Assembly: GCF_001641615.1 (NCBI RefSeq) | Contig: NZ_LRRU01000007.1 | Location: 1 to 64,000, forward strand | Direction of reading: 5' to 3' | DNA from: Pseudoalteromonas gelatinilytica | GTDB taxonomy: Bacteria > Pseudomonadota > Gammaproteobacteria > Enterobacterales > Alteromonadaceae | DNA: 64,000 nt | Shown here: piece by piece, positions 1 through 64,000 of the stretch | Layout of the letters: each line of letters starts with the position of its first letter | Position numbering within the stretch: position 1 is the stretch's first letter | Made by a program: the position numbers and the translations under genes | The notes under the pieces: generated by a model | Databases searched by the model: none | Seen by the model: the letters and a program-made list of their open reading frames with translations, nothing else | What the model was told of the DNA's origin: nothing

Positions 1-12
1 CGCCAGGCTCCA
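1..12 (+). tRNA. possible 3' end of a truncated tRNA
   Basis: The first 12 bases end in TCCA, followed by a short spacer and a strong terminator. This is the usual layout of a gammaproteobacterial tRNA 3' end. If so, GCCAGGC would be the 3' acceptor strand and T the discriminator base, which fits tRNA-Cys or tRNA-Gly. The T arm lies outside the window, so this is only a suggestion; it could equally be any transcript tail. Confidence 0.3.
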
Positions 13-20
13 AATTAAAG

Positions 21-51
21 AAAGCCCGATTCGAAAGAGTCGGGCTTTTTT
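21..51 (+). terminator. Rho-independent terminator of the upstream gene
   Basis: AAGCCCGA and TCGGGCTT form an 8-bp stem around a short purine-rich loop and are followed by a run of six T. It closes a transcript that enters from the left edge, probably the tRNA remnant at bases 1-12. Confidence 0.75.
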
Positions 52-141
52 GCGTTTGTAGCTGTCCATCAACGTGCCCTATTCATTCTCAAGGTAGGTT
101 GGGTAGAGCGCAGCGAAACCCAACATGAGTTAGCGAGTGGC

Positions 142-496
142 TAGTTAGCAAGGGTAAAGTTGAACTGTTGGTTTGTTTAGTACAGAGTCACCCTCAGCAA
201 CAAACCCCGTAGGAGGCACTTCAGTGCCGAATTCAGACCAGAACAAACACATTCATGGCTAAATAGTTAGCGAGTTGTTAGTTAGCGAGTTGTTAGTTAG
301 CAAGGGTAAAGTTGAACTGTTGGTTTGTTTAATACAGAGTCACCCTCAGCAACAAACCCCGTAGGAGGCACTTCAGTGCCGAATAGACAAGAGATATCAG
401 ACGTCAGATATTAGAGGTCAGTTGAGCTGTGGGGTTGTTAGGTAACTGAGTCACCCTCAGCAACAAAACCCCGTAGGAGGCACTTCAGTGCCGAAT
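142..496 (+). repeat. three direct copies of a ~91-bp unit with a REP hairpin
   Basis: Copies lie at 142-232, 294-384 and, more diverged and shortened at its 5' end, 421-496. Each ends in GTAGGAGGCACTTCAGTGCC followed by GAAT: a GTAGG head and a GGCACT/AGTGCC hairpin, the general form of a REP. The first two copies are nearly identical over 91 bp, so the duplication is recent or maintained by conversion. Confidence 0.8.
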
Positions 497-545
497 TAAT
501 AAAGCAAAACATTCATGGCTAAAGCCATTCCTACAAGTACAATTT

Positions 546-657
546 GCCTAGAGCCTAGAGCCTAGAGCCTAGAGCTAGAGCCTAGAGCTAGAGCCTAGAG
601 CCTAGAGCCTAGAGCCTAAAACCTAGAACCTAGAACCTAGAACCTAGAACCTAGAAC
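546..657. repeat. tandem heptamer tract, unit CCTAGAG/CCTAGAA
   Basis: About 110 bp are made of a 7-bp unit. The first part is mostly CCTAGAG, interrupted by shortened AGCTAG units; the last part is CCTAGAA. It is non-coding, and copy number probably changes by replication slippage. No function can be read from the sequence. Confidence 0.8.
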
Positions 658-795
658 TTCCGGCAGAGGGAGACGCAGCACATTACAACCCCACCGCGCG
701 GCTGATCGCTGACGGCTGAAAGCTGATCGCCCTGTGTTGGGTTTCGCTTCGCTCTACCCAACCTACGCAATATTTCCAAACTTTACTCATGCAAC

Positions 796-1512
796 TCACT
801 CACACTGCTGTATTTCTTTCACATCACCGCGGCCATCGCTTAAATAGCATTGTTCTAGTAAAGAGCAATAGCAGATCTCGGTTTTGATGCTATTACGTTG
901 CTTGTTTACTTTGTCCCATTGAGTTTCATTAAATCCCGTTCGCTTGAAACCAAAAAGTTTAAGTTTGCTGCCAGATGCCAGTAACCGGTTATCACTGGCA
1001 CTCGTCATAATCCAGCCAAATGCTTCGAAAATATTTATGTCGGGAGAATCATCTTGCAGAGTTTGTAGCTGTGTTTCATATGCTTGTGTATCAAAACAGC
1101 ATGCAGAAATTACTTTATAGATATCTAAATATGATTGGTCGTTATAATGATACTTCACATACTTTACTATCGCAGGTCCTGAGCCTGAATTAGTGAGTAC
1201 AAAGGTGATTTCAGATTGATTTTTTTCTTCATTAAAATTTCCTGTCATCACTTCGAGCCATGGCCAGGTTGCGGCTTTTACTTGTCGTTCTGCGGCGTTG
1301 GCTTGCAAGTAAGTGGCATAAAAGGAGGCTGCTGAAATTATAATGGCGCAGAGTGCGAGAAATAGGTTTAGCCGCTCGTTGGTAAACCATGCCTTGCGCT
1401 GGTTGCTGGCTGGTTGAGTGTTTTGCTGGGTGGTCTTTGTTTGCTCTTCAACGTTAGAGTCTTGCTCTGATTTAACGGTTGAACAGCTTACGTCCTGTTG
1501 CTGATTATCCAT
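796..1512 (-). CDS. hypothetical single-pass membrane protein
   Basis: A 238-residue protein of no family I recognise. A polar, Gln/Thr-rich N-terminus (about residues 1-45) precedes one hydrophobic segment near 48-66, then a domain of about 170 residues that should be periplasmic or extracytoplasmic. The Cys pairs CCF and CYC plus further Cys near the C-terminus suggest disulfides. ATG start at 1512. It stands alone between the REP region and mltD, which is transcribed in the same direction about 90 bp further on. Function unknown. Confidence 0.7.
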   Translation of the reverse strand: MDNQQQDVSCSTVKSEQDSNVEEQTKTTQQNTQPASNQRKAWFTNERLNLFLALCAIIISAASFYATYLQANAAERQVKAATWPWLEVMTGNFNEEKNQSEITFVLTNSGSGPAIVKYVKYHYNDQSYLDIYKVISACCFDTQAYETQLQTLQDDSPDINIFEAFGWIMTSASDNRLLASGSKLKLFGFKRTGFNETQWDKVNKQRNSIKTEICYCSLLEQCYLSDGRGDVKEIQQCE

Positions 1513-1603
1513 AATTATTAATTGTTGTTTTTATAGACTAATAAAGATACAACTTTAATTGGATAGATAAAAGAGACAGGGAGTAAAACTCCCTGATTTG
1601 GTA

Positions 1604-2881
1604 TTAACTATTTGAGATAAATACGGTGAGCTTTTCACCCACTCTTAAGCTATCTCTTGAAAGGTTATTCCATTGTTTGAGTTTAGTGATACTGACTTTG
1701 TATTGCTTTGCTATCTTCCAAAGGCTATCGCCAGATTTCACCTTATACTCGATTTGTTGATCAGCCAATTGCGGTAATATCAGTTTTTGACCAATACGAA
1801 TGGTGTTTGTTTTTAGGTTATTGAAGGTTTTCAGCTGGCTAACTGTTACTTTATAGTTCTTTGCAATTACACTTAAGCTATCACCGCGCTTTACTGTGTA
1901 ATGTTGCCACTGGCTATAATCATTGCTTTTTTGGTTAGCTAATAGAGTTTGATAACTTGCCTGCTGATCTTTTGGGACCACAATATGTGGCGCATCAATC
2001 ACCGCGGGATATCGGATAACGCCATGGTTCAGCTCTTCAAGCTCTTGCCATTTCGCTTTGTCTGCCAAGATCACTGCACCAGTTACTGGTAAGGTCGCAA
2101 TAGCCTGCTCATTCTTAATGGCAGGGAATATCATTTTTTGGTGTTTTAATAATTGTGCTGCGGCCAGTAACTTAGGCACGTATTGTTTGGTTTGCGATGG
2201 TAGCTTTAAGCTAAAGAAGTCCGTCGACTTACCTTGTTTTTTATTACGAGCAATTGCCTGTAATACACGCCCTTCACCAATATTGTAGGCAGCAATAGCA
2301 TGATACCAATCGCCATCAAATCGTTTATAAAGGTATTCCATAAAATCCAAAGCTGCGCGGGTGCTGTCGATCACATCTTGGCGACCATCATACCAAGGGG
2401 TAATTTTTACTTTAAAGTATTTGGCGATTGAGGGGGTGAGTTGCCATAAACCCGATGCATGTTTGTGCGAATAGGCACTGGCATCAAAATCGCTCTCTAT
2501 AAGCGGCATTAGAGCGAGTTCTATTGGTAAGTCACGGTTTTCTACTTCTGTAACGATATGATACAAATACGGCTCTGCACGGCGGCTTATTTCTTCCATG
2601 TAATTTGGATGAGTAAGGTACCAAGCAATGCGCTTTTGCACATCTGGGTGACTTGAATCGCTAAACTGTAGTTGAATGCGAATACGCTGCCATACGTCAT
2701 CAAGTTCACTTGGTTTGAGCGGTGTCACCGCGTCTACTTGTGCTGTTTTAGCTTCTGCAACCACAGTGCCTGGATTGGCTTTGATGATGGGCTTCTTTTC
2801 GGGAAGTGACTCAGGGGCAGTCTGACAGCCTGTTACAATAAAAGAAACAACAACAAGGCCTAAAAATCGATTTAAAAACAC
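1604..2881 (-). CDS. mltD: membrane-bound lytic murein transglycosylase D
   Basis: A lipoprotein that cleaves the beta-1,4 MurNAc-GlcNAc bond of peptidoglycan with formation of 1,6-anhydro-MurNAc. The signal peptide ends in a VTGC lipobox (Cys19). A family 1 SLT domain follows at about residues 105-245, with the likely catalytic Glu129 in PLIESDFD and the family motifs SGLWQ and AYNIGEGRV. Two LysM modules occupy the C-terminus (about 327-371 and 376-421); each contains GDSL and an IGQKL- or VGEKL-like strand. At 425 residues it is the usual length. The start is GTG at 2881; GGAG about 10 bases upstream could serve as ribosome binding site. Confidence 0.93.
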   Translation of the reverse strand: MFLNRFLGLVVVSFIVTGCQTAPESLPEKKPIIKANPGTVVAEAKTAQVDAVTPLKPSELDDVWQRIRIQLQFSDSSHPDVQKRIAWYLTHPNYMEEISRRAEPYLYHIVTEVENRDLPIELALMPLIESDFDASAYSHKHASGLWQLTPSIAKYFKVKITPWYDGRQDVIDSTRAALDFMEYLYKRFDGDWYHAIAAYNIGEGRVLQAIARNKKQGKSTDFFSLKLPSQTKQYVPKLLAAAQLLKHQKMIFPAIKNEQAIATLPVTGAVILADKAKWQELEELNHGVIRYPAVIDAPHIVVPKDQQASYQTLLANQKSNDYSQWQHYTVKRGDSLSVIAKNYKVTVSQLKTFNNLKTNTIRIGQKLILPQLADQQIEYKVKSGDSLWKIAKQYKVSITKLKQWNNLSRDSLRVGEKLTVFISNS

Positions 2882-2999
2882 GTATTAAAATACTCCGTTA
2901 ACTTAGGTGCGGGTAAACTAAAGCGCCTAAGCTTAACATAGGGTGAGCTAAAAATGACCATTAGATTAACAGCTCGCTAACTTACTCACCCAATTGAAA

Positions 3000-3539
3000 T
3001 TAAAACGAAATACTAACTTGTAACCCAGCATAACCATGGTTTTGTGCTTCCCAATAGCGGCTGTCTATTTCTCGGGCTCTGGCATAGATCTCTATTCTGA
3101 ATGGCTTTGAGTCCACGCCCATACCCACACCGACATAGCCATCAATATTATTGTGGTCGTCATCATAGCGGTCGCTGTAGTCGTGGTCATCTCGGTCGTC
3201 GTATACGGCAAGCTCAATTAAATCTAAGCCCACTTCGCCATAGACAAAAAAGTCACTGAAATAGCCAAATTTGATGCCGCTATCTAAGGTGAGAAATGTC
3301 TCCCGATCACCTTTTTTAGTAAATACTTCTGCTGAGCCTAGTGCCGTTGTAAATGCTGCGCCGAAATTACTGTAGTTATTTTTAGCCATAACTTCGATGC
3401 CGGCTGAGGTGATTGAATCAGTACTATTATGCTCTGATTTAACAAACAGGTTCATATCTGGGCTGTCATAAATACCAGCAAAGCTTTTTGTAGGAATAAA
3501 GGCAAGTGAAGAAAGCACTGCTAAGGCGAGGTATCGCAT
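3000..3539 (-). CDS. small secreted, barrel-like outer membrane protein
   Basis: An upstream in-frame Met exists at 3572, but the Met at 3539 begins a clear signal peptide (MRYLALAVLSSLAF, cleavage expected after SFA), so I place the start there. The mature part of about 160 residues shows alternating hydrophobic/polar strands (FGAAFTTAL, IKFGYFSDFFVYGEVGLDLIEL, YVGVGMGV) and ends in Phe, as many outer-membrane beta-barrels do. A very Asp-rich loop (DDRDDHDYSDRYDDDHNN) could bind cations. I do not recognise the family; outer-membrane location is inferred. Confidence 0.7.
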   Translation of the reverse strand: MRYLALAVLSSLAFIPTKSFAGIYDSPDMNLFVKSEHNSTDSITSAGIEVMAKNNYSNFGAAFTTALGSAEVFTKKGDRETFLTLDSGIKFGYFSDFFVYGEVGLDLIELAVYDDRDDHDYSDRYDDDHNNIDGYVGVGMGVDSKPFRIEIYARAREIDSRYWEAQNHGYAGLQVSISF

Positions 3540-3624
3540 ATTGGTTAGTCCATTAAACGTTAATGGGTACATGATACCAAACAGCGCCTTAGCAAATTGT
3601 AAGTAAGTGTTCTAACTATGTAAG

Positions 3625-4929
3625 TTAACCGAACACGCAGCGAAAGCAGGCTCCTTGCTGGCGTTTGATATAAACCAGATCGCCGCCATGATTGAGCATG
3701 ATCTGGCGCGATAAACTTAAGCCTATTCCTGAACCTTGTTGCTTGGTAGTAAAAAATGGCACAAAAATCATCTCGATCACATGATCGCTGATACCTGTAC
3801 CATTGTCGCTGACCTCTAAATACAGTTGCTGATTAGCATTTTGTGCAATGCTTACCTCAATGCACTTTGCTGACTCTGGACTATTTAACTGCTTAAGGAC
3901 ATCAAGGGCATTTGTAAGCAGGTTTATTATTACTTGTTCAACTTGGCCTCTATCTATCATTACTAACTGTTGGCTTTGCACCGACAAATTCAACGTAATA
4001 TTAAGCTGCTTAGCCTGTTGTGAGTGCAAAGCAACAACTTGCTTGGCAAGATCGGCCAGAATATGTGGTTGTAAGTGTGGGGCGGGTAAGCTACTAACCT
4101 TTTTAAATTGCGCTATAAACTCTCCTAAATGCTCGGTTCGTGATGCGAGTGTTGTTAGGGCGAGTTGCAAGTCTTGTTTATCTTCCTGATCATCAAAACT
4201 AAGCTCAGTTGGCAGCAGTGCCGTACAAGTTTGTGCTAAAGAAGAAAGTGGCGTAATCGAATTAGCAATTTCATGGGTTAGTACTTTGGTGAGGCGCTTA
4301 TAAGCTTGTTGCTCTTTTAATTGCAGCTGATCATGAATCGATTGCAAACTGATCACTTTACGAACTTTACCTTGAATTTCGGCAATACTGATTTGCACAG
4401 ATAACGTATCGTGCTGCTCACCATTTTGCCATGGCACGGTATTACGGCTATTTTGCTTTGCGTCTTGGACTAGGTTGGCTATTACACCTAAATCATCGAT
4501 GTGCTTTACAGCTTGTCCAAGTAAACGGCTGACCGCCGGATTGCTTTCAATAATAGTGCCTTGTTCGTCACATACTAATACTGCTAAATCGATATGAATT
4601 AATAGCGCTTGTAAGAACTGGGCTTGTTGCTCTGCATTAAAACGCGCAGCCTGAATTTGTTGTTTAACCTGCTCAAATTGCTGCTGCATAGGGTGTTGGT
4701 CGCCAAAGCCTAATGTGCTGTCTCCATTCGCTAAAGCGCGAAACACCATATCTGCACGCCTTGTTTGGCGTTTAAATAAATTAAAAATTTGCGCGGCACA
4801 TACCAAATTTAAAATAACTAAAAGTGCCGAAATTGCAGAAAACCCGCTTTGCTCTACTTGCCAAAACAAAGCTATTGATAAACCAATTAGTGCAGCTAAT
4901 AGGCAGGCTAAGCTAATAAAATTTCGCAT
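3625..4929 (-). CDS. sensor histidine kinase (NtrY/PAS type)
   Basis: 434 residues. Two membrane segments lie within the first ~55 residues with almost no periplasmic loop, so the signal is probably intramembrane or cytoplasmic. A PAS-like region (about 105-200) is followed by the H-box THEIANSITPL (His219) and a HATPase domain with N box (NLLTNALDVL), G1 (DNGTGI) and G2 (GSGIGLSLSRQ). It sits 3 bp downstream of the sigma-54 response regulator and is surely co-transcribed. It should phosphorylate that regulator, whose likely target is the divergent efflux operon at 6567-10931. Confidence 0.92.
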   Translation of the reverse strand: MRNFISLACLLAALIGLSIALFWQVEQSGFSAISALLVILNLVCAAQIFNLFKRQTRRADMVFRALANGDSTLGFGDQHPMQQQFEQVKQQIQAARFNAEQQAQFLQALLIHIDLAVLVCDEQGTIIESNPAVSRLLGQAVKHIDDLGVIANLVQDAKQNSRNTVPWQNGEQHDTLSVQISIAEIQGKVRKVISLQSIHDQLQLKEQQAYKRLTKVLTHEIANSITPLSSLAQTCTALLPTELSFDDQEDKQDLQLALTTLASRTEHLGEFIAQFKKVSSLPAPHLQPHILADLAKQVVALHSQQAKQLNITLNLSVQSQQLVMIDRGQVEQVIINLLTNALDVLKQLNSPESAKCIEVSIAQNANQQLYLEVSDNGTGISDHVIEMIFVPFFTTKQQGSGIGLSLSRQIMLNHGGDLVYIKRQQGACFRCVFG

Positions 4930-4932
4930 CGA

Positions 4933-6336
4933 TTAAAGTCCGTATTTTTCTAAACGACGATACATGGCTCCGCGTGTTAGGCCGAGGGCTTTAGCTGCAT
5001 GACTCACGTTCCCTTGAAAATGCTTTAAAGCTGCACGAACGGTTCTCTGCTCGATGATTTCAAGATCAAAAGTGTCGTAGTCAGTGGCGCTTGTAGGGAG
5101 CTCACTTGTACTAACAGCAGCACTTGGTGAGCTTATCACTGAGCTTATATCGAGCTCTGAGCCTTCTGAGAGGATGACTGCTCGCTCAATTGCATGGGCA
5201 AGTTCACGGACATTGCCTGGCCAATGATACTGGCTTAAACGTGTCATATCAGATGCCGCAATCGAGAGCTCACGTTTGTATTTATGTGCAAAGTGCTGCA
5301 AGTAGTAGTTACACAGTAATGGAATGTCTTCACTGCGCTCGCGCAGAGCTGGCAAACGGATCTCTACGGTATTAACACGGTACAGTAAGTCTTGCCTAAA
5401 TTTGCCTTCAGTAACAGCTTGTTCGAGGTTTTCATTCGTTGCACAGATCAAACGAATATTAATATCGATGACTTTTGAACCACCAACCGGTGTTATTTGC
5501 CTGTTTTGTAGTGCTGCGAGCAGTTTAACTTGTTGGTTAAGCGGTAAATTACCTAGCTCGTCTAAAAATAAACTACCACCATGGGCCAGCTCAAATCGGC
5601 CAATGCGATCTTCTTTGGCACCGGTAAACGCACCTTTTTTATGGCCAAATAGTTCGCTTTCAAACAGGCTTTCGGCTAGTGAGCCCATGTCTAGGCTTAT
5701 GAAGGGTTGGCTTTGGCGCTGGCTTGCATTGTGGATTGCATGGGCAGTGAGTTCTTTACCTGTGCCACTTTCGCCACTAATCAATATGTTGGCATCTGTG
5801 TTGGCTGCTTTGTCGATAACCGAAAAAACCTGCTGCATGGCATCACTTTGGCCTAAAAACTCAAATGGTTGATTGCCGATTGACTGCTGCAAGGCCTGCT
5901 TTTGTTTTGTGAGCTTACCAACTTGCTGCTTGTCTTTAGCGTGTGAAAATGCCGCTGCAACAGCACCGAGTAATTGCTCATTTTGCCAAGGTTTGGCAAT
6001 AAAGTCAGAGGCACCAGCTTTAATTGCTTCGACAGCTAGCTGAATATCGCTGTAGGCCGTCATAAGCAGTACCGCAATGTTAGCGTCTTGGCTCATGATC
6101 TTTTTTAGCCAGTAGAATCCTTCTTTGCCACTAATTGAGTCTTGCGTGAAGTTCATATCGAGTAACACAACATCTATGGCCTGATCCGCCTCATGCTGTG
6201 CGTTAATGATACCTTCGATATCAAAGGGGTTATCTGTGGTTTTTACAACCTGATAATGCTGCTTTAAAAGTAATCGTGCGGCGATAAGTACGTCGGGGTT
6301 ATCATCGACGATAAGAATTGATCCTGCTTGTTTCAT
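4933..6336 (-). CDS. sigma-54-dependent response regulator (NtrC family)
   Basis: 467 residues: receiver domain (1-120) with the acidic pocket VDD and phospho-acceptor Asp60 in LLDMNF; AAA+ domain with Walker A GESGTGKE, the sigma-54 contact loop GAFTGA and Walker B GGSLFLDE; and a C-terminal Fis-type helix-turn-helix (NVSHAAKALGLTRGAMYRRLEKYGL). It activates sigma-54 holoenzyme by ATP hydrolysis. Divergent from the HlyD-ABC operon, with a sigma-54 promoter and inverted repeats in the shared intergenic region, so that operon is the obvious target. First gene of a two-gene operon with the kinase. Confidence 0.94.
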   Translation of the reverse strand: MKQAGSILIVDDNPDVLIAARLLLKQHYQVVKTTDNPFDIEGIINAQHEADQAIDVVLLDMNFTQDSISGKEGFYWLKKIMSQDANIAVLLMTAYSDIQLAVEAIKAGASDFIAKPWQNEQLLGAVAAAFSHAKDKQQVGKLTKQKQALQQSIGNQPFEFLGQSDAMQQVFSVIDKAANTDANILISGESGTGKELTAHAIHNASQRQSQPFISLDMGSLAESLFESELFGHKKGAFTGAKEDRIGRFELAHGGSLFLDELGNLPLNQQVKLLAALQNRQITPVGGSKVIDINIRLICATNENLEQAVTEGKFRQDLLYRVNTVEIRLPALRERSEDIPLLCNYYLQHFAHKYKRELSIAASDMTRLSQYHWPGNVRELAHAIERAVILSEGSELDISSVISSPSAAVSTSELPTSATDYDTFDLEIIEQRTVRAALKHFQGNVSHAAKALGLTRGAMYRRLEKYGL

Positions 6337-6361
6337 AGCTATTTATTATTATTCCTTTATG

Positions 6362-6446
6362 GGAACACTAAGACTAATTGAAAATAGTAACAGTGTCCAT
6401 TTATGGACGATGTATGGGTTTTGAAGTGTTCTATAAGCGGACACTT
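6362..6446. promoter_or_regulatory. candidate upstream activator sites of the sigma-54 regulator
   Basis: Four AGTGTYC/GRACACT half-sites occur in 85 bp: GGAACACT at 6362, AGTGTCC at 6392, AGTGTTC at 6425 and GGACACT at 6439. The last two form an inverted repeat (AAGTGT at 6424-6429, ACACTT at 6441-6446), and 6395-6408 is a perfect 14-bp palindrome GTCCATTTATGGAC. They lie 60-145 bp upstream of the -24 element, the usual distance for enhancer-binding proteins. Binding is inferred. Confidence 0.55.
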
Positions 6447-6506
6447 GATTATATGCACTCATTTTGATTTTTATATAAGTTATTGTAATTTAATAAAAAT
6501 AAAAGT

Positions 6507-6522
6507 TGGCACAAGAGTTGTT
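6507..6522 (+). promoter_or_regulatory. sigma-54 (-24/-12) promoter of the efflux operon
   Basis: TGGCAC-N5-TTGTT matches the RpoN consensus TGGCAC-N5-TTGCW except for one base in the -12 element. GG at 6508-6509 and the -12 G are correctly spaced. Transcription should start near 6533, about 34 bp before the HlyD-like gene. Confidence 0.8.
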
Positions 6523-6566
6523 TTATCTATAGGTAATTAGCACCTAGATAACTTAAAGGCGTCAAC

Positions 6567-7820
6567 ATGGATAAGAAAATTACACGCTCAAATAACAAAG
6601 CATTTTTTAAGAAATCAGTAATAGCAGCTGCATGTTTAGCTGTTGCGGCAGCAGCTTATGGTTTCACGCAAACTGAGCAAACAGGTCGTAGTCAGCAAGT
6701 AACCGCGACAAGCTTAACGATTAGCACAGTACAACAAGGTGAATTTGTTGATGCTTTAAGTCTTCGTGGTCAGGTTATGCCTCGCACTACAATTTACCTA
6801 GACACCATTGCCGGAGGCCAAGTCGAAGAGCGACTTGTTGAGCAAGGTGAGTTTGTTAAAAAAGGCCAACCACTTGTGCGTTTAAGCAATACTAACTTGC
6901 AGCTTGATGTAATGAGCCGTGAAGCACAGGTGACTGAGCAGCTTAACTTTTTACGTAACACGCAAATGAATATGGAAACCAGCCGTTTAAACTTACGCCG
7001 TGATTTGCTTGAAATCGATCTTAAAATTACGCATTTATCGCGTCGCTTAAAACAAACTCAGCCTCTAGTGAAAACGGGTGTGTTAGCACAAGAGCAATTA
7101 TCTGAAATTCAAGAAGACTTAGCGTATTACAAAGCGCGTAAAGAACTAACCCTTGAGCGTCAAAAGCAAGAAAACAGCATTCGTGAAGTTCAAGTAGCCC
7201 AGTTAAAAGACAGTGCCGACATGTTAGAGAAAAACCTTCAGTTTGCGCGTAAGAACCTTGAAAACCTACTCGTAACAGCACCTGCTGATGGTTATTTAAG
7301 TGAACTTGATGTTGAAATTGGTGAATCAAAAGGCCGTGGTGCTCGCCTAGGGCAGATTGATATTCCTAATGAATACAAGCTAGTTGTGAGACTAGATGAG
7401 TTTTACCTGAGCCAAGTTCAAACAGGTATGCAAGTGCTTATTGAACACGAGCAAGGCGAAATTGCGGCAACAGTTAGCAAAATTGATAGTCGTGTTCAGC
7501 AATCACAGTTTCAGGTTGAAGTCGATTTACCCAATGGCACGAGCAATATAAAACGTGGGCAAAGCCTTGATGTGCAGCTGATGCTAGGTGATAGCAAAGG
7601 CACTGCTTTATTACTTGAACGCGGCGCATTTTTTACCAGCTCAGGAGGTAACTGGGTTTATGTCATGGAAAAAGATGGCAATCGTGCAGTACGAAAAGAC
7701 ATTCGTCTTGGCAAAAAGAATCAAAACTATTATGAAGTGTTAAGTGGCCTAAGCGCCGGAGATCGCGTGATCACCTCTAGCTACAGCAACTTTGATAAAG
7801 CACAACAACTACAATTTTAA
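6567..7820 (+). CDS. HlyD/RND-type periplasmic adaptor of an ABC exporter
   Basis: 417 residues with an N-terminal membrane anchor (about 17-35), a lipoyl/barrel-sandwich half at about 60-105, a long coiled-coil hairpin (about 108-230), the second lipoyl half (LVTAPADGYLSEL, about 235-260) and a beta-barrel/membrane-proximal C-terminus. Such adaptors join an inner-membrane MacB-like transporter to an outer-membrane channel. The ABC ATPase starts 11 bp downstream. No TolC gene is present, so an unlinked outer-membrane channel would be needed. The substrate is unknown; antimicrobial peptides or envelope-stress products are typical. Confidence 0.88.
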   Translation: MDKKITRSNNKAFFKKSVIAAACLAVAAAAYGFTQTEQTGRSQQVTATSLTISTVQQGEFVDALSLRGQVMPRTTIYLDTIAGGQVEERLVEQGEFVKKGQPLVRLSNTNLQLDVMSREAQVTEQLNFLRNTQMNMETSRLNLRRDLLEIDLKITHLSRRLKQTQPLVKTGVLAQEQLSEIQEDLAYYKARKELTLERQKQENSIREVQVAQLKDSADMLEKNLQFARKNLENLLVTAPADGYLSELDVEIGESKGRGARLGQIDIPNEYKLVVRLDEFYLSQVQTGMQVLIEHEQGEIAATVSKIDSRVQQSQFQVEVDLPNGTSNIKRGQSLDVQLMLGDSKGTALLLERGAFFTSSGGNWVYVMEKDGNRAVRKDIRLGKKNQNYYEVLSGLSAGDRVITSSYSNFDKAQQLQF

Positions 7821-7831
7821 GGATAAAAACA

Positions 7832-8533
7832 ATGATTAAATTAACTAACTTATCACGCGTGTTCCGTACTCAAGATGTTGAAACAACAGCGCTTAATAAC
7901 ATTAACTTACATGTAAACGAAGGCGAGTTTCTTGCCATTATGGGGCCATCTGGCTGTGGTAAATCAACATTACTCTCTATTTTAGGTATGTTGGATTCGC
8001 CATCGGCAGGCAGTTTTGAATTTTTAGGTGAAGACATCGCAGGGTTTGGTGAAAAGCAATTAGCAACACTTAGAAAAGCGTCAATTGGATTTGTTTTCCA
8101 AAGCTTTAACTTAATTGATGAATTAACAGTATTTGAAAACGTTGAGCTGCCATTACAGTATCAAAATATCTCAAAGAGTGAACGTAAGCAGCGAGTAGAA
8201 GAAATTTTAAAACGTGTTGCAATCGACCATAGAGCAGATCACTTACCGCAGCAGCTATCAGGCGGTCAGCAGCAACGTGTAGCAGTAGCCAGAGCACTGG
8301 TGATTAATCCAAAGCTAATCTTAGCGGATGAGCCTACGGGTAACCTTGATTCAAAAAATGGTGATGAAGTCATGGCGATGCTGCGTGAGCTAAATCGTGA
8401 AGGTACCACGGTAATTGTGGTTACCCACTCAGAAAAAGAAGGCAACTATGCTGACCGTTTAGTGCGCTTACTTGATGGCCAAGTGATGGTAGATAAAGCT
8501 AACCGTGTTCAACAAACAGCAGAGGTGGCATAA
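7832..8533 (+). CDS. ABC transporter ATP-binding protein (MacB/LolD type)
   Basis: 233 residues with Walker A GPSGCGKST, Q-loop FVFQSFNLIDELTVFENVELPL, signature LSGGQQQRVAVARAL, Walker B LILADEPTGNLD and the H-loop VTHS. It belongs to the mechanotransmission ABC class (MacB, LolD, FtsE), which works with FtsX-fold permeases. It powers the permease encoded directly downstream; the AGAGGTGG that serves as the permease ribosome binding site lies in its last codons. Confidence 0.93.
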   Translation: MIKLTNLSRVFRTQDVETTALNNINLHVNEGEFLAIMGPSGCGKSTLLSILGMLDSPSAGSFEFLGEDIAGFGEKQLATLRKASIGFVFQSFNLIDELTVFENVELPLQYQNISKSERKQRVEEILKRVAIDHRADHLPQQLSGGQQQRVAVARALVINPKLILADEPTGNLDSKNGDEVMAMLRELNREGTTVIVVTHSEKEGNYADRLVRLLDGQVMVDKANRVQQTAEVA

Positions 8534-8534
8534 C

Positions 8535-10931
8535 ATGATTTTAAGTTATTTGATCACCGCGCTGCGTGCGTTTAAAAACCAAAAGCAGCACTTTATTTTA
8601 AATGTTCTGGGTTTAAGTGTGGGCTTAGCTGCGGCAATTCTAGTTGCTTTGTTTGCAAAAAATGAGCTTTCGTACGATAGCCAACAGCCTCATGCGGAGC
8701 GTGTTTATCGCGTTGGCCAAGACTTCTCAAAACTTGGTTTAGCTGTGGTGCCTATTTTTAATTATGTGCAGTCAAAGCAGGCTGAAGATTACAGCCAAGT
8801 TGAAGAAGTGTTCGGATTAACTATGGTCGAGCTGACCCGTGAAGCCATGGTGGATGTGAGTTACCGCAACCAAGGCTATAAGTTAAATGCCTTATATGGT
8901 GCAACAGCAAATATTGAAAACTTTATTGCTATGAAGACGATTGCGGGTGACTTAAAAACAGCAATGAGTACACCAGATAGCCTCGCTTTAAGTGAATCAG
9001 AAGCACTGCGCATTTTTGGTCGCACCGATGTAGTTGGTGAAACACTTACACATGAACAAGGACAGTATACAGTGCGTGCCGTGTTTGCAGACTTAACAGA
9101 CAACACCCACTTTGCCTTTAAAAACCTTGTTTATGTTAAGCATGATCCAAGCGAAATAGATATCAACAGTAGTTATGTTTATATGCGTGTAGCTGAGGGC
9201 ACCGATACAGATGCATTAGCTAAAACCTTAACAGAGCGCTTTTTTAGCGGTTCTATGTTGGAGCAAGTTAGTTTAGAGCTGCATCCATTACTTGATTTGC
9301 ACCTAACGGCTAAATCACCGTTTGAGATGAAAGCGGGTGGTGCTAAACAAGTGGTGATGATCTGTGTTGGTTTAAGCGTGTTACTTATTCTTATTGCAGG
9401 TTTTAACTTTATTAATATGACCGTCGCTCAATCGACTAAACGTGCAAAAGAAGTGGGTGTGCGCAAAGCGCTTGGCGCAAGTAAAGGCCAATTAGTAACG
9501 CAGTTTTTATCTGAATCTGTGTTGGTATCAATGCTTTCAATGGTGATTGCATGTGCTTTAGTGGAGCTATTTTTACCAAGCTTTAACCAACTAGTAGACC
9601 GCGAATTGGTCGTGAATTATGCCTCTGAATTTGGCATTGCCATTATTGTGGTCGCAATTGCTGTGGGCATATTAGCTGGGCTTTATCCTGCATTCTTTAT
9701 TTCGTCATTCAGTGCAAAACGCGTTTTAAGTGGTGACTTACAGCGTGGTAATACTGCAATATGGGTTCGTAAGAGCTTACTAACCTTACAGGCCTCACTA
9801 GCAATAGGTTTAATCATTGCCTCTATTACCTTGTTAAAGCAATTAACTTACTTACAAAGCTTACCTTTAGGCTATGAAACAACACAAAGATTGGTTATTT
9901 CAGAGCTACCAGTAGGCGAAGTATTCACAAAAGAAAAAAATGCTTTAGTTAACCGTATCAGTGCAATTCAAGGCGTACAACAAACAACAGTCATTGATAC
10001 CCGTTTAACCGTTTCAATCAATAATACACTTATGCCAACGTGGCCAAATGGTGAAGCGTCTGGCAGCTTAACGCCTGTTGTTGGCGCAAGCTACGATGTT
10101 GTAAAAACACTTGGATTAAAACTGGTTGCTGGTCGTGACTTTAGTCGTGAATTTGCTGGTGATTGGGCAAGCCGTGCAAATGGAGTAACAAGTACGGGCA
10201 CCATTGTGACTGAATCTGTTGCAAGGCAAGCGGGTTACACTAACATGAGTGACATTATCGGTAAGGTAATTAAAGACTCAGGTCGCGGCGTAGATATGCG
10301 TGTTGTGGGTGTGGTTGAAGATGTAAAGGTAGGTAATGCTAAAGATGCCAACTCAAATATTATGTTTTTATGTGGCTTTAACTTTTTATCACCTGTATCA
10401 GAATTAATTTTAACGATTGATCAGCAAAACTTGCCTTATATTAAAGCTCAGATCGCAGAAGTATTAGCAAGCTCAGCCAATATCTATGAGCCAAAAATTA
10501 ACTTACTCGCAGACAACTACAAAACTCTGTTAAAAGGTGATGAGCGAATTTCGAATGTAGTTTTAATCTTTACCGGTCTTGCTGTGTTCTTAACTTGTTT
10601 AGGTACCTTTGGTTTGGCTTCGTTTGCAACAGTGCGTCGTCAAAAAGAAGTGGCCGTTCGAAAAGTGCTAGGTGCATCACGCATCAGTATCGTAAATATC
10701 ATTGCTAAAGAGTTCTTAGTGCTGGTGGGGGTGAGTATTGCTATTGCGTATCCAGTGACTTACTTCTTGGTAGGTGATTGGTTAGCAAACTTTAATGACC
10801 GCATTGAACAAGCAGTATGGGTGTATTTAGTTGCCGCTGTCGCGGTGGCCGCCATTACCTGGGTTACTGTTGCAAGTTTAGCCTTTAAGGCCGCAAGCAC
10901 CAGACCATCACTTATCTTACGATATGAATAA
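8535..10931 (+). CDS. ABC transporter permease, double MacB_PCD/FtsX
   Basis: An in-frame start at 8505 overlaps the ATPase gene, but the ATG at 8535 follows AGAGGTGG at good spacing and begins the typical N-terminus MILSYLITALRAFKNQK, so I use it (798 residues). The protein has two copies of a MacB-like periplasmic domain plus FtsX domain, the first FtsX part at about 280-400 (VGVRKALGASKGQLVTQFL) and the second at about 675-798 (VAVRKVLGASRISIVNIIAKEF). This duplicated form is common in Bacteroidetes and Alteromonadales. It forms the inner-membrane part of the exporter with the two preceding genes. Confidence 0.92.
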   Translation: MILSYLITALRAFKNQKQHFILNVLGLSVGLAAAILVALFAKNELSYDSQQPHAERVYRVGQDFSKLGLAVVPIFNYVQSKQAEDYSQVEEVFGLTMVELTREAMVDVSYRNQGYKLNALYGATANIENFIAMKTIAGDLKTAMSTPDSLALSESEALRIFGRTDVVGETLTHEQGQYTVRAVFADLTDNTHFAFKNLVYVKHDPSEIDINSSYVYMRVAEGTDTDALAKTLTERFFSGSMLEQVSLELHPLLDLHLTAKSPFEMKAGGAKQVVMICVGLSVLLILIAGFNFINMTVAQSTKRAKEVGVRKALGASKGQLVTQFLSESVLVSMLSMVIACALVELFLPSFNQLVDRELVVNYASEFGIAIIVVAIAVGILAGLYPAFFISSFSAKRVLSGDLQRGNTAIWVRKSLLTLQASLAIGLIIASITLLKQLTYLQSLPLGYETTQRLVISELPVGEVFTKEKNALVNRISAIQGVQQTTVIDTRLTVSINNTLMPTWPNGEASGSLTPVVGASYDVVKTLGLKLVAGRDFSREFAGDWASRANGVTSTGTIVTESVARQAGYTNMSDIIGKVIKDSGRGVDMRVVGVVEDVKVGNAKDANSNIMFLCGFNFLSPVSELILTIDQQNLPYIKAQIAEVLASSANIYEPKINLLADNYKTLLKGDERISNVVLIFTGLAVFLTCLGTFGLASFATVRRQKEVAVRKVLGASRISIVNIIAKEFLVLVGVSIAIAYPVTYFLVGDWLANFNDRIEQAVWVYLVAAVAVAAITWVTVASLAFKAASTRPSLILRYE

Positions 10932-10953
10932 CAGTTAACTAATTCCCAACTAT

Positions 10954-10979
10954 AAGCCCAGCAATACAGCTGGGCTTTC
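10954..10979 (+). terminator. terminator of the efflux operon
   Basis: AAGCCCAGC and GCTGGGCTT form a 9-bp stem with a 6-nt loop, followed by a short T-rich tail, 22 bp after the permease stop codon. Confidence 0.75.
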
Positions 10980-10992
10980 TACTTTTAAATGA

Positions 10993-11099
10993 GTCGCCAT
11001 GAATGACAACCTACGGTAGGACGTGCTTTAGCGCGTTAATATGTATTCTTTGTCGCCATAAATGACGACCTACGGTAGGGCGTGCTTTAGTGCGTTAAT
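10993..11099 (+). repeat. two REP copies upstream of the RAYT gene
   Basis: Copies start at 10993 and 11052 (59-bp period). Each reads GTCGCCAT(A/G)AATGAC, then CCTACGGTAGG, then a hairpin CGTGCTTTAGCGCG or a close variant. The GTAG head followed by an imperfect hairpin is the form RAYT transposases recognise. They belong to the same family as the five copies downstream of the gene. Confidence 0.88.
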
Positions 11100-11142
11100 C
11101 TACTATATTTAATGTTCTACAATTTTATGAAAAGGATTTTTC

Positions 11143-11589
11143 ATGAGCTGGAGCCATTTAAAGAAAGGACGAGTTTCAATTCAATCAGGTGAATATTTCA
11201 TAACGTTCAACTGCCATAACAGAAAAGCACTGTTCAGTGATCATAACTTAGCAAAAGTATTTTGTAGGTGTATTGAAATAAATGAATTAATACATCAATG
11301 TTGCTGGTTAACTTGGGTGCTTATGCCCGATCATTTTCATGGTTTATTAAGGCTTAGCGATAGTAGCTTGGGTAAAACAGTTGGTCATCTAAAAGGTCTT
11401 TCTGCTAGAGAGATAAACAATATACGTTGTTTTTCTCAAACGGTATGGCAACCTGCTTACTATGACCATGCACTACGTGAAGAAGAAAGTAGAATAGCTG
11501 TAGCCAGATATATCGCAGCAAACCCTTTGCGAAAAAAACTAGTTGATAATTTAGGTAGTTATCCATATTGGAATTCTGTTTTCTTGTGA
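11143..11589 (+). CDS. REP-associated tyrosine transposase (RAYT, TnpA_REP)
   Basis: A 148-residue Y1-HUH single-strand transposase. It has the HUH motif His64-Phe-His66 in MPDHFHGLLRL and the catalytic tyrosine (Tyr107) in WQPAYYDHALR, followed by the helix with YIAANPLRKKLV typical of the family. Family members nick single-stranded REP hairpins next to a GTAG tetranucleotide. Seven REP copies lie on both sides (10993-11099, 11596-11872), the arrangement called a REPtron. The size is normal and the frame intact, so it may be active. It stands alone, and AAAAGGA lies upstream of the ATG. Confidence 0.93.
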   Translation: MSWSHLKKGRVSIQSGEYFITFNCHNRKALFSDHNLAKVFCRCIEINELIHQCCWLTWVLMPDHFHGLLRLSDSSLGKTVGHLKGLSAREINNIRCFSQTVWQPAYYDHALREEESRIAVARYIAANPLRKKLVDNLGSYPYWNSVFL

Positions 11590-11595
11590 TTGATT

Positions 11596-11872
11596 GTCGC
11601 CATAAATGACGACCTACTTAGGGCGTGCTTTAGCGCGCGGGTATGTATTCTTTGTCGCCATAAATGACGACCTACTTAGGGCGTGCTTTAGCGCGTTAGT
11701 AAGTATTCTTTGTCGCCATAAATGACAACCTACGTAGGACGTGCTTTAGCGCGTTAATATGTATTCTTTGTCGCCATAAATGACGACCTACGTAGGACGT
11801 GCTTTAGCGCGTAAATATGTATTCTGTGTCGCCATAAATGACAACCTACGTAGGACGTGCTTTAGCGCGTCG
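11596..11872 (+). repeat. five tandem REP copies downstream of the RAYT gene
   Basis: Copies start at 11596, 11654, 11712, 11770 and 11828, an exact 58-bp period. Each has GTCGCCATAAATGAC, a CCTAC-GTAGG (or CCTACTTAGG) junction, the hairpin CGTGCTTTAGCGCG and a variable tail with TATTCT. The copies differ by a few bases, so this is not a CRISPR array; there are no unique spacers. Confidence 0.9.
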
Positions 11873-11881
11873 GTATGAGAG

Positions 11882-12409
11882 TTAAAGGTCTTTGACTTTC
11901 ACCGCAGGGTTACCTGCTACTAGAGTATTTGCCGCGACATCTTTGGTAACTATAGCCCCTGCGCCAATCACGGCATTATCAGCAACTTTAATACCCGCAA
12001 GTATAATCGCGCCTGCACCAATCCATACATTGTTGCCGATGCTAATCGGCGCTGCAAAATTAGCTTTTGCTAAACGTTCGGTTGGGTTTACTGCATGCGA
12101 TACCGCGAGTATTTGCACATTAGGGCCTATTAAGCAGTCATCGCCTATCGTAATTTGCGCATCAGTTAGCGGTGCATCGAGCATAGTAGAGTTAATATTT
12201 ATGAAGGTTCGATCACCTATTTTAATACCACTGCCATAATCACAATGAAAACCCGCTTCAATAACAACCTGTTCGCCACAGTGAGCAAACATGCCTTTTA
12301 GTCGTTTTAAATTGCCTTTACTCGGGCTTTTGGCAAATAAACGGCAAATTTCATGGGTATTTTTTCGTTGTTCGAGTAAGGACTTGTCGAGGCTATTAAA
12401 CTCTTTCAT
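11882..12409 (-). CDS. sugar O-acetyltransferase (maltose/galactoside type)
   Basis: A 175-residue acetyl-CoA-dependent transferase of the LacA/Maa/NodL family. A short helical N-terminus (about 1-45) is followed by left-handed beta-helix hexapeptide repeats (IKIGDRTFIN, ITIGDDCLIGPNVQI, ISIGNNVWIGAGAIIL, AVIGAGAIVTKDV) and the catalytic His in SHAVNP. It would acetylate a sugar hydroxyl in the cytoplasm. Divergent from the DeoR regulator. The REP array runs up to 10 bp from its stop codon. The natural substrate cannot be told. Confidence 0.88.
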   Translation of the reverse strand: MKEFNSLDKSLLEQRKNTHEICRLFAKSPSKGNLKRLKGMFAHCGEQVVIEAGFHCDYGSGIKIGDRTFININSTMLDAPLTDAQITIGDDCLIGPNVQILAVSHAVNPTERLAKANFAAPISIGNNVWIGAGAIILAGIKVADNAVIGAGAIVTKDVAANTLVAGNPAVKVKDL

Positions 12410-12511
12410 GGGGCATTTTCATGGTTATATTTGCCAATAGCTTAGCGTGTTGGTGATGAAGATCAAAATAAAGCTGTGTAGGTTAACGATCATTCACTTG
12501 CCATTTATATT

Positions 12512-12547
12512 GTTTCGTTTAAAATCTCAAAACTTTCGAAACGAAAC
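12512..12547. promoter_or_regulatory. candidate DeoR-family operator
   Basis: TTTCGTTT at 12513-12520 and CTTTCGAAACGAAA at 12533-12546 lie just before the DeoR start. Repeats of TTTCGTTT/AAACGAAA are typical operators of DeoR-family sugar regulators such as AgaR and GlpR. Autoregulation, and control of glmS by read-through, would follow. Inference from motif type only. Confidence 0.5.
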
Positions 12548-12563
12548 TTATGTGGTTCACTTT

Positions 12564-13334
12564 ATGACAAAACGAAACACTCAACAACGTCGCCATACTA
12601 TCTTAAGCCAAGTGAATGAACTTGGTGAAGTTGCTGTTGAAGCGTTAGCAGAGCAGTTTCAAACTTCTGAAGTGACGATACGTAAAGATCTGACAGCCCT
12701 TGAAAAAAGTGGCTTGTTGCTACGCCGTTATGGTGGTGCTATTGCCTTGCCGCAAGAAATCGTTGCAAATAGCAACGAGAAAAGCGACTCGCTTCGCAAA
12801 ATGGCAATCGCACAGGCGGCTGCAAAGCTTATTAAAGATCATAACCGCATCATCATTGATAGCGGCCGAACTACAGCGGCGATGATCCCTGAGCTTGCAA
12901 GTAAGCGCGGTTTAGTGGTGATGACAAATGCTATTAATGTCGCTAACCGACTGCTTTCATTAGAAAATGAGCCAACACTTTTGATGACCGGCGGAACTTG
13001 GGATCCACACTCAGAATCGTTTCAGGGCCAAGTTGCTGAGAATGTTCTACGCTCTTACGACTTTGACCAACTTTTTATTGGTGCCGATGGCATTGATATT
13101 GATAGAGGTACTACAACCTTCAATGAATTAGTTGGGCTTAGCCAGGTGATGGCTGAAGCTGCCCGAGAGGTAGTGGTGCTGGTTGAGTCAGAAAAAATTG
13201 GCCGAAGAATACCGAATTTAGAACTGCCTTGGCAGCGTGTAACCACAGTTATCACAGACAACAACCTAAGCGCAGATAAGCGCGAGGCGATAACAGCATG
13301 TGGTGTACAGCTGATCTGTGCAGAAATTGAATAA
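12564..13334 (+). CDS. DeoR-family regulator preceding glmS (GlmR-like)
   Basis: A long in-frame extension to 12447 exists, but it covers the operator-like repeats and lacks family similarity; the ATG at 12564 gives the usual N-terminus MTKRNTQQRRHTIL, so I start there (256 residues). An N-terminal DeoR winged helix (EVAVEALAEQFQTSEVTIRKDLTALEKSGLLLRRYGGA) is followed by a C-terminal sugar-phosphate sensor domain of the DeoR type (DSGRTTAAMIP, FIGADGID, VVVLVESEKIG). A DeoR gene directly upstream of glmS is widespread in Pseudomonas and relatives (GlmR), so it probably adjusts amino-sugar synthesis. Confidence 0.88.
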   Translation: MTKRNTQQRRHTILSQVNELGEVAVEALAEQFQTSEVTIRKDLTALEKSGLLLRRYGGAIALPQEIVANSNEKSDSLRKMAIAQAAAKLIKDHNRIIIDSGRTTAAMIPELASKRGLVVMTNAINVANRLLSLENEPTLLMTGGTWDPHSESFQGQVAENVLRSYDFDQLFIGADGIDIDRGTTTFNELVGLSQVMAEAAREVVVLVESEKIGRRIPNLELPWQRVTTVITDNNLSADKREAITACGVQLICAEIE

Positions 13335-13430
13335 CCCGTAATAAGACCGACAACACCTTATTACGCATCATTTTATGACAACACATCTCGCCCAAAGTAA
13401 AACACTTTGGCATGTGCAAAAGGAGAGATT

Positions 13431-15251
13431 ATGTGTGGAATCGTTGGGGCTGTTGCAGAACGCCCAGTAAATAAAATTCTTGTTGAAGGCCTAAAACGCC
13501 TTGAATACCGTGGTTATGATTCGGCAGGTGTGGCTTTACTTAAAGGTACTGAGCTTAACACTGTAAAAGCAGTGGGTAAGGTTGCTAACCTTGAAGCGGC
13601 ACTGAATGAAGCTGCTGTTAAAGGCACTACTGGTATTGCACATACTCGTTGGGCTACCCATGGTAGTGTAACCGAAGCGAATGCACACCCTCATATTTCG
13701 AACAGCGAAATTGCCCTCGTTCATAACGGTATTATCGAAAACCATGCCAGCCTACGCGATGCGCTTAAAGGCGACGGTTATGAGTTTTTATCAGAAACAG
13801 ACACTGAAGTTATGGTGCACCTTATTCACCAACTTCGCCAACAACACGATACGCTTTTAGCTGCAGTACAGGCTGCTGTGAAGCAGTTTGAAGGTGCATT
13901 TGGTACGGTTGTATTTGATAAAGCGAACGACAACGAAATCATCGTAGCGCGCTCAGGTAGCCCACTGGTGATTGGTTTAGGTCTTGGCGAAAACTTTATT
14001 GCCTCTGACCAACTTGCTCTATTACCTGTTACACGTACCTTTATTTACCTTGAAGAAGGTGATGTTGCTCGTATTACCCGTGACAGTGTAGAAATCTTTG
14101 ATGCAAATGGTGATGCAGTTGAGCGCGAAGTGATTGAATCAAACATTACGCAAGATGCATCAGGTAAAGGCGAATATCGTCACTACATGCTGAAAGAAAT
14201 TTACGAGCAGCCACTTGCTGTACGTAACACCCTTGATGGCCGCCTAATTAATGACACTGTCGCGATCGATGCCTTTGGCGAAAGCGCTCAGCAAATCTTT
14301 AAAGACGTAAAACACGTGCAAATTATTGCCTGTGGTACTTCATACCACTCAGGTATGGTTGCTCGTTACTGGCTTGAACAGTTTGCTGGTGTGAGCTGTA
14401 ACGTTGAGATTGCTTCTGAGTTCCGTTACCGCGAATCATTTGTACATGAAAATAGCTTACTTGTGACCATTTCACAGTCTGGTGAAACAGCTGATACGCT
14501 TGCTGCACTGCGTCTTGCAAAACAGCAAGGTTACATGGCGTCAATGACCATTTGTAACGTGCCGGGTTCATCATTAGTACGTGAATCTGATTTAGCCTTT
14601 ATGACTAAAGCGGGTGCTGAAATTGGTGTTGCATCAACTAAAGCCTTCACCACACAGCTTGTTGGCTTATTAATGCTTACGGCATCTATTGCCCAAGAAA
14701 AAGGCCTAGATCAAAGTGCGATTGTGAATGCAATCAAAACACTTCCTAACAAGTTAGAAGAAGCACTACTGCTTGCAGAGGGCATTGAAGATTTAGCTGA
14801 AGAGTTTGCTGATAAGCACCACTCACTATTCTTAGGTCGTGGTTCACAATACCCAATCGCGATGGAAGGTGCGCTTAAGCTGAAAGAGATTTCATACATT
14901 CACGCCGAAGCATATGCAGCGGGTGAGCTTAAGCATGGTCCTCTTGCGTTGATTGATGCAGACATGCCAATCATTGTTGTAGCACCAAACAACGAGTTAC
15001 TTGAAAAGCTTAAATCAAACGTAGAAGAAGTACGTGCCCGTGGCGGTATTATCTATGTATTCGCAGACAAAGACTCAGCGTTTGAATCTGACGAAACAAT
15101 GCGTGTAATCAACGTAAACCATGTGGATGACGTGATTGCTCCGGTTGTATATACAATTCCGCTACAGCTGCTTTCATACTATGTTGCGGTTATTAAAGGC
15201 ACCGACGTAGACCAACCTCGAAACCTAGCAAAATCGGTAACGGTTGAGTAA
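13431..15251 (+). CDS. glmS: glutamine-fructose-6-phosphate aminotransferase (isomerizing)
   Basis: Makes glucosamine-6-phosphate from fructose-6-phosphate and glutamine, the first step to UDP-GlcNAc for peptidoglycan and LPS. The ATG at 13431 follows AAGGAGAG and begins MCGIVGA; removal of Met exposes the nucleophilic Cys, so the upstream start at 13407 is wrong. Glutaminase domain about 1-240; two SIS domains in the C-terminal half ([24 protein letters not shown]) and the C-terminal sequence LAKSVTVE. 606 residues is the standard length. I saw no glmS ribozyme upstream, as expected in Gram-negatives. Confidence 0.97.
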
Positions 15252-15265
15252 GTTAAAGTATCGAG

Positions 15266-15290
15266 AGCCGGCTAATTAGCCGGCTTTTTT
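15266..15290 (+). terminator. terminator after glmS
   Basis: AGCCGGCTAATTAGCCGGCT is self-complementary and followed by six T, 15 bp after the glmS stop. A nearly identical hairpin ends the next gene (16992-17015). Confidence 0.9.
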
Positions 15291-15323
15291 GTGCCTGTAA
15301 TTTGCTTAATTACTGTTCATTGA

Positions 15324-15339
15324 TGCAATTTGTATTGCA
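15324..15339. promoter_or_regulatory. palindrome upstream of the D-aminoacylase
   Basis: TGCAAT-TTGT-ATTGCA is a perfect 6+4+6 palindrome 43 bp before the start codon. It could be an operator. No regulator is identified. Confidence 0.35.
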
Positions 15340-15381
15340 ATTTATTAGGATGGTTAAACACTCAGGCTAAGGATAATAACA

Positions 15382-16968
15382 ATGAAAAAGCGCAGTGTTT
15401 TAACCTCTATAGGATTGTCTGTATTAGTGCTCAGCTCGGGGATTACTTATGGGCAATCTTTTGATCTCATCATCAAAAACGCGATGTTGCTCGATGGTCG
15501 TGGTGGCAAAGCGGTTCGCGCAGATGTTGGTATTGAAAGCGGCAAGATCACTAAAATTGGTGATATGGCGGCTTACAAAGCTCACCAAGTTATAGATGCC
15601 AATGGCAAGGTTGTAGCGCCGGGCTTTATCGATTTACATTCCCATGCTGAGCGTTCAATTGCAGAGCTGCCTCGGCTCGATAATTTAGTGCAGCAGGGTA
15701 TCACCACTATTTTGGGCGGTAACTGTGGTTTCTCTCCTGTCGACTTTAAACAATTTTTTGCGCAAACCGAGCATTCACCTCTAGGGCCTAACTTAGCCTT
15801 ATTAATTGGCCATAATGATGTTCGTAAGGCTGTTATGGGTGAAGAGCAACGACTTGCCACTGCTGATGAGCTAAAAGCAATGCAAGCACTGGTCGATAAA
15901 GCGATGCAGCAGGGGGCGTTCGGTTTATCGACTGGGCTTAAATATGTTCCAGGTGTGTACTCAAACTTTGCTGAGGTAAAGGTGCTTGCCGAAACCGCTC
16001 ATGCGCAGCATGGGTTTTTTGCCTCTCATATGCGCGATGAAGGCGCAGAGATTGTTACGGCGATGAATGAAGTGATCGATGTTGCAAAAGAGACCGGCAT
16101 TCCTGTGCATATTTCTCATCATAAGCTGATTGGTCATCCAAATTGGGGTGAGAGTAAGCACACTATTCAGATGATCCGTGATGCTCGTAAAGCGGGTTTA
16201 GATGTCACCCTCGATCAGTATCCTTACACGGCTTCTTCTACGCGATTTGCTATTTTATTTCCTGCATGGTCATTGGCTGGTGGCCAAGCTGAGGTTGAAA
16301 AGCGTCTACACGATCCAGAGTTAAGGCAAAAAATAAAACAAGGTTTGATCAAAAATATCCGTGAAGACAGAGGCGGTGGTGACCCCGCAAGGCTGCAAAT
16401 AGCGCATTATGCGGCAAACCCTGCATGGGATGGGCTAACCTTTGCTGAAGTATTAAAACGTGAAGGGCGAGCGCAAAGTATTGATGAAGCTGCTGAACTT
16501 GCCATGGAAATTCAAGCAAATGGCGGTGCTCAGGGGATCTTCCACGCTATTAATGAAGATGATGTTAAGTACATTATGGCTTACCCAATTACTGCAATCG
16601 CCACCGATGCGGGTGGTTCAGAACTTGGTAAAGGCAACCCCCATCCAAGAGGATACGGCACCTTCCCCAGAGTATTAGGTCATTATGTTCGTGAACAAGG
16701 GGTGATTTCGTTACCTGATGCAATACGTAAAATGACCAGTTTACCCGCAGCAAGAATGGGCCTCACTGACCGAGGAGTGATAGCAAAAGGCTATGCTGCT
16801 GATATTGTTATACTCGACCCTGCGACGGTTGCTGATAAATCAACGTTTAGCGCACCACATCAGTACGCAGAAGGAGTTGAATTCGTCATTATTAATGGCC
16901 AAGTCATTAAATCACCGGATGGCATGACAGGTAAAAGCGCTGGGAAAATATTGCGCCATACGCTTTAA
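15382..16968 (+). CDS. secreted N-acyl-D-amino-acid deacylase family amidohydrolase
   Basis: 528 residues with an N-terminal signal peptide (cleavage near ITYG-QS), so periplasmic. It shows the D-aminoacylase/amidohydrolase signature GFIDLHSHAE with metal ligands His86 and His88, a Cys ligand candidate in GGNCGFSP, GLKYVPGVYS, SHMRDEG and HISHHK (further His ligands), and TDAGGSELGKGNPHPRGYGTFPR near the C-terminus. The family hydrolyses N-acyl-D-amino acids or D-containing dipeptides with Zn2+. It lies between glmS and a convergent TonB receptor, and begins a group of hydrolase genes pointing to use of acylated amino acids or peptides. Exact substrate unknown. Confidence 0.9.
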   Translation: MKKRSVLTSIGLSVLVLSSGITYGQSFDLIIKNAMLLDGRGGKAVRADVGIESGKITKIGDMAAYKAHQVIDANGKVVAPGFIDLHSHAERSIAELPRLDNLVQQGITTILGGNCGFSPVDFKQFFAQTEHSPLGPNLALLIGHNDVRKAVMGEEQRLATADELKAMQALVDKAMQQGAFGLSTGLKYVPGVYSNFAEVKVLAETAHAQHGFFASHMRDEGAEIVTAMNEVIDVAKETGIPVHISHHKLIGHPNWGESKHTIQMIRDARKAGLDVTLDQYPYTASSTRFAILFPAWSLAGGQAEVEKRLHDPELRQKIKQGLIKNIREDRGGGDPARLQIAHYAANPAWDGLTFAEVLKREGRAQSIDEAAELAMEIQANGGAQGIFHAINEDDVKYIMAYPITAIATDAGGSELGKGNPHPRGYGTFPRVLGHYVREQGVISLPDAIRKMTSLPAARMGLTDRGVIAKGYAADIVILDPATVADKSTFSAPHQYAEGVEFVIINGQVIKSPDGMTGKSAGKILRHTL

Positions 16969-16991
16969 TTTATTAATCATTGAATGATAAT

Positions 16992-17015
16992 AAAGCCGGC
17001 TAATTAGCCGGCTTT
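16992..17015. terminator. terminator between the convergent deacylase and TonB receptor genes
   Basis: AAAGCCGGCTAATTAGCCGG followed by CTTT folds into a strong hairpin. It lies 24 bp after the deacylase stop and 8 bp from the stop of the convergent receptor, so it can serve both strands. Confidence 0.75.
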
Positions 17016-17022
17016 CTAGTGT

Positions 17023-19326
17023 TTAAAAAAAGTTATAAGTGAATGAAACGCCGTATGTTCTTGGGGAAGCATACATGACATCACTGAAACTCAGTTCAGA
17101 CGTTGCTTTATCTGCTTTACTAACTTCAATTTCTTCATCGAGCAGGTTTTTAGTCCACAGCATGACTTCCCATGTGCCATCTGTAGAAACAATGCCTATC
17201 TGGCTATTCACTAGGTTACTGGTACCAAGTTCGGTGGCTGATAAGTTACGCGCATCGCTTTGAACTTTACCACGGTACGAATAATCAACCCCAGCAAACA
17301 GATCCCAATTTTCAGTGAGTGTGGTTTCATAGTTTAGGCTGACGCTTTTCGTCCATTTTGCGGCTCCCGGAAGTTGGTTACCGGTACAGTCGTCAATGGC
17401 ATGGCAGTTTTCAAATTCATCAAAGGTTGCATCAGCATAGCCAATAGCCGCATTCACAGCTAATTGCTTCGTTACTCGGTAGCTTAATTCAGCCTCAATA
17501 CCTTGACTGGTTGCCGATGGGCCATTAACGACTCTGTTGGTGCCATTATCGTCAATAACGCGGGTTTGAATATCTGAGTAGTCTAAGTAAAAAGCAGCCA
17601 TATTTAGACGCATGCGGTGATCAAATAAATCACTTTTAAGGCCTAATTCGTAACTGACAACGGCTTCACGGTCAAAACTCATCTGTGGGTTTAAAGGGTC
17701 GCCACCAATTGATTGTAGAGATTGTGGACGGAAGCTATAACCCCCTTCTTTATAGCCTTTCGATACTTTACCGTAAACGTGGTTGTTGTCGTTTATTGTG
17801 CCATTTAAGCCGACAGTCCATGATAAAAAGTCATCTTTAAGAGTCTGATTTGTGGCTGGAATATCAATGTAATTGAGCAAGTACACGCCCGGCAAAGACG
17901 TTTCCCAGCCGCGTTGAGAAAAGCTCATTTGTTTTTCTACATCTGAGTATCGTAAACCTAAAAAGCCGTTAATTGCTTGAGTGAAATCATAATTAACATT
18001 TGCAAAAATGGCGCTGCTTTTGGTTTGTAATGTGCCGCCATTGATAGGGCCGCTACCCGGTTGTAAGTTAAGGCTCTGTGGGTACGGCTCTGGTAAACCT
18101 GTTGGAATGCCATATATCCCAGTACCACTTAAAAAGTTTTGGTCATTTACAGCCTCATTATTTAAATAGAAAAAACCAGCTACATAGCGTAATGACTGAT
18201 CCGTTGGCGATAAAATCTGAAACTCTTGCGTGAATTGTTCGTTATTTTCGGTTTCGGTACTGAATACGATATCAACGGGAGTTGAGTCCATGTCTGTACC
18301 AATGGTTGAGTCGTACACCTTTTTAGCTGTGATGGATTTAAACTCAAACCCAGAATCAAATTGGTAACTGAGCGTTGTATCTAACCCCCAGTTTTCGCGG
18401 CTTACAAAGTAGCGCTCAGGGTTTACAAACACTTCATGAATATCATCGGTAATAAAATCTTCTGGTGTCATGCCACTTGGGTAAAGACCTAAATACCCAA
18501 GACCTAATTCATAGTCAGTGAGTTTATTCGCAAGAGGAATACTCTTGTCTTTTAAGTATTCAGCGCTGATATCAAGGGTTAGTTTATCTGTTGGTGTGTA
18601 ACGAACTTGCGCGCGACCACCATGACGGTCCTGTGTTGAAAATTCGCTGCCGTCGGCACTATTTTCAACATAACCGTCTCGAGAAACATCAAACAAAGAA
18701 ATACTCGCGGCGAGAACGTCTTCGATCAGAGGCCCTGTTAAATACAGGTTGGTTTTACGAAGACCATAATTGCCTAAGTCGACTTTTACTTTACCTTCAA
18801 CCATATCTGAAGGCTTTTTGGTTGTGATATTAATAACCCCTAAATTGGTATTTTGACCAAATAAAGTGCCTTGTGGGCCACGCAAAACTTCTACTCGCTC
18901 AATATTACTGAGCTCTTGGTTGAATCCTGTTGCTCGTGAATAGACCACACCATCGACATACATGCCCATGCCTGGGCTGGTTCCCGAGTTAAATACGCCA
19001 TTAGGGCTTGATGGAATACCACGCATGTTGATGGTGGTTGTAAATGGTGAAGTGGTGACCATGCTCAAGTTAGGAACAGACTGCTGAATATCTTGAATAT
19101 TTTGAATATTTCCGCGGTCCATTTGCTTGCTGCCAAGCACAGATATTGCCAGCGGCACTTCTTGCAAGTTTTCACCGCGCTTTTGCGCTGTCACAATGAT
19201 TTTTTCGAGTGCTAATTGTTCTTGTTGTGCGGTATCTTGAGTTTCAGCTGCTAGGCTCACGATAGGCAACAAGGTTAATAAACTGGTTATTGTTTTTGCC
19301 AGTTTGTGCTTTTGAAAATGACCCAC
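17023..19326 (-). CDS. TonB-dependent receptor
   Basis: An outer-membrane active-transport receptor of about 767 residues. Upstream TTG codons are possible starts, but AGGAG (19333-19337) sits 6 bases before the GTG at 19326, which I take as the start. Signal peptide (KTITSLLTLLPIVSLAAE), TonB box region (EKIIVTAQKR), plug domain (about 45-165, with VEVLRGPQGTLFGQNTNLGVINI) and a 22-strand barrel ending in VSFTYNFF. The substrate class is not readable; the closest relatives by plug style are nutrient receptors of Alteromonadales/Sphingomonads. Divergent from the AraC regulator, with shared motifs between them. Confidence 0.93.
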   Translation of the reverse strand: MGHFQKHKLAKTITSLLTLLPIVSLAAETQDTAQQEQLALEKIIVTAQKRGENLQEVPLAISVLGSKQMDRGNIQNIQDIQQSVPNLSMVTTSPFTTTINMRGIPSSPNGVFNSGTSPGMGMYVDGVVYSRATGFNQELSNIERVEVLRGPQGTLFGQNTNLGVINITTKKPSDMVEGKVKVDLGNYGLRKTNLYLTGPLIEDVLAASISLFDVSRDGYVENSADGSEFSTQDRHGGRAQVRYTPTDKLTLDISAEYLKDKSIPLANKLTDYELGLGYLGLYPSGMTPEDFITDDIHEVFVNPERYFVSRENWGLDTTLSYQFDSGFEFKSITAKKVYDSTIGTDMDSTPVDIVFSTETENNEQFTQEFQILSPTDQSLRYVAGFFYLNNEAVNDQNFLSGTGIYGIPTGLPEPYPQSLNLQPGSGPINGGTLQTKSSAIFANVNYDFTQAINGFLGLRYSDVEKQMSFSQRGWETSLPGVYLLNYIDIPATNQTLKDDFLSWTVGLNGTINDNNHVYGKVSKGYKEGGYSFRPQSLQSIGGDPLNPQMSFDREAVVSYELGLKSDLFDHRMRLNMAAFYLDYSDIQTRVIDDNGTNRVVNGPSATSQGIEAELSYRVTKQLAVNAAIGYADATFDEFENCHAIDDCTGNQLPGAAKWTKSVSLNYETTLTENWDLFAGVDYSYRGKVQSDARNLSATELGTSNLVNSQIGIVSTDGTWEVMLWTKNLLDEEIEVSKADKATSELSFSDVMYASPRTYGVSFTYNFF

Positions 19327-19403
19327 CAAGCTCTCCTTTTGAAGCAATTAATTATTATTTTTTTCTGGTAAGTTAATCTTTTAAGCGATAAGTTTTGTTA
19401 GTG

Positions 19404-19467
19404 CTTCCGGCTTTGCAAAATAAGAGAAATTAGTTTTAAAGTTTTTACTAATTTGCAAATTCGGAAT
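19404..19467. promoter_or_regulatory. inverted pair of a shared TTCCG-TTTGCAAA motif
   Basis: CTTCCGGCTTTGCAAAATAA at 19404 (plus strand) and ATTCCGAATTTGCAAATTAG at 19448-19467 (minus strand) face each other in the TonB receptor/AraC intergenic region. A third copy occurs at 22298 between the M20 peptidase and esterase genes. Most likely the binding site of the AraC-family regulator at 19541. Confidence 0.6.
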
Positions 19468-19540
19468 ATTAAAAAGCCCGTATTTAGCTGCTTTGGCAGC
19501 TGTGAGATTAAAATAAAAAGAATAATAAAAGTGTATCACT

Positions 19541-20743
19541 ATGGCATTAAATGCGTTTTTATCTAGCCCTTTGACAATTCAGCCGTTCTCTCTTTTTATC
19601 GGCGCATGTATGTGTTTTAGCTTTGGTTTGTCGTTTTTTTTGTGGCGTGCAGGGCCCGGCTCTGCGGGGGCAAAAAATACCATGGCCTTGGTTAGTTTAT
19701 TGATTTCAATGTTGGCTTTAGCTGTCATCATGCAAGCTGAGATACCAGCCCTCAGAGGGCAAGTGTATTACCTCGTCAGTATTCAAATGCTGACGGGTCC
19801 TTTGCTGTATTTTTATGTGTTGTTTCAAACAAGGCCTAATTTCACTCTTCAAGCGACACACTTATGGAATTTGAGTCCGGTACTCATTTTTACACTCATT
19901 TGGCATTGGCAAATGCCCGTTGAGCTTAATCACAGTTTGGCTTTACCTTGTTTTAGTAATGAGTTATGCGATGTGTATCGACAAAATCGTTACCTTCATA
20001 AGGTGGCTGCTTGGGTCAGCAATTTAGCTTATGGCTTTATCATCATTGGGATTCTTAAATCTTACCAAGTGCAAATTAAAAGACGTTTTTCTAATATCGA
20101 AGAGATCAATTTACGCTGGGTCACCATGATTTGCTGGTGCTATATAATCGGTACTCTATTGGCTATTCTATTTGAAGCTGGTCAGTTCTTAGGAAATGAA
20201 TTTAATAGTGGTCATATGCATGAACTTGCGATGCTGGTGACAACCGTTCTAATTGCTCATTACGGGGTGAGACAAGTAACAATCCACGCTGAAGATAATG
20301 AAGAGCCTCGAAACCAGCCAGTAGAAAGCGTATCGAGCAGCAATAAAAAGTACCAAACAAGCAGCTTAACTGAAGTAGATGCTGCTTCACTTTGGCAGCA
20401 ACTGCAGCAATTGATGGTGACTGAACAGCCATACTTAGAGGCGGGTTTAAAGGTGAGTGATTTAGCTAAGCGTTTAGATGTCTCAGTGAGTCATGTATCC
20501 GAAACCATTAACGGTCATGCAGGGTTATCGTTTTACGATTTTATTAATAAGCAGCGAATAGAAGCCGCTATTCGCATCTTAGAAGATCCTAATAAAGCCC
20601 ATTTATCAGCGACTGAAGTTGGCTTTGAGGCTGGTTTTAACTCGGTTTCAACCTTTTACAGCCACTTTAAAAACTATCAAGGTTGTACGCCTAAACAATA
20701 TCGCAGCAATCAAAGTGCGGCTACTGTGAGTTTAAAAAGCTAA
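19541..20743 (+). CDS. membrane-bound AraC-family transcriptional regulator
   Basis: 400 residues. The N-terminal half (about 1-250) holds some seven hydrophobic segments (FSLFIGACMCFSFGLSFFLW, MALVSLLISMLALAVIM, LSPVLIFTLIWHW, YGFIIIGIL and others). A cytoplasmic linker follows, then an AraC/XylS helix-turn-helix pair (about 300-390: LKVSDLAKRLDVSVSHVSETIN and LSATEVGFEAGFNSVSTFYSHFKNYQGCTPKQYR). Such membrane-spanning AraC proteins sense a ligand at the inner membrane. It is divergent from the receptor and next to the peptidase and esterase; the repeated motif at 19404, 19448 and 22298 suggests these are its regulon. Confidence 0.9.
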   Translation: MALNAFLSSPLTIQPFSLFIGACMCFSFGLSFFLWRAGPGSAGAKNTMALVSLLISMLALAVIMQAEIPALRGQVYYLVSIQMLTGPLLYFYVLFQTRPNFTLQATHLWNLSPVLIFTLIWHWQMPVELNHSLALPCFSNELCDVYRQNRYLHKVAAWVSNLAYGFIIIGILKSYQVQIKRRFSNIEEINLRWVTMICWCYIIGTLLAILFEAGQFLGNEFNSGHMHELAMLVTTVLIAHYGVRQVTIHAEDNEEPRNQPVESVSSSNKKYQTSSLTEVDAASLWQQLQQLMVTEQPYLEAGLKVSDLAKRLDVSVSHVSETINGHAGLSFYDFINKQRIEAAIRILEDPNKAHLSATEVGFEAGFNSVSTFYSHFKNYQGCTPKQYRSNQSAATVSLKS

Positions 20744-20769
20744 ACCCACAGTGTGGGTTTAGCGCTCAA

Positions 20770-22239
20770 TTAAAGGTTTTGATCACTTTGCTTGATTAAG
20801 TAGCTATAAAATTGCACCGCTTTAGTTAAGTTCTCGATGCTAATTTTTTCATTTGTACCATGGAAACCGGTTAGCTCTTGTGAAGTGAGCGTCATGGGTA
20901 AGAAGCGATAGCTATCGTCAGCAACTTGTTGGTAGCGACGACTGTCTGTCCCCCCTACTGTTAACCCGGGTACAACTACCAGATCGCCATGAATGCTTTG
21001 TGCAGCATTAGCAAGTAGTTTAAATGCAGGGCTTTCGCTGCTTGATATGGGTGATGGTTCAAATTGTTCAACAATGCCAATCTCAATACGAGGGTCATCA
21101 ATCACTGCATTTACGTAGGCAATGATACTCTCGACGGAATCGCGTGGGTGAATTCGAAAGTTAACTTTTGCTTTAGCTTCGATGGGTAATACGTTTGATT
21201 TCTCACTGCCCGATAACATAGTCGGTGCTGTGGTTGTGCGGAGCATGGCATTAGCAGAGCTCATTTCACTCATTTTATTTTCGATAAGTGAGCCAAATAA
21301 CCATTGGTTGGCAAATAACACACGGCTTGAAAAAGGCATATGACGAGCCATTTTATCGTAAATTTGCGCCGAAATACCTTCAAGACCACCGGGCACTGGG
21401 GCATTTTTTAAGTTTACAATGGCTTGCGCTAAGATACTCACTGCCGTTTCTGAGGGAGGCATTGAGCTGTGACCACCCTTGGCATGTGCGATTAGCTCAA
21501 GGGTTAAATAGCCTTTTTCGGTGACGTTAATACTTGCCACTTTTGGCTCAACACCAGGGATCATACCATCAAGTACAAATGAGCCTTCATCGAGTGACCA
21601 TTCAAGGGCAATAGCTGCATCAGCAAAGTAATCAGCAATTGCTGCAGCACCATATTTACTACCAATTTCTTCATCATGCGTTAGCGCAATATAAACATCT
21701 CGCTTGGGGCGGTAGTCTTGTGCAAGTAAATGAGAGATCGCTTCCATGAGAGTAATTGCTGAGCCTTTATCATCAAGTGTTCCGCGCCCCCAAACATGTT
21801 CACTATCAATGGTGCCAGCAAAGGGAGGGTGGCTCCATAATGACTCTGTGCCGGCAATGACCGGAACGACATCATAATGAGCAGATAATAAAATCGCTTT
21901 GTTATGCGCCTCGCTACCACGCCAATGAAAGAGCAAGGTGTAATCATTAAACTTTTTTAACTCAAGTTGTTGGTGAACATCGGGGTATGTTTGCGCTAGC
22001 CAAGATATAAATGCGCTAAACTGCTGGTAATCAATATCAGAACGATGCTCTTTTGAAATCGTTTTAAATTGCACCGCTTGAGATAAGTGTTCAGCAATCT
22101 GCTGACTGTTTACAGCAATATTGGCTTTAGGGATTGGGGTGATTGCTGCGGGTTTGAATTGCCAAGTGCGAAATAACACAATCGCAGTTAGCAGTAGCAA
22201 AGCCGCTACAAAGCAGATGAGTATTTTTTTTATTGTCAT
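20770..22239 (-). CDS. membrane-anchored M20 family metallopeptidase (PM20D1/CPS1-like)
   Basis: 489 residues. One N-terminal membrane anchor (ILICFVAALLLLTAIVLF) is followed by a di-zinc M20 catalytic domain: SAHYDVVPV, GRGTLDDKGS (bridging Asp), THDEEIGS (general-base Glu and ligand Glu), a dimerisation lid (about 240-360), and the distal His in FHGTNE. The subfamily includes yeast carboxypeptidase S and animal PM20D1, which hydrolyses N-fatty-acyl amino acids. That fits the neighbouring D-aminoacylase and suggests acyl-amino-acid or peptide use in the periplasm. Stop codon 27 bp from the convergent AraC gene. Confidence 0.9.
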   Translation of the reverse strand: MTIKKILICFVAALLLLTAIVLFRTWQFKPAAITPIPKANIAVNSQQIAEHLSQAVQFKTISKEHRSDIDYQQFSAFISWLAQTYPDVHQQLELKKFNDYTLLFHWRGSEAHNKAILLSAHYDVVPVIAGTESLWSHPPFAGTIDSEHVWGRGTLDDKGSAITLMEAISHLLAQDYRPKRDVYIALTHDEEIGSKYGAAAIADYFADAAIALEWSLDEGSFVLDGMIPGVEPKVASINVTEKGYLTLELIAHAKGGHSSMPPSETAVSILAQAIVNLKNAPVPGGLEGISAQIYDKMARHMPFSSRVLFANQWLFGSLIENKMSEMSSANAMLRTTTAPTMLSGSEKSNVLPIEAKAKVNFRIHPRDSVESIIAYVNAVIDDPRIEIGIVEQFEPSPISSSESPAFKLLANAAQSIHGDLVVVPGLTVGGTDSRRYQQVADDSYRFLPMTLTSQELTGFHGTNEKISIENLTKAVQFYSYLIKQSDQNL

Positions 22240-22297
22240 GATTTATTTCACTATTTAGAAAAGTACTGAGTGAGTGAAACGTAAAAATGGCTGGTTT

Positions 22298-22320
22298 ACT
22301 TCCGGTTTTGCAAACTGAGA
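22298..22320 (+). promoter_or_regulatory. third copy of the TTCCG-TTTGCAAA motif
   Basis: ACTTCCGGTTTTGCAAACTG followed by AGA, between the divergent M20 peptidase and esterase genes. It matches the 19404 copy at 14 of the 16 bases from CTTCCGG to GCAAA and beyond. Candidate operator of the AraC-family regulator at 19541. Confidence 0.55.
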
Positions 22321-22453
22321 ATAAATTCTATAAAAAAACTACTTTGGTTGTTGGTTGGAGGTTAAGTCTCAGAAAATGGTGCTCTTTTTTTCTTTGTTTG
22401 TACCTGCAATTCTGTTAGCTTAAAAAATTACCAATTTTTCTTAAGGATAAGTC

Positions 22454-23629
22454 GTGCGACTATTTAAGTTATTCTGTATTAGTGGTTTTTTACTATGTAC
22501 TAGTCATGTAATGGCTCAACCAGCTGCAGATGATGCGGTTACACATTACAGCCAACATACGCATACTATCGAATCAAGTAATCTTAGTGAGCAACGCACT
22601 GTCGTTGTGCAATTACCAAAAAGCTATCAAACACAACCAAACAAAAGATATCCCGTTATTTACCGTTTAGATGGGGCCGGTAATTTACCATTGATTAATG
22701 CTGTGCTTGAGCGCTTACAACAAGATGATCAAGCGCCAGAGGTGATTGTAGTTGCAATTGAAAGCACTAATCGACTTAGAGATTTTTATCCTACAGTGAA
22801 CAAAGAACCACAAGGGCCTGTTGGTGAAGGCGGTGGTGCAGCAAAGTTTTTAGCTTTCGTAGAGCAAGAACTGATGCCTTTGGTTAATAAACAGTATCGT
22901 ACTCATGATTATAGAGTTATTGCCGGAGCCTCAGCTGCGGGTGTACTTGCTCTTTACGCTATGCAGGCTGAGCCTGAGTTATTTCAAGCGCACATTGCTT
23001 ATAGCCCTGCGGTATGGTGGAACTATGGCGCCCCGGCTAAGAGTCTAAATACCTTTGTTACTAAAGCCAAAAGTATTAACAGCTATGTATATATGAATAT
23101 CGGCGAAGAAGCCGGCATTATGCGCGAAAGATACGATGATATGCAGCAAACATTGCAAAATAGTAAGGTGCAAAATCTGCGCTTTAAGAGCGATGCCTTT
23201 GCAGGCGTTTCGCATAACCTAACCTCAGCCGCTGGGGCATTTAATGCGTACCATGGCTTATTTTTATCTAAACATATGCCTTTGAGTGCATTGGGCGATG
23301 ATGTTTCATCAATTGATGCCTATTATCAACGTTTATCTCAGCAATGGGGCGAGCAAATAGCGCCACCAGACCGCGCTGTTAGGTTGCTGGGTTACAGCTT
23401 AACGGATAACCAGCAATTTGAGCGGGCTATTGAGGTGTTTAAGTACAATATCAAAAACTACCCTAAATCAGTGTATGCACTATCAGCTTTGTCATATGGC
23501 TATGAAATGCAAGGTAATACTCGCCAAGCATTAATTCAAATCGAGGCTGCAATCGCTGTTGCAGATGACTCGTATCCCTACCCAGATTACTTAAAAGAGA
23601 CAAAAACGAGGTTACAAGGGCAGCTATAG
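22454..23629 (+). CDS. secreted alpha/beta-hydrolase esterase with TPR tail
   Basis: 391 residues. GTG start preceded by AAGGATAA. Signal peptide ends near VMA-QPA. The core is a putative esterase of the Fes/IroE/esterase-D type (VVVQLPKSYQTQPNKRYPVIYRLDG, then the nucleophile elbow GASAAG and the AYSPAVWW region). The last ~70 residues hold about two TPR-like helical hairpins (AIEVFKYNIKNYPKSVYALSALSYGYEMQGN). Relatives hydrolyse siderophore trilactones or other esters in the periplasm. The shared promoter motif ties it to the receptor/AraC/M20 group. Confidence 0.87.
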   Translation: MRLFKLFCISGFLLCTSHVMAQPAADDAVTHYSQHTHTIESSNLSEQRTVVVQLPKSYQTQPNKRYPVIYRLDGAGNLPLINAVLERLQQDDQAPEVIVVAIESTNRLRDFYPTVNKEPQGPVGEGGGAAKFLAFVEQELMPLVNKQYRTHDYRVIAGASAAGVLALYAMQAEPELFQAHIAYSPAVWWNYGAPAKSLNTFVTKAKSINSYVYMNIGEEAGIMRERYDDMQQTLQNSKVQNLRFKSDAFAGVSHNLTSAAGAFNAYHGLFLSKHMPLSALGDDVSSIDAYYQRLSQQWGEQIAPPDRAVRLLGYSLTDNQQFERAIEVFKYNIKNYPKSVYALSALSYGYEMQGNTRQALIQIEAAIAVADDSYPYPDYLKETKTRLQGQL

Positions 23630-23648
23630 TTAAGCTGCCTTAAACAAA

Positions 23649-24797
23649 TCAATGGTCTTGGTGATAATAGCTTAGGGTTTGTAGGGCTAGCGCAAATACA
23701 TCTGCGCTATTATCACCATTAACGTTTTTAACCACAGTCACCGCGCGTTGATGATCAACACACATAATGGTCATGGTAATGCCACCCATACTTCCGCCAG
23801 AGTGCATTACAGCGTGTGGCATGTCGGCCATCAAGGCTTGTAGTTCAGTATTATGTTGGTACTTTTCTCTTTGTTGATAGTTTTTGAAACCTGTCATCCA
23901 ACCGATACCAAAATCGACCTGTTCACCATTATTGAGAGTGGCTGGGGTAAACATTTCATCCACGGTGCTTGCTTTTAGATAATTGCCCTGCGTGTGAGCT
24001 ACTGCAAACTTGACGATATCACTTGGTGTTGCAATAAAGCCACCGCCAGCCCATTTATAGCTATGATCGGTTTGCGGTGAATTAATTAAACGGCCCTGTT
24101 CAACGCTATAAGGTCTTGCGCGATGTGGGATCAGGGTAAATTGCTCATCAAAATATGTGTCGTTTAACTTGAGTGGCGCGAAGACTTCTTGTTCGATAAT
24201 TTGTCGAAAGTTGCGTTTCGGATCAGCGCCTTCCATCGCAGCGCTTACTAATGTCCAAGCGAATGTTGAATACTGCTGTTTGGTGCCCGGCTCAAACAGT
24301 AGGGGATCATCTTTAAACATGGCTAAAGCGCTATCAATATCGCCATACCATTTGTTGAGTAAAAATTCATTGGCGCCTTTTTTGTAATGGCGGATCCCTG
24401 CGGTATGTGACGCGAGCTGGCGCAGTGTTAAAGCTGCATGTTTTTCTGGCCAGTTAGTTACATAGTCGGTTACAGGTTTGTCTAAGTTAATCAATCCCTT
24501 GTCGTAAAGGCGCATCATAGCAGCTGTAGCAATAAGTTTAGAAACACTGCCAATGCGAACCTTATGCTCTGGACTCATCAAAACTTGGTTTTCGATATCG
24601 GCAAAACCATAACCCTTTGCCGCGATTATTCCTGATTTATCGGCCACCGCGACAGTAATGCCCGGCACCGTTTTCGCACTCACCGCCGATTGAAACGCAG
24701 CATCAATCGCTTGTGGTAGTTCAGCTGCGCTAGTGACATGGGCAGCAATCAACAGTGGTAAGCTGATGAGTGAGCGAGCTATTCGGTGTTTGAGCAT
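23649..24797 (-). CDS. periplasmic beta-lactamase-fold serine hydrolase
   Basis: The upstream Met at 24830 is possible, but AAGGAT 6-7 bases before the ATG at 24797 and the signal peptide beginning MLKHRIARSLISLP favour the latter (382 residues). Class C beta-lactamase/DD-peptidase family: SVSK (SxxK) follows GYGFADIENQ, the second motif is YST in place of the usual YSN, and SGG near MHSGGSMGG is the third. Family members include D-aminopeptidases, DD-carboxypeptidases and esterases. Convergent with the esterase gene. A role in cleaving D-peptides or acyl-peptides would match its neighbours, but this is inference. Confidence 0.85.
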   Translation of the reverse strand: MLKHRIARSLISLPLLIAAHVTSAAELPQAIDAAFQSAVSAKTVPGITVAVADKSGIIAAKGYGFADIENQVLMSPEHKVRIGSVSKLIATAAMMRLYDKGLINLDKPVTDYVTNWPEKHAALTLRQLASHTAGIRHYKKGANEFLLNKWYGDIDSALAMFKDDPLLFEPGTKQQYSTFAWTLVSAAMEGADPKRNFRQIIEQEVFAPLKLNDTYFDEQFTLIPHRARPYSVEQGRLINSPQTDHSYKWAGGGFIATPSDIVKFAVAHTQGNYLKASTVDEMFTPATLNNGEQVDFGIGWMTGFKNYQQREKYQHNTELQALMADMPHAVMHSGGSMGGITMTIMCVDHQRAVTVVKNVNGDNSADVFALALQTLSYYHQDH

Positions 24798-24970
24798 GGC
24801 GGCATCCTTTTTGAGTAACCTTGCAGTCACTCTTGTTATTATTTTTAAGGCATTTTTAGATTGCTCAAATTTTCTCTAGATGACAACCCATAGACGCTTA
24901 ATTGCACATTTTTCACGTTGTGATGAACATTTAAAAAGGGCGTAAATAACAACGATTGATTATTTTTTAG

Positions 24971-24999
24971 TTGCTTTCACTTTTTAAGCTGTTTACAAT
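24971..24999 (+). promoter_or_regulatory. putative sigma-70 promoter of the rtcB2-prfH transcript
   Basis: TTGCTT (24971-24976), 17-bp spacer, TACAAT (24994-24999). Transcription would begin near 25006, giving a leader of about 195 nt with a short ORF and a cloverleaf-like fold. The rest of 24831-25020 is AT-rich and shows nothing else I can name. Confidence 0.45.
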
Positions 25000-25043
25000 C
25001 GCCGCGATTTTAACCATTCACACACTGTAGAGGAGTAAACAAT

Positions 25044-25088
25044 ATGACTTATACAACTTGTTCCTTTGCAGGTCGTTTTCTTGCCTAG
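25044..25088 (+). CDS. 14-codon leader ORF upstream of rtcB2
   Basis: ATG at 25044 follows AGAGGAGTAAACAAT, a stronger ribosome binding site than most in the window. It encodes MTYTTCSFAGRFLA and ends at a TAG inside the first hairpin of the structured leader. Translation of this ORF would open or hold the long-range stem that starts at its ninth codon. It looks like a regulatory leader peptide rather than a functional protein; the consequence is inferred. Confidence 0.55.
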   Translation: MTYTTCSFAGRFLA

Positions 25089-25154
25089 CTCGAAGCTATT
25101 TCTTTATTAGCTTTTCAAAGCTAAGCCTGATCAATTAATCAAAGACCTGCCAAA
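25065..25154 (+). ncRNA. cloverleaf-like structured leader of rtcB2-prfH
   Basis: GCAGGTC (25068-25074) pairs with GACCTGC (25144-25150), extended by TTT/AAA across a bulged C. Inside are three hairpins: TAGCT-CGA-AGCTA (25086-25098), TTAGCT...AGCTAA (25107-25124) and TGAT...ATCA (25128-25141). The result is a closed four-way junction of about 83 nt, tRNA-sized but without tRNA consensus D or T arms. Read by eye; no energy was computed. Probably a cis-acting sensor or an attenuator of the downstream genes. Confidence 0.6.
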
Positions 25155-25201
25155 TCATTTTTCGTTAGCATTTTTCTATTGCAGAGAAAGGAATTGGTAT
25201 T

Positions 25202-26353
25202 ATGGGCAAGTCCGTCCAAAAACTTACTGATAACGTTAGCCTTATTGCGTCTAAAGAGTCGTGGATTGAAGGGCTAGCAATACAACAATTAATTAAAACT
25301 TCTGAATTACCTGGTATGCACGCTGTAGCGGGTATGCCCGATTTACACCCAGGTCGAGGTTACCCCATTGGGGCTGCCTTTTTTACAGAAGGTAGAATTT
25401 ACCCCGCTTTAGTGGGGAATGATATTGGCTGCGGTATGTCGCTTTGGCAAACCAATACTAAGTTAGCCAAGTTAAATGTAGATAAGCTCGCAAAACGCTT
25501 AAGCGATGTTGAACAGCCGCTAGATGAAAGTTGGCACACATTAATTAGCGAGCGAAAACATGAACTGGCTATCACACAAACTGGTTTTGATAGTGCCCTT
25601 GGCACCATAGGTGGTGGCAATCATTTCGCTGAATTTCAGGCGATTGAAGAGGTGTTTGATCAACAAGCGTTACTTGCTTTAGGCCTACAACCTAAACAAT
25701 TGCAGCTATTGGTGCATTCTGGCTCTAGAGGGTTAGGGCAAGCTATTTTAGTTAAGCATATTGCAGAGCATAACCATGATGGCCTTGAGGTAGTAAGTGA
25801 TGCCTTTACAGATTATATGGCTAAACATGACGAAGCACTGCGTTGGGCTCAGTTAAACCGAGAACTGATCGCACGGCGTTTTTTACAAGCTATTCGCGCT
25901 GGCGGCGAACAGGTTTTAGATGTAAATCATAACCTTGTAAGTCAATCACAGATTGCAGGACAAGCAGGCTGGTTACATCGAAAAGGCGCTACACCTAGCG
26001 ATCAAGGGGCTGTGATGATCCCGGGCTCTCGCGGTGATTACAGTTACTTAGTTAAGCCAACGGCTGAGCAAAACGTAAACTTACGCTCCCTTGCACATGG
26101 CGCTGGTCGCAAATGGAAGCGTGGAGAATGCCAAGGCCGCTTGAGTCACAAGTTTAAAAAGGAAGATTTATATCGCACTGCGTTTGGTAGCAGGGTGATC
26201 TGTAATGATAAAACGCTGCTTTATGATGAAGCACCACAAGCTTACAAAGACTGCCAAACAGTTATTAATGACCTTGTTGATGCTGGGCTGGTTACTGTAA
26301 TTGCCAAATTAAAGCCTGTGCTTACCTTTAAAACACAAGGAACGTGCGGATGA
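25202..26353 (+). CDS. RtcB2, RNA ligase RtcB family paired with PrfH
   Basis: 383 residues. A GTP/Mn2+-dependent 3'-phosphate RNA ligase homologue with the metal-binding motifs [22 protein letters not shown] and HSGSRGLG, and the guanylated histidine His299 in [11 protein letters not shown]. It is shorter than housekeeping RtcB (408 residues here) and overlaps prfH by 10 bp, the hallmark of the RtcB2-PrfH pair. That pair is known to repair 16S rRNA cut in the decoding centre after PrfH has released the stalled peptide. GAGAAAGGA precedes the ATG. Confidence 0.92.
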
Positions 26354-27042
26354 TCTTAGTGCAATTATCGTCAGGGGCGGGTCCTTTAGAGTGCTGTAAA
26401 GCGGTGGCTATGGCTGTTAAGCACCTTGAGTGTGATGCTAAAGCGTTAGCTATTAAGGTGAATACTCTTGCAGTAGAGCAAGCTGAGCTTTCAGGCTGCT
26501 ACAAATCGGTATTGCTTGAATTAACCGGTGCTGAGCCGCAAATTTTAAAACAGTTTGCGCAGCAATGGCATGGCTCGATGTTGTGGGTTTGTCAAAGCCC
26601 ATTCAGAGCAAGGCATAAGCGTAAAAACTGGTATTTTGGCGGTCAACTATTTGAAATAGCTGAGCAAACTTTTGATATCGAGATCCGCTTTCAGCAATGC
26701 CGCGCAAGTGGCGCGGGAGGCCAACATGTAAACACCACTGATTCAGCTGTTCGTGCTACCCATGTTGCGACAGGAACTACTGTTCGCGTAGAGAGTGAAA
26801 GAAGTCAGCATGCGAATAAGCGTTTAGCTCGAGTTTTGCTAATGCAAAAACTGGCAGAACAAGCTCAGCAGGCTGCTAGCCAGCAGCAAAAGTCGCGGTG
26901 GCAACAACACAATGAGCTGCAACGGGGTAATCCGATTCGTACGTTTAAGGGCCCTGAGTTTAGCCAGACTCACAAAGGAAAAGGACATGGAAAACTGTTG
27001 ATACCCAAACCACCTCAAGATGCGAGTTTCAGTTGGAATTAA
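26344..27042 (+). CDS. prfH: peptide chain release factor H
   Basis: 232 residues. A class-1 release-factor homologue with the catalytic GGQ loop ([21 protein letters not shown]) but without the codon-recognition superdomain of RF1/RF2. Known to hydrolyse peptidyl-tRNA on ribosomes whose decoding centre is cut, so that RtcB2 can then reseal the rRNA. It overlaps rtcB2 by 10 bp and is translationally coupled. The last 14 codons (about [13 protein letters not shown] and the stop) are encoded by the left terminal repeat of the MITE at 27001, so the native C-terminus has been replaced. Confidence 0.92.
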
Positions 27043-27263
27043 AAGCGATTTAGGCAAGGCATTGATTGCAAGTAATAGTGGTTCTATTGTTAAGATCAAT
27101 AACGCAGTATAAATCGCTTTTAAACCAACCCTTTGGGCGCTTCACAGGCACTTACTCTCATCGTTGTTACTTCTTAAAAGGGACTGCCATTCTTGCAAAG
27201 TAACGCCTTGATATTAAGCACCTGTGAAACGCTGAATTCTGCATTTTGAGGTGGCTTGGGTAT
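27001..27263. mobile_element. 263-bp MITE-like element with 23-bp terminal inverted repeats
   Basis: The left end begins ATACCCAAACCACCTCAA; the right end (27241-27263) is its reverse complement with two mismatches over 23 bp. Internally, TTAAAAGCGATTTA (27039-27052) pairs with TAAATCGCTTTTAA (27109-27122), and GCGCTTCACAGG...CTTA pairs with TAAG...CCTGTGAAACGC (about 27137-27232), so the whole element can fold. No transposase. It contributes the end of prfH and the start of the phosphatase gene. I saw no obvious target-site duplication. Confidence 0.8.
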
Positions 27264-27578
27264 CTATGTAGCCGTAACCAGTGGCGTAGCCCAACGGCAG
27301 AAAAGGTATTCAACCAATACAATGGCATTAAAGCCCGCTCTGCAGGTACAAGCCCACGAGCAAGGCACACGGTAACAACTGCTGATATTAATTGGGCAGA
27401 TATAATTTTTGTGATGGAACATAAGCATAAACAACGCCTAAAAGCGCAGTTTAGCCGTTTATTGCAGCACAAGCCGATTCAGGTACTCGATATACCCGAC
27501 GAGTACCAATATATGGATGAGGCACTCATTGAAACTTTAAAGCAGTCAGTCGATCGCTATTTCGACCACACTGCATAA
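27246..27578 (+). CDS. low-molecular-weight protein tyrosine phosphatase-like protein with MITE-derived start
   Basis: 110 residues, with the P-loop C-X5-R-S in CSRNQWRSPTAEKVF near the N-terminus and the acid loop DIPDEYQYMDEAL near the C-terminus, as in small LMW-PTP-like proteins (about 110 residues). The only available start is TTG at 27246, inside the right terminal repeat of the MITE; it yields MRWLGYLCSRN, where relatives have a short hydrophobic strand before the Cys. There is no good ribosome binding site. Either the element supplied a workable new N-terminus or the gene is a 5'-truncated pseudogene. It follows prfH on the same strand. Confidence 0.65.
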   Translation: MRWLGYLCSRNQWRSPTAEKVFNQYNGIKARSAGTSPRARHTVTTADINWADIIFVMEHKHKQRLKAQFSRLLQHKPIQVLDIPDEYQYMDEALIETLKQSVDRYFDHTA

Positions 27579-27588
27579 TAAATAAAAC

Positions 27589-27606
27589 GAGGATAGAACG
27601 ATGTAA
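27589..27606 (+). promoter_or_regulatory. start-stop (ATG-TAA) element with ribosome binding site
   Basis: ACGAGGATAGAACG leads to ATG immediately followed by TAA (27601-27606), 9 bases before the structured leader of the RNA ligase operon. A ribosome placed here can only initiate and terminate, a known stalling arrangement. Chance occurrence is possible, but a similar layout precedes rtcB2. Confidence 0.4.
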
Positions 27607-27614
27607 TTCCATCA

Positions 27615-27672
27615 AGGCACAGCAATCCAAACACTTATAGTGTCACTACTATGAGTACGTACTGCTGTGTCT
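27615..27672 (+). ncRNA. structured leader of the RNA ligase-kinase operon
   Basis: AGGCACAGCA (27615-27624) pairs with TGCTGTGTCT (27663-27672): ten pairs, one of them G-U. It encloses the hairpin ACACT-TAT-AGTGT (27631-27643) and the self-complementary AGTACGTACT at 27654-27663, which overlaps the closing stem and would compete with it. It lies 56 bp before the ligase start. It may be a cis-regulatory RNA; a terminator is unlikely because no T tract follows. Confidence 0.5.
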
Positions 27673-27727
27673 ATTTCTTTGAAAGCTAAATGAATCTAGC
27701 TACTAATTAGAGTAGATATGGAGAAAT

Positions 27728-28378
27728 ATGATGAGAATTAAATATCCTCGTACCCCACACCTTCCATGGTCATTGGGGGCTACGAATGACGACGTAAAGC
27801 AACGAGATTTAAGCCATTTTGTAGGCAAACAAGTTGTGGTCACGGAAAAAATGGATGGTGAAAATACCACCTTATACAATGACTACATTCATGCAAGATC
27901 GATTGATAGCCGCTTTCATCCATCGCGCGCTTGGGTAAAAGCACTGCAAGCGCAAGTAGGTTATAAAATACCAATCGGATGGCGTATTTGTGGTGAGAAC
28001 CTTTATGCAAGGCATTCAATCTCATACAACAATTTGCCAAGTTATTTTATGGCTTTTTCTGTGTGGAATGAGCTCAATCAGAGTTTAAGTTGGCAAGACA
28101 CTAAGCAGTTTCTTGCAAGCTTGGGGCTAACAACGCCAAAGGAGCTGTATGTTGGTCTTTGGTGTGAGCAAACAATTAAAGCTATTTCGATAGATACAGT
28201 GAACCAAGAAGGCTATGTGGTGCGACTTGCTGAAGGTTTTCATTACAAAGATTTTGCAAGTGCGGTAGCTAAGTGGGTTAGAAATAACCATGTAACCACC
28301 GAGCAGCATTGGATGTACGCAGACGTTATTGCAAATGGTTTACAAAAATCGGCAGGGGGCAAGCATGGAAAAAGTTGA
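27728..28378 (+). CDS. ATP-dependent RNA ligase (Rnl family)
   Basis: 216 residues. Nucleotidyltransferase motif I is EKMDGENTT, with the adenylated lysine Lys41. A motif III-like AFSVWNE, motif IV EGYVVRL and motif V-like KWVRNN follow. It seals 3'-OH/5'-phosphate RNA ends using ATP, the opposite chemistry to RtcB. The start is one of two consecutive ATGs after ATGGAGAAAT. It overlaps the HD-kinase gene by 14 bp, so the pair forms a classical heal-and-seal module: the kinase prepares ends and the ligase joins them. Confidence 0.88.
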   Translation: MMRIKYPRTPHLPWSLGATNDDVKQRDLSHFVGKQVVVTEKMDGENTTLYNDYIHARSIDSRFHPSRAWVKALQAQVGYKIPIGWRICGENLYARHSISYNNLPSYFMAFSVWNELNQSLSWQDTKQFLASLGLTTPKELYVGLWCEQTIKAISIDTVNQEGYVVRLAEGFHYKDFASAVAKWVRNNHVTTEQHWMYADVIANGLQKSAGGKHGKS

Positions 28379-29624
28379 AAACTGGTTAGCCAGCCTTGAG
28401 CTGCAAAGTACTCCTAGTTTTGCCGAATGTGTAATGAATCTAGGGCGCTTTTTTCCGTTATTAAATGAATTTGAACAAACAGAGCAGGATTCAATTTGGC
28501 ATGCAGAAGGTAATGTCGCAATACATACTGATTTAGTGCTTAAAGCACTTTATGAGTTGCTTGCTGCTGAGGCTTCTCATATCACAGGTAAAAAGCGACA
28601 AGCATTGATTTTATCTGCCTTACTGCATGATATAGCCAAGCCATTGACCACCCGAAAAAAGGAGATTCAAGGTCAGTTAAGGGTTGTAGCTCCGTTACAC
28701 GAAGAAATTGGTGCAAGTTATTTAGCAACTAAGTTGATAGAGCTTCCGCTTGAGCACAGTGTGATCATGGTAATTATGGGCTTGGTGGGTTTTCATCAAG
28801 TGCCAAAACGCCTTGTGATTAAAAATCAAGAGTTTAGTGATTATTTCAAGTTATCACTAAATGCAGATTTAGAACTTCTCTATTGGCTTGAATTAGCCGA
28901 TATGCGCGGTCGAGTTTGCAATGACTTGGCAGTACAGCTTGATTTGTTAGAGCAGTATCGCATGTTTGCACAAGATTATGAGTTATGGGGGGTAACTAAT
29001 CCCACAACTACATATTTAGCGCGGATACAGGTTAAGCCTACTAAGTCAGAGCAAACATTGTTGGATGGTTATGCCATAAAACAGTTAGCTGATGGCGACA
29101 TTAAGCTTGTCGAAGAAGCCATTGCGAAAAACTATACAACCTGTCAGCAGTACAGTCATTGCTACATTATGTGTGGTATCAGCGGCAGTGGAAAATCAAC
29201 TTGGATCGCAAATAACTTAGTCGATTTTGAAGTCATCTCACTTGATGACATTAGGGCTGAAATTAACGGTAAACGTAGCTGCCAAAAAAGTCGCGGGCAA
29301 GTTTTGCAACTTGCTAAGCAACGCTTTAAAAAGGCACTAGCTGAAAAAAGAAACCTAGTGTGGGATGCTACAAACACTCGTAAAGACTTTAGAGAACCAT
29401 TGATTGAGTTAGCTATTAATTACGGGGCATTAGTCACATTAGTGGTATTTCAATTAAGTGCTAAAAGCTTAAAACAATACAACCACAATAGAACGTTTAG
29501 CGTCAGTGATGACGTGCAGCAAAATCAGCTTAAAAAGTTTGAATGGCCTTGGCAAAGCCAAACACATAGACAATTAGTGATTGGCGAAGCAGGGCAGCTA
29601 CTTTATCAATTTGGTCGTTTTTAA
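28365..29624 (+). CDS. HD phosphohydrolase-polynucleotide kinase fusion
   Basis: 419 residues from the ATG at 28365, preceded by CAGGGGGCAAGC; the upstream start at 28329 lies within the ligase gene. N-terminal HD domain: His in VAIHTDLVLKAL and the HD pair in LSALLHDIAKPLTTR. C-terminal P-loop kinase of the Pnkp type: Walker A GISGSGKST (about 271-279), LDDIRAEINGKRS and WDATNTRKDFR. The HD part probably removes 2',3'-cyclic or 3' phosphates and the kinase adds a 5' phosphate, giving ends for the adjacent ligase. The assignment of each activity is inferred from domain type. Confidence 0.88.
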   Translation: MEKVENWLASLELQSTPSFAECVMNLGRFFPLLNEFEQTEQDSIWHAEGNVAIHTDLVLKALYELLAAEASHITGKKRQALILSALLHDIAKPLTTRKKEIQGQLRVVAPLHEEIGASYLATKLIELPLEHSVIMVIMGLVGFHQVPKRLVIKNQEFSDYFKLSLNADLELLYWLELADMRGRVCNDLAVQLDLLEQYRMFAQDYELWGVTNPTTTYLARIQVKPTKSEQTLLDGYAIKQLADGDIKLVEEAIAKNYTTCQQYSHCYIMCGISGSGKSTWIANNLVDFEVISLDDIRAEINGKRSCQKSRGQVLQLAKQRFKKALAEKRNLVWDATNTRKDFREPLIELAINYGALVTLVVFQLSAKSLKQYNHNRTFSVSDDVQQNQLKKFEWPWQSQTHRQLVIGEAGQLLYQFGRF

Positions 29625-29633
29625 TTGTTACAA

Positions 29634-29658
29634 AATAGGCTCGCATTGCGAGCCTATT
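29634..29658. terminator. bidirectional terminator
   Basis: AATAGGCTCGC-ATT-GCGAGCCTATT, an 11-bp perfect stem between two convergent operons. It starts 10 bp after the kinase stop and overlaps the TAG stop of the minus-strand gene at 29654. A T-rich tract (TCTTTGTTTTTT) follows on the plus strand. Confidence 0.85.
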
Positions 29659-29914
29659 CTTTGTTTTTTAAGCGCTTATTTAAAAAATAATCTAGATAGA
29701 ATAGGCCACCACTAATCGTAGGAACGAGCACCCATACAGGGAGTTTTATCAGGCTTCTTAATATCATTATTGGCATCAAGATAATAAATGAAAACGTACC
29801 CAGCCCTCCATCATCATAGGAAGTGCCACTCTCCCATGTTAATGAAATCAATCCCGCTATTAATATCAGGCTTGCTAAAATTGCGGGTAAACGCAAAGTA
29901 ATGAGCTTTTTCAT
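29654..29914 (-). CDS. small hypothetical membrane protein
   Basis: 86 residues with two to three hydrophobic segments (LPAILASLILIAGLISLTW, FIILMPIMILRSLI, VWVLVPTISGGLFYLDYF) and a basic C-terminus (NKRLKNKE). AAAAAGGA precedes the ATG at good spacing, so it is likely translated. It starts 30 bp after rlaP and may be the last gene of the slipin-rtcBA operon, but could have its own promoter. No family recognised. Confidence 0.65.
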   Translation of the reverse strand: MKKLITLRLPAILASLILIAGLISLTWESGTSYDDGGLGTFSFIILMPIMILRSLIKLPVWVLVPTISGGLFYLDYFLNKRLKNKE

Positions 29915-29944
29915 ATAATTCCTTTTTAATTTTAAATAACAAAA

Positions 29945-30760
29945 CTATTCGCTCTCGTATCGCATAAGTGTCGTTTTAAACAACTGATTTAAAGCATCAA
30001 AATCGACGACTTTCTTCTTTACGTTAGCTGTGTAGTTTTCATGCCGTGTTAACTCTGCTTCAATAAACTCATTAATTACAGGCACAGCTGGCGCGTATTC
30101 TTTTTCTAAGCTTACCCGTTTTCGGGCGAGCAAATCTGAAATCGCAGCATCCAATGCAAGGTTCTCTTTGACAAGCTCCCTTAGTTTATCAAACTCAATC
30201 GGAGCAGGTTCATCGTATTTTTCGAGCCACATAATCGCCAGTAGTGGTCGTAATACGTAAAAGTATTTCTTCAGCGGCACACGCTCTTTTTTTAGATACT
30301 CTCTAAAGTTACCTTTTGCCATATGCAGGTAATGATAAATGCCTTTATGAGATGACACTATCTGTGGCATTAGCCGCTTTGCATGTGCAGCAAAAAAGCC
30401 ATCATCAACATACACTATGGGTGATTGTAACCACTCAATAAACGCGGGATTTGATTTGCTGAATAGTTTGAGTGCTTTACGAATATCCCAACCATTTATA
30501 TCGATTTCATCGACGATTGGGTATTCAATTACATCTCTTTGCTCTTCAACATCAATTGCTACATACCAATCTTTAGCATGCGCATAAATAAAGCGCACAT
30601 CATAATCACTGTTAGGACTTGCAAATCCCCATGCTCGGCTACCCGACTCAATAGCAAATAACACTTTAACGTTATGTTCTGATTCTGCCGCTTTTATGCG
30701 TCGCATTATTTCAGCTCTTACACTGTCATCGATTGCTGAGTGTGCTGTTGTGTTATTCAT
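29945..30760 (-). CDS. rlaP: RlaP-type nucleotidyltransferase
   Basis: 271 residues. A polymerase-beta-fold nucleotidyltransferase with ESGSRAWGFASPNSDYDVRF (GS motif and the metal-binding DYD pair) and a third carboxylate in DEIDINGWD. The following helices include KGIYHYLHMAKGNFREYL and KKYFYVLRPLLAIMWLE. It matches the RlaP family (YcgL), named for its association with RNA repair operons. It probably adds or restores nucleotides at damaged RNA ends. Its ATG overlaps the cca stop (ATGA), so it is co-translated with cca. Confidence 0.88.
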   Translation of the reverse strand: MNNTTAHSAIDDSVRAEIMRRIKAAESEHNVKVLFAIESGSRAWGFASPNSDYDVRFIYAHAKDWYVAIDVEEQRDVIEYPIVDEIDINGWDIRKALKLFSKSNPAFIEWLQSPIVYVDDGFFAAHAKRLMPQIVSSHKGIYHYLHMAKGNFREYLKKERVPLKKYFYVLRPLLAIMWLEKYDEPAPIEFDKLRELVKENLALDAAISDLLARKRVSLEKEYAPAVPVINEFIEAELTRHENYTANVKKKVVDFDALNQLFKTTLMRYESE

Positions 30761-32013
30761 TTTGTTTCCTTACTAATTTGCTCCGTGAAGTAATCACGTA
30801 GTTGCTTTATTTCTGCTTCGCGAACTGCTTTTCCGATGGCTATGCCGCTTTTACCTTGGTGTATTGCTTGTTGCACAAGTGCTTTTTTATCTAGCTTGTT
30901 TAGTTGTTTTACTAAATCCAGTGCAAGTGTTCGTTGCGCATAAGGGCGATGTATAAAACTTGGTCCCCGTCCTTGCGCATCACACTGACACGCATCCAAA
31001 AACTGCAAAAAGCGCGCAGGCTTATTTTGCGCATTTAGCTTGTCGACAAGTAATTTATGTAATTTTTTTGGTGTTAGCTGTGCGATTTTGTGACAACGCG
31101 TATGATTGTCACTGGTTAATGCTGCCAGCTCATAAAACCGTTTAGGCACTTTTAAACGCTGACAAAACGCCTTGATCACTGCTACGCCGCGTTGTTCATG
31201 GCCATGTAAATTGCCGTTTAGCTCAAAGCTCGTCGCCTTGCCAAAATCATGCGTTAATGCGGCAAAGCGAGTTTCTACATCAAAATTTAGCTGAGCCGCT
31301 CTTTGCAAAACTAACAGTGTATGGGTGTAAACATCGCCCTCAGGGTGGTGTTCTTTTGGTTGGGGAACACCACTCATTGCATCTATTTCTGGAAACACAC
31401 CTAGACCATACAACGTCTTGAAGTAAAGCTCAGGGTGAGGCTCAGCAAGTGCTTTTTCGGTTTCTTTCCAAACCCGTTCTGGCGTTAAATAAGCTAATTC
31501 ACCTTGTTGGTGTATTTGCATCATTAATGCCTTGGTTTCCGGATGTATACTAAAGCTTTCACCAAAACGAGCTAAAAATCGAGCCACTCTCAGTACACGT
31601 AATGGATCTTCAGCAAATGCGGCTGATGTATGTCTAAGTACTTTGTTATTTAAATCTTGTTGGCCGTTAAATGGGTCTATAAGCTCGCCATCGGCACTCA
31701 TCGCCATTGCATTGATAGTTAAGTCTCGTCGCGCAAGGTCGTCTTCTAAAGTTACGCTGGTACAGGCATTCACCGTGAACCCTTTGTAACCACGACCTTG
31801 CTTTCGTTCAGTGCGAGCTAAGGCATATTCTTGCTTGGTGGTTGGATGTAAAAATACAGGAAAATCACTACCAACAGTTTCAAAACCTAGGGCTAACATG
31901 GTTTCTGGTGTTTCACCCACAACAACAAAGTCTTGATCAGCTGCCGCTCTGTTTAGCAATTTGTCGCGAACTGCACCGCCGACTAAATAAACATGTTTTA
32001 ATGTGTTTTCCAT
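30757..32013 (-). CDS. cca: CCA tRNA nucleotidyltransferase with HD domain
   Basis: 418 residues. Class II CCA-adding enzyme of the multifunctional gammaproteobacterial type: VGGAVRDKLLNRAAADQDFVVVG (G-loop and DxD), RRDLTINAMA, EDPLRVLRVARFLARFG, and the HD domain (THDFGKATSF) with phosphohydrolase activity in relatives. It rebuilds the tRNA 3' CCA end. Placed 15 bp after rtcA and overlapping rlaP, it is part of the RNA repair operon rather than in its common housekeeping context. Whether the cell has another cca cannot be seen. Confidence 0.93.
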   Translation of the reverse strand: MENTLKHVYLVGGAVRDKLLNRAAADQDFVVVGETPETMLALGFETVGSDFPVFLHPTTKQEYALARTERKQGRGYKGFTVNACTSVTLEDDLARRDLTINAMAMSADGELIDPFNGQQDLNNKVLRHTSAAFAEDPLRVLRVARFLARFGESFSIHPETKALMMQIHQQGELAYLTPERVWKETEKALAEPHPELYFKTLYGLGVFPEIDAMSGVPQPKEHHPEGDVYTHTLLVLQRAAQLNFDVETRFAALTHDFGKATSFELNGNLHGHEQRGVAVIKAFCQRLKVPKRFYELAALTSDNHTRCHKIAQLTPKKLHKLLVDKLNAQNKPARFLQFLDACQCDAQGRGPSFIHRPYAQRTLALDLVKQLNKLDKKALVQQAIHQGKSGIAIGKAVREAEIKQLRDYFTEQISKETK

Positions 32014-32028
32014 TGCCGATCATCCTAA

Positions 32029-33063
32029 TTAGGTATCAGTTAATGATACCTGCCAAAGGTTATCATCAAGCTGAGTAAACGTTATCTCTACATGCAAAAG
32101 CGTTTTTATGACCTCTGCATTGGTTAAGCCGTGCAAGCTTGGTTCACTGGTTTTGAACTCGCCTTTACCGGCCAAAGCTAATGGCAAAAGCAGTTGATCT
32201 GCCAGATGTTCTTCTACTGCCGCTGCTGATTGGATAAATTGTGTAACCTGCTCTACTGCTTTGAGAGCCACTTTTTGTGCTGCAACGCCATGTTGACCAA
32301 TAACTTCAAAAATACTGTTATGAGTGTCTGATGTTATATGTAGCTGCAAGCTGTTTCCAGCTCCTATACTTTCTACACGAGTTATCGTGGTTTCAGCGCT
32401 TGTCCAATCAAGGCCTTGTTTTACAGTGCTAATTTCACGCTTCGCAACATGCCCCGGTAACTTGTTAACAAGTACTTTAATCGCCTTTTTGGCATCCTTA
32501 GTTGGCGGTGCAAAATGCGCAAAGGGCTTTAATGTTTCACACGGGTAAATGGTTAACTGCCATTTGCCACCACCGGCAGGGTAAAAGCCATACTTGGTAA
32601 CTGTAAGCTCGCAATGTACCCCCATTTTTGCTAAAGCTGGCAAATAACAGTGCTCAAAAAAGCACAGTGAAGGTGACATGCCATTATGTGTGCCACCCTC
32701 AAAGGTTATGGTAGAGGGCTGCTTTGCTGTCGCTAATGCCAGTAATACAGTTTGGCATACAAGCGTTGTACTGCCTGCTGTGCCAATCGCAAAGTGATAA
32801 TCCCCCGCTTTTATTTGTTTAGGCGCAAAGCGAATATGGTTTGAGCCCAGTTCAACTCCAGCTGTTTCGGCATCACAGATTTGTTGTGCTGCTAACACAC
32901 AGGTTAGGTGCTGGCGTAACAGGCCAGGCTTTTTTCGCTTGGCCCGAATATTAACAACTTCAATAGCTTGTTTGGTTAACATTGATAAGGTGAGGGCGGT
33001 GCGAAGTACTTGCCCTCCGCCTTCACCTTGTGCACCATCAATTATTAAATAGTTCATTATCAT
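32029..33063 (-). CDS. rtcA: RNA 3'-terminal phosphate cyclase
   Basis: 344 residues. Converts RNA 3'-phosphate to 2',3'-cyclic phosphate through a covalent AMP-enzyme. Family motifs include DGAQGEGGGQVLRTAL at the N-terminus, GTAGSTTLVCQT, GGTHNGMSPSLCFF and AGGGKW. His311 in SLHGLTNAEV lies where the adenylated histidine of the family is expected. ATG overlaps the rtcB stop (ATGA), so expression is coupled. In Salmonella, RtcA activity makes the cyclic-phosphate tRNA fragments that activate RtcR. Confidence 0.94.
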   Translation of the reverse strand: MIMNYLIIDGAQGEGGGQVLRTALTLSMLTKQAIEVVNIRAKRKKPGLLRQHLTCVLAAQQICDAETAGVELGSNHIRFAPKQIKAGDYHFAIGTAGSTTLVCQTVLLALATAKQPSTITFEGGTHNGMSPSLCFFEHCYLPALAKMGVHCELTVTKYGFYPAGGGKWQLTIYPCETLKPFAHFAPPTKDAKKAIKVLVNKLPGHVAKREISTVKQGLDWTSAETTITRVESIGAGNSLQLHITSDTHNSIFEVIGQHGVAAQKVALKAVEQVTQFIQSAAAVEEHLADQLLLPLALAGKGEFKTSEPSLHGLTNAEVIKTLLHVEITFTQLDDNLWQVSLTDT

Positions 33064-34286
33064 CCTTTTACGCAGACTATTTGCTTTAGCGTATGTACAA
33101 CCTCAACCAAGTCTTGCTGTGCAGCCATAACCTTTTCAATATCCTTGTACGCATGCGGAATTTCATCAATCACCGCGGCATCTTTGCGGCATTCTACCCC
33201 TTGGGTTGCCGCTATTTGATCTTGAATATTAAAGACCTTTTTAGCTTTTGTACGAGACATGACTCGGCCGGCTCCATGACTACAGCTATTAAAGCTATCT
33301 GGGTTTCCTAAGCCGCGAACAATAAAAGAGCGCGCTCCCATACTTCCGGGAATAATCCCCATTTCACCTTTTTGTGCACGTACAGCTCCTTTGCGTGTTA
33401 CAAAACAATCTTTGCCAAAGTGATGCTCACGCGAGATATAGTTATGATGACAGTTAACAGCAAGCTCCGCGGTTTCAAAAGCGATAGGTATTTGCTTTTT
33501 AAGCGCTTTGATTGCGTTAAACATCATGATCTCTCTGTTTTTAGCTGCAAAATCTTGCGCCCATTCTACAGCCTCAACATAGTCATCAAAGTATTCGCTT
33601 CCTTCTTTCAGATACGCAAGATCCATATCAGGTAAGTTGATTTGATGACGCTCCATCTCTTTTTTAGCCAACTCGATAAAGTAAGTGCCTATGCGGTTAC
33701 CAACTCCTCGGCTACCTGAGTGCAGCATGATCCAAACTGCATTGTTTTCATCTAGGCAGAGCTCTAAAAAATGATTGCCTGTGCCCATTGTACCTAGGTG
33801 ATTTACATGATTACTGTTTTTAATTGCAGGGTGCTTAGCGCAGATTTTTTCAAACCGCTTCTCAAGTTTTTGCCACTCACCTGCAACAACATCAGGAATA
33901 TTATGCCAAGCACCTCGGTCGCGAGCCCCTCTACCTCGGCCCGTGCGACCATGTGGTACCGCAGCTTCAAACGCATGACGAATTGCCGCCAGATTATCGG
34001 GCAGTTGCGAAGCCGTTAACGTTGTTTTCGTTGCAACCATACCGCAACCAATATCAACGCCTACCGCCGCAGGGATCACCGCATCTACAGAGGGAATGAC
34101 GCTACCTATTGTGGCGCCTTTGCCCATGTGAACATCTGGCATGACCGCGATATGAGAATGAACTAGCGACATTTGCGCAATATTATTTAATTGAGCAATA
34201 GCTGCATCTTCAAACGGTACGCCTTTTGTCCATGCCTTTATAGGTACCTGTCCTTGTTGTTCGATTGTGTTGTAGTTATTACACAT
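33060..34286 (-). CDS. rtcB: RNA-splicing ligase RtcB
   Basis: 408 residues, the same length as E. coli RtcB. Joins 3'-phosphate or 2',3'-cyclic phosphate ends to 5'-OH using GTP and Mn2+. His337 in CSHGAGRVMSR is the guanylation site and keeps the E. coli number. Metal motifs are GVDIGCGM (Cys), MGTGNHFLEL and HSGSRGVG, with HNYISRE near 280. Second gene of the slipin-rtcB-rtcA-cca-rlaP operon, 28 bp after slipin. The window also carries the paralogue rtcB2 at 25202. Confidence 0.96.
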   Translation of the reverse strand: MCNNYNTIEQQGQVPIKAWTKGVPFEDAAIAQLNNIAQMSLVHSHIAVMPDVHMGKGATIGSVIPSVDAVIPAAVGVDIGCGMVATKTTLTASQLPDNLAAIRHAFEAAVPHGRTGRGRGARDRGAWHNIPDVVAGEWQKLEKRFEKICAKHPAIKNSNHVNHLGTMGTGNHFLELCLDENNAVWIMLHSGSRGVGNRIGTYFIELAKKEMERHQINLPDMDLAYLKEGSEYFDDYVEAVEWAQDFAAKNREIMMFNAIKALKKQIPIAFETAELAVNCHHNYISREHHFGKDCFVTRKGAVRAQKGEMGIIPGSMGARSFIVRGLGNPDSFNSCSHGAGRVMSRTKAKKVFNIQDQIAATQGVECRKDAAVIDEIPHAYKDIEKVMAAQQDLVEVVHTLKQIVCVKG

Positions 34287-34314
34287 AATTTGATTCCTTA
34301 CTCGTCCTAGCCTG

Positions 34315-35469
34315 TTAGGCTATTTTTACGACCCCGTTCATTAGCCCTTCAAGGCCGCCATAAACGGTTAAGTTATTTATTTTTTCTGCGACTTTCTCTA
34401 ATGCCTCTAACTCTTTAAGGCGCATTAGCGTCGGGTTGTTCTCAATTACTTTCGCGGTGTTGTGTAAGCTGCGTGTTGCTGATGTTTCTTCACGTCGCTT
34501 TATTACATTTGCCTCAGCTGCTTTTTGCGCTTCGACTACTTGATTTAAAATGGCTTTCATCTCGCCCGGTAAAATAATGTCTTTCACACCAACGCCAGAT
34601 AGAGCAATACCAATCTCCTTGAGTTGTTCAATCACCAGCTCTTTCACTGTTTCATTGATATACAACTTATCTAATAAGATATCATCGAGCGTTTTTGTAC
34701 CAACCGCTTCTCTGAGTGCTAGCTGTAGAGTTTTGTAGATGAATTCATCCAATTTATCTACGCTCTTTGCTGCAAGCTCAGCATCTATCAGCTTGATATT
34801 GGCAGTTAAATTAATGCGCAGGCTAACTCGGTCTTTGCTGAGAATTTCTTGCCCAGATACTTCTACGCTTTGTGTTCTACAGTCATAACATTTCACTTCA
34901 ATATCATGATTAAATTGCCAATAGGCATGAATGCCAGGCTGCAACTTCCCAATAAAATGGCCGTTAATGTAAAGTAAGCCTACATGCTCTTTCGCGACTT
35001 TAAACTCGGCGATCGGTTTGATTGCGACTGTTTTTTCGCTTCTAATTAAGCGAGTTGCGCTATTTGCACCAGCTCGATTAACTAAATTTAATAATTGCTC
35101 AGGCAGCGCTTGAGTGCTGTTGAGAGTAATTCTTTCAAGTTTTATAGCCCCTGCATCTTGCCAAATATATAAGTGCTCACCAGGAGCGACGATCCCTTGT
35201 AGTAAATCATCAACGTACAACATACCTAGCTCGTTGTTCTCAAGTTTCCAATGACTTATATGCTGTTGCAAGATTGGGTTATTGCGGTACAAACGTTCAG
35301 TATTTCGCTCTGAGAAATACAGCGAGTTAATATCAAAGGTGACAAACTCAAGCTGATTCTGAAAATCCCAATAACGGTGCTTTCCTGGCATTAACACGTC
35401 TGTTAGTTGCTGGTCTTTAAAAACGAGCACTCTTTGGTTCTCTGCTACTAATTGTGTTTTTCTTAACAT
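34315..35469 (-). CDS. slipin / SPFH-domain protein of the RNA repair operon
   Basis: 384 residues with an SPFH/stomatin core (about 165-330: VSGQEILSKDRVSLRINLTANIKLID, TLQLALREAVGTKTLDDILLDK, IGIALSGVGVKDIILPGEMK) and a C-terminal coiled coil (VVEAQKAAEANVIKRREETSATRSL). The N-terminal ~160 residues look like repeated beta strands (LVFKDQQLTDVLMPGKHRYW and similar stretches). No hydrophobic hairpin is seen, unlike membrane slipins. Slipins recur in RtcB operons; a scaffold for repair is assumed but unproven. First protein gene of the operon, about 380 nt after the predicted start of transcription. Confidence 0.86.
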   Translation of the reverse strand: MLRKTQLVAENQRVLVFKDQQLTDVLMPGKHRYWDFQNQLEFVTFDINSLYFSERNTERLYRNNPILQQHISHWKLENNELGMLYVDDLLQGIVAPGEHLYIWQDAGAIKLERITLNSTQALPEQLLNLVNRAGANSATRLIRSEKTVAIKPIAEFKVAKEHVGLLYINGHFIGKLQPGIHAYWQFNHDIEVKCYDCRTQSVEVSGQEILSKDRVSLRINLTANIKLIDAELAAKSVDKLDEFIYKTLQLALREAVGTKTLDDILLDKLYINETVKELVIEQLKEIGIALSGVGVKDIILPGEMKAILNQVVEAQKAAEANVIKRREETSATRSLHNTAKVIENNPTLMRLKELEALEKVAEKINNLTVYGGLEGLMNGVVKIA

Positions 35470-35632
35470 GTTTTATTTCCTTATTGATAGTTAGCAAGTG
35501 TGTATTTGTTAACTGAAAAAGGCTTTGGGTGTCGCAATAACAGGGAGCATCCGGCTTGCTGTTATCGTTCATGCTTAAGCGTTTATCAGTCAGCGCAAAC
35601 AACGACTTACTAACATTTAAAGTTACGATTTT

Positions 35633-35703
35633 GACTAAGGCGGGATTTGAACCCGCAACATCCAAATTGGTTTTGGTGCTCTACCTGTTTGAGCTACTTA
35701 TAG
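35633..35703 (-). ncRNA. tRNA-like module B in the RNA repair operon leader
   Basis: 71 nt with every tRNA segment in order: acceptor 5' CTATAAG, TA, D arm GCTC-9-GAGC with GG in the loop, one base, anticodon stem CCAAA/TTTGG, 5-nt variable loop, T arm GCGGG-TTCAAAT-CCCGC, acceptor 3' CTTAGTC. The anticodon loop has only five bases (ACCAA) instead of seven. The acceptor pairs at its four inner positions only, and no CCA follows. It cannot be a normal decoding tRNA. It abuts module A with no gap and lies in the slipin-rtcB leader. Closest in feel to tRNA-Trp, but degenerate. Confidence 0.85.
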
Positions 35704-35772
35704 TATTAAGATGGGAATCGAACCCATGACCGACGAAATCATTTCGCTGCTCTACCTCTGAGCTACATTAAT
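35704..35772 (-). ncRNA. tRNA-like module A in the RNA repair operon leader
   Basis: 69 nt. TAGCTC-AGAGGTA-GAGC forms a canonical D arm, GCGAA-ATGAT-TTCGT an anticodon arm with a 5-nt loop, CGGTC a 5-nt variable loop, and ATGGG-TTCGATT-CCCAT a perfect T arm. The acceptor strands ATTAATG and CTTAATA pair with one bulged base (six pairs). There is no encoded CCA; module B begins at the next base. It shares the shortened 5-nt anticodon loop with module B, which argues that the loop length is a design feature and not random decay. Confidence 0.85.
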
Positions 35773-35777
35773 AGTTT

Positions 35778-35849
35778 TGTGATTAGGCATACGTGTTCAC
35801 AGTGTGTAACGCACCAGGGTGATATTTGAATCACTCCTAATTAATCACA
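35778..35849 (-). ncRNA. 72-nt foldback at the 5' end of the operon leader
   Basis: TGTGATTA and TAATCACA, at the two ends of a 72-nt segment, form an 8-bp perfect stem. Inside are GTGAT-TCAAAT-ATCAC (5 bp) and a weaker CAC-ACT-GTG hairpin. Its first base coincides with the start site predicted from the sigma-54 promoter, so it would be the capped 5' domain of the transcript just before tRNA-like module A. It does not fit a tRNA. Folding was judged by eye. Confidence 0.6.
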
Positions 35850-35858
35850 CTTCTCTAT

Positions 35859-35874
35859 TCCAAGAGCTGTGCCA
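35859..35874 (-). promoter_or_regulatory. sigma-54 promoter of the slipin-rtcB-rtcA-cca-rlaP operon
   Basis: On the minus strand TGGCAC-N5-TTGGA fits the RpoN consensus with one mismatch at -12. The start should fall at about 35848-35849. RtcR, encoded divergently, is the sigma-54 activator known to control rtcBA operons. Confidence 0.82.
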
Positions 35875-35887
35875 CAACTAAAAAAGA

Positions 35888-35908
35888 GTGTTTTTTATTT
35901 ATTAACAC
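35888..35908. promoter_or_regulatory. candidate RtcR binding site
   Basis: GTGTT-N11-AACAC is an inverted repeat in an AT-rich stretch upstream of the -24 element. It is close to the promoter for an enhancer-binding protein, so the assignment is weak; further T-rich repeats extend to about 35955. Confidence 0.35.
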
Positions 35909-35964
35909 ACTGATTTTTATGTTTTTTGTTCTATTTTTGTAGTTTGTGTTGGGTGATGAGGTAC

Positions 35965-35993
35965 TTGACGATAGTGTTATTTGGTATTTAAAT
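35965..35993 (+). promoter_or_regulatory. putative sigma-70 promoter of rtcR
   Basis: TTGACG (35965-35970), 17-bp spacer, TTAAAT (35988-35993), 30 bp before the rtcR start. The -10 match is modest. Confidence 0.35.
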
Positions 35994-36023
35994 GGATACA
36001 GTTTCTATCTATAAGGATATATT

Positions 36024-37616
36024 TTGAAAAGTACGATTGTGGTGAGTATTCTCGGAACTCAATTAGACTATGTGGGTAAGCGCGTAGACCGTTGGGCAAG
36101 ATGGCGACCCAATGTCAGCTTATGTAGTCAAGAAGAGTTCATCGTTAGTAAGCTGTATATGATGCATGATACTCATAGCTCTCGTTTAGCGAATAATGTT
36201 GCAGTAGATATTGAGTCAGTTTCCCCAGAAACCACGGTATGCCTTGAAAATATTAACTTTATAGACCCTTGGGATTTTGAAGAGGTTTACGCCAAGCTCT
36301 ATGATTGGTGTCATCAACAGCGTTTTGATACTGATCAGCACGATTACTTTTTTCATATCACGACTGGCACCCATGTTGTGCAGATATGTATTTTCTTATT
36401 AACCGAGAGTGGTCATTTTCCTGGGCGTTTAATTCAAACATCACCCGATAAGCATAATCAAAATAAAGCGACAGGTAAGATTCAAATTATTGATTTGGAC
36501 TTATCTAAGTATGATCAACTTGCCACTCGTTTTGATAAAGAGCATTTAGAAGGTAATGCATTTTTAAAAGGCGGTATTCAAACTAAAAACAGTGCATTCA
36601 ATAAGTTGATTGCGCAGATTGAAGTTGTGGCTATTCGTTCAGATGATCCTATGCTTCTGACGGGCCCTACGGGAGCTGGTAAAAGCCAGTTGGCAACGAG
36701 AATTTATAAACTGAAAAAGAAGCGCGCCATTTTAAAAGGTGAGCTTGTGTCGGTTAACTGCGCCACGTTACGTGGTGAAAATGCCATGGCTGCTTTGTTT
36801 GGCCACACAAAAGGAGCTTTTACAGGTGCTCAAAAAGAGCGAAGCGGTTACTTACTCACTGCAAATAATGGTGTGCTGTTTTTAGATGAAATTGGCGAGC
36901 TTGGTTTAGAAGAGCAAGCAATGCTGTTACACGCTATTGAAAATAAGACCTTTCATCCAGTTGGCAGTGATCAAACTGTTGCGAGTGACTTTCAACTCAT
37001 AGCTGGCACTAACAAAGATTTAAAAGCCGAAGTCGAAAAAGGGCTGTTTCGTGAAGATTTATTAGCGCGTATCAATTTGTGGAGCTATCAGTTACCGGCA
37101 TTAAAAGACAGAAAAGAAGATATACCTGCCAATATTGACTATGAAATGGGTTTATTTGAGCAAAAAACCGGGCAGCGAATTCAATTCAATAAAGAAGCAA
37201 AGCAGTTGTTTGAGCAGTTTGCTATGTCGAAGCGAGCAGTATGGCGTGGAAACTTTCGTGATTTAAGCTCTGCAATTACTCGTTTATGTACTTTGGCGAA
37301 CTCTTCGCGTATCACTGTGACGGATGTCAGTGACGAAATCGCACGGTTACAAGACTCATGGCAATCTAATGTGCAACCTAAAGTGTCTAATCGCCTTGCT
37401 CACTATTTGTCAGAAGAGCAAATAGCGAATTTAGATCAGTTTGATATTGCTCAGTTAAATTATGTACTTAGTATTTGTGAGCAACATTCAAGCATGGCTT
37501 CAGCTGGGCGTGAGTTATTTGATGTGAGCCGTACCAAAAAAGCACAAGCCAATGACTCTACTCGATTACAAAAATACTTACGTAAATTCAATTTAACATG
37601 GTCTGACTTAGCTTGA
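36024..37616 (+). CDS. rtcR: RtcR, CARF-domain sigma-54 activator of RNA repair
   Basis: 530 residues from a TTG start preceded by AAGGAT. N-terminal CARF domain (1-185), beginning VVVSILGTQLDYVG and containing FFHITTGTHVVQICIFLL. AAA+ domain with Walker A GPTGAGKS (214-221), GAFTGA (264-269), Walker B GVLFLDEIGEL; a C-terminal DNA-binding region (about 470-530: ASAGRELFDVSRTKKAQANDSTRLQKYLRKFN). In Salmonella the CARF domain binds 5' tRNA fragments ending in 2',3'-cyclic phosphate, which triggers oligomerisation. It is divergent from its target operon, whose leader here encodes tRNA-like modules. Confidence 0.96.
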   Translation: MKSTIVVSILGTQLDYVGKRVDRWARWRPNVSLCSQEEFIVSKLYMMHDTHSSRLANNVAVDIESVSPETTVCLENINFIDPWDFEEVYAKLYDWCHQQRFDTDQHDYFFHITTGTHVVQICIFLLTESGHFPGRLIQTSPDKHNQNKATGKIQIIDLDLSKYDQLATRFDKEHLEGNAFLKGGIQTKNSAFNKLIAQIEVVAIRSDDPMLLTGPTGAGKSQLATRIYKLKKKRAILKGELVSVNCATLRGENAMAALFGHTKGAFTGAQKERSGYLLTANNGVLFLDEIGELGLEEQAMLLHAIENKTFHPVGSDQTVASDFQLIAGTNKDLKAEVEKGLFREDLLARINLWSYQLPALKDRKEDIPANIDYEMGLFEQKTGQRIQFNKEAKQLFEQFAMSKRAVWRGNFRDLSSAITRLCTLANSSRITVTDVSDEIARLQDSWQSNVQPKVSNRLAHYLSEEQIANLDQFDIAQLNYVLSICEQHSSMASAGRELFDVSRTKKAQANDSTRLQKYLRKFNLTWSDLA

Positions 37617-37661
37617 ATTATTTGTATATACAAGTTTGAATATTAGGCATTCAGCAAAAAT

Positions 37662-37689
37662 AAACCCCGCATTGCAGCGGGGTTTTTTG
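37662..37689. terminator. terminator between rtcR and the convergent protease gene
   Basis: AAACCCCGC-ATTGCA-GCGGGGTTT plus a T run, 45 bp after the rtcR stop. The A-rich left flank lets it serve the convergent tricorn-like gene too. Confidence 0.85.
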
Positions 37690-37711
37690 CTTTTTAACAA
37701 CCAGTTAAGAA

Positions 37712-40700
37712 TTAAAAGTCAGTCGGTGCTGGTGGCACGGTGAGTGGCTTTTTCGGATTGTCTTTTAGCTCTTTTAAAAGCTCTTCTACGGCACGTTCAA
37801 TCGATGGATCTTTACCTTGGTAGATTAGCTCTGGGCGATCAACCACCTTGATATCTGGGGTGACACCTTCGTTTTCGATGATCCAGTTGCCATCGTTATC
37901 TAAAACGCGGAATGTTGCCGCGATAACTTGGCCGCCATCGACAAGGCTTGGGTTACCCGAAATACCAATTAATCCACCCCAAGTACGGGTACCAATAAGC
38001 TTACCTAACCCTGCTTGACGGAAGTAGTAAGGGATAGCGTCACCGCCTGAACTTGAGTAACCATTGATCAGCATGGCTTTTGGACCATCATGAGCAAATT
38101 GTGGTGTTTTCGTTGGCTCAACACCGCGGCGCTTCCAGTAGTTAAGCGGTTTACGAGCAAGCCAGGTGATCATGTGCTCAGGAATAAAGCCGCCGCCATT
38201 GTATCGGTCATCAATAATCATGGCGTCTTTGGTGGTTTGCGGCATGTAGTTTTTGAACATGGCGCGGTTACCTTCGTAGGCTGTATTTGGTAAGTGAACA
38301 TAACCAATACGACCATTTGATAGCTTATCAACGTAGGCTGCACGAGAGTTAACCCAGTCTAAATAACGCAAACCTTGCTCGCTGGCGACAGGCTTAACGG
38401 TAACTTGCCATGCACCTTTGCTGCGCGGCTTACTGTTAAGGACTAGCTCAACTTGCTCACCTTGAGTGTTCTCTAGTAATTCGTAGAAGTTAGCGACGTC
38501 TTTTACTGAGCGGCCATTTACGGCAATGATGTAGTCGCCGTTATGTGCTTTTACCCCTGTTGTGCCAAGTGGTGAGCGGAAGTCTTCATGCCAGTTTTCA
38601 CCTTGGAAAATTTGCTCAATTTTTACGTATCCAGACGGATCGCTGGCAAGTTTTGCACCCAATAAACCATGCTTTTTACGCTCTGCTTTTGGCATATCAC
38701 CCGACTGCACATAAATGTGGCCTGAGTTTATTTCACCTGCGATTTCACTGAGAATGTAATCTAGGTCACTACGGTGTGAGATAGCATCAGCCATAGGTTG
38801 ATACTTAGCTAAAATTGCGTCCCAATCTTGGCCGTGATGGTTTTCATCGTAGAACCAATCACGTAATGTACGCCAGCCTTCAACATACATTTGCTGCCAT
38901 TCAATTTGTGGCTCAATTTTTAAGGTCATGTTACTAAGATCCAGCTTATTCGCTGCTAGGTCTTGTTTTGCTTTAGGCTCAATTAAGCTGTAATCGTTAC
39001 CCGCATGCACTAACAGGTGCTCACCGTTGCTCGAAATAGTGTAGCTGCTTACCCCTTTAGCCACAGTTTCAAGCTCGCTGTCGTGAGCTGTGCCTATTAA
39101 TTGTAGGCCGCCATTAGCCAGTGTTAGCACGCCACCTTTTACTGCCGTTAAACCGCGGTAATTTCCAGCTGGCGCATTTAAAGCGGTAACGCGCTGCATA
39201 AATTCACTGCTTTGCAGGTTATTACTGTTTTTCTTGTCGTCATCTTTTTGTTTATCGCTGACGATTGCTGTTTCGTCACTTTGTAGTGCGATTAGTGGTT
39301 TGATGCTGTCATTTACGGCAGCGGCATAAATACGCGTTGCACGATTAAACATGTAATCAAACTCGTAGCTACTAAAGGCTAAGTTAAAGTCGCGCTCAGA
39401 ACTAAAGTACAGATATTGACCATCAGGAGAGAAAGTTGGGTTTTGCTCATTGGTCATTTCATCCGTTAAGCGAGTCACTTTCTTTTTATCAATATTGTAG
39501 TGCCACAGTGAGGCATAGCGGTTTTCATTGTTTTTTACATACACAATGTCTTCGCTATTTGGCGACCAAGTATACTGGCGAATACCTTCTTCATCGTAGA
39601 TGCTGGTATCAATTTTGTGTTGTTTACCCGATTTTGCATCTATCCACCAGAGTGTGTGGTTTTTATCTGCAAATAACAGTTTTGAGCTATCAGGTGACCA
39701 AATTGGTGTAAAGCGCCAAATAGTGCCGTTGCTGGTTAGCTGCTTAGTGGCATTGTTGTCGCTGCGATCTTTTAAGTAAATTTCGTATTCGCCGCTTTCA
39801 TCGCTCATATAAGCAATATAACGACCATTTGGCGACCAACTTGCGTCAACCTCGCGGCCTTTTGCTGTGTAAGATAGGTTACGTGTTGGGCCTTGTTTAA
39901 CCGGTACGCTAAATAGCTCACCGCGGGCAGTAAAGAGTGCACGTTTACCATCATGAGAAATCGACATTGAGTCGATAAAGTCACTCACATTTTTTGTGTA
40001 CGGCATTGCGTATTGACGCACACCAGCAATGTTAATGCTCAGCTTAGTGCTTTTTTGAGTTTTTGGGTCAAAGCGATAAAGGTAACCACCATTTTCATAA
40101 ACAACAGCATTTGGGCCAGCTGATGGCCACAGTACGTCAAAGTCTTTATGGTTGGTTAGTTTTTTCGGCTCAGCGCCTTTTTGGTATTGATACAGGTTAA
40201 GGGTGTAATCACGATCAGATACAAAGTAAATGTTGTCGCCAACCCAGGTTGGTTGCTGATCGGTAGCGCGGTTACTGGTTAGCTGCTCTGAGGTATTGCT
40301 TTTTAAATCGTAAACCCAGACATCTTGTGCACGACCGCCACGGGTGCGCTTCCAAGTACGAAATTCACGGTCAATTGGCGTGTAAACATATTTACTACCA
40401 TCTGGCGAAAGCATGCCGCCGCCGGTTTCTGGAATAGCCAGAGGCTGCTCAAGGCCACCGTCAGCAGGCACCATGTATGGACGACCCATACGTTTACCCC
40501 ACGGTGTGCGGTTAGCACGAAATACCACATTTTTGCCATCAGGTGTCCAATCGAGAACACGATAATCAAAACCGCCGCGTGGTGGCATTGGGCCAACATC
40601 GTTGTAGTAAGTCAGTTGCTTTAAGCCTGAGCCATCGCTGTTAATAACATAAATTTGGCGGCTGCCATTGTACTCGGCTGCAAAGGCAATGCGTTTACCG

Positions 40701-40927
40701 TCAGGTGAAAACTTAGGGAAGGTTTCAAAGCCAATATGGTCAGTTAAGCGTTTGCTTTCGCCTGTTTGTGTATTAGCAATGTAAATATCGCCACCGTACA
40801 CAAAGGTAACGTTTTGGTTATGAATATCTGGAAAGCGCAGTAAGCGCGTGTCTTTTGTTTCGTAAGCTGATGCCCAAGGTGCCAGTGTCGCAGCCATGGC
40901 CAGTGCCAACGTTGTTAGTTTTTTCAT
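37712..40927 (-). CDS. tricorn-like S41 family protease
   Basis: 1071 residues with signal peptide MKKLTTLALAMAATLAPWASA. The N-terminal two thirds are TolB/WD40-like propeller repeats (SPDGKRIAFAAEYNGSRQIYVINSDGS, WSPNGRYIAYMSDESGEYEIYL, FSPDGQYLYFSSERDFN). A PDZ domain follows (about 770-860: DYIIAVNGRSVKDVANFYELLENTQG), then the S41 catalytic domain with YNGGGFIPEH and the serine in NGYSSSGGDAIPYY, and GTRTWGGLIGI. Tricorn homologues degrade peptides in the periplasm. A monocistronic unit with its own start and a shared terminator. Confidence 0.93.
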   Translation of the reverse strand: MKKLTTLALAMAATLAPWASAYETKDTRLLRFPDIHNQNVTFVYGGDIYIANTQTGESKRLTDHIGFETFPKFSPDGKRIAFAAEYNGSRQIYVINSDGSGLKQLTYYNDVGPMPPRGGFDYRVLDWTPDGKNVVFRANRTPWGKRMGRPYMVPADGGLEQPLAIPETGGGMLSPDGSKYVYTPIDREFRTWKRTRGGRAQDVWVYDLKSNTSEQLTSNRATDQQPTWVGDNIYFVSDRDYTLNLYQYQKGAEPKKLTNHKDFDVLWPSAGPNAVVYENGGYLYRFDPKTQKSTKLSINIAGVRQYAMPYTKNVSDFIDSMSISHDGKRALFTARGELFSVPVKQGPTRNLSYTAKGREVDASWSPNGRYIAYMSDESGEYEIYLKDRSDNNATKQLTSNGTIWRFTPIWSPDSSKLLFADKNHTLWWIDAKSGKQHKIDTSIYDEEGIRQYTWSPNSEDIVYVKNNENRYASLWHYNIDKKKVTRLTDEMTNEQNPTFSPDGQYLYFSSERDFNLAFSSYEFDYMFNRATRIYAAAVNDSIKPLIALQSDETAIVSDKQKDDDKKNSNNLQSSEFMQRVTALNAPAGNYRGLTAVKGGVLTLANGGLQLIGTAHDSELETVAKGVSSYTISSNGEHLLVHAGNDYSLIEPKAKQDLAANKLDLSNMTLKIEPQIEWQQMYVEGWRTLRDWFYDENHHGQDWDAILAKYQPMADAISHRSDLDYILSEIAGEINSGHIYVQSGDMPKAERKKHGLLGAKLASDPSGYVKIEQIFQGENWHEDFRSPLGTTGVKAHNGDYIIAVNGRSVKDVANFYELLENTQGEQVELVLNSKPRSKGAWQVTVKPVASEQGLRYLDWVNSRAAYVDKLSNGRIGYVHLPNTAYEGNRAMFKNYMPQTTKDAMIIDDRYNGGGFIPEHMITWLARKPLNYWKRRGVEPTKTPQFAHDGPKAMLINGYSSSGGDAIPYYFRQAGLGKLIGTRTWGGLIGISGNPSLVDGGQVIAATFRVLDNDGNWIIENEGVTPDIKVVDRPELIYQGKDPSIERAVEELLKELKDNPKKPLTVPPAPTDF

Positions 40928-41096
40928 GGGATTACATCCTATTTTGGGAACTGTTACATCATAACAATTCAGTTTTAAATAGCGATGCAGTTGCGATGAA
41001 CGCAGTGTTACAAAATGTGTCTAGAAATCAATCGATAAATTAGGGGCGTGAATTTAGAGGGAGTATCGGCTAAAGCAAGCTTTAGCCGACAAATCA

Positions 41097-41342
41097 TTAC
41101 TTGTAGAATACTTCTACAGTGCCTTTTACCTTTAATAGTAAAGGTTGGCCGCGGCGATCAAGCGCTTTTGGAGAAGCGACTTTGATCCAGCCTTCGCTGA
41201 TATTATATTCTTCAACGTCAAAACGCTCTTTGCCGTTAAGTTTTACACCAATTTCATGCTCGAATACTTCTTCCACATAAAATTTACTACGTGGATTAAT
41301 AGAAAGTTGGTTTGGTAATTCTGGTTTTTGTGTATCAGTCAT
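41097..41342 (-). CDS. DUF3297 family protein
   Basis: 81 residues starting MTDTQKPELPNQLSINPRSKFY; the Met at 41357 is an alternative, but relatives begin at this point. The conserved core reads VEEVFEHEIGVKLNGKERFDVEEYNISEGWIKVASPKALDRRGQPLLLKVKG. A small acidic/basic cytoplasmic protein of a family found in many Proteobacteria; function unknown. No signal or membrane segment. Confidence 0.85.
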   Translation of the reverse strand: MTDTQKPELPNQLSINPRSKFYVEEVFEHEIGVKLNGKERFDVEEYNISEGWIKVASPKALDRRGQPLLLKVKGTVEVFYK

Positions 41343-41427
41343 AATTGCGATCTGCATTGAATAAATTGTGCGCCATTGTAGGCAATACCTCGCATTGGCT
41401 CAAGTATCTGTATGGCAAATTTATGCT

Positions 41428-41892
41428 TTACTCGCAGGCTTGTTCTGAATGCTCAACACACATAGCTATAGCTTCACTCTTTTTGTCGTAATCGAAGGTT
41501 AGGCAGTAATCAAAACGCATGGTTAGCTCAAGTGTTTGATCATCAGTACGTTCAGGCCATTGCCAATCTCTCACTATTTGCCTTGCTGCTTTTCTAACAT
41601 CTTTACTAAAGCGCTTAGGTGCTGAGTTCTCGATATTAAGGTTTTTCACAACACCATCGGGAGTAACTGCAAAGTTAACAATCGCACAGCCACTACCTTG
41701 CTGATTAAGTAGTCCCGTTGGGTATTGTACATAAGGAATATGATCAAGACGTTGCCATGTTGGCTTACCTGTGGAGGTGTCGAGTACCTGTGCTTGAATA
41801 TCAACAAAAGGGTTTCGGCCTGATAAATCAGGGTTAGCGAATGAACTTATAGATGTGCATACGAGCGTTAATGCGAAAAGTGATTTATACAT
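41428..41892 (-). CDS. secreted TonB C-terminal domain protein
   Basis: 154 residues. The signal peptide MYKSLFALTLVCTSISSFA is followed by a single TonB C-terminal-like domain (about 50-140: YPTGLLNQQGSGCAIVNFAVTPDGVVKNLNIENSAP and FSKDVRKAARQIVRDWQWP). It has no membrane anchor or Pro-rich linker, so it is not a complete TonB; such soluble periplasmic versions are common in Alteromonadales. Four Cys may form disulfides. Upstream of, and divergent from, a TonB-dependent siderophore-type receptor, which may or may not be relevant. Confidence 0.82.
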   Translation of the reverse strand: MYKSLFALTLVCTSISSFANPDLSGRNPFVDIQAQVLDTSTGKPTWQRLDHIPYVQYPTGLLNQQGSGCAIVNFAVTPDGVVKNLNIENSAPKRFSKDVRKAARQIVRDWQWPERTDDQTLELTMRFDYCLTFDYDKKSEAIAMCVEHSEQACE

Positions 41893-42072
41893 AGTTTTCC
41901 CTAACTTGTTTGTTTTTTAGTCATTTATTAATACTAGTGATGAACTTGCATGATGTAAACATTAAAAAGATAGGTAAAAATTCTGTGCAAATGATTTGTT
42001 ATACTATATCAATATGCTTATTTGTGTTATTTTATAACAAAACATTTCCCTTAATTACTACAATCAGACCTT

Positions 42073-44157
42073 ATGAAGTACTCAACACTAAGTTTAGCCT
42101 TAGCTGCGGCGTTTGCAGCGAATACATACGCAGCTGATAACAGCGATATCGAAACAATCACCATTGAACATAAGCAAGCGTTTCGTGGTGATATTCCAAC
42201 AAAAGATTTACCGCAATCGATCACCACATTAAGTAAAGACATGATGACTGATAACGGTATCACTAAGTTTCGTGATGCACTGGATTTTTCTGCCAGCATT
42301 ACTCGCAAGAATAATGGTGGCGCGCTGTGGGATAGCTATTCAATTCGTGGTTTGTCGGGTAACGAAAATATGCCGTCTGGGTATTTAGTTAACGGCTTTA
42401 GTGGTGGACGCGGCTTTGCAGGCCCGCGTGATGTATCAAACATTGAATACATCGAAGTATTAAAAGGACCGGGCTCAGCACTCTATGGCCGTTCAGAGCC
42501 GGGTGGTACCGTAAACATTATTACTAAAAAGCCCCAGTTTTATCAGCAAGGGCAACTTCAAGCTGAGTTCGGTAGCGATGATCACAAGCGTATTCAAGGT
42601 GATTACACTAACGGTCTAAGCGATGATTTAGCGTTTCGTATCAATGGTGCATGGCAAGATAGCGATAGCTTTAGAGATTATGTGCACCACGACAAATTCG
42701 TGATTACGCCTTCGCTTTATTATCAAATCAACGATAACTCATCGCTGACTTATGAGTTTGAGTATGTTGACCAACAGCAAATGTATGACCGCGGTATTGT
42801 GGTGTTAAATGGTGATTTTGATACCGTACCTGAGTCACGCTTTTTAGGTAACCCAAATGATGCACCAACCAAAGTGCACTCACGCGGTCATCAATTAAAT
42901 TACAGCAACGATCTAAACCAAGCTTGGAGCTTGTTATTAGGTGCTAGTTACCGTACTGCAACGCTAACGGGTTATTCGTCAGATGCTGAGCTTTCACCAT
43001 CGCGTCAGTCATTATTTGATGATGGCAGAACTTTAACTCGCCAACACAGATACCGTGATTATGAGTCTGATGATTTATCGCTGCGCTTTGAATTAAGCGG
43101 TCATTTTGATGTTGCTGGTATCACCAACCATGTATTGATTGGTGTTGACGGTTACGACTATGAGCTGCGCACTGGGCTTTATCGCTACCGTGGTGGTAAT
43201 GGCACTTACACCATTGATATTTATGAGCCAGAGTACAGCACCACTGAAGGCCCTGAAGTAAGCATGCAGTACGAAAATAACGAACAGCAAAATGCGTACG
43301 GTATTTACCTGCAAGACCAACTAGATCTAACCGATAACTTAAAAGTGATGTTAGGTCTGCGTTTTGATGAAATTGAGCAAGACATCTTTGAAACTAAGTC
43401 TGGTGTTGCATCAAACAGCAAAGAAAACCGCATTAGTCCACGTTTTGGTGTGGTTTACGCACTTAATGACGACATTAACCTTTACTCAAGCTATTCAGAA
43501 GGCTTTTTACCACTGAGCGGCACCGATGCCGAAGGTAATCCATTCGGTTTTGAAGAAAGCGACTCGTTTGAAGTGGGTATTAAATTTAGCTATGCCAACA
43601 TTAGCGGTACGCTTGCTTACTTTGATGCAAGCAAGAGCAACATGCTGGTGGCAGATCCAGTAAATGTGGGTTATTCAACACCTGTAGGTAAAGCAAATAG
43701 CACAGGTTTTGAGTTAGATTTAACAGGTTCACTGGGTGACAATACCGAGTACACCCTATCTTATGCCTATGTGGATGCAGAGACTGCGACAGATAGTCTA
43801 AATGTTGACTGGTTAGTGCCAATTCCTAAGGGCAGTCCACTTGTGAACGTACCAAAGAATAACCTTTCGATTGGCTTAAACCATGACCTAAGTGTATTCG
43901 CACAAGACATAACGATTGGTGGTCATTATCAATATGTCTCTGACCGTTTGGGCGACCCGGCTGATCTCACTTTCCGATTACCTAGCTACCAAACCGTTGG
44001 TTTATTTGCTAAATGGCGAGCGACTGAACGTACTACAGTATCATTAAATGTCGATAACGTGTTTGATGAGCAGTATATTGCTAGTTCTTACAATGCATTG
44101 TGGGCCTATCCGGGGGCACCGACACAATTTAAACTTGGCGTAAGCTATGACTTCTGA
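42073..44157 (+). CDS. TonB-dependent siderophore-type receptor
   Basis: 694 residues with signal peptide (MKYSTLSLALAAAFAANTYA). Plug domain at about 40-160 (LPQSITTLSKDMMTDNGITKFRDALDFSASI, VEVLKGPGSALYGRSEPGGTVNIITKKP), a beta-barrel and terminal FKLGVSYDF. The plug style is that of ferric-siderophore receptors (FoxA/FhuA class). The upstream region is AT-rich, but I could not find a convincing Fur box. The stop overlaps the start of the DUF1624 membrane protein by 11 bp, so the two are translationally coupled. Confidence 0.93.
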   Translation: MKYSTLSLALAAAFAANTYAADNSDIETITIEHKQAFRGDIPTKDLPQSITTLSKDMMTDNGITKFRDALDFSASITRKNNGGALWDSYSIRGLSGNENMPSGYLVNGFSGGRGFAGPRDVSNIEYIEVLKGPGSALYGRSEPGGTVNIITKKPQFYQQGQLQAEFGSDDHKRIQGDYTNGLSDDLAFRINGAWQDSDSFRDYVHHDKFVITPSLYYQINDNSSLTYEFEYVDQQQMYDRGIVVLNGDFDTVPESRFLGNPNDAPTKVHSRGHQLNYSNDLNQAWSLLLGASYRTATLTGYSSDAELSPSRQSLFDDGRTLTRQHRYRDYESDDLSLRFELSGHFDVAGITNHVLIGVDGYDYELRTGLYRYRGGNGTYTIDIYEPEYSTTEGPEVSMQYENNEQQNAYGIYLQDQLDLTDNLKVMLGLRFDEIEQDIFETKSGVASNSKENRISPRFGVVYALNDDINLYSSYSEGFLPLSGTDAEGNPFGFEESDSFEVGIKFSYANISGTLAYFDASKSNMLVADPVNVGYSTPVGKANSTGFELDLTGSLGDNTEYTLSYAYVDAETATDSLNVDWLVPIPKGSPLVNVPKNNLSIGLNHDLSVFAQDITIGGHYQYVSDRLGDPADLTFRLPSYQTVGLFAKWRATERTTVSLNVDNVFDEQYIASSYNALWAYPGAPTQFKLGVSYDF

Positions 44158-45292
44158 ACAAGTTAAAAGCCGTATTCACAGTATCGACATCATGCGTGGT
44201 GTCGTTATTCTGCTGATGTTACTTGATCATGTGCGAGAGCGCTTTTTCTTGCACATGCAGGTGGCCGATCCCATGGTGGTTGATACCACTTCGCCGGGGC
44301 TTTTTTGGAGCCGCTTTGCGGCACACTTTTGTGCGCCAACCTTTATCTTTTTAACCGGTTTGTCGGCGTGGCTTTATAGTCACCCAGCAAGTGGCGTGGC
44401 GCGTTCAGCACGAAGCTTTTTAATCAAGCGAGGGCTATTTTTAATCGCCCTTGAAGTGACCCTGATTTGTTTTTCGTGGATGGGTTACTACCACACTATT
44501 TGGCTGCAAGTGATGTGGGCGATTGGCCTTTGTATGCTGGTGTTAGCAGCATTGATTAAGCTGCCACGCAACCTATTGCTGGTGCTTGGTTTAGTTATTG
44601 TATTTGGTCATAACTTACTGACCCCTATCAGCTTTACGCCCGATGAGTTTGGTTACTCGCTGTGGACGATTTTGCATGACCGAGGCTATCTATCACAAGG
44701 TGGTTTAATCGACGTCAAAATTAGCTACCCAGTGTTGCCTTGGATTGGCGTAATTTTGTTGGGTTACTGTGCAGGTCCTTTATATGCACACACTCAATCG
44801 GCGGATTCGCGTAAACGAGCATTGCTGCTGTTAGCCCTGTTATGTGTGGGGTTATTTGCGCTGCTGCGTGGATTTAATATTTATGGTGAAACCTTGCCAT
44901 GGCAAACGTTTAGCACCACAACCGAAACCATGATGTCGGTGTTTAACGTGACTAAGTACCCACCGTCACTGAGCTTTTTGCTGATCACGTTAGCGGGCAT
45001 GTTTGTTGGCTTATGGTTATTTGAAAGACCGCTCAACCGCGTTACTAATGCGCTGAGAGTGTATGGTTCTGTGCCTATGTTCTTTTATATTTTCCACCTC
45101 TATGTACTGCTATTTATGTATCAAATAGGCATGCTGATCTGGGGGGCAAATCAAGGGCAATATTTAGGAGTCAGTGATATATCCGGTATTTGGTTTATTA
45201 CTTTGTTGTTGGCAGTAGGGCTTTATTGGCCAACCAAGACGTTTAGTGAATACAAGCGTAAGGCTAACAAGCCTTGGTTAAAGTATTTATAA
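44147..45292 (+). CDS. DUF1624 / heparan-alpha-glucosaminide N-acetyltransferase-like membrane protein
   Basis: 381 residues with about ten membrane segments. The N-terminal IHSIDIMRGVVILLMLLDHVRERFF carries the conserved D-x-RG and His of the HGSNAT/YeiB-like acyltransferase family. Other stretches (FWSRFAAHFCAPTFIFLTGLSAWLY, ISYPVLPWIGVILLGYCAGPLY) are typical of the family. Family proteins carry acetyl groups across the membrane to a substrate. Overlap with a siderophore-type receptor suggests a linked task, perhaps acetylation or passage of the ligand across the inner membrane; that is inference. Confidence 0.88.
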   Translation: MTSEQVKSRIHSIDIMRGVVILLMLLDHVRERFFLHMQVADPMVVDTTSPGLFWSRFAAHFCAPTFIFLTGLSAWLYSHPASGVARSARSFLIKRGLFLIALEVTLICFSWMGYYHTIWLQVMWAIGLCMLVLAALIKLPRNLLLVLGLVIVFGHNLLTPISFTPDEFGYSLWTILHDRGYLSQGGLIDVKISYPVLPWIGVILLGYCAGPLYAHTQSADSRKRALLLLALLCVGLFALLRGFNIYGETLPWQTFSTTTETMMSVFNVTKYPPSLSFLLITLAGMFVGLWLFERPLNRVTNALRVYGSVPMFFYIFHLYVLLFMYQIGMLIWGANQGQYLGVSDISGIWFITLLLAVGLYWPTKTFSEYKRKANKPWLKYL

Positions 45293-45298
45293 CGAAAA

Positions 45299-45327
45299 AT
45301 GCCGATATGCTAAGCATATCGGCATTA
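45299..45327. terminator. hairpin terminator between convergent genes
   Basis: A 13-bp perfect stem (AATGCCGATATGC / GCATATCGGCATT) with a TAA loop. On the minus strand it is followed by TTTTTCG, so it mainly terminates the subtilase gene; it lies 7 bp after the DUF1624 stop. Confidence 0.8.
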
Positions 45328-45355
45328 CCTACTTACTATCCTAATTAACTAGTCC

Positions 45356-48300
45356 TTAGTTAATTCGAGATTTTTTACGACGAAGTGCCATCAGTGGTGC
45401 AACAGCTAGTAGTAACCAGCCGAATGAACCGCTTGATGATTTCTTGTCTTTTTCAATCTCAGCTTCTGGAATCACTGCCTCAGGGAAAGTACAGCTACCA
45501 TCATCTGTATTGGCGCTTTCATCATAGTTAGATGCTGAGCTGTCAGTACAGCCGAGCTCTTCACCATCAGACATCACCGATAATACAAATGAACTCATTG
45601 CTGCATCAGTTGGGTTAACACTGTCGCTAACTTTTACTGTTACATCAATGTCACCATGGAAGTTCGTCGCTGGCGTGATAGTCACTGTGCTACCTGATGT
45701 GTGACCAGAGACTTCAAAAGTGAAGTTTTCACCTAACACGTCGATTTGGTTGCTCACTTGGTTTTCGTCAGCATAAAGCACGTCAAAACTAATCGATTCG
45801 TTCTCTGCCACTGACATATCCGTTAAGGCTGCCATTTCTAGGTTACCGATAACTTCAAGATCAAGGGTGATGGTTTCATCATCTGCGCCAACTAAACCAT
45901 TTGTAAGAGATAGTTGATGCGTTTGATTCGCCGCTTGCTCACCAATGTATGCTTGGAATTTCACGTCAAACTTAGAAATTTCAGGGCCCGTGTAGTCAAG
46001 ACAGACAACTAGTTTGTCGTGCAGTACTTCGTCCATATTGTTGAAACCGTACTTGTTACCAATGTTTAAATCGATAGGAATATCACCACTGATAAAGCCA
46101 CGACCATCGGCAGCTTTCAAGCCGATAGAACCTTGTGCATCAACTAAGCTTAGGTTGTCATAAGCAAATAGTAGCTCGTATTCACCTGGCTCATAGTCAA
46201 TGCCCATGCGCATGAACATTTCAACGTCAACAGATTGGCCTTCAGTTCTTGAACGCTGGATATTATCCCACTCAAGTACTAACCACTCACGCGATACTGT
46301 GTAAGTTGGTGTGATACCTGCGTTGGCGTCATAGTTACCGTAACCACCGTCAACACGCTCTGGGATCATGTTGTCACCAACCCAGAAAGGTGCGATTAGG
46401 TAAGGCGGCGGTGGCGGCTGAGTGTAACCCTCAGGCAGTTCAACGTGGAATGGCGTTGTACGGCCTTGCGAACCAAATGTGACTAAGCCAGCTGGGTTAA
46501 GTTTAATTGAGTCAAAGTGGTACTTATTAAAGAATGGGAATGACACATCAAGATTAGTGTTCATGATTTCTTTAAATGTGTACTCGAACTCGTTGTAGTA
46601 ACGACCTTCAACACCTTCTAGTGTACGCCAGCCAAGCTCACGCAGTTCTAGGTAGTAAGGATCTGGTGAATGCGCCGATGTTAATGAACACATTTCGTCA
46701 GTGATGTTGGTGGTAATGTTATAATTACGCTCAACATTTTTAGTCGTTTCTTGTACGCCAACCAGTGCTAGTGCATTGCTATCTAGCATAGGTGTTACTG
46801 GCGTTGAGTTAGATGCGACAATGCTGTCAGGAACAATGTCTACGCCCACAGGGAACTCAGTGTTTAGAGCAAACTGACGAGCTTCATCTTCGTTATTCGC
46901 AATAACGCTGATTTCGAAGTCAACTAAGTCACCTACATATGCCTTGTTTTTGTTAGCAGTAAAGGTCACGTCTTTATCAACTTGCTCGATGATCACTGGT
47001 ACGAAACCTAGGTTGCCAGCATCTTCAGGGTTGCTACCAATATCAAAGCCACCGAAGTAGATATCGCCAATTTCCATCTCAGGTAGGTTATAAGCAAGGT
47101 CAAGTTCAAGCTCGTCATAACCTGGTACGCTGCTTGGGCCTGTTACAGTGAGTGAGCCATTGTCTTCAGTGGTCACCGCTGTAGCAAACGATACTTCGAT
47201 ACCTTCATCAACTTCGCCATACGATAAAGTTTGTAGGCTCATGTATAACGTGAAGTACTCACCGGCTTCAGGATCAACAATGTTACAGAAGTTAGTTAGG
47301 GTGTAGCTAGTTGACATACATAGCGTTTCTTCATAAGACGCGATGCCATCACCGTTACTATCTTTACCCATGAAAACAAGTACACGTGATGTGTCGTTCA
47401 TGACGCTTGCGCTTAGCATTTTTGCGTCTTCAGGCACTGTCGTCCACTGTATGTGGTTGTTGTTTACAGCGTCGCCTTCACCTTCAACCTCTACGCTATC
47501 GAATGGGTCGCCAGGTGTGGTGTCGTTGAATAGGTGTACTGTTTCAACTTGGCCTTTTACTAAGCCGTACGATTGTGTGGTTAAGTTGCTGATTTCATCA
47601 GTATTGAATGGACCAACCTTCATCGTTGCAGAACGGCGGTGTGCATCAATTTGAATATATTCAGGTAAACCAGTATCACCAGTGAAAGTCCATACAGGCA
47701 TTTCTAAAATAGGTGATTCAGGGTTGCTTGAGGTCATCACGATTTGACCTTGGTTACCCGTGTAATCAACAATTTCTTGTGGTGTTGCTTGTTGGCTTGC
47801 TTCAACCGTAACAACAATGCTTTGTGTTTCACCTGCTTTGATATCAAAGTTGCTTGGCTCAACACTAATTTTGCTATTACCAATCCAGTTTTCTGTATGA
47901 AGTGTCCAGCTTGCGTCTTCTGTCGCCGTAAAGGTTCTGATAAACGTACACTTAAAGCCACAGTCATTATCAACCATGTAAGCTGTGTTTAGCGCTTTTT
48001 CGCGGCCACCTAGGCTTGGATTTGCAGCTGCCATGTTAGCAATGGTTTCATCAAGCAATAGGCCTGCTTTATCAGCACGCTCAACTTGCATTTTACCCGA
48101 ACCCATTTCAGCAAGGGCAGCATCAAAGCCATCATCGGTGTAGTTGTTTAGGTACTGTGCTAAAGCAACTTGATTGTTTGCAGTTAACATCAATGCTGAT
48201 TGAATTTGCATTGGTGTCCAATCAGGGTGAGATTGTTTTAACAATGCTGCCGCGCCTGCAACGTGTGGGCTTGCCATTGATGTACCAGACATTGATTGCC

Positions 48301-50302
48301 AGTCTGACGTCGCAGGGTTGCTGGTAAACGGTTGATCGTCTGATGATGGCGCATAGATATCAACACCCGGTGCAGCAACGTCTACAAGTAAGGTGTCAAA
48401 GCCAAAGTATGATGGACCACGGCCAGAGAAGTAAGCAATGCGGTCTTTATCTACGGTATCTACGGTGCCTTCGGTTGCTTCAATGGTACCCATGTGGCTG
48501 TCGCCAGTGCTTAACCATTCTAATAAGCTTTTACCATCGACGTTTTTAATGTGAATGGTCGGAATTGGGTATGTAACCGATGGAATTGTGTAGTTATCGT
48601 AAAATGATACATGGTTATAAATAATTAAACCTTCTGCACCACCTGCTTTTACGTTTAACGATTTTGAGTAAAGTGGGTAAGAGCTGCGCTTACATACAAC
48701 AATCACGTCTTGCGCACTTTCATCGATAGCGGTTGTAGGATCATCCACTAAATCAAATGTACCTTCAGGGAATGGCTTGTCACAGTTGGCAAGTGCATAG
48801 CTTGAGCTTTCATTTGGATTTTCAAAATCAGTTGCAGGGAAAATCAAACCGGTTAACTCGTTAAAGTTAACGCCTGCGCCTGTGAATGGACCCGGTGCAG
48901 AAGTATCGCCATCAGTTAGGTTTTTAAGTTGTTTGTTACCAAAGTTTACTTTGGTTGAAGGGGTATGAGCTGCAACGGTGGTTACCCAAGGTGATGAGTG
49001 GTCAGCCGTTGAATATTCAGGGCCACTGTTACCTGCCGCTACCGCCACAAATACACCGCTTTCGGCCGCATTCATGAATGCTTGCTCAATTGGGTCGCTC
49101 CATGGATCTTCTTCAAGACCACCTAACGACGCATTCAGTACGTCAACATTATCAATCGCAGCTTGTTCAACGGCTGCTAAGATAGCGCTTGTTGGACAGC
49201 CCGCATAAGGGTCACCAGAACCACCCGGCCAACATACTTGGTATGAAATGATATTGGCGTGGGGTGCCATACCTGATACTTGCGGGAAAGTTACATTGGT
49301 TTCTAAACCAGATGATTGACTTTCATACTCAGTCAGTTTGTAAGGAATATCGTAAAGGATATTACCTGCTGCTGTACCGGCAACGTGTGAGCCATGGCTA
49401 TGGTAGTCTTCACCATTTTCAGGGCGAGTCTCTTCAAATACGGAATCCACATAAGCTGCGGTGATCTCAGGGTAAGAATAAACACCAATTAGCTTGTCGT
49501 TACACAGATCAGCAAATTCAGCAGTTGCACAGTCACCTAGGTACTTGTCGCCTAGAGGATTGGTGTGAGTGTAACCATCGCCGCCTACAGCTGCGAATGA
49601 TGGATGATCGGTGTTGATACCCGTATCAATGATACCGACAACCGTGCCTTCACCTTTGTTGCTGCTAGGGTTGCTAGCACTTGCGCTCCAAAGTGCAGAA
49701 GCACCTGTTTGCTCAATAGTATTAAACGTATTTAGGCTGTAGATTTTTGAGCGAGTGATCTTCTTAACACCTGCCACTTTAGCAAGGCGCTTTGCTTCAT
49801 CTTGTGTCATTTTGGTGGTGAAACCGTTTAATGTCACATTGAATGTGCGCTCAACATTTAGGCTCAAGCCTTGCTGGCTCATCGCAGTACTCAGTACTGA
49901 CTGGCGCTTACTTGCTAGGTGGTTAGCGTAAGTTGCGATAGCAGGCTGCGCCATATTAAGCGTTGAGCGCTTAGTTGCTTGTTGCGTCTGCATTACAACT
50001 TCTTTAGTGCTCGCAAGCCCTTTAACACCACCTTGGTAAGTCGAAATAGGTGCATCGTCCAGTTGCACGATATAAGTTTGAATACCACTAATATCTTTCT
50101 CTGGTGTGAAAACGCGGCTTTGTTTTTTAACTGTGTTGTTAACCTTGTCTTCCCACACAAATTCATTGGTAACGGTTTGCTTTGGCGCATAGCCTGCTGG
50201 CATTTCTGGCCATGCTTGGTCATTTAGCGCAGCAGCAGACGTACCTACACCTAAGTAAAGTGCAGATGCGACCATCACTGATACTTTTTTCATATTGAAC
50301 AT
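45356..50302 (-). CDS. large secreted S8 subtilisin-like protease with GlyGly-CTERM-like tail
   Basis: 1648 residues. Signal peptide, then an I9-type propeptide (about 60-200). S8 catalytic domain: Asp in VVGIIDTGINTDHPS, His in SHGSHVAGTAAGN, Ser675 in MSGTSMASPHVAGAA, with an inserted PA domain between His and Ser (AEGLIIYNHVSFYDNY). The long C-terminal half is beta-rich, with a region like Thr/Ser-rich cadherin-type repeats, a CTDSSASNYDESANTDDGSC segment and, at the very end, SGSFGWLLLAVAPLMALRRKK: a glycine-serine motif, hydrophobic helix and basic cluster as in GlyGly-CTERM proteins processed by rhombosortase. An extracellular or surface protease. Confidence 0.92.
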   Translation of the reverse strand: MFNMKKVSVMVASALYLGVGTSAAALNDQAWPEMPAGYAPKQTVTNEFVWEDKVNNTVKKQSRVFTPEKDISGIQTYIVQLDDAPISTYQGGVKGLASTKEVVMQTQQATKRSTLNMAQPAIATYANHLASKRQSVLSTAMSQQGLSLNVERTFNVTLNGFTTKMTQDEAKRLAKVAGVKKITRSKIYSLNTFNTIEQTGASALWSASASNPSSNKGEGTVVGIIDTGINTDHPSFAAVGGDGYTHTNPLGDKYLGDCATAEFADLCNDKLIGVYSYPEITAAYVDSVFEETRPENGEDYHSHGSHVAGTAAGNILYDIPYKLTEYESQSSGLETNVTFPQVSGMAPHANIISYQVCWPGGSGDPYAGCPTSAILAAVEQAAIDNVDVLNASLGGLEEDPWSDPIEQAFMNAAESGVFVAVAAGNSGPEYSTADHSSPWVTTVAAHTPSTKVNFGNKQLKNLTDGDTSAPGPFTGAGVNFNELTGLIFPATDFENPNESSSYALANCDKPFPEGTFDLVDDPTTAIDESAQDVIVVCKRSSYPLYSKSLNVKAGGAEGLIIYNHVSFYDNYTIPSVTYPIPTIHIKNVDGKSLLEWLSTGDSHMGTIEATEGTVDTVDKDRIAYFSGRGPSYFGFDTLLVDVAAPGVDIYAPSSDDQPFTSNPATSDWQSMSGTSMASPHVAGAAALLKQSHPDWTPMQIQSALMLTANNQVALAQYLNNYTDDGFDAALAEMGSGKMQVERADKAGLLLDETIANMAAANPSLGGREKALNTAYMVDNDCGFKCTFIRTFTATEDASWTLHTENWIGNSKISVEPSNFDIKAGETQSIVVTVEASQQATPQEIVDYTGNQGQIVMTSSNPESPILEMPVWTFTGDTGLPEYIQIDAHRRSATMKVGPFNTDEISNLTTQSYGLVKGQVETVHLFNDTTPGDPFDSVEVEGEGDAVNNNHIQWTTVPEDAKMLSASVMNDTSRVLVFMGKDSNGDGIASYEETLCMSTSYTLTNFCNIVDPEAGEYFTLYMSLQTLSYGEVDEGIEVSFATAVTTEDNGSLTVTGPSSVPGYDELELDLAYNLPEMEIGDIYFGGFDIGSNPEDAGNLGFVPVIIEQVDKDVTFTANKNKAYVGDLVDFEISVIANNEDEARQFALNTEFPVGVDIVPDSIVASNSTPVTPMLDSNALALVGVQETTKNVERNYNITTNITDEMCSLTSAHSPDPYYLELRELGWRTLEGVEGRYYNEFEYTFKEIMNTNLDVSFPFFNKYHFDSIKLNPAGLVTFGSQGRTTPFHVELPEGYTQPPPPPYLIAPFWVGDNMIPERVDGGYGNYDANAGITPTYTVSREWLVLEWDNIQRSRTEGQSVDVEMFMRMGIDYEPGEYELLFAYDNLSLVDAQGSIGLKAADGRGFISGDIPIDLNIGNKYGFNNMDEVLHDKLVVCLDYTGPEISKFDVKFQAYIGEQAANQTHQLSLTNGLVGADDETITLDLEVIGNLEMAALTDMSVAENESISFDVLYADENQVSNQIDVLGENFTFEVSGHTSGSTVTITPATNFHGDIDVTVKVSDSVNPTDAAMSSFVLSVMSDGEELGCTDSSASNYDESANTDDGSCTFPEAVIPEAEIEKDKKSSSGSFGWLLLAVAPLMALRRKKSRIN

Positions 50303-50462
50303 GTGATCTAACTTCCCTCGAAGGATTATAATTATGAGCTCGCGCTAGCGGCGAACGGTTGTAATCAGTAGGGATAGTGTTGAGTTGTGACTATAACATC
50401 AATGAAATGTAAACAATTGGCACACACTGTTACAGCTTGGTACATTTTTACCGAAAAACTGC

Positions 50463-51647
50463 TTATCGAAACAGAATACTTGCTCTTGCTCCGCTTAAGG
50501 TTTGCGCGTTATCTAAGCTAAATTTTGCGTTGTTCCACAGGCATAGCTGCTTAACGATTGATAAGCCAAGGCCAACACCTTGATAGCCTGTTTGGTGCAC
50601 CGAAGCGGTTTTAGAAAATGGCTGCATGAGGCTGGCGCGCATTTTTTCAGGGATCCCCGGGCCATCATCTTCAATCACTAACAAAATGCCGTTTTCGTAT
50701 TGTGAAACCTTGATATGGATTTGCGTTTTAGCAAAGCGAACCGCATTCCCGAGTAAGTTTTGCAATAAGCGTTGAAAGCTTTGTTTATCAACGCAAATTG
50801 CTGTTAATTCGCAGTCAAGACGAATAGCCAAAGGGCTATAGCTTTGAAACTTAGTAATGCAGGGCTGTAATAGTTCATTTGGGCAGTAGTCTTTCACTAA
50901 CAAAGTGGGTTCGCATTGTTCAAGCTCGGCATAAGTTAAAAACTCTTCGACTAAAAGCTCAAGTTCAATAATGTCTTGCAACACACTGTGTCGGTAAGCG
51001 TTGTTATCAACGACTGCTTCGAGGGCGAATTTAGCCCGCGATATAGGCGTTAAAAAGTCATGGGAAACAGCATTGATTAATTCGCGTTGACTTTGATTCC
51101 GGTTATGAAGCGCTAATGCCATGTTATCAAAGGTATCGCCAATGCTTTTTAGCAAGCTAAAACGTGTGAAGTGCACTTGTGCTGTAAAGTCGGCATTAGA
51201 CATTTTACTACTGGCTTTACGTAGCTTATTTAAGTCAAACAGTAGTGGGCCCGTAAAAATCACCACCGCTAAGGCAAGGCTAGAGTAAAACAGTAGGCTC
51301 ACTAAAGACTGATAACCCTGATCAGCAGGTTGGCTGTATGGGCCTATGCTTAATAGGGTCTGTCTATCATCTGCAAGTTTATGAAAGTAAACATTGTTAT
51401 TGGCATCGTTAACACTAATTACCTGACCTGCTAAAAGTGATGCCTGTAATTGTTCACCAAGGTAAAAGTTCGCCAGAGGTGTGTGTTTAATAGCAGGGTT
51501 ATTGGGCGCAAGACTCAAGATGTTTTCTGCTAACTGCTGCTCTGTACTGTAACTCGGTGGGTTTGGAAAATAAGTTTCCAATAACCAAGCGGCACTTCCT
51601 AGACAAACGGCTAGGGTTAAATACAAATAACAAAACAGGCGTAGCAA
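50463..51647 (-). CDS. sensor histidine kinase of the MipA/DUF3019 operon
   Basis: 394 residues. The apparent start is TTG at 51647; no ATG fits before the first membrane segment (FCYLYLTLAVCLGSAAWLL). Periplasmic sensor loop about 25-115, second membrane segment about 118-138, HAMP, H-box AVSHDFLTPISRAKFAL, N box LLQNLLGNAVRFA, G boxes EDDGPGIP and GVGLGLSIVKQL. Starts 6 bp after the response regulator stop; last gene of a four-gene operon. It should phosphorylate the OmpR-type regulator in response to an envelope signal. Confidence 0.9.
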   Translation of the reverse strand: MLRLFCYLYLTLAVCLGSAAWLLETYFPNPPSYSTEQQLAENILSLAPNNPAIKHTPLANFYLGEQLQASLLAGQVISVNDANNNVYFHKLADDRQTLLSIGPYSQPADQGYQSLVSLLFYSSLALAVVIFTGPLLFDLNKLRKASSKMSNADFTAQVHFTRFSLLKSIGDTFDNMALALHNRNQSQRELINAVSHDFLTPISRAKFALEAVVDNNAYRHSVLQDIIELELLVEEFLTYAELEQCEPTLLVKDYCPNELLQPCITKFQSYSPLAIRLDCELTAICVDKQSFQRLLQNLLGNAVRFAKTQIHIKVSQYENGILLVIEDDGPGIPEKMRASLMQPFSKTASVHQTGYQGVGLGLSIVKQLCLWNNAKFSLDNAQTLSGARASILFR

Positions 51648-51653
51648 ACTGCA

Positions 51654-52364
51654 TTAACCCCACGCTTGTGGAGAAAAAATGTATCCTTTACCCCAAACAG
51701 TGACGATTTTTTGTGCCGGCACCGCTTCGTCACCGAGCTTTTTGCGTAAGCGACTAATGCGGCCATCGATGGTGCGGCTTTGACCATCGTATTTACGACC
51801 AATGGTGCCATCAAATAATTGGTCTCGACTGACCAACTGGCCCGGTGATTTAGCAAGCTGGATCAAAATTTCGAACTCTGCACTGGTCAGTTCAAGTGGC
51901 TGGCTATGCAGGTAAGCTTCGCGCTGAATAGTATTAATACTCAACGAGCCAAAGCGAATATTATGGGCGTTGTGAGTGGTGCTTGTTGGTTTTATAGCTT
52001 GGCTGCGGCGAATCGTGTTATTTATTCGCGCTAATAAAATGGACGGGGAAACAGGTTTGGTTAGGTAATCATCGGCGCCTAGCTCAAGGCCAGTAATATG
52101 ATCGACTTGGCTCTGCCTTGCGGTCATAAAAATAATTGGCGTATCTTGGTATTGTTTTAGTTCTTTAAAGATCTCAAAGCCATCTTCCGAGCCTAATCCG
52201 ATATCGAGCAAAATTAAGTCGTATTTCTTACTACTTGCTTGGTAACAGGCATGGCAACCACTATCAAAGTGTTCAATGATATATCCATGATTGCTTAAAT
52301 AATTAGAGACTAGCTGGGCAAGTTTTAAATCATCTTCAATATATAAAATAGTATGCTGGCTCAT
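51654..52364 (-). CDS. OmpR/RstA-type response regulator
   Basis: 236 residues from the ATG at 52364: GGAGTAT lies 8 bases upstream, and the ATG overlaps the DUF3019 stop (TGATG), so the upstream Met at 52379 is rejected. Receiver domain with IEDD, phospho-acceptor Asp in DLILLDIGLG, TARQ and the KPVSPS lysine. C-terminal winged helix (ELTSAEFEILIQLAKSPGQLVSRDQLFDGTIGRKYDGQSRTIDGRISRLRKKLGD). Pairs with the kinase at 50463 and probably controls its own operon. Confidence 0.93.
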   Translation of the reverse strand: MSQHTILYIEDDLKLAQLVSNYLSNHGYIIEHFDSGCHACYQASSKKYDLILLDIGLGSEDGFEIFKELKQYQDTPIIFMTARQSQVDHITGLELGADDYLTKPVSPSILLARINNTIRRSQAIKPTSTTHNAHNIRFGSLSINTIQREAYLHSQPLELTSAEFEILIQLAKSPGQLVSRDQLFDGTIGRKYDGQSRTIDGRISRLRKKLGDEAVPAQKIVTVWGKGYIFSPQAWG

Positions 52365-52747
52365 CAAAAAATACTCCATGCGATATCACGTCGGCGTTTT
52401 TTAACATGCTGGTGGAATAAACTAATTTCAGTGCTTTCTAGTGGTTCTAGCTGCTCGCTGAGTAGCTCTAACACAATGTTGCGATTGTTTTGCACTGTGA
52501 TTGCAAAGTTCTGCCCTTGATTTGGCTTTTGGCAGAACAGCCTAATTTCTTGATCGGTAACGCGAATACACACTGTTTCGCTGACTTCGGTATACCAATT
52601 AATGGAGACATCCATCACGCAGTCTTGCTCTACCGTTACACAGTTTTCTGGTGTTGCTTCAATGTAGCCTGCTTGTGCAAATGTGCTGCCAACAAACGAA
52701 AGGCTGCAAATGAATAAGAGTGAAAAAAGCCGAGAGCGCAACATCAT
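52364..52747 (-). CDS. DUF3019 family secreted protein
   Basis: 127 residues. I start at the ATG at 52747, which overlaps the MipA gene stop (TGATG). Signal peptide MMLRSRLFSLLFICSLSFVGSTFA. A compact domain follows with Cys residues (CVTVEQDCVMDVSINWY and VCIRVTDQEIRLFC) as in DUF3019. The family is repeatedly found between mipA-like and two-component genes in Alteromonadales and Shewanella; function unknown, possibly a periplasmic sensor partner. Confidence 0.85.
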   Translation of the reverse strand: MMLRSRLFSLLFICSLSFVGSTFAQAGYIEATPENCVTVEQDCVMDVSINWYTEVSETVCIRVTDQEIRLFCQKPNQGQNFAITVQNNRNIVLELLSEQLEPLESTEISLFHQHVKKRRRDIAWSIF

Positions 52748-53634
52748 CAGTAATTCCACGCCAAGCCAGCATAAAAAGACAATAAGTTACGGTCATCAAT
52801 AAGGGGGCTATCGGCGATACCTGAAGATAAGCGTTGGTATTTTACATCGCTTATGAATTGCCATTGTTGATTAAATTGATATTGATAGCTGGCTTTTAGA
52901 TTGTATTTTTGACTGGAGTGGCCTAAAAAAGGGCTAAACCCGGCTCGTATCTCTTTTGCAGCACTGCCATAGTAGTAATCCACTAAACCGGCACTTAAAT
53001 GCTGTATTTCAGCGCCGAGTAAAACTAGATGCTGATCAAACAAAAACAAGCGCTGTGCAGACAATGCGCCTTGTAACCCTTTGTGATAGTTGGTGAGCTC
53101 CATTGACCAATACGCGCTAAAACGCCAGCTTTGCCAGTCAACAATCGCTTCAATACCGCTCATGGCCGACAGTTTACGTTTTGATATTTTAGTAATATCA
53201 CCGCGGCGTTTTATCACCACTGGTGCTTCAATGCTTGAACCGGGTGGTGGCGGTGTCATTGAAGGGCGGCCACTGGTTGTTCTAATTGCAGTTAGTGCTG
53301 CTGAGTGTTTGGCAAAATACAGCCCATCTTCATTGAGTTGGGTGAATAACGACACTTGATAATGATCGCCCCACACGGGTGTCCAAGCAAACTGAGTATT
53401 TGCAAATGAAAAGTCACCGGCAAATACTTCTATACGCGGTAGGGCATAAAGAGGAATGTCGTCTTTTTTATAAACTGGGTTGTCGAGTTGACCATAGCCT
53501 AGGCTTAAACCAAGGCTTACTCCTTCATCAGCTAAATACGCAGAGTCAGTGCTGCTTGCCATTGCTGAAAGGCAAAGCGCACTAATTAGAAATAAAGATC
53601 GTAGCCCAAGCGAGCAACTACCTAGAACAGTCAC
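52747..53634 (-). CDS. MipA/OmpV family outer-membrane protein
   Basis: 295 residues. Signal peptide (LRSLFLISALCLSAMASS), then a beta-barrel pattern with GVSLGLSLGYGQLDNPVYKKDDIPLYALPRIEVFAGDFSFAN, a Pro-rich loop (SMTPPPPGSSIEAP) and a C-terminal SFYAGLAWNY. The family includes scaffolding protein MipA and OmpV. First gene of the mipA-DUF3019-regulator-kinase operon; the four genes overlap or nearly touch, so this is one regulatory module of the envelope. Confidence 0.88.
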   Translation of the reverse strand: MTVLGSCSLGLRSLFLISALCLSAMASSTDSAYLADEGVSLGLSLGYGQLDNPVYKKDDIPLYALPRIEVFAGDFSFANTQFAWTPVWGDHYQVSLFTQLNEDGLYFAKHSAALTAIRTTSGRPSMTPPPPGSSIEAPVVIKRRGDITKISKRKLSAMSGIEAIVDWQSWRFSAYWSMELTNYHKGLQGALSAQRLFLFDQHLVLLGAEIQHLSAGLVDYYYGSAAKEIRAGFSPFLGHSSQKYNLKASYQYQFNQQWQFISDVKYQRLSSGIADSPLIDDRNLLSFYAGLAWNY

Positions 53635-53988
53635 AAATAAACAACCTAAATGAAAAATCTCGTTAACATTAAGTTGTTATTAATGGCTTGAACAATGAAA
53701 TAATGTACCAAATTGTAGCAAGGTCTGGTTTTTGTAATCTAAATTAGTTAAGGAAATTGCTTGATAAATAAGCATATTTCACTACTTTTGCTTGGTTATT
53801 TTGAGCGGTGTTGTCATCTCTTTAGTTAGAAAAAGTTATTAACAATAAAATGGTGTTAAAACCTGCGCTTAGCGGTACAAAATGGGCCTAAATACACGTC
53901 ATTACTGGCATAGCGCTTTATTAAGTTGCTATTTGGATGAGTTTTTGCGATATTATTTATATTATAATATTAACAGGAAGCTAATAAG
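53635..53988. other. 354-bp intergenic region between mipA-like and tkt genes
   Basis: AT-rich and without any ORF of note. The last 40 bp before tkt contain GATATTATTTATATTATAAT, with overlapping palindromic AT tracts that could hold a -10 element. I see no recognisable operator, RNA or repeat. Confidence 0.5.
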
Positions 53989-55989
53989 ATGACTCTGCCT
54001 AGTTCTCAATCTGCAAATGCTATTCGCATACTTGCTGTCGATGCCGTTCAACAAGCTAACTCTGGCCACCCTGGTGCGCCGATGGGTATGGCTGATATTG
54101 CAGCGGTATTGTGGCAAAACTTTCACCGCCATAACCCATTAAACCCAGACTGGTCTAACCGTGACCGCTTTGTGTTATCAAATGGCCATGGTTCAATGCT
54201 TCAATATGCATTGTTACACCTTAGCGGTTACGACGTAAGCATTGAAGATATTAAGCAATTCCGTCAGCTTCACTCTAAAACACCGGGTCACCCAGAATAT
54301 GGTTACACTCCGGGTGTTGAAACAACGACAGGCCCATTAGGTTCTGGTATTGCTAACGCAGTTGGTATGGCAATCGCTGAAAAAACCTTAGCGGCACAAT
54401 TCAATAAGCCACAATTTGATATTGTTGATCACTTCACTTACTGCTTTATGGGTGATGGCTGTCTAATGGAAGGTATCTCGCACGAAGCATGTTCGCTGGC
54501 AGGTACGTTAGGTCTAGGCAAGCTAATCGCATTTTGGGATGACAATGGCATCTCTATCGATGGTGAAGTAGAAGGTTGGTTCACCGACGATACGCCTGCA
54601 CGTTTTGAAGCTTACGGCTGGCAAGTTATTCGTGATGTTGATGGTCACGATATGAATGCAATTGCGGGTGCAATCGAAGCGGCACAAAGCAACACCACGC
54701 AACCAACATTAATCTGTTGTAAAACAGTGATTGGTTTTGGCTCGCCAAATAAATCAGGTAGCCACGACTGTCACGGTGCACCACTGGGTCACGACGAAAT
54801 CGCAGCTGTACGTGAGCAGCTAAACTGGCCACACCCAGCATTTGAAGTTCCACAAGAGGTTTATAACGAGTGGAATACCCAAGCAAAAGGCCAAGAGCTT
54901 GAAGGTGCATGGCAGCAAAAATTTGCGGCTTATAGCAAAGCACACCCTGAACTTGCAAAAGAATATACACGTCGTGTTCTTGAAAAAGCATTACCAGCTA
55001 ACTTCGCTGAATTAGCTGATGAGTACATTGCTAAATGCCAAGCCGACATGCAAAACATTGCGACACGTAAAGCATCACAAAATGCGATCACCTTCTTTGC
55101 TAACCAGCTTCCTGAACTAATGGGTGGCTCTGCCGACCTTGCTGGTTCTAACTTAACCTTATGGCCAGAAGCAAAAGGTTTACAAGATGCTGCTGATGGT
55201 AACTACGTGTTCTATGGCGTACGTGAGTTTGGTATGAGCGCAATCATGAATGGTATTGCATTACATGGTGGTTTCATTCCATTTGGCGCAACCTTCTTAA
55301 TGTTTATGGAATACGCACGTAATGCTGTACGTATGGCAGCATTAATGAAAGCACAGAGCATTTTTGTGTATACCCATGATTCAATCGGTCAAGGTGAAGA
55401 TGGCCCAACTCACCAACCAATCGAGCAAATCGCTAACCTTCGCATGACACCAAATATGACTGCATGGCGTCCGTGTGATGAAACTGAAACTGCGGTAGCT
55501 TGGCGCCAAGCGTTATTAAAAGAAACCGGTCCAAGTTCACTGATCTTCAGCCGTCAGGGTACAAAAGCGATGGCACGTGATGCACAGCAAGTTGCTGACA
55601 TTGCTAAAGGGGGTTATGTACTTGTTGATAGCGAACAAGCTGCAGAGCTTATTCTTATTGCAACGGGTTCTGAGGTTGAACTAGCGGTGAATGCTGCTGC
55701 TGAATTAACAGCACAAGGCAAGCAAGTTCGCGTTGTATCTATGCCATCAACGAATCAGTTTGACAGCCAAGACAAAGCATACCGTCAAAGCGTGCTACCA
55801 GCGGGTACACCAAAGATTGCTGTTGAAGCTGCGCACCGTGACTTCTGGTTCAAGTATGTTGGCCAAGATGGTGATGTGCTAGGCATGGACACATTTGGTG
55901 AGTCAGCACCAGGCGCAGTACTGCTTGAGCACTTTGGATTCACAGTGGCAAACCTAGTTGCAAAAGCAAACGCATTACTTGCTGAATAA
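53989..55989 (+). CDS. tkt: transketolase
   Basis: 666 residues. Thiamine-diphosphate enzyme that moves two-carbon units between ketoses and aldoses in the non-oxidative pentose phosphate pathway. Signatures: [16 protein letters not shown] at the N-terminus, [16 protein letters not shown], ThDP-binding [32 protein letters not shown], and [19 protein letters not shown] in the second domain. AGGAAG precedes the ATG. Divergently placed from, and close to, tal and the ara genes, so this is probably the copy serving arabinose use, feeding xylulose-5-phosphate into central metabolism. Confidence 0.96.
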
Positions 55990-56057
55990 TGTGACTGGCG
56001 AAAATTATCGTAATCGCAACACGATAAACCTACATTTGTGATGATGTGTAGGTAAGA

Positions 56058-56219
56058 ATACCAATTCGCAATAATACTTAATCATTTTGAGGGATTAAAC
56101 CTGTTGCTATCTGCGTTAAAAATTTCTGATTTAGAATAACTAAATAACGAAATTTTTGCCTTGCTATCAACGAGGTTTTATTGCCTCAAAATAGACTACT
56201 TAATTAAGCAAATTGGTAT
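56058..56219. mobile_element. 162-bp MITE-like inverted-repeat element
   Basis: The ends ATACCAATTCGC and GCAAATTGGTAT are inverted repeats (11 of 12). Inside, TTTTGAGG pairs with CCTCAAAA and AAAAATTTC with GAAATTTTT, so almost the whole element folds into one long imperfect hairpin. No coding capacity. Elements of this form are scattered in Vibrio and Alteromonadales genomes. It sits between tkt and the shared terminator. Confidence 0.75.
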
Positions 56220-56223
56220 AAAA

Positions 56224-56255
56224 AAAGCCCGCAAACCTTGGTTTGCGGGCTTTTT
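56224..56255. terminator. bidirectional terminator between tkt and tal
   Basis: A 13-bp stem (AAGCCCGCAAACC / GGTTTGCGGGCTT) with a 2-4 nt loop, flanked by A and T runs, between convergent genes. Confidence 0.9.
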
Positions 56256-56273
56256 GCTGCTTAAACAATCGGT

Positions 56274-57227
56274 TTAAACTAGTTCGCTTAAGATTGACTC
56301 TAGTTTCTCTTGGTCAATTGCGAATTGACGAATACCTTGGCTTAGCTTTTCAGTTGCCATAGCATCTTCATTCATTTCCCAGCGGAAAGCTTGTTCAGTC
56401 ATTGCAGCTGGCGCTTCTGCTTTTTCTGTTGCTGGTAATAGTTTTTGAGTTAATGGTGCGTCAGTTGCAGCTAGTTCAGCAAGTAACTTAGGGCTGATAG
56501 TTAAACGATCACAACCTGCTAATTCTTGGATTTCACCGATGTTACGGAAGCTTGCGCCCATTACAATCGTTTCGTAGCCGTGCTTTTTGAAGTAGTTGTA
56601 GATATGCGTTACTGACTTAACGCCCGGATCGTTAGCACCGTCGAAATCAGCGCTTGCATCTTGTGCTTTGTACCAGTCAAGAATACGACCAACGAATGGT
56701 GAAATTAGGTAAGCACCCACTTCGGCACAAGCACGTGCTTGAGCAAATGCAAATACCAGCGTTAGGTTACAACGGATACCTTGCGCTTCAAGTACCTTGG
56801 CTGCTTGAATACCTTCCCATGTTGAAGCAATTTTGATTAACACGCGCGATGTGTCGATGCCTTGCTCTTTATATAAAGCAACAAGCTCAAGTGCTTTATC
56901 AATGGTTGCTTGAGTATCAAATGATAAACGCGCATCCACTTCTGTTGAAACTAAACCCGGCACTTGCTCCATTAATTTAGAGCCAATTAATACCGCTAGC
57001 TTGTCGGCTGCTTTTGTTACAACTTCAGCTGCGTCACTGCTTTGTGCTTTTGCCCATGATACGGCTTCGGCAGCAAGTGGGCGATATTTCTCAATTTGAA
57101 TCGCGTTTAAGATTAGTGATGGGTTTGTTGTTGCATCTTGCGGTTTATATTCGTTGATTGCTTCAAAATCACCCGTGTCAGCAACAACGGTTGTCACTGC
57201 TTTAAGTTGTTCTAATTGACTAGACAT
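56274..57227 (-). CDS. tal: transaldolase
   Basis: 317 residues. The ATG at 57227 follows GGGATAACT and starts [24 protein letters not shown]; the upstream Met at 57251 is rejected because relatives begin here. Class I aldolase-type enzyme that transfers dihydroxyacetone through a Schiff base: [29 protein letters not shown] (active-site Lys), [11 protein letters not shown] and [10 protein letters not shown]. Works with transketolase. Divergent from araB across a 231-bp region with a repeated candidate operator. Confidence 0.96.
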
Positions 57228-57240
57228 AGTTATCCCATTC

Positions 57241-57436
57241 TTATCATACAAAAGTTAATGTAGTGGCTTTAACCTATTATTTGTGCTGAAAAAACAATCT
57301 AATCTTCCAGAGAAACTGCGCAATAAATCGCCCGCCAGCAGCAAATAATCCTGTTAATAATATTTTTATAATACCTTTACAATCTGGTATTGTTGATATT
57401 ATCATACAAATAAAGATAATGACTAACAATGTTAGT
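57241..57436. promoter_or_regulatory. candidate arabinose operators in the tal-araB intergenic region
   Basis: The identical 12-mer TTATCATACAAA occurs at 57241-57252, next to tal, and at 57399-57410, next to araB. The second copy is part of a larger near-palindrome with TTGTTGAT on its left. ACTAAC-AAT-GTTAGT at 57422-57436 is a perfect palindrome 22 bp before araB. A variant of the 12-mer recurs before galM (62074). A common repressor site of the AraR type is likely; the regulator gene is not in the window. Confidence 0.5.
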
Positions 57437-57458
57437 AAGCAATTAGTGAAAGGTAATT

Positions 57459-59111
57459 ATGTCTCGTTATACGTTGGGATTAGACTACGGGTCAGACTCG
57501 GTAAGAGCATTACTCGTTGATGTTGCGACTGGTGAAGAACTTGCCAGCCATTTAGTAAACTACCCGCGCTGGGCACAAGGCTTATATTGTGACCCAAGTA
57601 AGGATCAGTTTCGTCAGCATCCACAAGACTATATTGATAGCCTTGTAGAAGTAGTAAATGGTCTATGGTCACAAGTTCCAGCGGGTACTGCAGACAAAGT
57701 AGTGGGTATGAGCTTTGATACAACTGGCTCAACGCCTGTGGCAATTAATAGCCAAGGTACACCACTGGCATTAACTGAAGAATTTGCAGAAAATCCAAAT
57801 GCGATGTTCATTTTGTGGAAAGACCATACGTCTATTAAAGAAGCAAATGAAATCACTGCAGCTGCCACTAACAACGATGTGAACTACCTTTCACACATGG
57901 GCGGTATCTACTCTTCTGAGTGGTACTGGGCCAAAGCATTACATATTTTCCGCGTTGATAGCAGTGTAAAAGCAGCCACTTATTCATGGGTTGAACACTG
58001 CGATTGGATGACCGCGCTAATGTGCGGCACAACGCACCCTGAAGTATTAAAGCTAGGGCGTTGTGCAACGGGCCACAAACAAATGTGGAACGAGCAGTGG
58101 GGCGGTTTCCCACCAAACAGCTTCTTCAGCAATATCGATCCACTATTAGATGGTGTTGTTGATACGTTAAATGCAACTACAGAGCCAAGCGATCAAGTTG
58201 CTGGCAACTTAACTGCTGAGTGGGCCGAGAAGCTTGGTTTACCACAAGGTATTGTTGTTGGTTACGGTGCATTTGACTGTCACATGGGGGCAGTAGCAGC
58301 CAATGTTCGCCCTGGTGTTCTAACTAAAGTAATGGGTACTTCAACCTGTGACATCACTGTAACGTCTCAAGAGCAGCTAGGTGATACTTGCGTTAAAGGT
58401 ATTTGTGGTCAAGTTGACGGCTCAGTGATCCCTGGAATGGTTGGCTTAGAAGCTGGTCAATCTGCGTTTGGTGATTTATACGCATGGTTCAAGAACCTAG
58501 TACTTTGGCCAACTCGCCAACTTACAAATCTATCTGACGCTGAGCAAGCGTTAGTTAACAAGCTAGAAGACTCAATCTTAGTTGAGTTATCAAAAGCGGC
58601 AGCTGCATTGCCTGTAACAAGCAACGATGTAACGGCGCTTGATTGGGTAAATGGTCGTCGTACGCCAGATGCTGACCAAAGCGTTGCCATGGCATTAACA
58701 GGCTTAAAAATGGGCACCGATGCACCTAAGTTCTTCAAAGCGCTTGTTGAAGCAACTGCGTTTGGCGCACGTGCTATCACTGAGCGCTTCCGTAGTGAAG
58801 GCGTACCAATCGAGTCAGTGGTTGTTATCGGCGGTATCTCTAAAAAATCAGACTACGTAATGCAAACTTGTGCTGATGTTTGGAACTGTCCAATCGACGT
58901 TTTAGAAAGTGAGCAAAGCTGTGCATTGGGTGCGGCAATTATGGCTGCGGTTGCTGCAGGTGAGCACGCAACAGTGGCTGATGCTCAAAAAGTAATGGCG
59001 TCGTCAGTGTGTCATCAGTACCTACCAAACCCTGAGCGCGTTGCTGTGTATGACGAGCTTTATGCTAACTACCAAGCACTTGCAAGCTATGTAAACGGAG
59101 ACAAAGCATGA
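57459..59111 (+). CDS. araB: ribulokinase
   Basis: 550 residues. FGGY-family sugar kinase that phosphorylates L-ribulose to L-ribulose-5-phosphate. N-terminal GLDYGSDSVRALLVDVATG (phosphate 1 motif), SFDTTGSTPV, WKDHTSIKEA, WVEHCDWMTALMCG and, in the C-terminal half, GYGAFDCHMGAVAANVRPG, GTSTCDITV and VVIGGISKKSDYVMQ, all as in AraB. GAAAGGTAATT precedes the ATG. First gene of araB-araD-araA; the araD start codon overlaps its stop. Confidence 0.96.
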   Translation: MSRYTLGLDYGSDSVRALLVDVATGEELASHLVNYPRWAQGLYCDPSKDQFRQHPQDYIDSLVEVVNGLWSQVPAGTADKVVGMSFDTTGSTPVAINSQGTPLALTEEFAENPNAMFILWKDHTSIKEANEITAAATNNDVNYLSHMGGIYSSEWYWAKALHIFRVDSSVKAATYSWVEHCDWMTALMCGTTHPEVLKLGRCATGHKQMWNEQWGGFPPNSFFSNIDPLLDGVVDTLNATTEPSDQVAGNLTAEWAEKLGLPQGIVVGYGAFDCHMGAVAANVRPGVLTKVMGTSTCDITVTSQEQLGDTCVKGICGQVDGSVIPGMVGLEAGQSAFGDLYAWFKNLVLWPTRQLTNLSDAEQALVNKLEDSILVELSKAAAALPVTSNDVTALDWVNGRRTPDADQSVAMALTGLKMGTDAPKFFKALVEATAFGARAITERFRSEGVPIESVVVIGGISKKSDYVMQTCADVWNCPIDVLESEQSCALGAAIMAAVAAGEHATVADAQKVMASSVCHQYLPNPERVAVYDELYANYQALASYVNGDKA

Positions 59112-59803
59112 GTTTTACTGAACTAAAACGTGAAGTCTATGAAGCGAACATGGAGCTGCAACGTCGTGGCTTAGTAATTTATACCTTTGGTAACGTATCG
59201 CAAATCGACCGCGACAAAGGCGTAATCGCGATTAAACCAAGTGGTGTATCGTACGACCAAATGAAAGCTGACGACATGGTGATCGTCGACCTTGAAAACA
59301 ACATTGTTGAAGGGTCTATGCGTCCGTCTTCTGACACTAAAACACATGTTCATTTATATCGCCACTTCGATGCAATTGGCGGTGTAACACACACGCATTC
59401 GACCTATGCAACTGCATGGGCGCAAGCAAAACAAAGCATTCCTTGCCTTGGCACAACTCACGCTGACTATGTACACGGTGACATCACCTGTACTCGTGAG
59501 CTAACCGATGAGCAAGTGAATGGCGATTATGAATTAGAAACCGGTATTCAAATTACTGATGCGTATCAAGACCGCGATCCGAAAGCTGCACCTATGGTGA
59601 TTGTTGCGGGTCATGCGCCTTTCACGTGGGGTAAAGATGCCGCTCAGTCTGTATACCATGCCGCGCTACTCGAAGAGATTGCACGCATGGCGTATTTAAC
59701 ACGCACTTTAGATCCACACGCAGCTGAACTTAAAAAAGCAGTGATGGATAAACATTATCTACGTAAGCACGGTAAAAACGCGTATTACGGTCAGAGCAAA
59801 TAG
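59108..59803 (+). CDS. araD: L-ribulose-5-phosphate 4-epimerase
   Basis: 231 residues. Class II aldolase-fold, zinc enzyme that converts L-ribulose-5-phosphate to D-xylulose-5-phosphate. VYEANMELQRRGLVIYTFGNVSQID and IKPSGVSYDQM form the N-terminal part; the zinc ligands are in GGVTHTHSTYATAWAQA and the third His near VAGHAPFTWG. The usual SSDTKTH phosphate-binding stretch is present as PSSDTKTHVHLY. ATG overlaps the araB stop (ATGA); GGAGACAAAGC is the ribosome binding site. Confidence 0.96.
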   Translation: MSFTELKREVYEANMELQRRGLVIYTFGNVSQIDRDKGVIAIKPSGVSYDQMKADDMVIVDLENNIVEGSMRPSSDTKTHVHLYRHFDAIGGVTHTHSTYATAWAQAKQSIPCLGTTHADYVHGDITCTRELTDEQVNGDYELETGIQITDAYQDRDPKAAPMVIVAGHAPFTWGKDAAQSVYHAALLEEIARMAYLTRTLDPHAAELKKAVMDKHYLRKHGKNAYYGQSK

Positions 59804-59826
59804 CAAGAATTTAGAGGATTATTAAC

Positions 59827-61326
59827 ATGACGACGATGACGAAAGAAGTCTGGTTTGTTACCGGCTCACAACATCTTTATGGTCCTAAGGTGTTAGAAAC
59901 GGTTGCCAAAGACAGCGAAGCAATTGTAGCGGGCTTAAACAGCGAAGCGAACTTACCAGTAAACTTGGTATGTAAGCCTACCGTTAAGTCACCTGAAGAA
60001 ATTCACGCTGTTTGCCAAGCGGCAAATACGGATCCTAACTGTGTTGGTTTAGTTTTATGGATGCACACTTTCTCACCTGCGAAAATGTGGATTGCTGGCC
60101 TAAGCGAATTACGTAAGCCTTGGTTACACCTTCATACTCAGTTCAACGCAGCCCTTCCTTGGTCTGACATCAACATGAACTACATGAATACGCACCAAAG
60201 TGCACACGGTGACCGTGAGTTCGGTTTCATCGGTACTGTAATGCGTAAAGAGCGTAAAGTTGTTGCAGGTCACTGGCAACGTGCTGACGTACAACAGCAG
60301 TTAGATGACTGGTGTCGTGCGGCAAAAGGTTGGGCAGAAAGCCAAACACTTAAAGTTGCGCGTTTTGGCGACAACATGCGTCAAGTTGCGGTGACTGAAG
60401 GTAACAAAGTTTCAGCGCAAATTACTTTTGGTTATGAAGTACACGCGTTTGGTGTCGCTGAGCTTGTAAAAGTGGTTGATACAATCACAGAAGACGAAAT
60501 CGATGCACAGTTAGAGCTATATAAGCAAGACTACGTAATTGCTGACGAAACTCTACAAGACGATTACGCAGTGAAAATGCTACGCAACGAAGCACGTTTA
60601 GAGCTTGGTATGGAGCGTTTCTTAGAGAAAGGTGGCTTTAAAGCATTCACAAACTGTTTTGAAGACTTATCAGGTCTTTCTGGTCTTCCGGGTCTTGCTA
60701 CACAGCGCCTAATGTCGAAAGGCTATGGTTACGGTGGTGAGGGTGACTGGAAAACAGCTGCTATGGTTCGCATCATGAAAGTAATGGGTGAAGGCCGTGA
60801 AGGTGGTTGTTCATTCATGGAAGATTACACTTACAACATGGGTGAGACTGACCAAGTACTTGGCGCACACATGTTAGAAGTGTGTCCTTCAATTGCAGCG
60901 CAAAAACCACGTCTTGAAGTTCACCAGCACACTATTGGTGTGAAATGTGATGTAGGTCGTTTATTGTTTACTGCAAAACCAGGTGCTGCAATCAACGTAT
61001 CACCAATTGATATGGGTAACCGTTTCCGTATTCTAATTAACGAAGTAGACACAGTGGCTCCGCCAGCTGATTTACCTCACTTACCTGTTGCTTCAGCGCT
61101 TTGGGAACCAAAACCAAATCTATCTGTAGCATCAGCTGCATGGATCCACGCCGGTGGTGCACACCACACTGCATACAGCCAAGCAGTAACAACCGATATG
61201 ATTATCGATTTTGCTGAAATGGCTGGCGTTGAAACGATGATCATCGATAACGATACGACGATCCGTGGTTTCAAAACAGAGCTTCGTCATAACGCAGCTT
61301 ACTACATGCTAAAACGTGGCCTGTAA
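59827..61326 (+). CDS. araA: L-arabinose isomerase
   Basis: 499 residues. Interconverts L-arabinose and L-ribulose with Mn2+. Family signatures: [98 protein letters not shown] and [17 protein letters not shown], which include the metal-binding Glu and His residues. AGAGGATTATTAAC leads into the ATG. Standard length; third gene of the ara operon. Confidence 0.97.
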
Positions 61327-61347
61327 GAATTAGTACTTTATGTACTA

Positions 61348-61427
61348 GAACGTGCTGTGTGTGAGCACGTTCACCCCAAATTTTGTTGTCGATTAAGCCA
61401 GTGATGAGCCACGCTCTTCGCTGGCTT
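61348..61427 (+). other. two strong hairpins between araA and the HAD gene
   Basis: GAACGTGCT-7-AGCACGTTC (61348-61372) and a 15-position stem with one mismatch (AAGCCAGTGATGAGC / GCTCTTCGCTGGCTT, 61395-61427). Neither is followed by a T run, so they may be mRNA-stabilising or partial terminators that set the araA/downstream ratio. Confidence 0.5.
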
Positions 61428-61462
61428 ATGCTATTGTGAAGCTAAACATTTTAGGAGTAGAT

Positions 61463-62047
61463 ATGATCGATTTAAGCGCCTACCAAGGCATTATTTTTGA
61501 TATGGATGGCACCTTAATTGACTCAATGGGCAGTCACTTACAGGCATGGCAGAAAGCTTGCGAAGCCTATGGGTATCCATTCGATTACGACTACATGTAT
61601 AGCTTAGGCGGCATTCCGACCGTTAAAACAATTGAAATGCTTAACGAAAAATTTGGTTTAGATCATGACCCTTTGGTTGTGGCAAAAGATAAACACCAGT
61701 TTTGGGTTGATTTACAACATCATCCACTAGTGATTGACGAAACCGTCGCAGTACTTGAAAAGTACCATGGTGTATTGCCAATGGGTGTGGGCACGGGGGC
61801 TGACCGCGAGCATGCAATTGATCATCTAACAGATACGAATTTAATTAATAAAATTGGTGCCTTAGTGACTGCCAGTGATGTTAGTAAAGGCAAGCCGAAC
61901 CCAGAAACATTCTTAAAAGTAGCAGCGCTTTTAGGTGTTGAACCAAGTCAATGTGTGGTGTTTGAAGACACACAAATTGGCTACCAAGCCGCCAAAAGTG
62001 CGGGGATGGATTGCATCATGGTGAAAGACGGCAAAATCCAACTTTAG
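61463..62047 (+). CDS. HAD-superfamily sugar phosphatase (YqaB-like)
   Basis: 194 residues. The ATG at 61463 follows TAGGAGTAGAT, so the longer start at 61436 is rejected. HAD motif I IIFDMDGTLIDSM (nucleophile Asp and acid Asp), motif II region GVGTGADREH, motif III KGKPNPETFLKV, motif IV VVFEDTQIGYQAAKSAGM. The beta-phosphoglucomutase/YqaB subgroup dephosphorylates small sugar phosphates. In the ara cluster it may remove toxic sugar-phosphate build-up; this is an inference from position. Confidence 0.87.
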   Translation: MIDLSAYQGIIFDMDGTLIDSMGSHLQAWQKACEAYGYPFDYDYMYSLGGIPTVKTIEMLNEKFGLDHDPLVVAKDKHQFWVDLQHHPLVIDETVAVLEKYHGVLPMGVGTGADREHAIDHLTDTNLINKIGALVTASDVSKGKPNPETFLKVAALLGVEPSQCVVFEDTQIGYQAAKSAGMDCIMVKDGKIQL

Positions 62048-62073
62048 CGATTAAATTTGCAATGACACCTGTA

Positions 62074-62099
62074 TTTGTATTATAAAACTATAAATACAA
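62074..62099. promoter_or_regulatory. candidate arabinose operator before galM
   Basis: TTGTATT-N11-AATACAA is a perfect 7-bp inverted repeat. Its left part, TTTGTATTATAA, matches the complement of the 12-mer found twice between tal and araB at 11 of 12 positions. Confidence 0.45.
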
Positions 62100-62118
62100 T
62101 TACAAAAAGGTTATTCAT

Positions 62119-63330
62119 ATGTCATTGCAATGTGTTTTCCAAGGTTTAAAAACAACTCATCAAACAGCCAGTTCGAACACGAAAAAGTCGCGCGGGCTTT
62201 ATGCATTGTTGGTGACATGTGGGATTGCCCTTACACCAGCGTGTGCTCATCAAGGAGACAATATGACGACTTCCCCTTCAGCATCAATGACGGCCTATGG
62301 CGTACTTGCTGATCAAACGCCAGTTAATCAAGTAACGCTGACTAACAGCAATGGTATTAGCGTTGATGTGATCAACTACGGCGGCATTATCACGCGTATT
62401 GAAACGCCAGATGCAAAAGGCGAAATGGGTAATATTGTACTGGGTTTAGATAACCTAGAAGCGTACACAAAAGCGACAACTTACTACGGTGCAATCATCG
62501 GTCGTTTTGGTAACCGTATCGCAAACGGTAAATTCACCTTAAATGGCACTGAATACCAATTAGCGACTAACGATGGTGACAACCATTTACATGGTGGTGT
62601 GCAAGGTTTCGACAAAAAAGTGTGGAACATGACACCGTTCACGACGCAAAACAGCGCAGGTGTAACCTTAAGTTTAGTGAGCCCTGATGGTGACCAAGGT
62701 TACCCGGGTGAAGTGACGACAGAAGTGACTTACACGCTAACGAACAACAACACGCTAGATATGCAGTTTATTGCTACAACAAGCAAGCCGACCATAATCA
62801 ATATGACGCAACACAGCTACTTTAACCTAGCGGGTAAAGGCGACATTCTTGATCACCAAATGCAAATTAACGCAAAAGCAATTACGCCTGTGGATGGCGG
62901 CTTGATCCCAACTGGTGAGTTGATGGATGTGGCTGGCACACCGTTTGACTTCCGTACTGCTAAAGCAATCGGTCAAGATATCAAAGCAAGCAATGAACAA
63001 CTGAAACTTGGTAAAGGTTATGACCATAACTTTGTGCTTAAAGACACGCCAAGCAATGAACTTGTTGAAGCGGCGACGGTTTACGAAGCAAACTCAGGCC
63101 GTACGTTAACAGTTTACACAGAAGAGCCTGCAGTACAGTTTTATTCAGGTAACTTCTTAGACGGTAGTACTCAGCAAGCGTCTGGCTTAGTGCATAATTT
63201 TAGAAGTGGTTTTTGTTTAGAGCCACAGCATTTCCCTGATGCACCTAATCAGCCAACGTTCCCAAGCACAACATTACTGCCAGGTGACGTGTATTCAACA
63301 CGCATCGTGTACGAATTTGGTACAAAATAA
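62119..63330 (+). CDS. galM: aldose 1-epimerase, secreted lipoprotein-like form
   Basis: 403 residues. The first ~50 form an unusual N-terminus with a hydrophobic stretch and a lipobox-like LTPAC, so it is probably a periplasmic lipoprotein, unlike cytosolic GalM. The mutarotase domain follows: INYGGIITRIETPD, GRFGNRIANGKF, NDGDNHLHGGVQGFDKKVW (catalytic His), MTQHSYFNLAG (second His) and FCLEPQHFPDAPN (Glu base). It would speed anomer exchange of arabinose before uptake. AAAAAGG precedes the ATG; the GH43 gene follows 12 bp downstream. Confidence 0.92.
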   Translation: MSLQCVFQGLKTTHQTASSNTKKSRGLYALLVTCGIALTPACAHQGDNMTTSPSASMTAYGVLADQTPVNQVTLTNSNGISVDVINYGGIITRIETPDAKGEMGNIVLGLDNLEAYTKATTYYGAIIGRFGNRIANGKFTLNGTEYQLATNDGDNHLHGGVQGFDKKVWNMTPFTTQNSAGVTLSLVSPDGDQGYPGEVTTEVTYTLTNNNTLDMQFIATTSKPTIINMTQHSYFNLAGKGDILDHQMQINAKAITPVDGGLIPTGELMDVAGTPFDFRTAKAIGQDIKASNEQLKLGKGYDHNFVLKDTPSNELVEAATVYEANSGRTLTVYTEEPAVQFYSGNFLDGSTQQASGLVHNFRSGFCLEPQHFPDAPNQPTFPSTTLLPGDVYSTRIVYEFGTK

Positions 63331-63342
63331 AGGAACACAAAC

Positions 63343-64000
63343 GTGAAAACAACAAAGCTTAAAAGCGCAATGCAAAAGGCTGGCTTAGCTAGCCTATTTG
63401 CCTTGTCGTTTGGCGCTCTGACGGGCTGTCAGACTACGGCTGGAGACAACACAGCCAAAGCAGATGTCGCAGCCACAGCAAAAGCGCCAATTCAAGATGA
63501 TGGTATTTTTACTAATCCTCTTTTCCCAAATGGCGCCGATCCATGGCTTGAGTATTGGGATGGTAACTATTACCTAACTACAACAACGTGGACTTCTGAG
63601 TTAGTGATGCGTAAATCACCAACATTAGCGGGCCTTGCTGATGCAACACCTATCAATGTTTGGTCTGATTCGAACCCTGAGCGTTGCTGTAACTTCTGGG
63701 CGTTTGAATTCCATCGTCTAAAAGGGCCAAACGGCTACCGTTGGTACATGATGTACACAGCCGGTACTGATGGCACTTTAGATAACCAACACTTAAACGT
63801 ATTAGAAAGTGCCGGTGACGATCCTATGGGTCCATACGAATACAAGGGCGCATTAATGCCTAACGTATGGAACATCGACGGTAACTACCTAACATACAAA
63901 GACAAGCTATATGTAATTTACTCTCAATGGCAGGGCGATCAGCAATTAAACATTATTGCTGAAATGGAAAACCCATGGACTCTGAAGAAGAACTCACCGC
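63343..64000 (+). CDS. GH43 family arabinosidase-like lipoprotein (truncated by window edge)
   Basis: GTG start at 63343 after AAAGGAACACAAAC; the frame stays open to the window end. Signal peptide with lipobox LTGC (MKTTKLKSAMQKAGLASLF then ALSFGALTGC), a short Ala/Lys linker, then a five-bladed propeller start typical of family 43: FTNPLFPNGADPWLEYWDGNY, with the Asp of ADPW as general base, then YLTTTTWTSELVMRKSPTLAGL and NFWAFEFHRL. These enzymes release arabinose or xylose from plant or algal polysaccharides. It belongs to the ara locus as the supplier of arabinose in the periplasm. Confidence 0.88.
   Translation, partial: MKTTKLKSAMQKAGLASLFALSFGALTGCQTTAGDNTAKADVAATAKAPIQDDGIFTNPLFPNGADPWLEYWDGNYYLTTTTWTSELVMRKSPTLAGLADATPINVWSDSNPERCCNFWAFEFHRLKGPNGYRWYMMYTAGTDGTLDNQHLNVLESAGDDPMGPYEYKGALMPNVWNIDGNYLTYKDKLYVIYSQWQGDQQLNIIAEMENPWTLKKNSP

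What the first reader, a model, noticed from the sequence alone, without database searches (positions are those of the whole stretch)
35633..35772. Two abutting tRNA-like modules with 5-nt anticodon loops in the leader of an RNA repair operon
On the minus strand two consecutive segments (35704-35772 and 35633-35703) each carry a full set of tRNA arms with consensus D and T arms, yet both have a 5-nt anticodon loop, incomplete acceptor stems and no CCA. They touch with no spacer and lie between a sigma-54 promoter and slipin-rtcB-rtcA-cca-rlaP. Established: RtcR's CARF domain is activated by 5' tRNA fragments with 2',3'-cyclic phosphate, and RtcB/RtcA/Cca/RlaP act on RNA ends. Inference: the modules are built-in tRNA mimics. 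They could be cut by the same ribotoxins, act as ligand source or decoy for RtcR, or form processing sites for RNase P/Z that release the mRNA. I know of no description of this.
Basis: partly seen in the sequence, partly recalled or inferred. Interest (0 to 1): 0.95.

Follow-up and report, generated by a model that had tools for sequence, protein, structure and literature searches.

The report
tRNA-mimic RNA paired with vault-like protein
Just in front of its slipin (SPFH-protein) gene, this bacterium's RNA-repair operon carries two tRNA look-alikes that are part of a larger, predicted folded RNA found beside the same gene in many other bacteria, and this RNA likely works as that protein's partner in mending broken tRNAs.

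Summary
Two abutting tRNA-like modules (35704-35772 and 35636-35700, minus strand) score 44.5 and 41.2 bits against Rfam tRNA, with 5-nt anticodon loops and no CCA. They are not ordinary or decayed tRNA genes: of 93 leader modules found in 80 slipin loci plus the window, 1 has all four canonical marks (7-nt loop, U33, 7-bp acceptor, CCA), against 36 of 57 other tRNA matches in the same loci, and acceptor and anticodon stems covary. The modules are the core of a predicted ~360-nt RNA with a covarying 5' three-way junction not in Rfam and a covarying 3' domain. Strong matches of a 5'-domain model, run on whole genomes without the protein, lie beside the same SPFH gene except two at contig ends. 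In 24 of 80 loci the RNA lies between rtcB/A and slipin, away from the RtcR promoter. The slipin lacks a membrane helix and has two extra SPFH1-like domains, a vault-like layout. Most likely the RNA is slipin's partner, working like Y RNA; this is inferred. I recall that Burroughs and Aravind 2016 noted a tRNA-like RNA with Band-7 repair modules, so the kind is not wholly new.

The parts
35861..35874 (-). sigma-54-type promoter TGGCACAGCTCTTG (predicted)
   Evidence: same motif starting 21-50 nt before the 5' domain in 22 of 28 RNA-first loci with that domain; in 1 of 24 loci where the RNA is internal; chance 0.019 per 102 nt
35778..35853 (-). 5' domain of the predicted leader RNA: three-way junction (outer stem, hairpin A with UUC.. 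loop, hairpin B GGYGCR...YGYRUAYC)
   Evidence: R2 model match 35772-35853, 67.2 bits (the window is one of the rows that built R2); RNAalifold 20 pairs, 16 with compensatory changes; 89.8% cells paired vs 61.0% shuffled
35704..35772 (-). tRNA-like module 1, 5-nt anticodon loop, no CCA
   Evidence: RF00005 44.5 bits; ARAGORN tRNA-Ser(tga)
35633..35703 (-). tRNA-like module 2, 5-nt anticodon loop, 4-bp acceptor, no CCA
   Evidence: RF00005 41.2 bits at 35636-35700; R1 69.1 bits (the module is one of the rows that built R1)
35490..35614 (-). 3' domain: long-range stem GTTAGTAAG/CTTGCTAAC enclosing a hairpin with GCAAGCCGGATGCTCCC (35543-35559); ends about 15 nt before the slipin ribosome-binding site
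   Evidence: RNAalifold on 10 loci: 43 pairs, 29 with compensatory changes; z -3.0 for the whole leader
34315..35469 (-). slipin (SPFH/Band_7), 384 aa, no membrane helix by hydropathy, two extra SPFH1-like N-terminal domains in the model; partner gene of the RNA
   Evidence: Pfam Band_7 108.8 bits; model pLDDT 82.4; hydropathy; fold matches
33060..34286 (-). rtcB RNA ligase
   Evidence: PF01139 424 bits
32029..33063 (-). rtcA RNA 3'-phosphate cyclase
   Evidence: PF01137 259 bits
30757..32013 (-). cca-like nucleotidyltransferase; another homologue exists in this genome
   Evidence: PF01743, PF12627, HD; homologue at G000:C10:173795
29945..30760 (-). rlaP nucleotidyltransferase
   Evidence: PF10127 295.4 bits
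36024..37616 (+). rtcR sigma-54 activator, divergent
   Evidence: PF06956 263 bits, PF00158 160.7 bits

Best explanation
The two modules are tRNA mimics inside a predicted ~360-nt three-domain RNA that sits directly upstream of a slipin (SPFH) gene whose product is predicted to be soluble, and this RNA likely serves as that protein's RNA partner in tRNA repair, working like a Y RNA. Shown by sequence: conserved tRNA folds that lack the canonical marks, a covarying 5' junction and 3' domain, near-exclusive linkage to one SPFH subfamily, and a sigma-54-type site at the 5' end. Inferred: RtcR switches the operon on when cut tRNAs accumulate; the transcript's tRNA-like modules are handled by tRNA-maturation enzymes, which would free the RNA from the slipin mRNA; the RNA binds the slipin multimer through the 5' and/or 3' domain; and the tRNA-like elbows dock tRNA-handling enzymes (RtcB, RtcA, Cca, RlaP) or broken tRNAs, while the altered anticodon loops make the modules poor translation partners and possibly poor nuclease substrates.
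For: Covariation of module acceptor (7 of 7 pairs) and anticodon stems (5 of 5) in 42 modules. 1 of 93 leader modules has all four canonical tRNA marks vs 36 of 57 other tRNA matches in the same loci. 5' domain in 74 of 80 slipin loci plus the window, 70 of these 75 with E under 1e-4 and 5 weak (E 0.02-0.5) at the expected place; 36 of the 75 rows built the model. Genome scans with that model alone: 9 of 60 relatives have matches over 40 bits, exactly the 9 that carry this slipin; of 11 matches over 31 bits among 274 class genomes, 10 lie beside slipin and 1 at a contig end beside rtcB; of 13 matches of 28 bits or more among 398 phylum genomes, 12 lie beside slipin and 1 at a contig end. Conversely 15 of 274 class genomes carry the slipin: 10 have the 5' domain by the default scan, 3 more with filters off, 1 the tRNA-like module only, 1 a T-arm piece only. 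The RNA stays with slipin where it lies behind rtcB/A (24 of 80 loci). Precedent: YrlA of the Salmonella rsr-yrlBA-rtcBA operon has a tRNA-like domain, and Y RNA tethers Rsr to PNPase (passages of PMC7790460, PMC8394870).
Against: No transcript, processing or binding data. The RNA was not found at a distance from slipin, so a cis-acting leader is not excluded. The minimum-energy fold of the window's own leader does not show the consensus 5' junction or the acceptor and D arm of module 1 (it does show both T arms, both anticodon stems, the D arm of module 2 and the 3' domain). The number and completeness of modules vary: one degraded module in L036, no module match in L102, only 17.6 bits in L050, T-arm pieces only in L157 and L158. 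The 3' domain was tested for covariation in 10 related loci only; in distant loci it was read by eye. No TROVE match in the own genome, so there is no Ro60/Y-RNA system beside it to compare. Deleting the P. aeruginosa rtc-locus SPFH gene (paFlo8) gave no phenotype in the passages of PMC13086221 that I read; I saw no tRNA-damage assay there and did not check that paFlo8 has this RNA.
Confidence: 0.5

Rival explanations
1. The RNA is a cis-acting leader that controls slipin expression: a tRNA-handling protein of the operon, or slipin itself, binds the tRNA mimic and represses translation until broken tRNAs titrate it away.
For: It is directly 5' of slipin in every strong genome-scan match that could be checked; the two others end at contig edges. 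The 3' domain ends about 15 nt before the ribosome-binding site. tRNA-like leader elements such as the thrS operator are known (PMC8394870 passage).
Against: The 3' stem does not cover the ribosome-binding site in the window fold. Three structured domains of about 360 nt are large for such a switch (inference). In loci where gene order differs the RNA is with slipin, not with rtcB, though that fits a leader of slipin too.
Confidence: 0.27
2. The modules are decoys or ligand sources: they compete with tRNAs for anticodon nucleases, or when cut feed 2',3'-cyclic-phosphate fragments to RtcR.
For: RtcR CARF binds 5' tRNA fragments with cyclic phosphate; YrlA fragments were not detected and its tRNA-like domain was proposed as a competitive inhibitor of the nuclease (PMC7790460 abstract and passages).
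Against: Anticodon loops run from 4 to 9 nt and U33 is kept in 33 of 56 seven-nt loops, which does not look like a conserved nuclease site (inference). In 24 of 80 loci the RNA is not at the RtcR promoter. The ligand-source idea needs basal transcription of a sigma-54 operon (inference). In E. coli tRNA fragments bound CARF but did not activate RtcR in vitro (PMC9650030 passage).
Confidence: 0.15
3. The modules are decayed tRNA genes left in the operon, possibly from backup tRNA arrays such as those seen beside slipin in some loci.
For: tRNA arrays lie beside slipin in several loci (L051, L055, L056, L074), so an origin from tRNA genes is plausible.
Against: Decay does not give compensatory changes in acceptor and anticodon stems or retention of a module in 78 of 81 sources.
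Confidence: 0.03

Closest known systems
tRNA-like RNA cognate to SPFH/Band-7 RNA-repair modules (Burroughs and Aravind 2016, NAR, doi 10.1093/nar/gkw722; abstract recalled, paper not held)
   Same: tRNA-like RNA beside a Band-7 gene in RNA-repair operons; probably the same kind
YrlA / bacterial Y RNA (Rfam RF02553) in rsr-yrlBA-rtcBA
   Same: RtcR-controlled rtc operon; tRNA mimicry; placed beside the gene of a ring-forming protein
   Different: In the Rfam YrlA model the T arm comes before the D arm; here each module has D-anticodon-T order. Match only 36.7 bits against a cut-off of 69. SPFH protein instead of Rsr
Eukaryotic vault (major vault protein, vault RNA; TEP1 with TROVE domain, recalled)
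   Same: SPFH core preceded by stacked beta domains, no membrane helix; an RNA in the complex
   Different: Three beta domains here (MVP has more, recalled); similarity by fold only; I know of no tRNA-shaped vault RNA
Backup tRNA (trn) operon of Anabaena repressed by TrcR (PMC10272220)
   Same: tRNA genes and rtcB are repressed by one regulator, and a slipin gene rises in its mutant (passages)
   Different: tRNA operon on a megaplasmid with the other genes elsewhere; no mimic RNA described in the passages read

Membership tests
canonical tRNA gene | consensus D and T arms, tRNA fold | tested here: met
   RF00005 44.5 and 41.2 bits
canonical tRNA gene | 7-nt anticodon loop with U33, 7-bp acceptor, CCA | tested here: not met
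   5-nt loops, incomplete acceptors, no CCA in the window; 1 of 93 leader modules has all four marks
YrlA / Y RNA RF02553 | match above Rfam gathering score | tested here: not met
   36.7 bits against 69
YrlA / Y RNA RF02553 | permuted order, T arm then D arm joined by an acceptor-like stem | tested here: inconclusive
   mean pairs of 7 over 13 tandem pairs: module 1 acceptor 5.5, module 2 acceptor 4.9, permuted junction 3.6; but in L031, the near-identical copy of the window, the junction has 4, against 3 and 4
YrlA / Y RNA RF02553 | Rsr/TROVE protein partner | tested here: not met
   no PF05731 match in the own genome; 3 of 274 class genomes match
Band-7-associated tRNA-like RNA (2016) | tRNA-like RNA next to Band-7 and RtcB genes | tested here: met
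   the definition is recalled
Band-7-associated tRNA-like RNA (2016) | identity with the published sequences | not testable with these tools
   paper not held
RtcR/sigma-54 RNA-repair operon | divergent RtcR, sigma-54 promoter motif, RtcB and RtcA | tested here: met
major vault protein | stacked N-terminal beta domains plus SPFH shoulder, no membrane segment | tested here: inconclusive
major vault protein | closed cage with bound RNA | not testable with these tools
   needs purification and cryo-EM

The most novel reading that the evidence does not exclude
This is a bacterial vault-like ribonucleoprotein: a soluble SPFH protein with extra SPFH1-like domains builds a cage around, or scaffolded by, a dedicated tRNA-mimic RNA, and concentrates RtcB, RtcA, Cca and RlaP with broken tRNAs inside it. 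It would give the eukaryotic vault a prokaryotic functional parallel with a testable job, tRNA repair.
Probability: 0.2. Interest if true: 0.93.

Novelty: new variant of a known kind. Interest (0 to 1): 0.76.

Why it matters
It identifies a large predicted structured RNA, with 5' and 3' domains that match no Rfam 15 family in this window, that marks one SPFH subfamily across several classes of its phylum and ties it to tRNA repair. It gives a concrete partner and function to test for SPFH proteins that have no membrane anchor, offers a possible second solution (SPFH + tRNA mimic) beside Ro60 + Y RNA in the same kind of operon, and makes the role of tRNA mimicry in RNA repair directly testable.

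Tried and rejected
Decayed tRNA genes: rejected on covariation and retention.

YrlA membership: rejected on score and partner. The YrlA match spans the T arm of module 1 and the D arm of module 2, so I tested a permuted fold across the junction: over 13 tandem pairs it pairs worse than the normal fold, but in the window's near-identical copy L031 it is a tie (the window's own row there is off by one base). So the permuted fold is not excluded for the window.

Universal 5-nt loop: rejected; it is common in the window's clade only.

Viral carriage: 80 stretches matched the patterns in viral contigs, none encodes the slipin by tblastn.

Mutual exclusion of the slipin RNA and TROVE: not testable, since TROVE matches only 3 of 274 genomes, one of which (G299) also carries slipin and the RNA. 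The RF02553 genome scan did not complete.

Own-genome tRNA most similar to the modules: the comparison gave no rows (only module 1 vs 2: 49 of 68 identical). Not pursued.

MVP homology: suggested by the whole model, not confirmed by the N-terminal model alone.

3' domain: a first alignment of 17 loci was misaligned for seven (L038, L043, L044, L045, L046, L048, L049), which have other inserts; I dropped these and folded the other 10.

Weak matches of the 5' model (under 26 bits) in the genome scans have no slipin or rtc gene in the loci checked (L120-L125, L136-L141, L204-L210) and are treated as chance; three matches of 22.7-23.5 bits beside slipin, found with filters off, are treated as real. 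Six weak phylum-scan places were not fetched.

R1 lists no overlapping matches, so window module 1 and some other first modules drop out and of the counts; window module 1 is.

Literature: 10 searches listed no paper that I could see describes the three-domain RNA; only the open-licence library was searched. I read abstracts and passages, no paper whole.

Full report
WHAT IS THERE. On the minus strand of the window two tRNA-like modules abut: Rfam tRNA matches at 35704-35772 (44.5 bits) and 35636-35700 (41.2 bits; gathering score 29). ARAGORN calls only the first, as tRNA-Ser(tga). Both have consensus D and T arms, a 15-nt anticodon arm (5 bp + 5 nt), imperfect acceptors and no CCA. In the own genome they are the 89th and 90th of 94 tRNA matches. 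Upstream are a sigma-54-type site and divergent rtcR; downstream slipin, rtcB, rtcA, cca, rlaP.

THE MODULES ARE CONSERVED MIMICS. 79 of 80 have at least one loose T-arm motif within 760 nt before slipin; the exception, L107, has only 272 nt held. With a strict 5-bp T arm, 72 of 74 loci with the 5' domain have at least one and 43 of 74 at least two, a density of 3.41 per kb against 0.072 per kb elsewhere in the same loci. From 84 regex-selected modules in the loci I aligned 40, plus both of the window (42 rows). Because D and T motifs were the selection, only acceptor and anticodon stems are an independent test: 7 of 7 and 5 of 5 pairs show changes on both sides, with 77.9% and 92.9% of cells paired; over the whole structure 90.8% against 69.4% when shuffled. 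The outer acceptor pair forms in only 16 of 42 rows, so incomplete acceptors are common.

NOT TRNA GENES. A model of the module (R1) was run over the 80 loci plus the window (151 matches, 150 aligned). I counted 93 leader matches (78 of 81 sources): those between the 5' domain and slipin or, in five loci without a 5'-domain match, within 800 nt before slipin. Of these, 56 have a 7-nt anticodon loop, 17 have 5 nt and the rest 4, 6, 8 or 9 (one unparsed); 33 of the 56 keep U33; 20 of 92 are followed by CCA; 1 of 93 has all four canonical marks. Of 57 other tRNA matches in the same loci 36 have all four, although 5 of the 57 could not be scored for CCA. The 5-nt loop is a feature of the window's clade (9 of 26 modules) more than of distant loci (8 of 67). 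R1 reports no overlapping matches, so window module 1 and some other first modules are missing from these counts.

A LARGER RNA. The modules sit in the middle of a longer predicted RNA. The 5' domain is a three-way junction with an outer stem, a hairpin with a UUC-type loop, and a hairpin GGYGCR...YGYRUAYC. From 54 regex-located copies I aligned 35 plus the window: RNAalifold gives 20 pairs, 16 with compensatory changes. The model R2 finds it in 75 of 81 sources (74 of 80 loci plus the window), 70 of them with E under 1e-4 and five weakly (E 0.02-0.5) at the expected place; 36 of the 75 rows built the model. No match: L075, L089, L099, L107, L108, L110. On the 75 rows 89.8% of cells pair against 61.0% shuffled; since that alignment was fitted to the structure it leans towards it. 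The 3' domain is a long-range stem ending about 15 nt before the slipin ribosome-binding site: 43 pairs, 29 with compensatory changes in 10 related loci, after seven misaligned loci were dropped; in distant loci an equivalent stem was seen only by eye. The 393-nt leader folds 3.0 sd below shuffles, 0 of 100 as low; its minimum-energy fold shows the T arms, both anticodon stems, module 2's D arm and the 3' domain, but not the consensus 5' junction or module 1's acceptor and D arm. In an Rfam search of this stretch up to E 1 no family covers the 5' or 3' domain; a sub-threshold YrlA match spans the tRNA modules.

IT BELONGS TO SLIPIN. R2 was run on whole genomes with no reference to the protein. 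Of 60 relatives 15 match, and the 9 with more than 40 bits are exactly the 9 carrying this slipin; the other 6 reach at most 23.6 bits. Of 274 class genomes 17 match; the 11 over 31 bits lie beside slipin (10) or at a contig end beside rtcB (1), and the 6 under 24 bits have neither. Of 398 phylum genomes 25 match; 12 of the 13 with 28 bits or more lie beside slipin and one ends at a contig edge, and five of the 13 are labelled same phylum only, that is, other classes. The samples overlap in part. Conversely, 15 of 274 class genomes carry the slipin: 10 have R2 by default filters, 3 more with filters off (22.7-23.5 bits), one has the tRNA-like module only and one only a T-arm piece. Of the 14 of these loci scanned with R1, 12 have a complete tRNA-like match and two (L157, L158) only a T-arm piece. 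Gene order differs: in 30 of 80 loci the RNA follows the divergent rtcR directly, in 24 it lies between rtcB/A and slipin, in 1 rtcB is downstream without rtcR, in 25 no rtcB was found in the flank held. A sigma-54 motif precedes the RNA in 22 of 28 RNA-first loci with the 5' domain but in 1 of 24 internal ones. The RNA thus travels with slipin, not with the RtcR promoter.

HOW IT LIKELY WORKS. The nearest working model is bacterial Y RNA: a tRNA-like domain, with Rsr tethered to PNPase (PMC8394870 passages); the Salmonella rsr-yrlBA-rtcBA operon is induced when tRNA fragments accumulate (PMC7790460, abstract and passages). I propose that this RNA does for slipin what Y RNA does for Rsr: it binds the multimer and offers tRNA-like elbows to repair enzymes. 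Processing, binding and cage formation are inference. A cis-acting leader remains the main rival.

WHAT IS KNOWN. From memory, the abstract of Burroughs and Aravind 2016 names SPFH/Band-7 modules with a cognate novel tRNA-like molecule; the paper is not held, so I could not check which parts of the RNA it covers. Ten literature searches listed nothing that I could see on the three-domain RNA in the open library. P. aeruginosa PaFlo8 lies in the rtc locus and its deletion had no effect in the passages on growth, pyocyanin, swimming, biofilm and oxidative stress (PMC13086221); I did not check whether PaFlo8 belongs to this subfamily. I therefore file the finding as a new variant of a known kind.

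Noticed in passing
L051 6588-10399, L055 6971-10682, L056 3061-3790, L074 2817-3657, L159 472-943 and 2766-3365: Arrays of tRNA genes (up to 17 ARAGORN calls besides the leader module in L055; R1 matches in L159) lie beside slipin/rtc loci of Kangiellaceae and others, as if a backup tRNA supply were coupled to tRNA repair.
   Followed up: partly
window 30757-32013 (-): The operon's cca is not the only one: another homologue (60% identical over 190 residues, open frame 381 aa) lies elsewhere in the genome.
   Followed up: partly
window 28329-29624 (+): ORF with HD and AAA_33 (polynucleotide-kinase-like) domains lies convergent to the end of the rtc operon; possibly a further RNA-end enzyme.
   Followed up: no
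L004-L007, L043-L047, L049: P. luteoviolacea-type slipins are longer (540-555 aa open frames in L004-L007), apparently with a further N-terminal repeat.
   Followed up: no
L120-L124: Five genomes of the window's genus without the slipin have similar 61-nt weak matches (22.7-23.6 bits) to the 5' domain model; no slipin or rtc gene beside them.
   Followed up: no
window 35543-35559 (-): The hairpin GCAAGCNGGATGCTCCC is strongly conserved in the 3' domain of related loci; a possible protein-binding site.
   Followed up: partly
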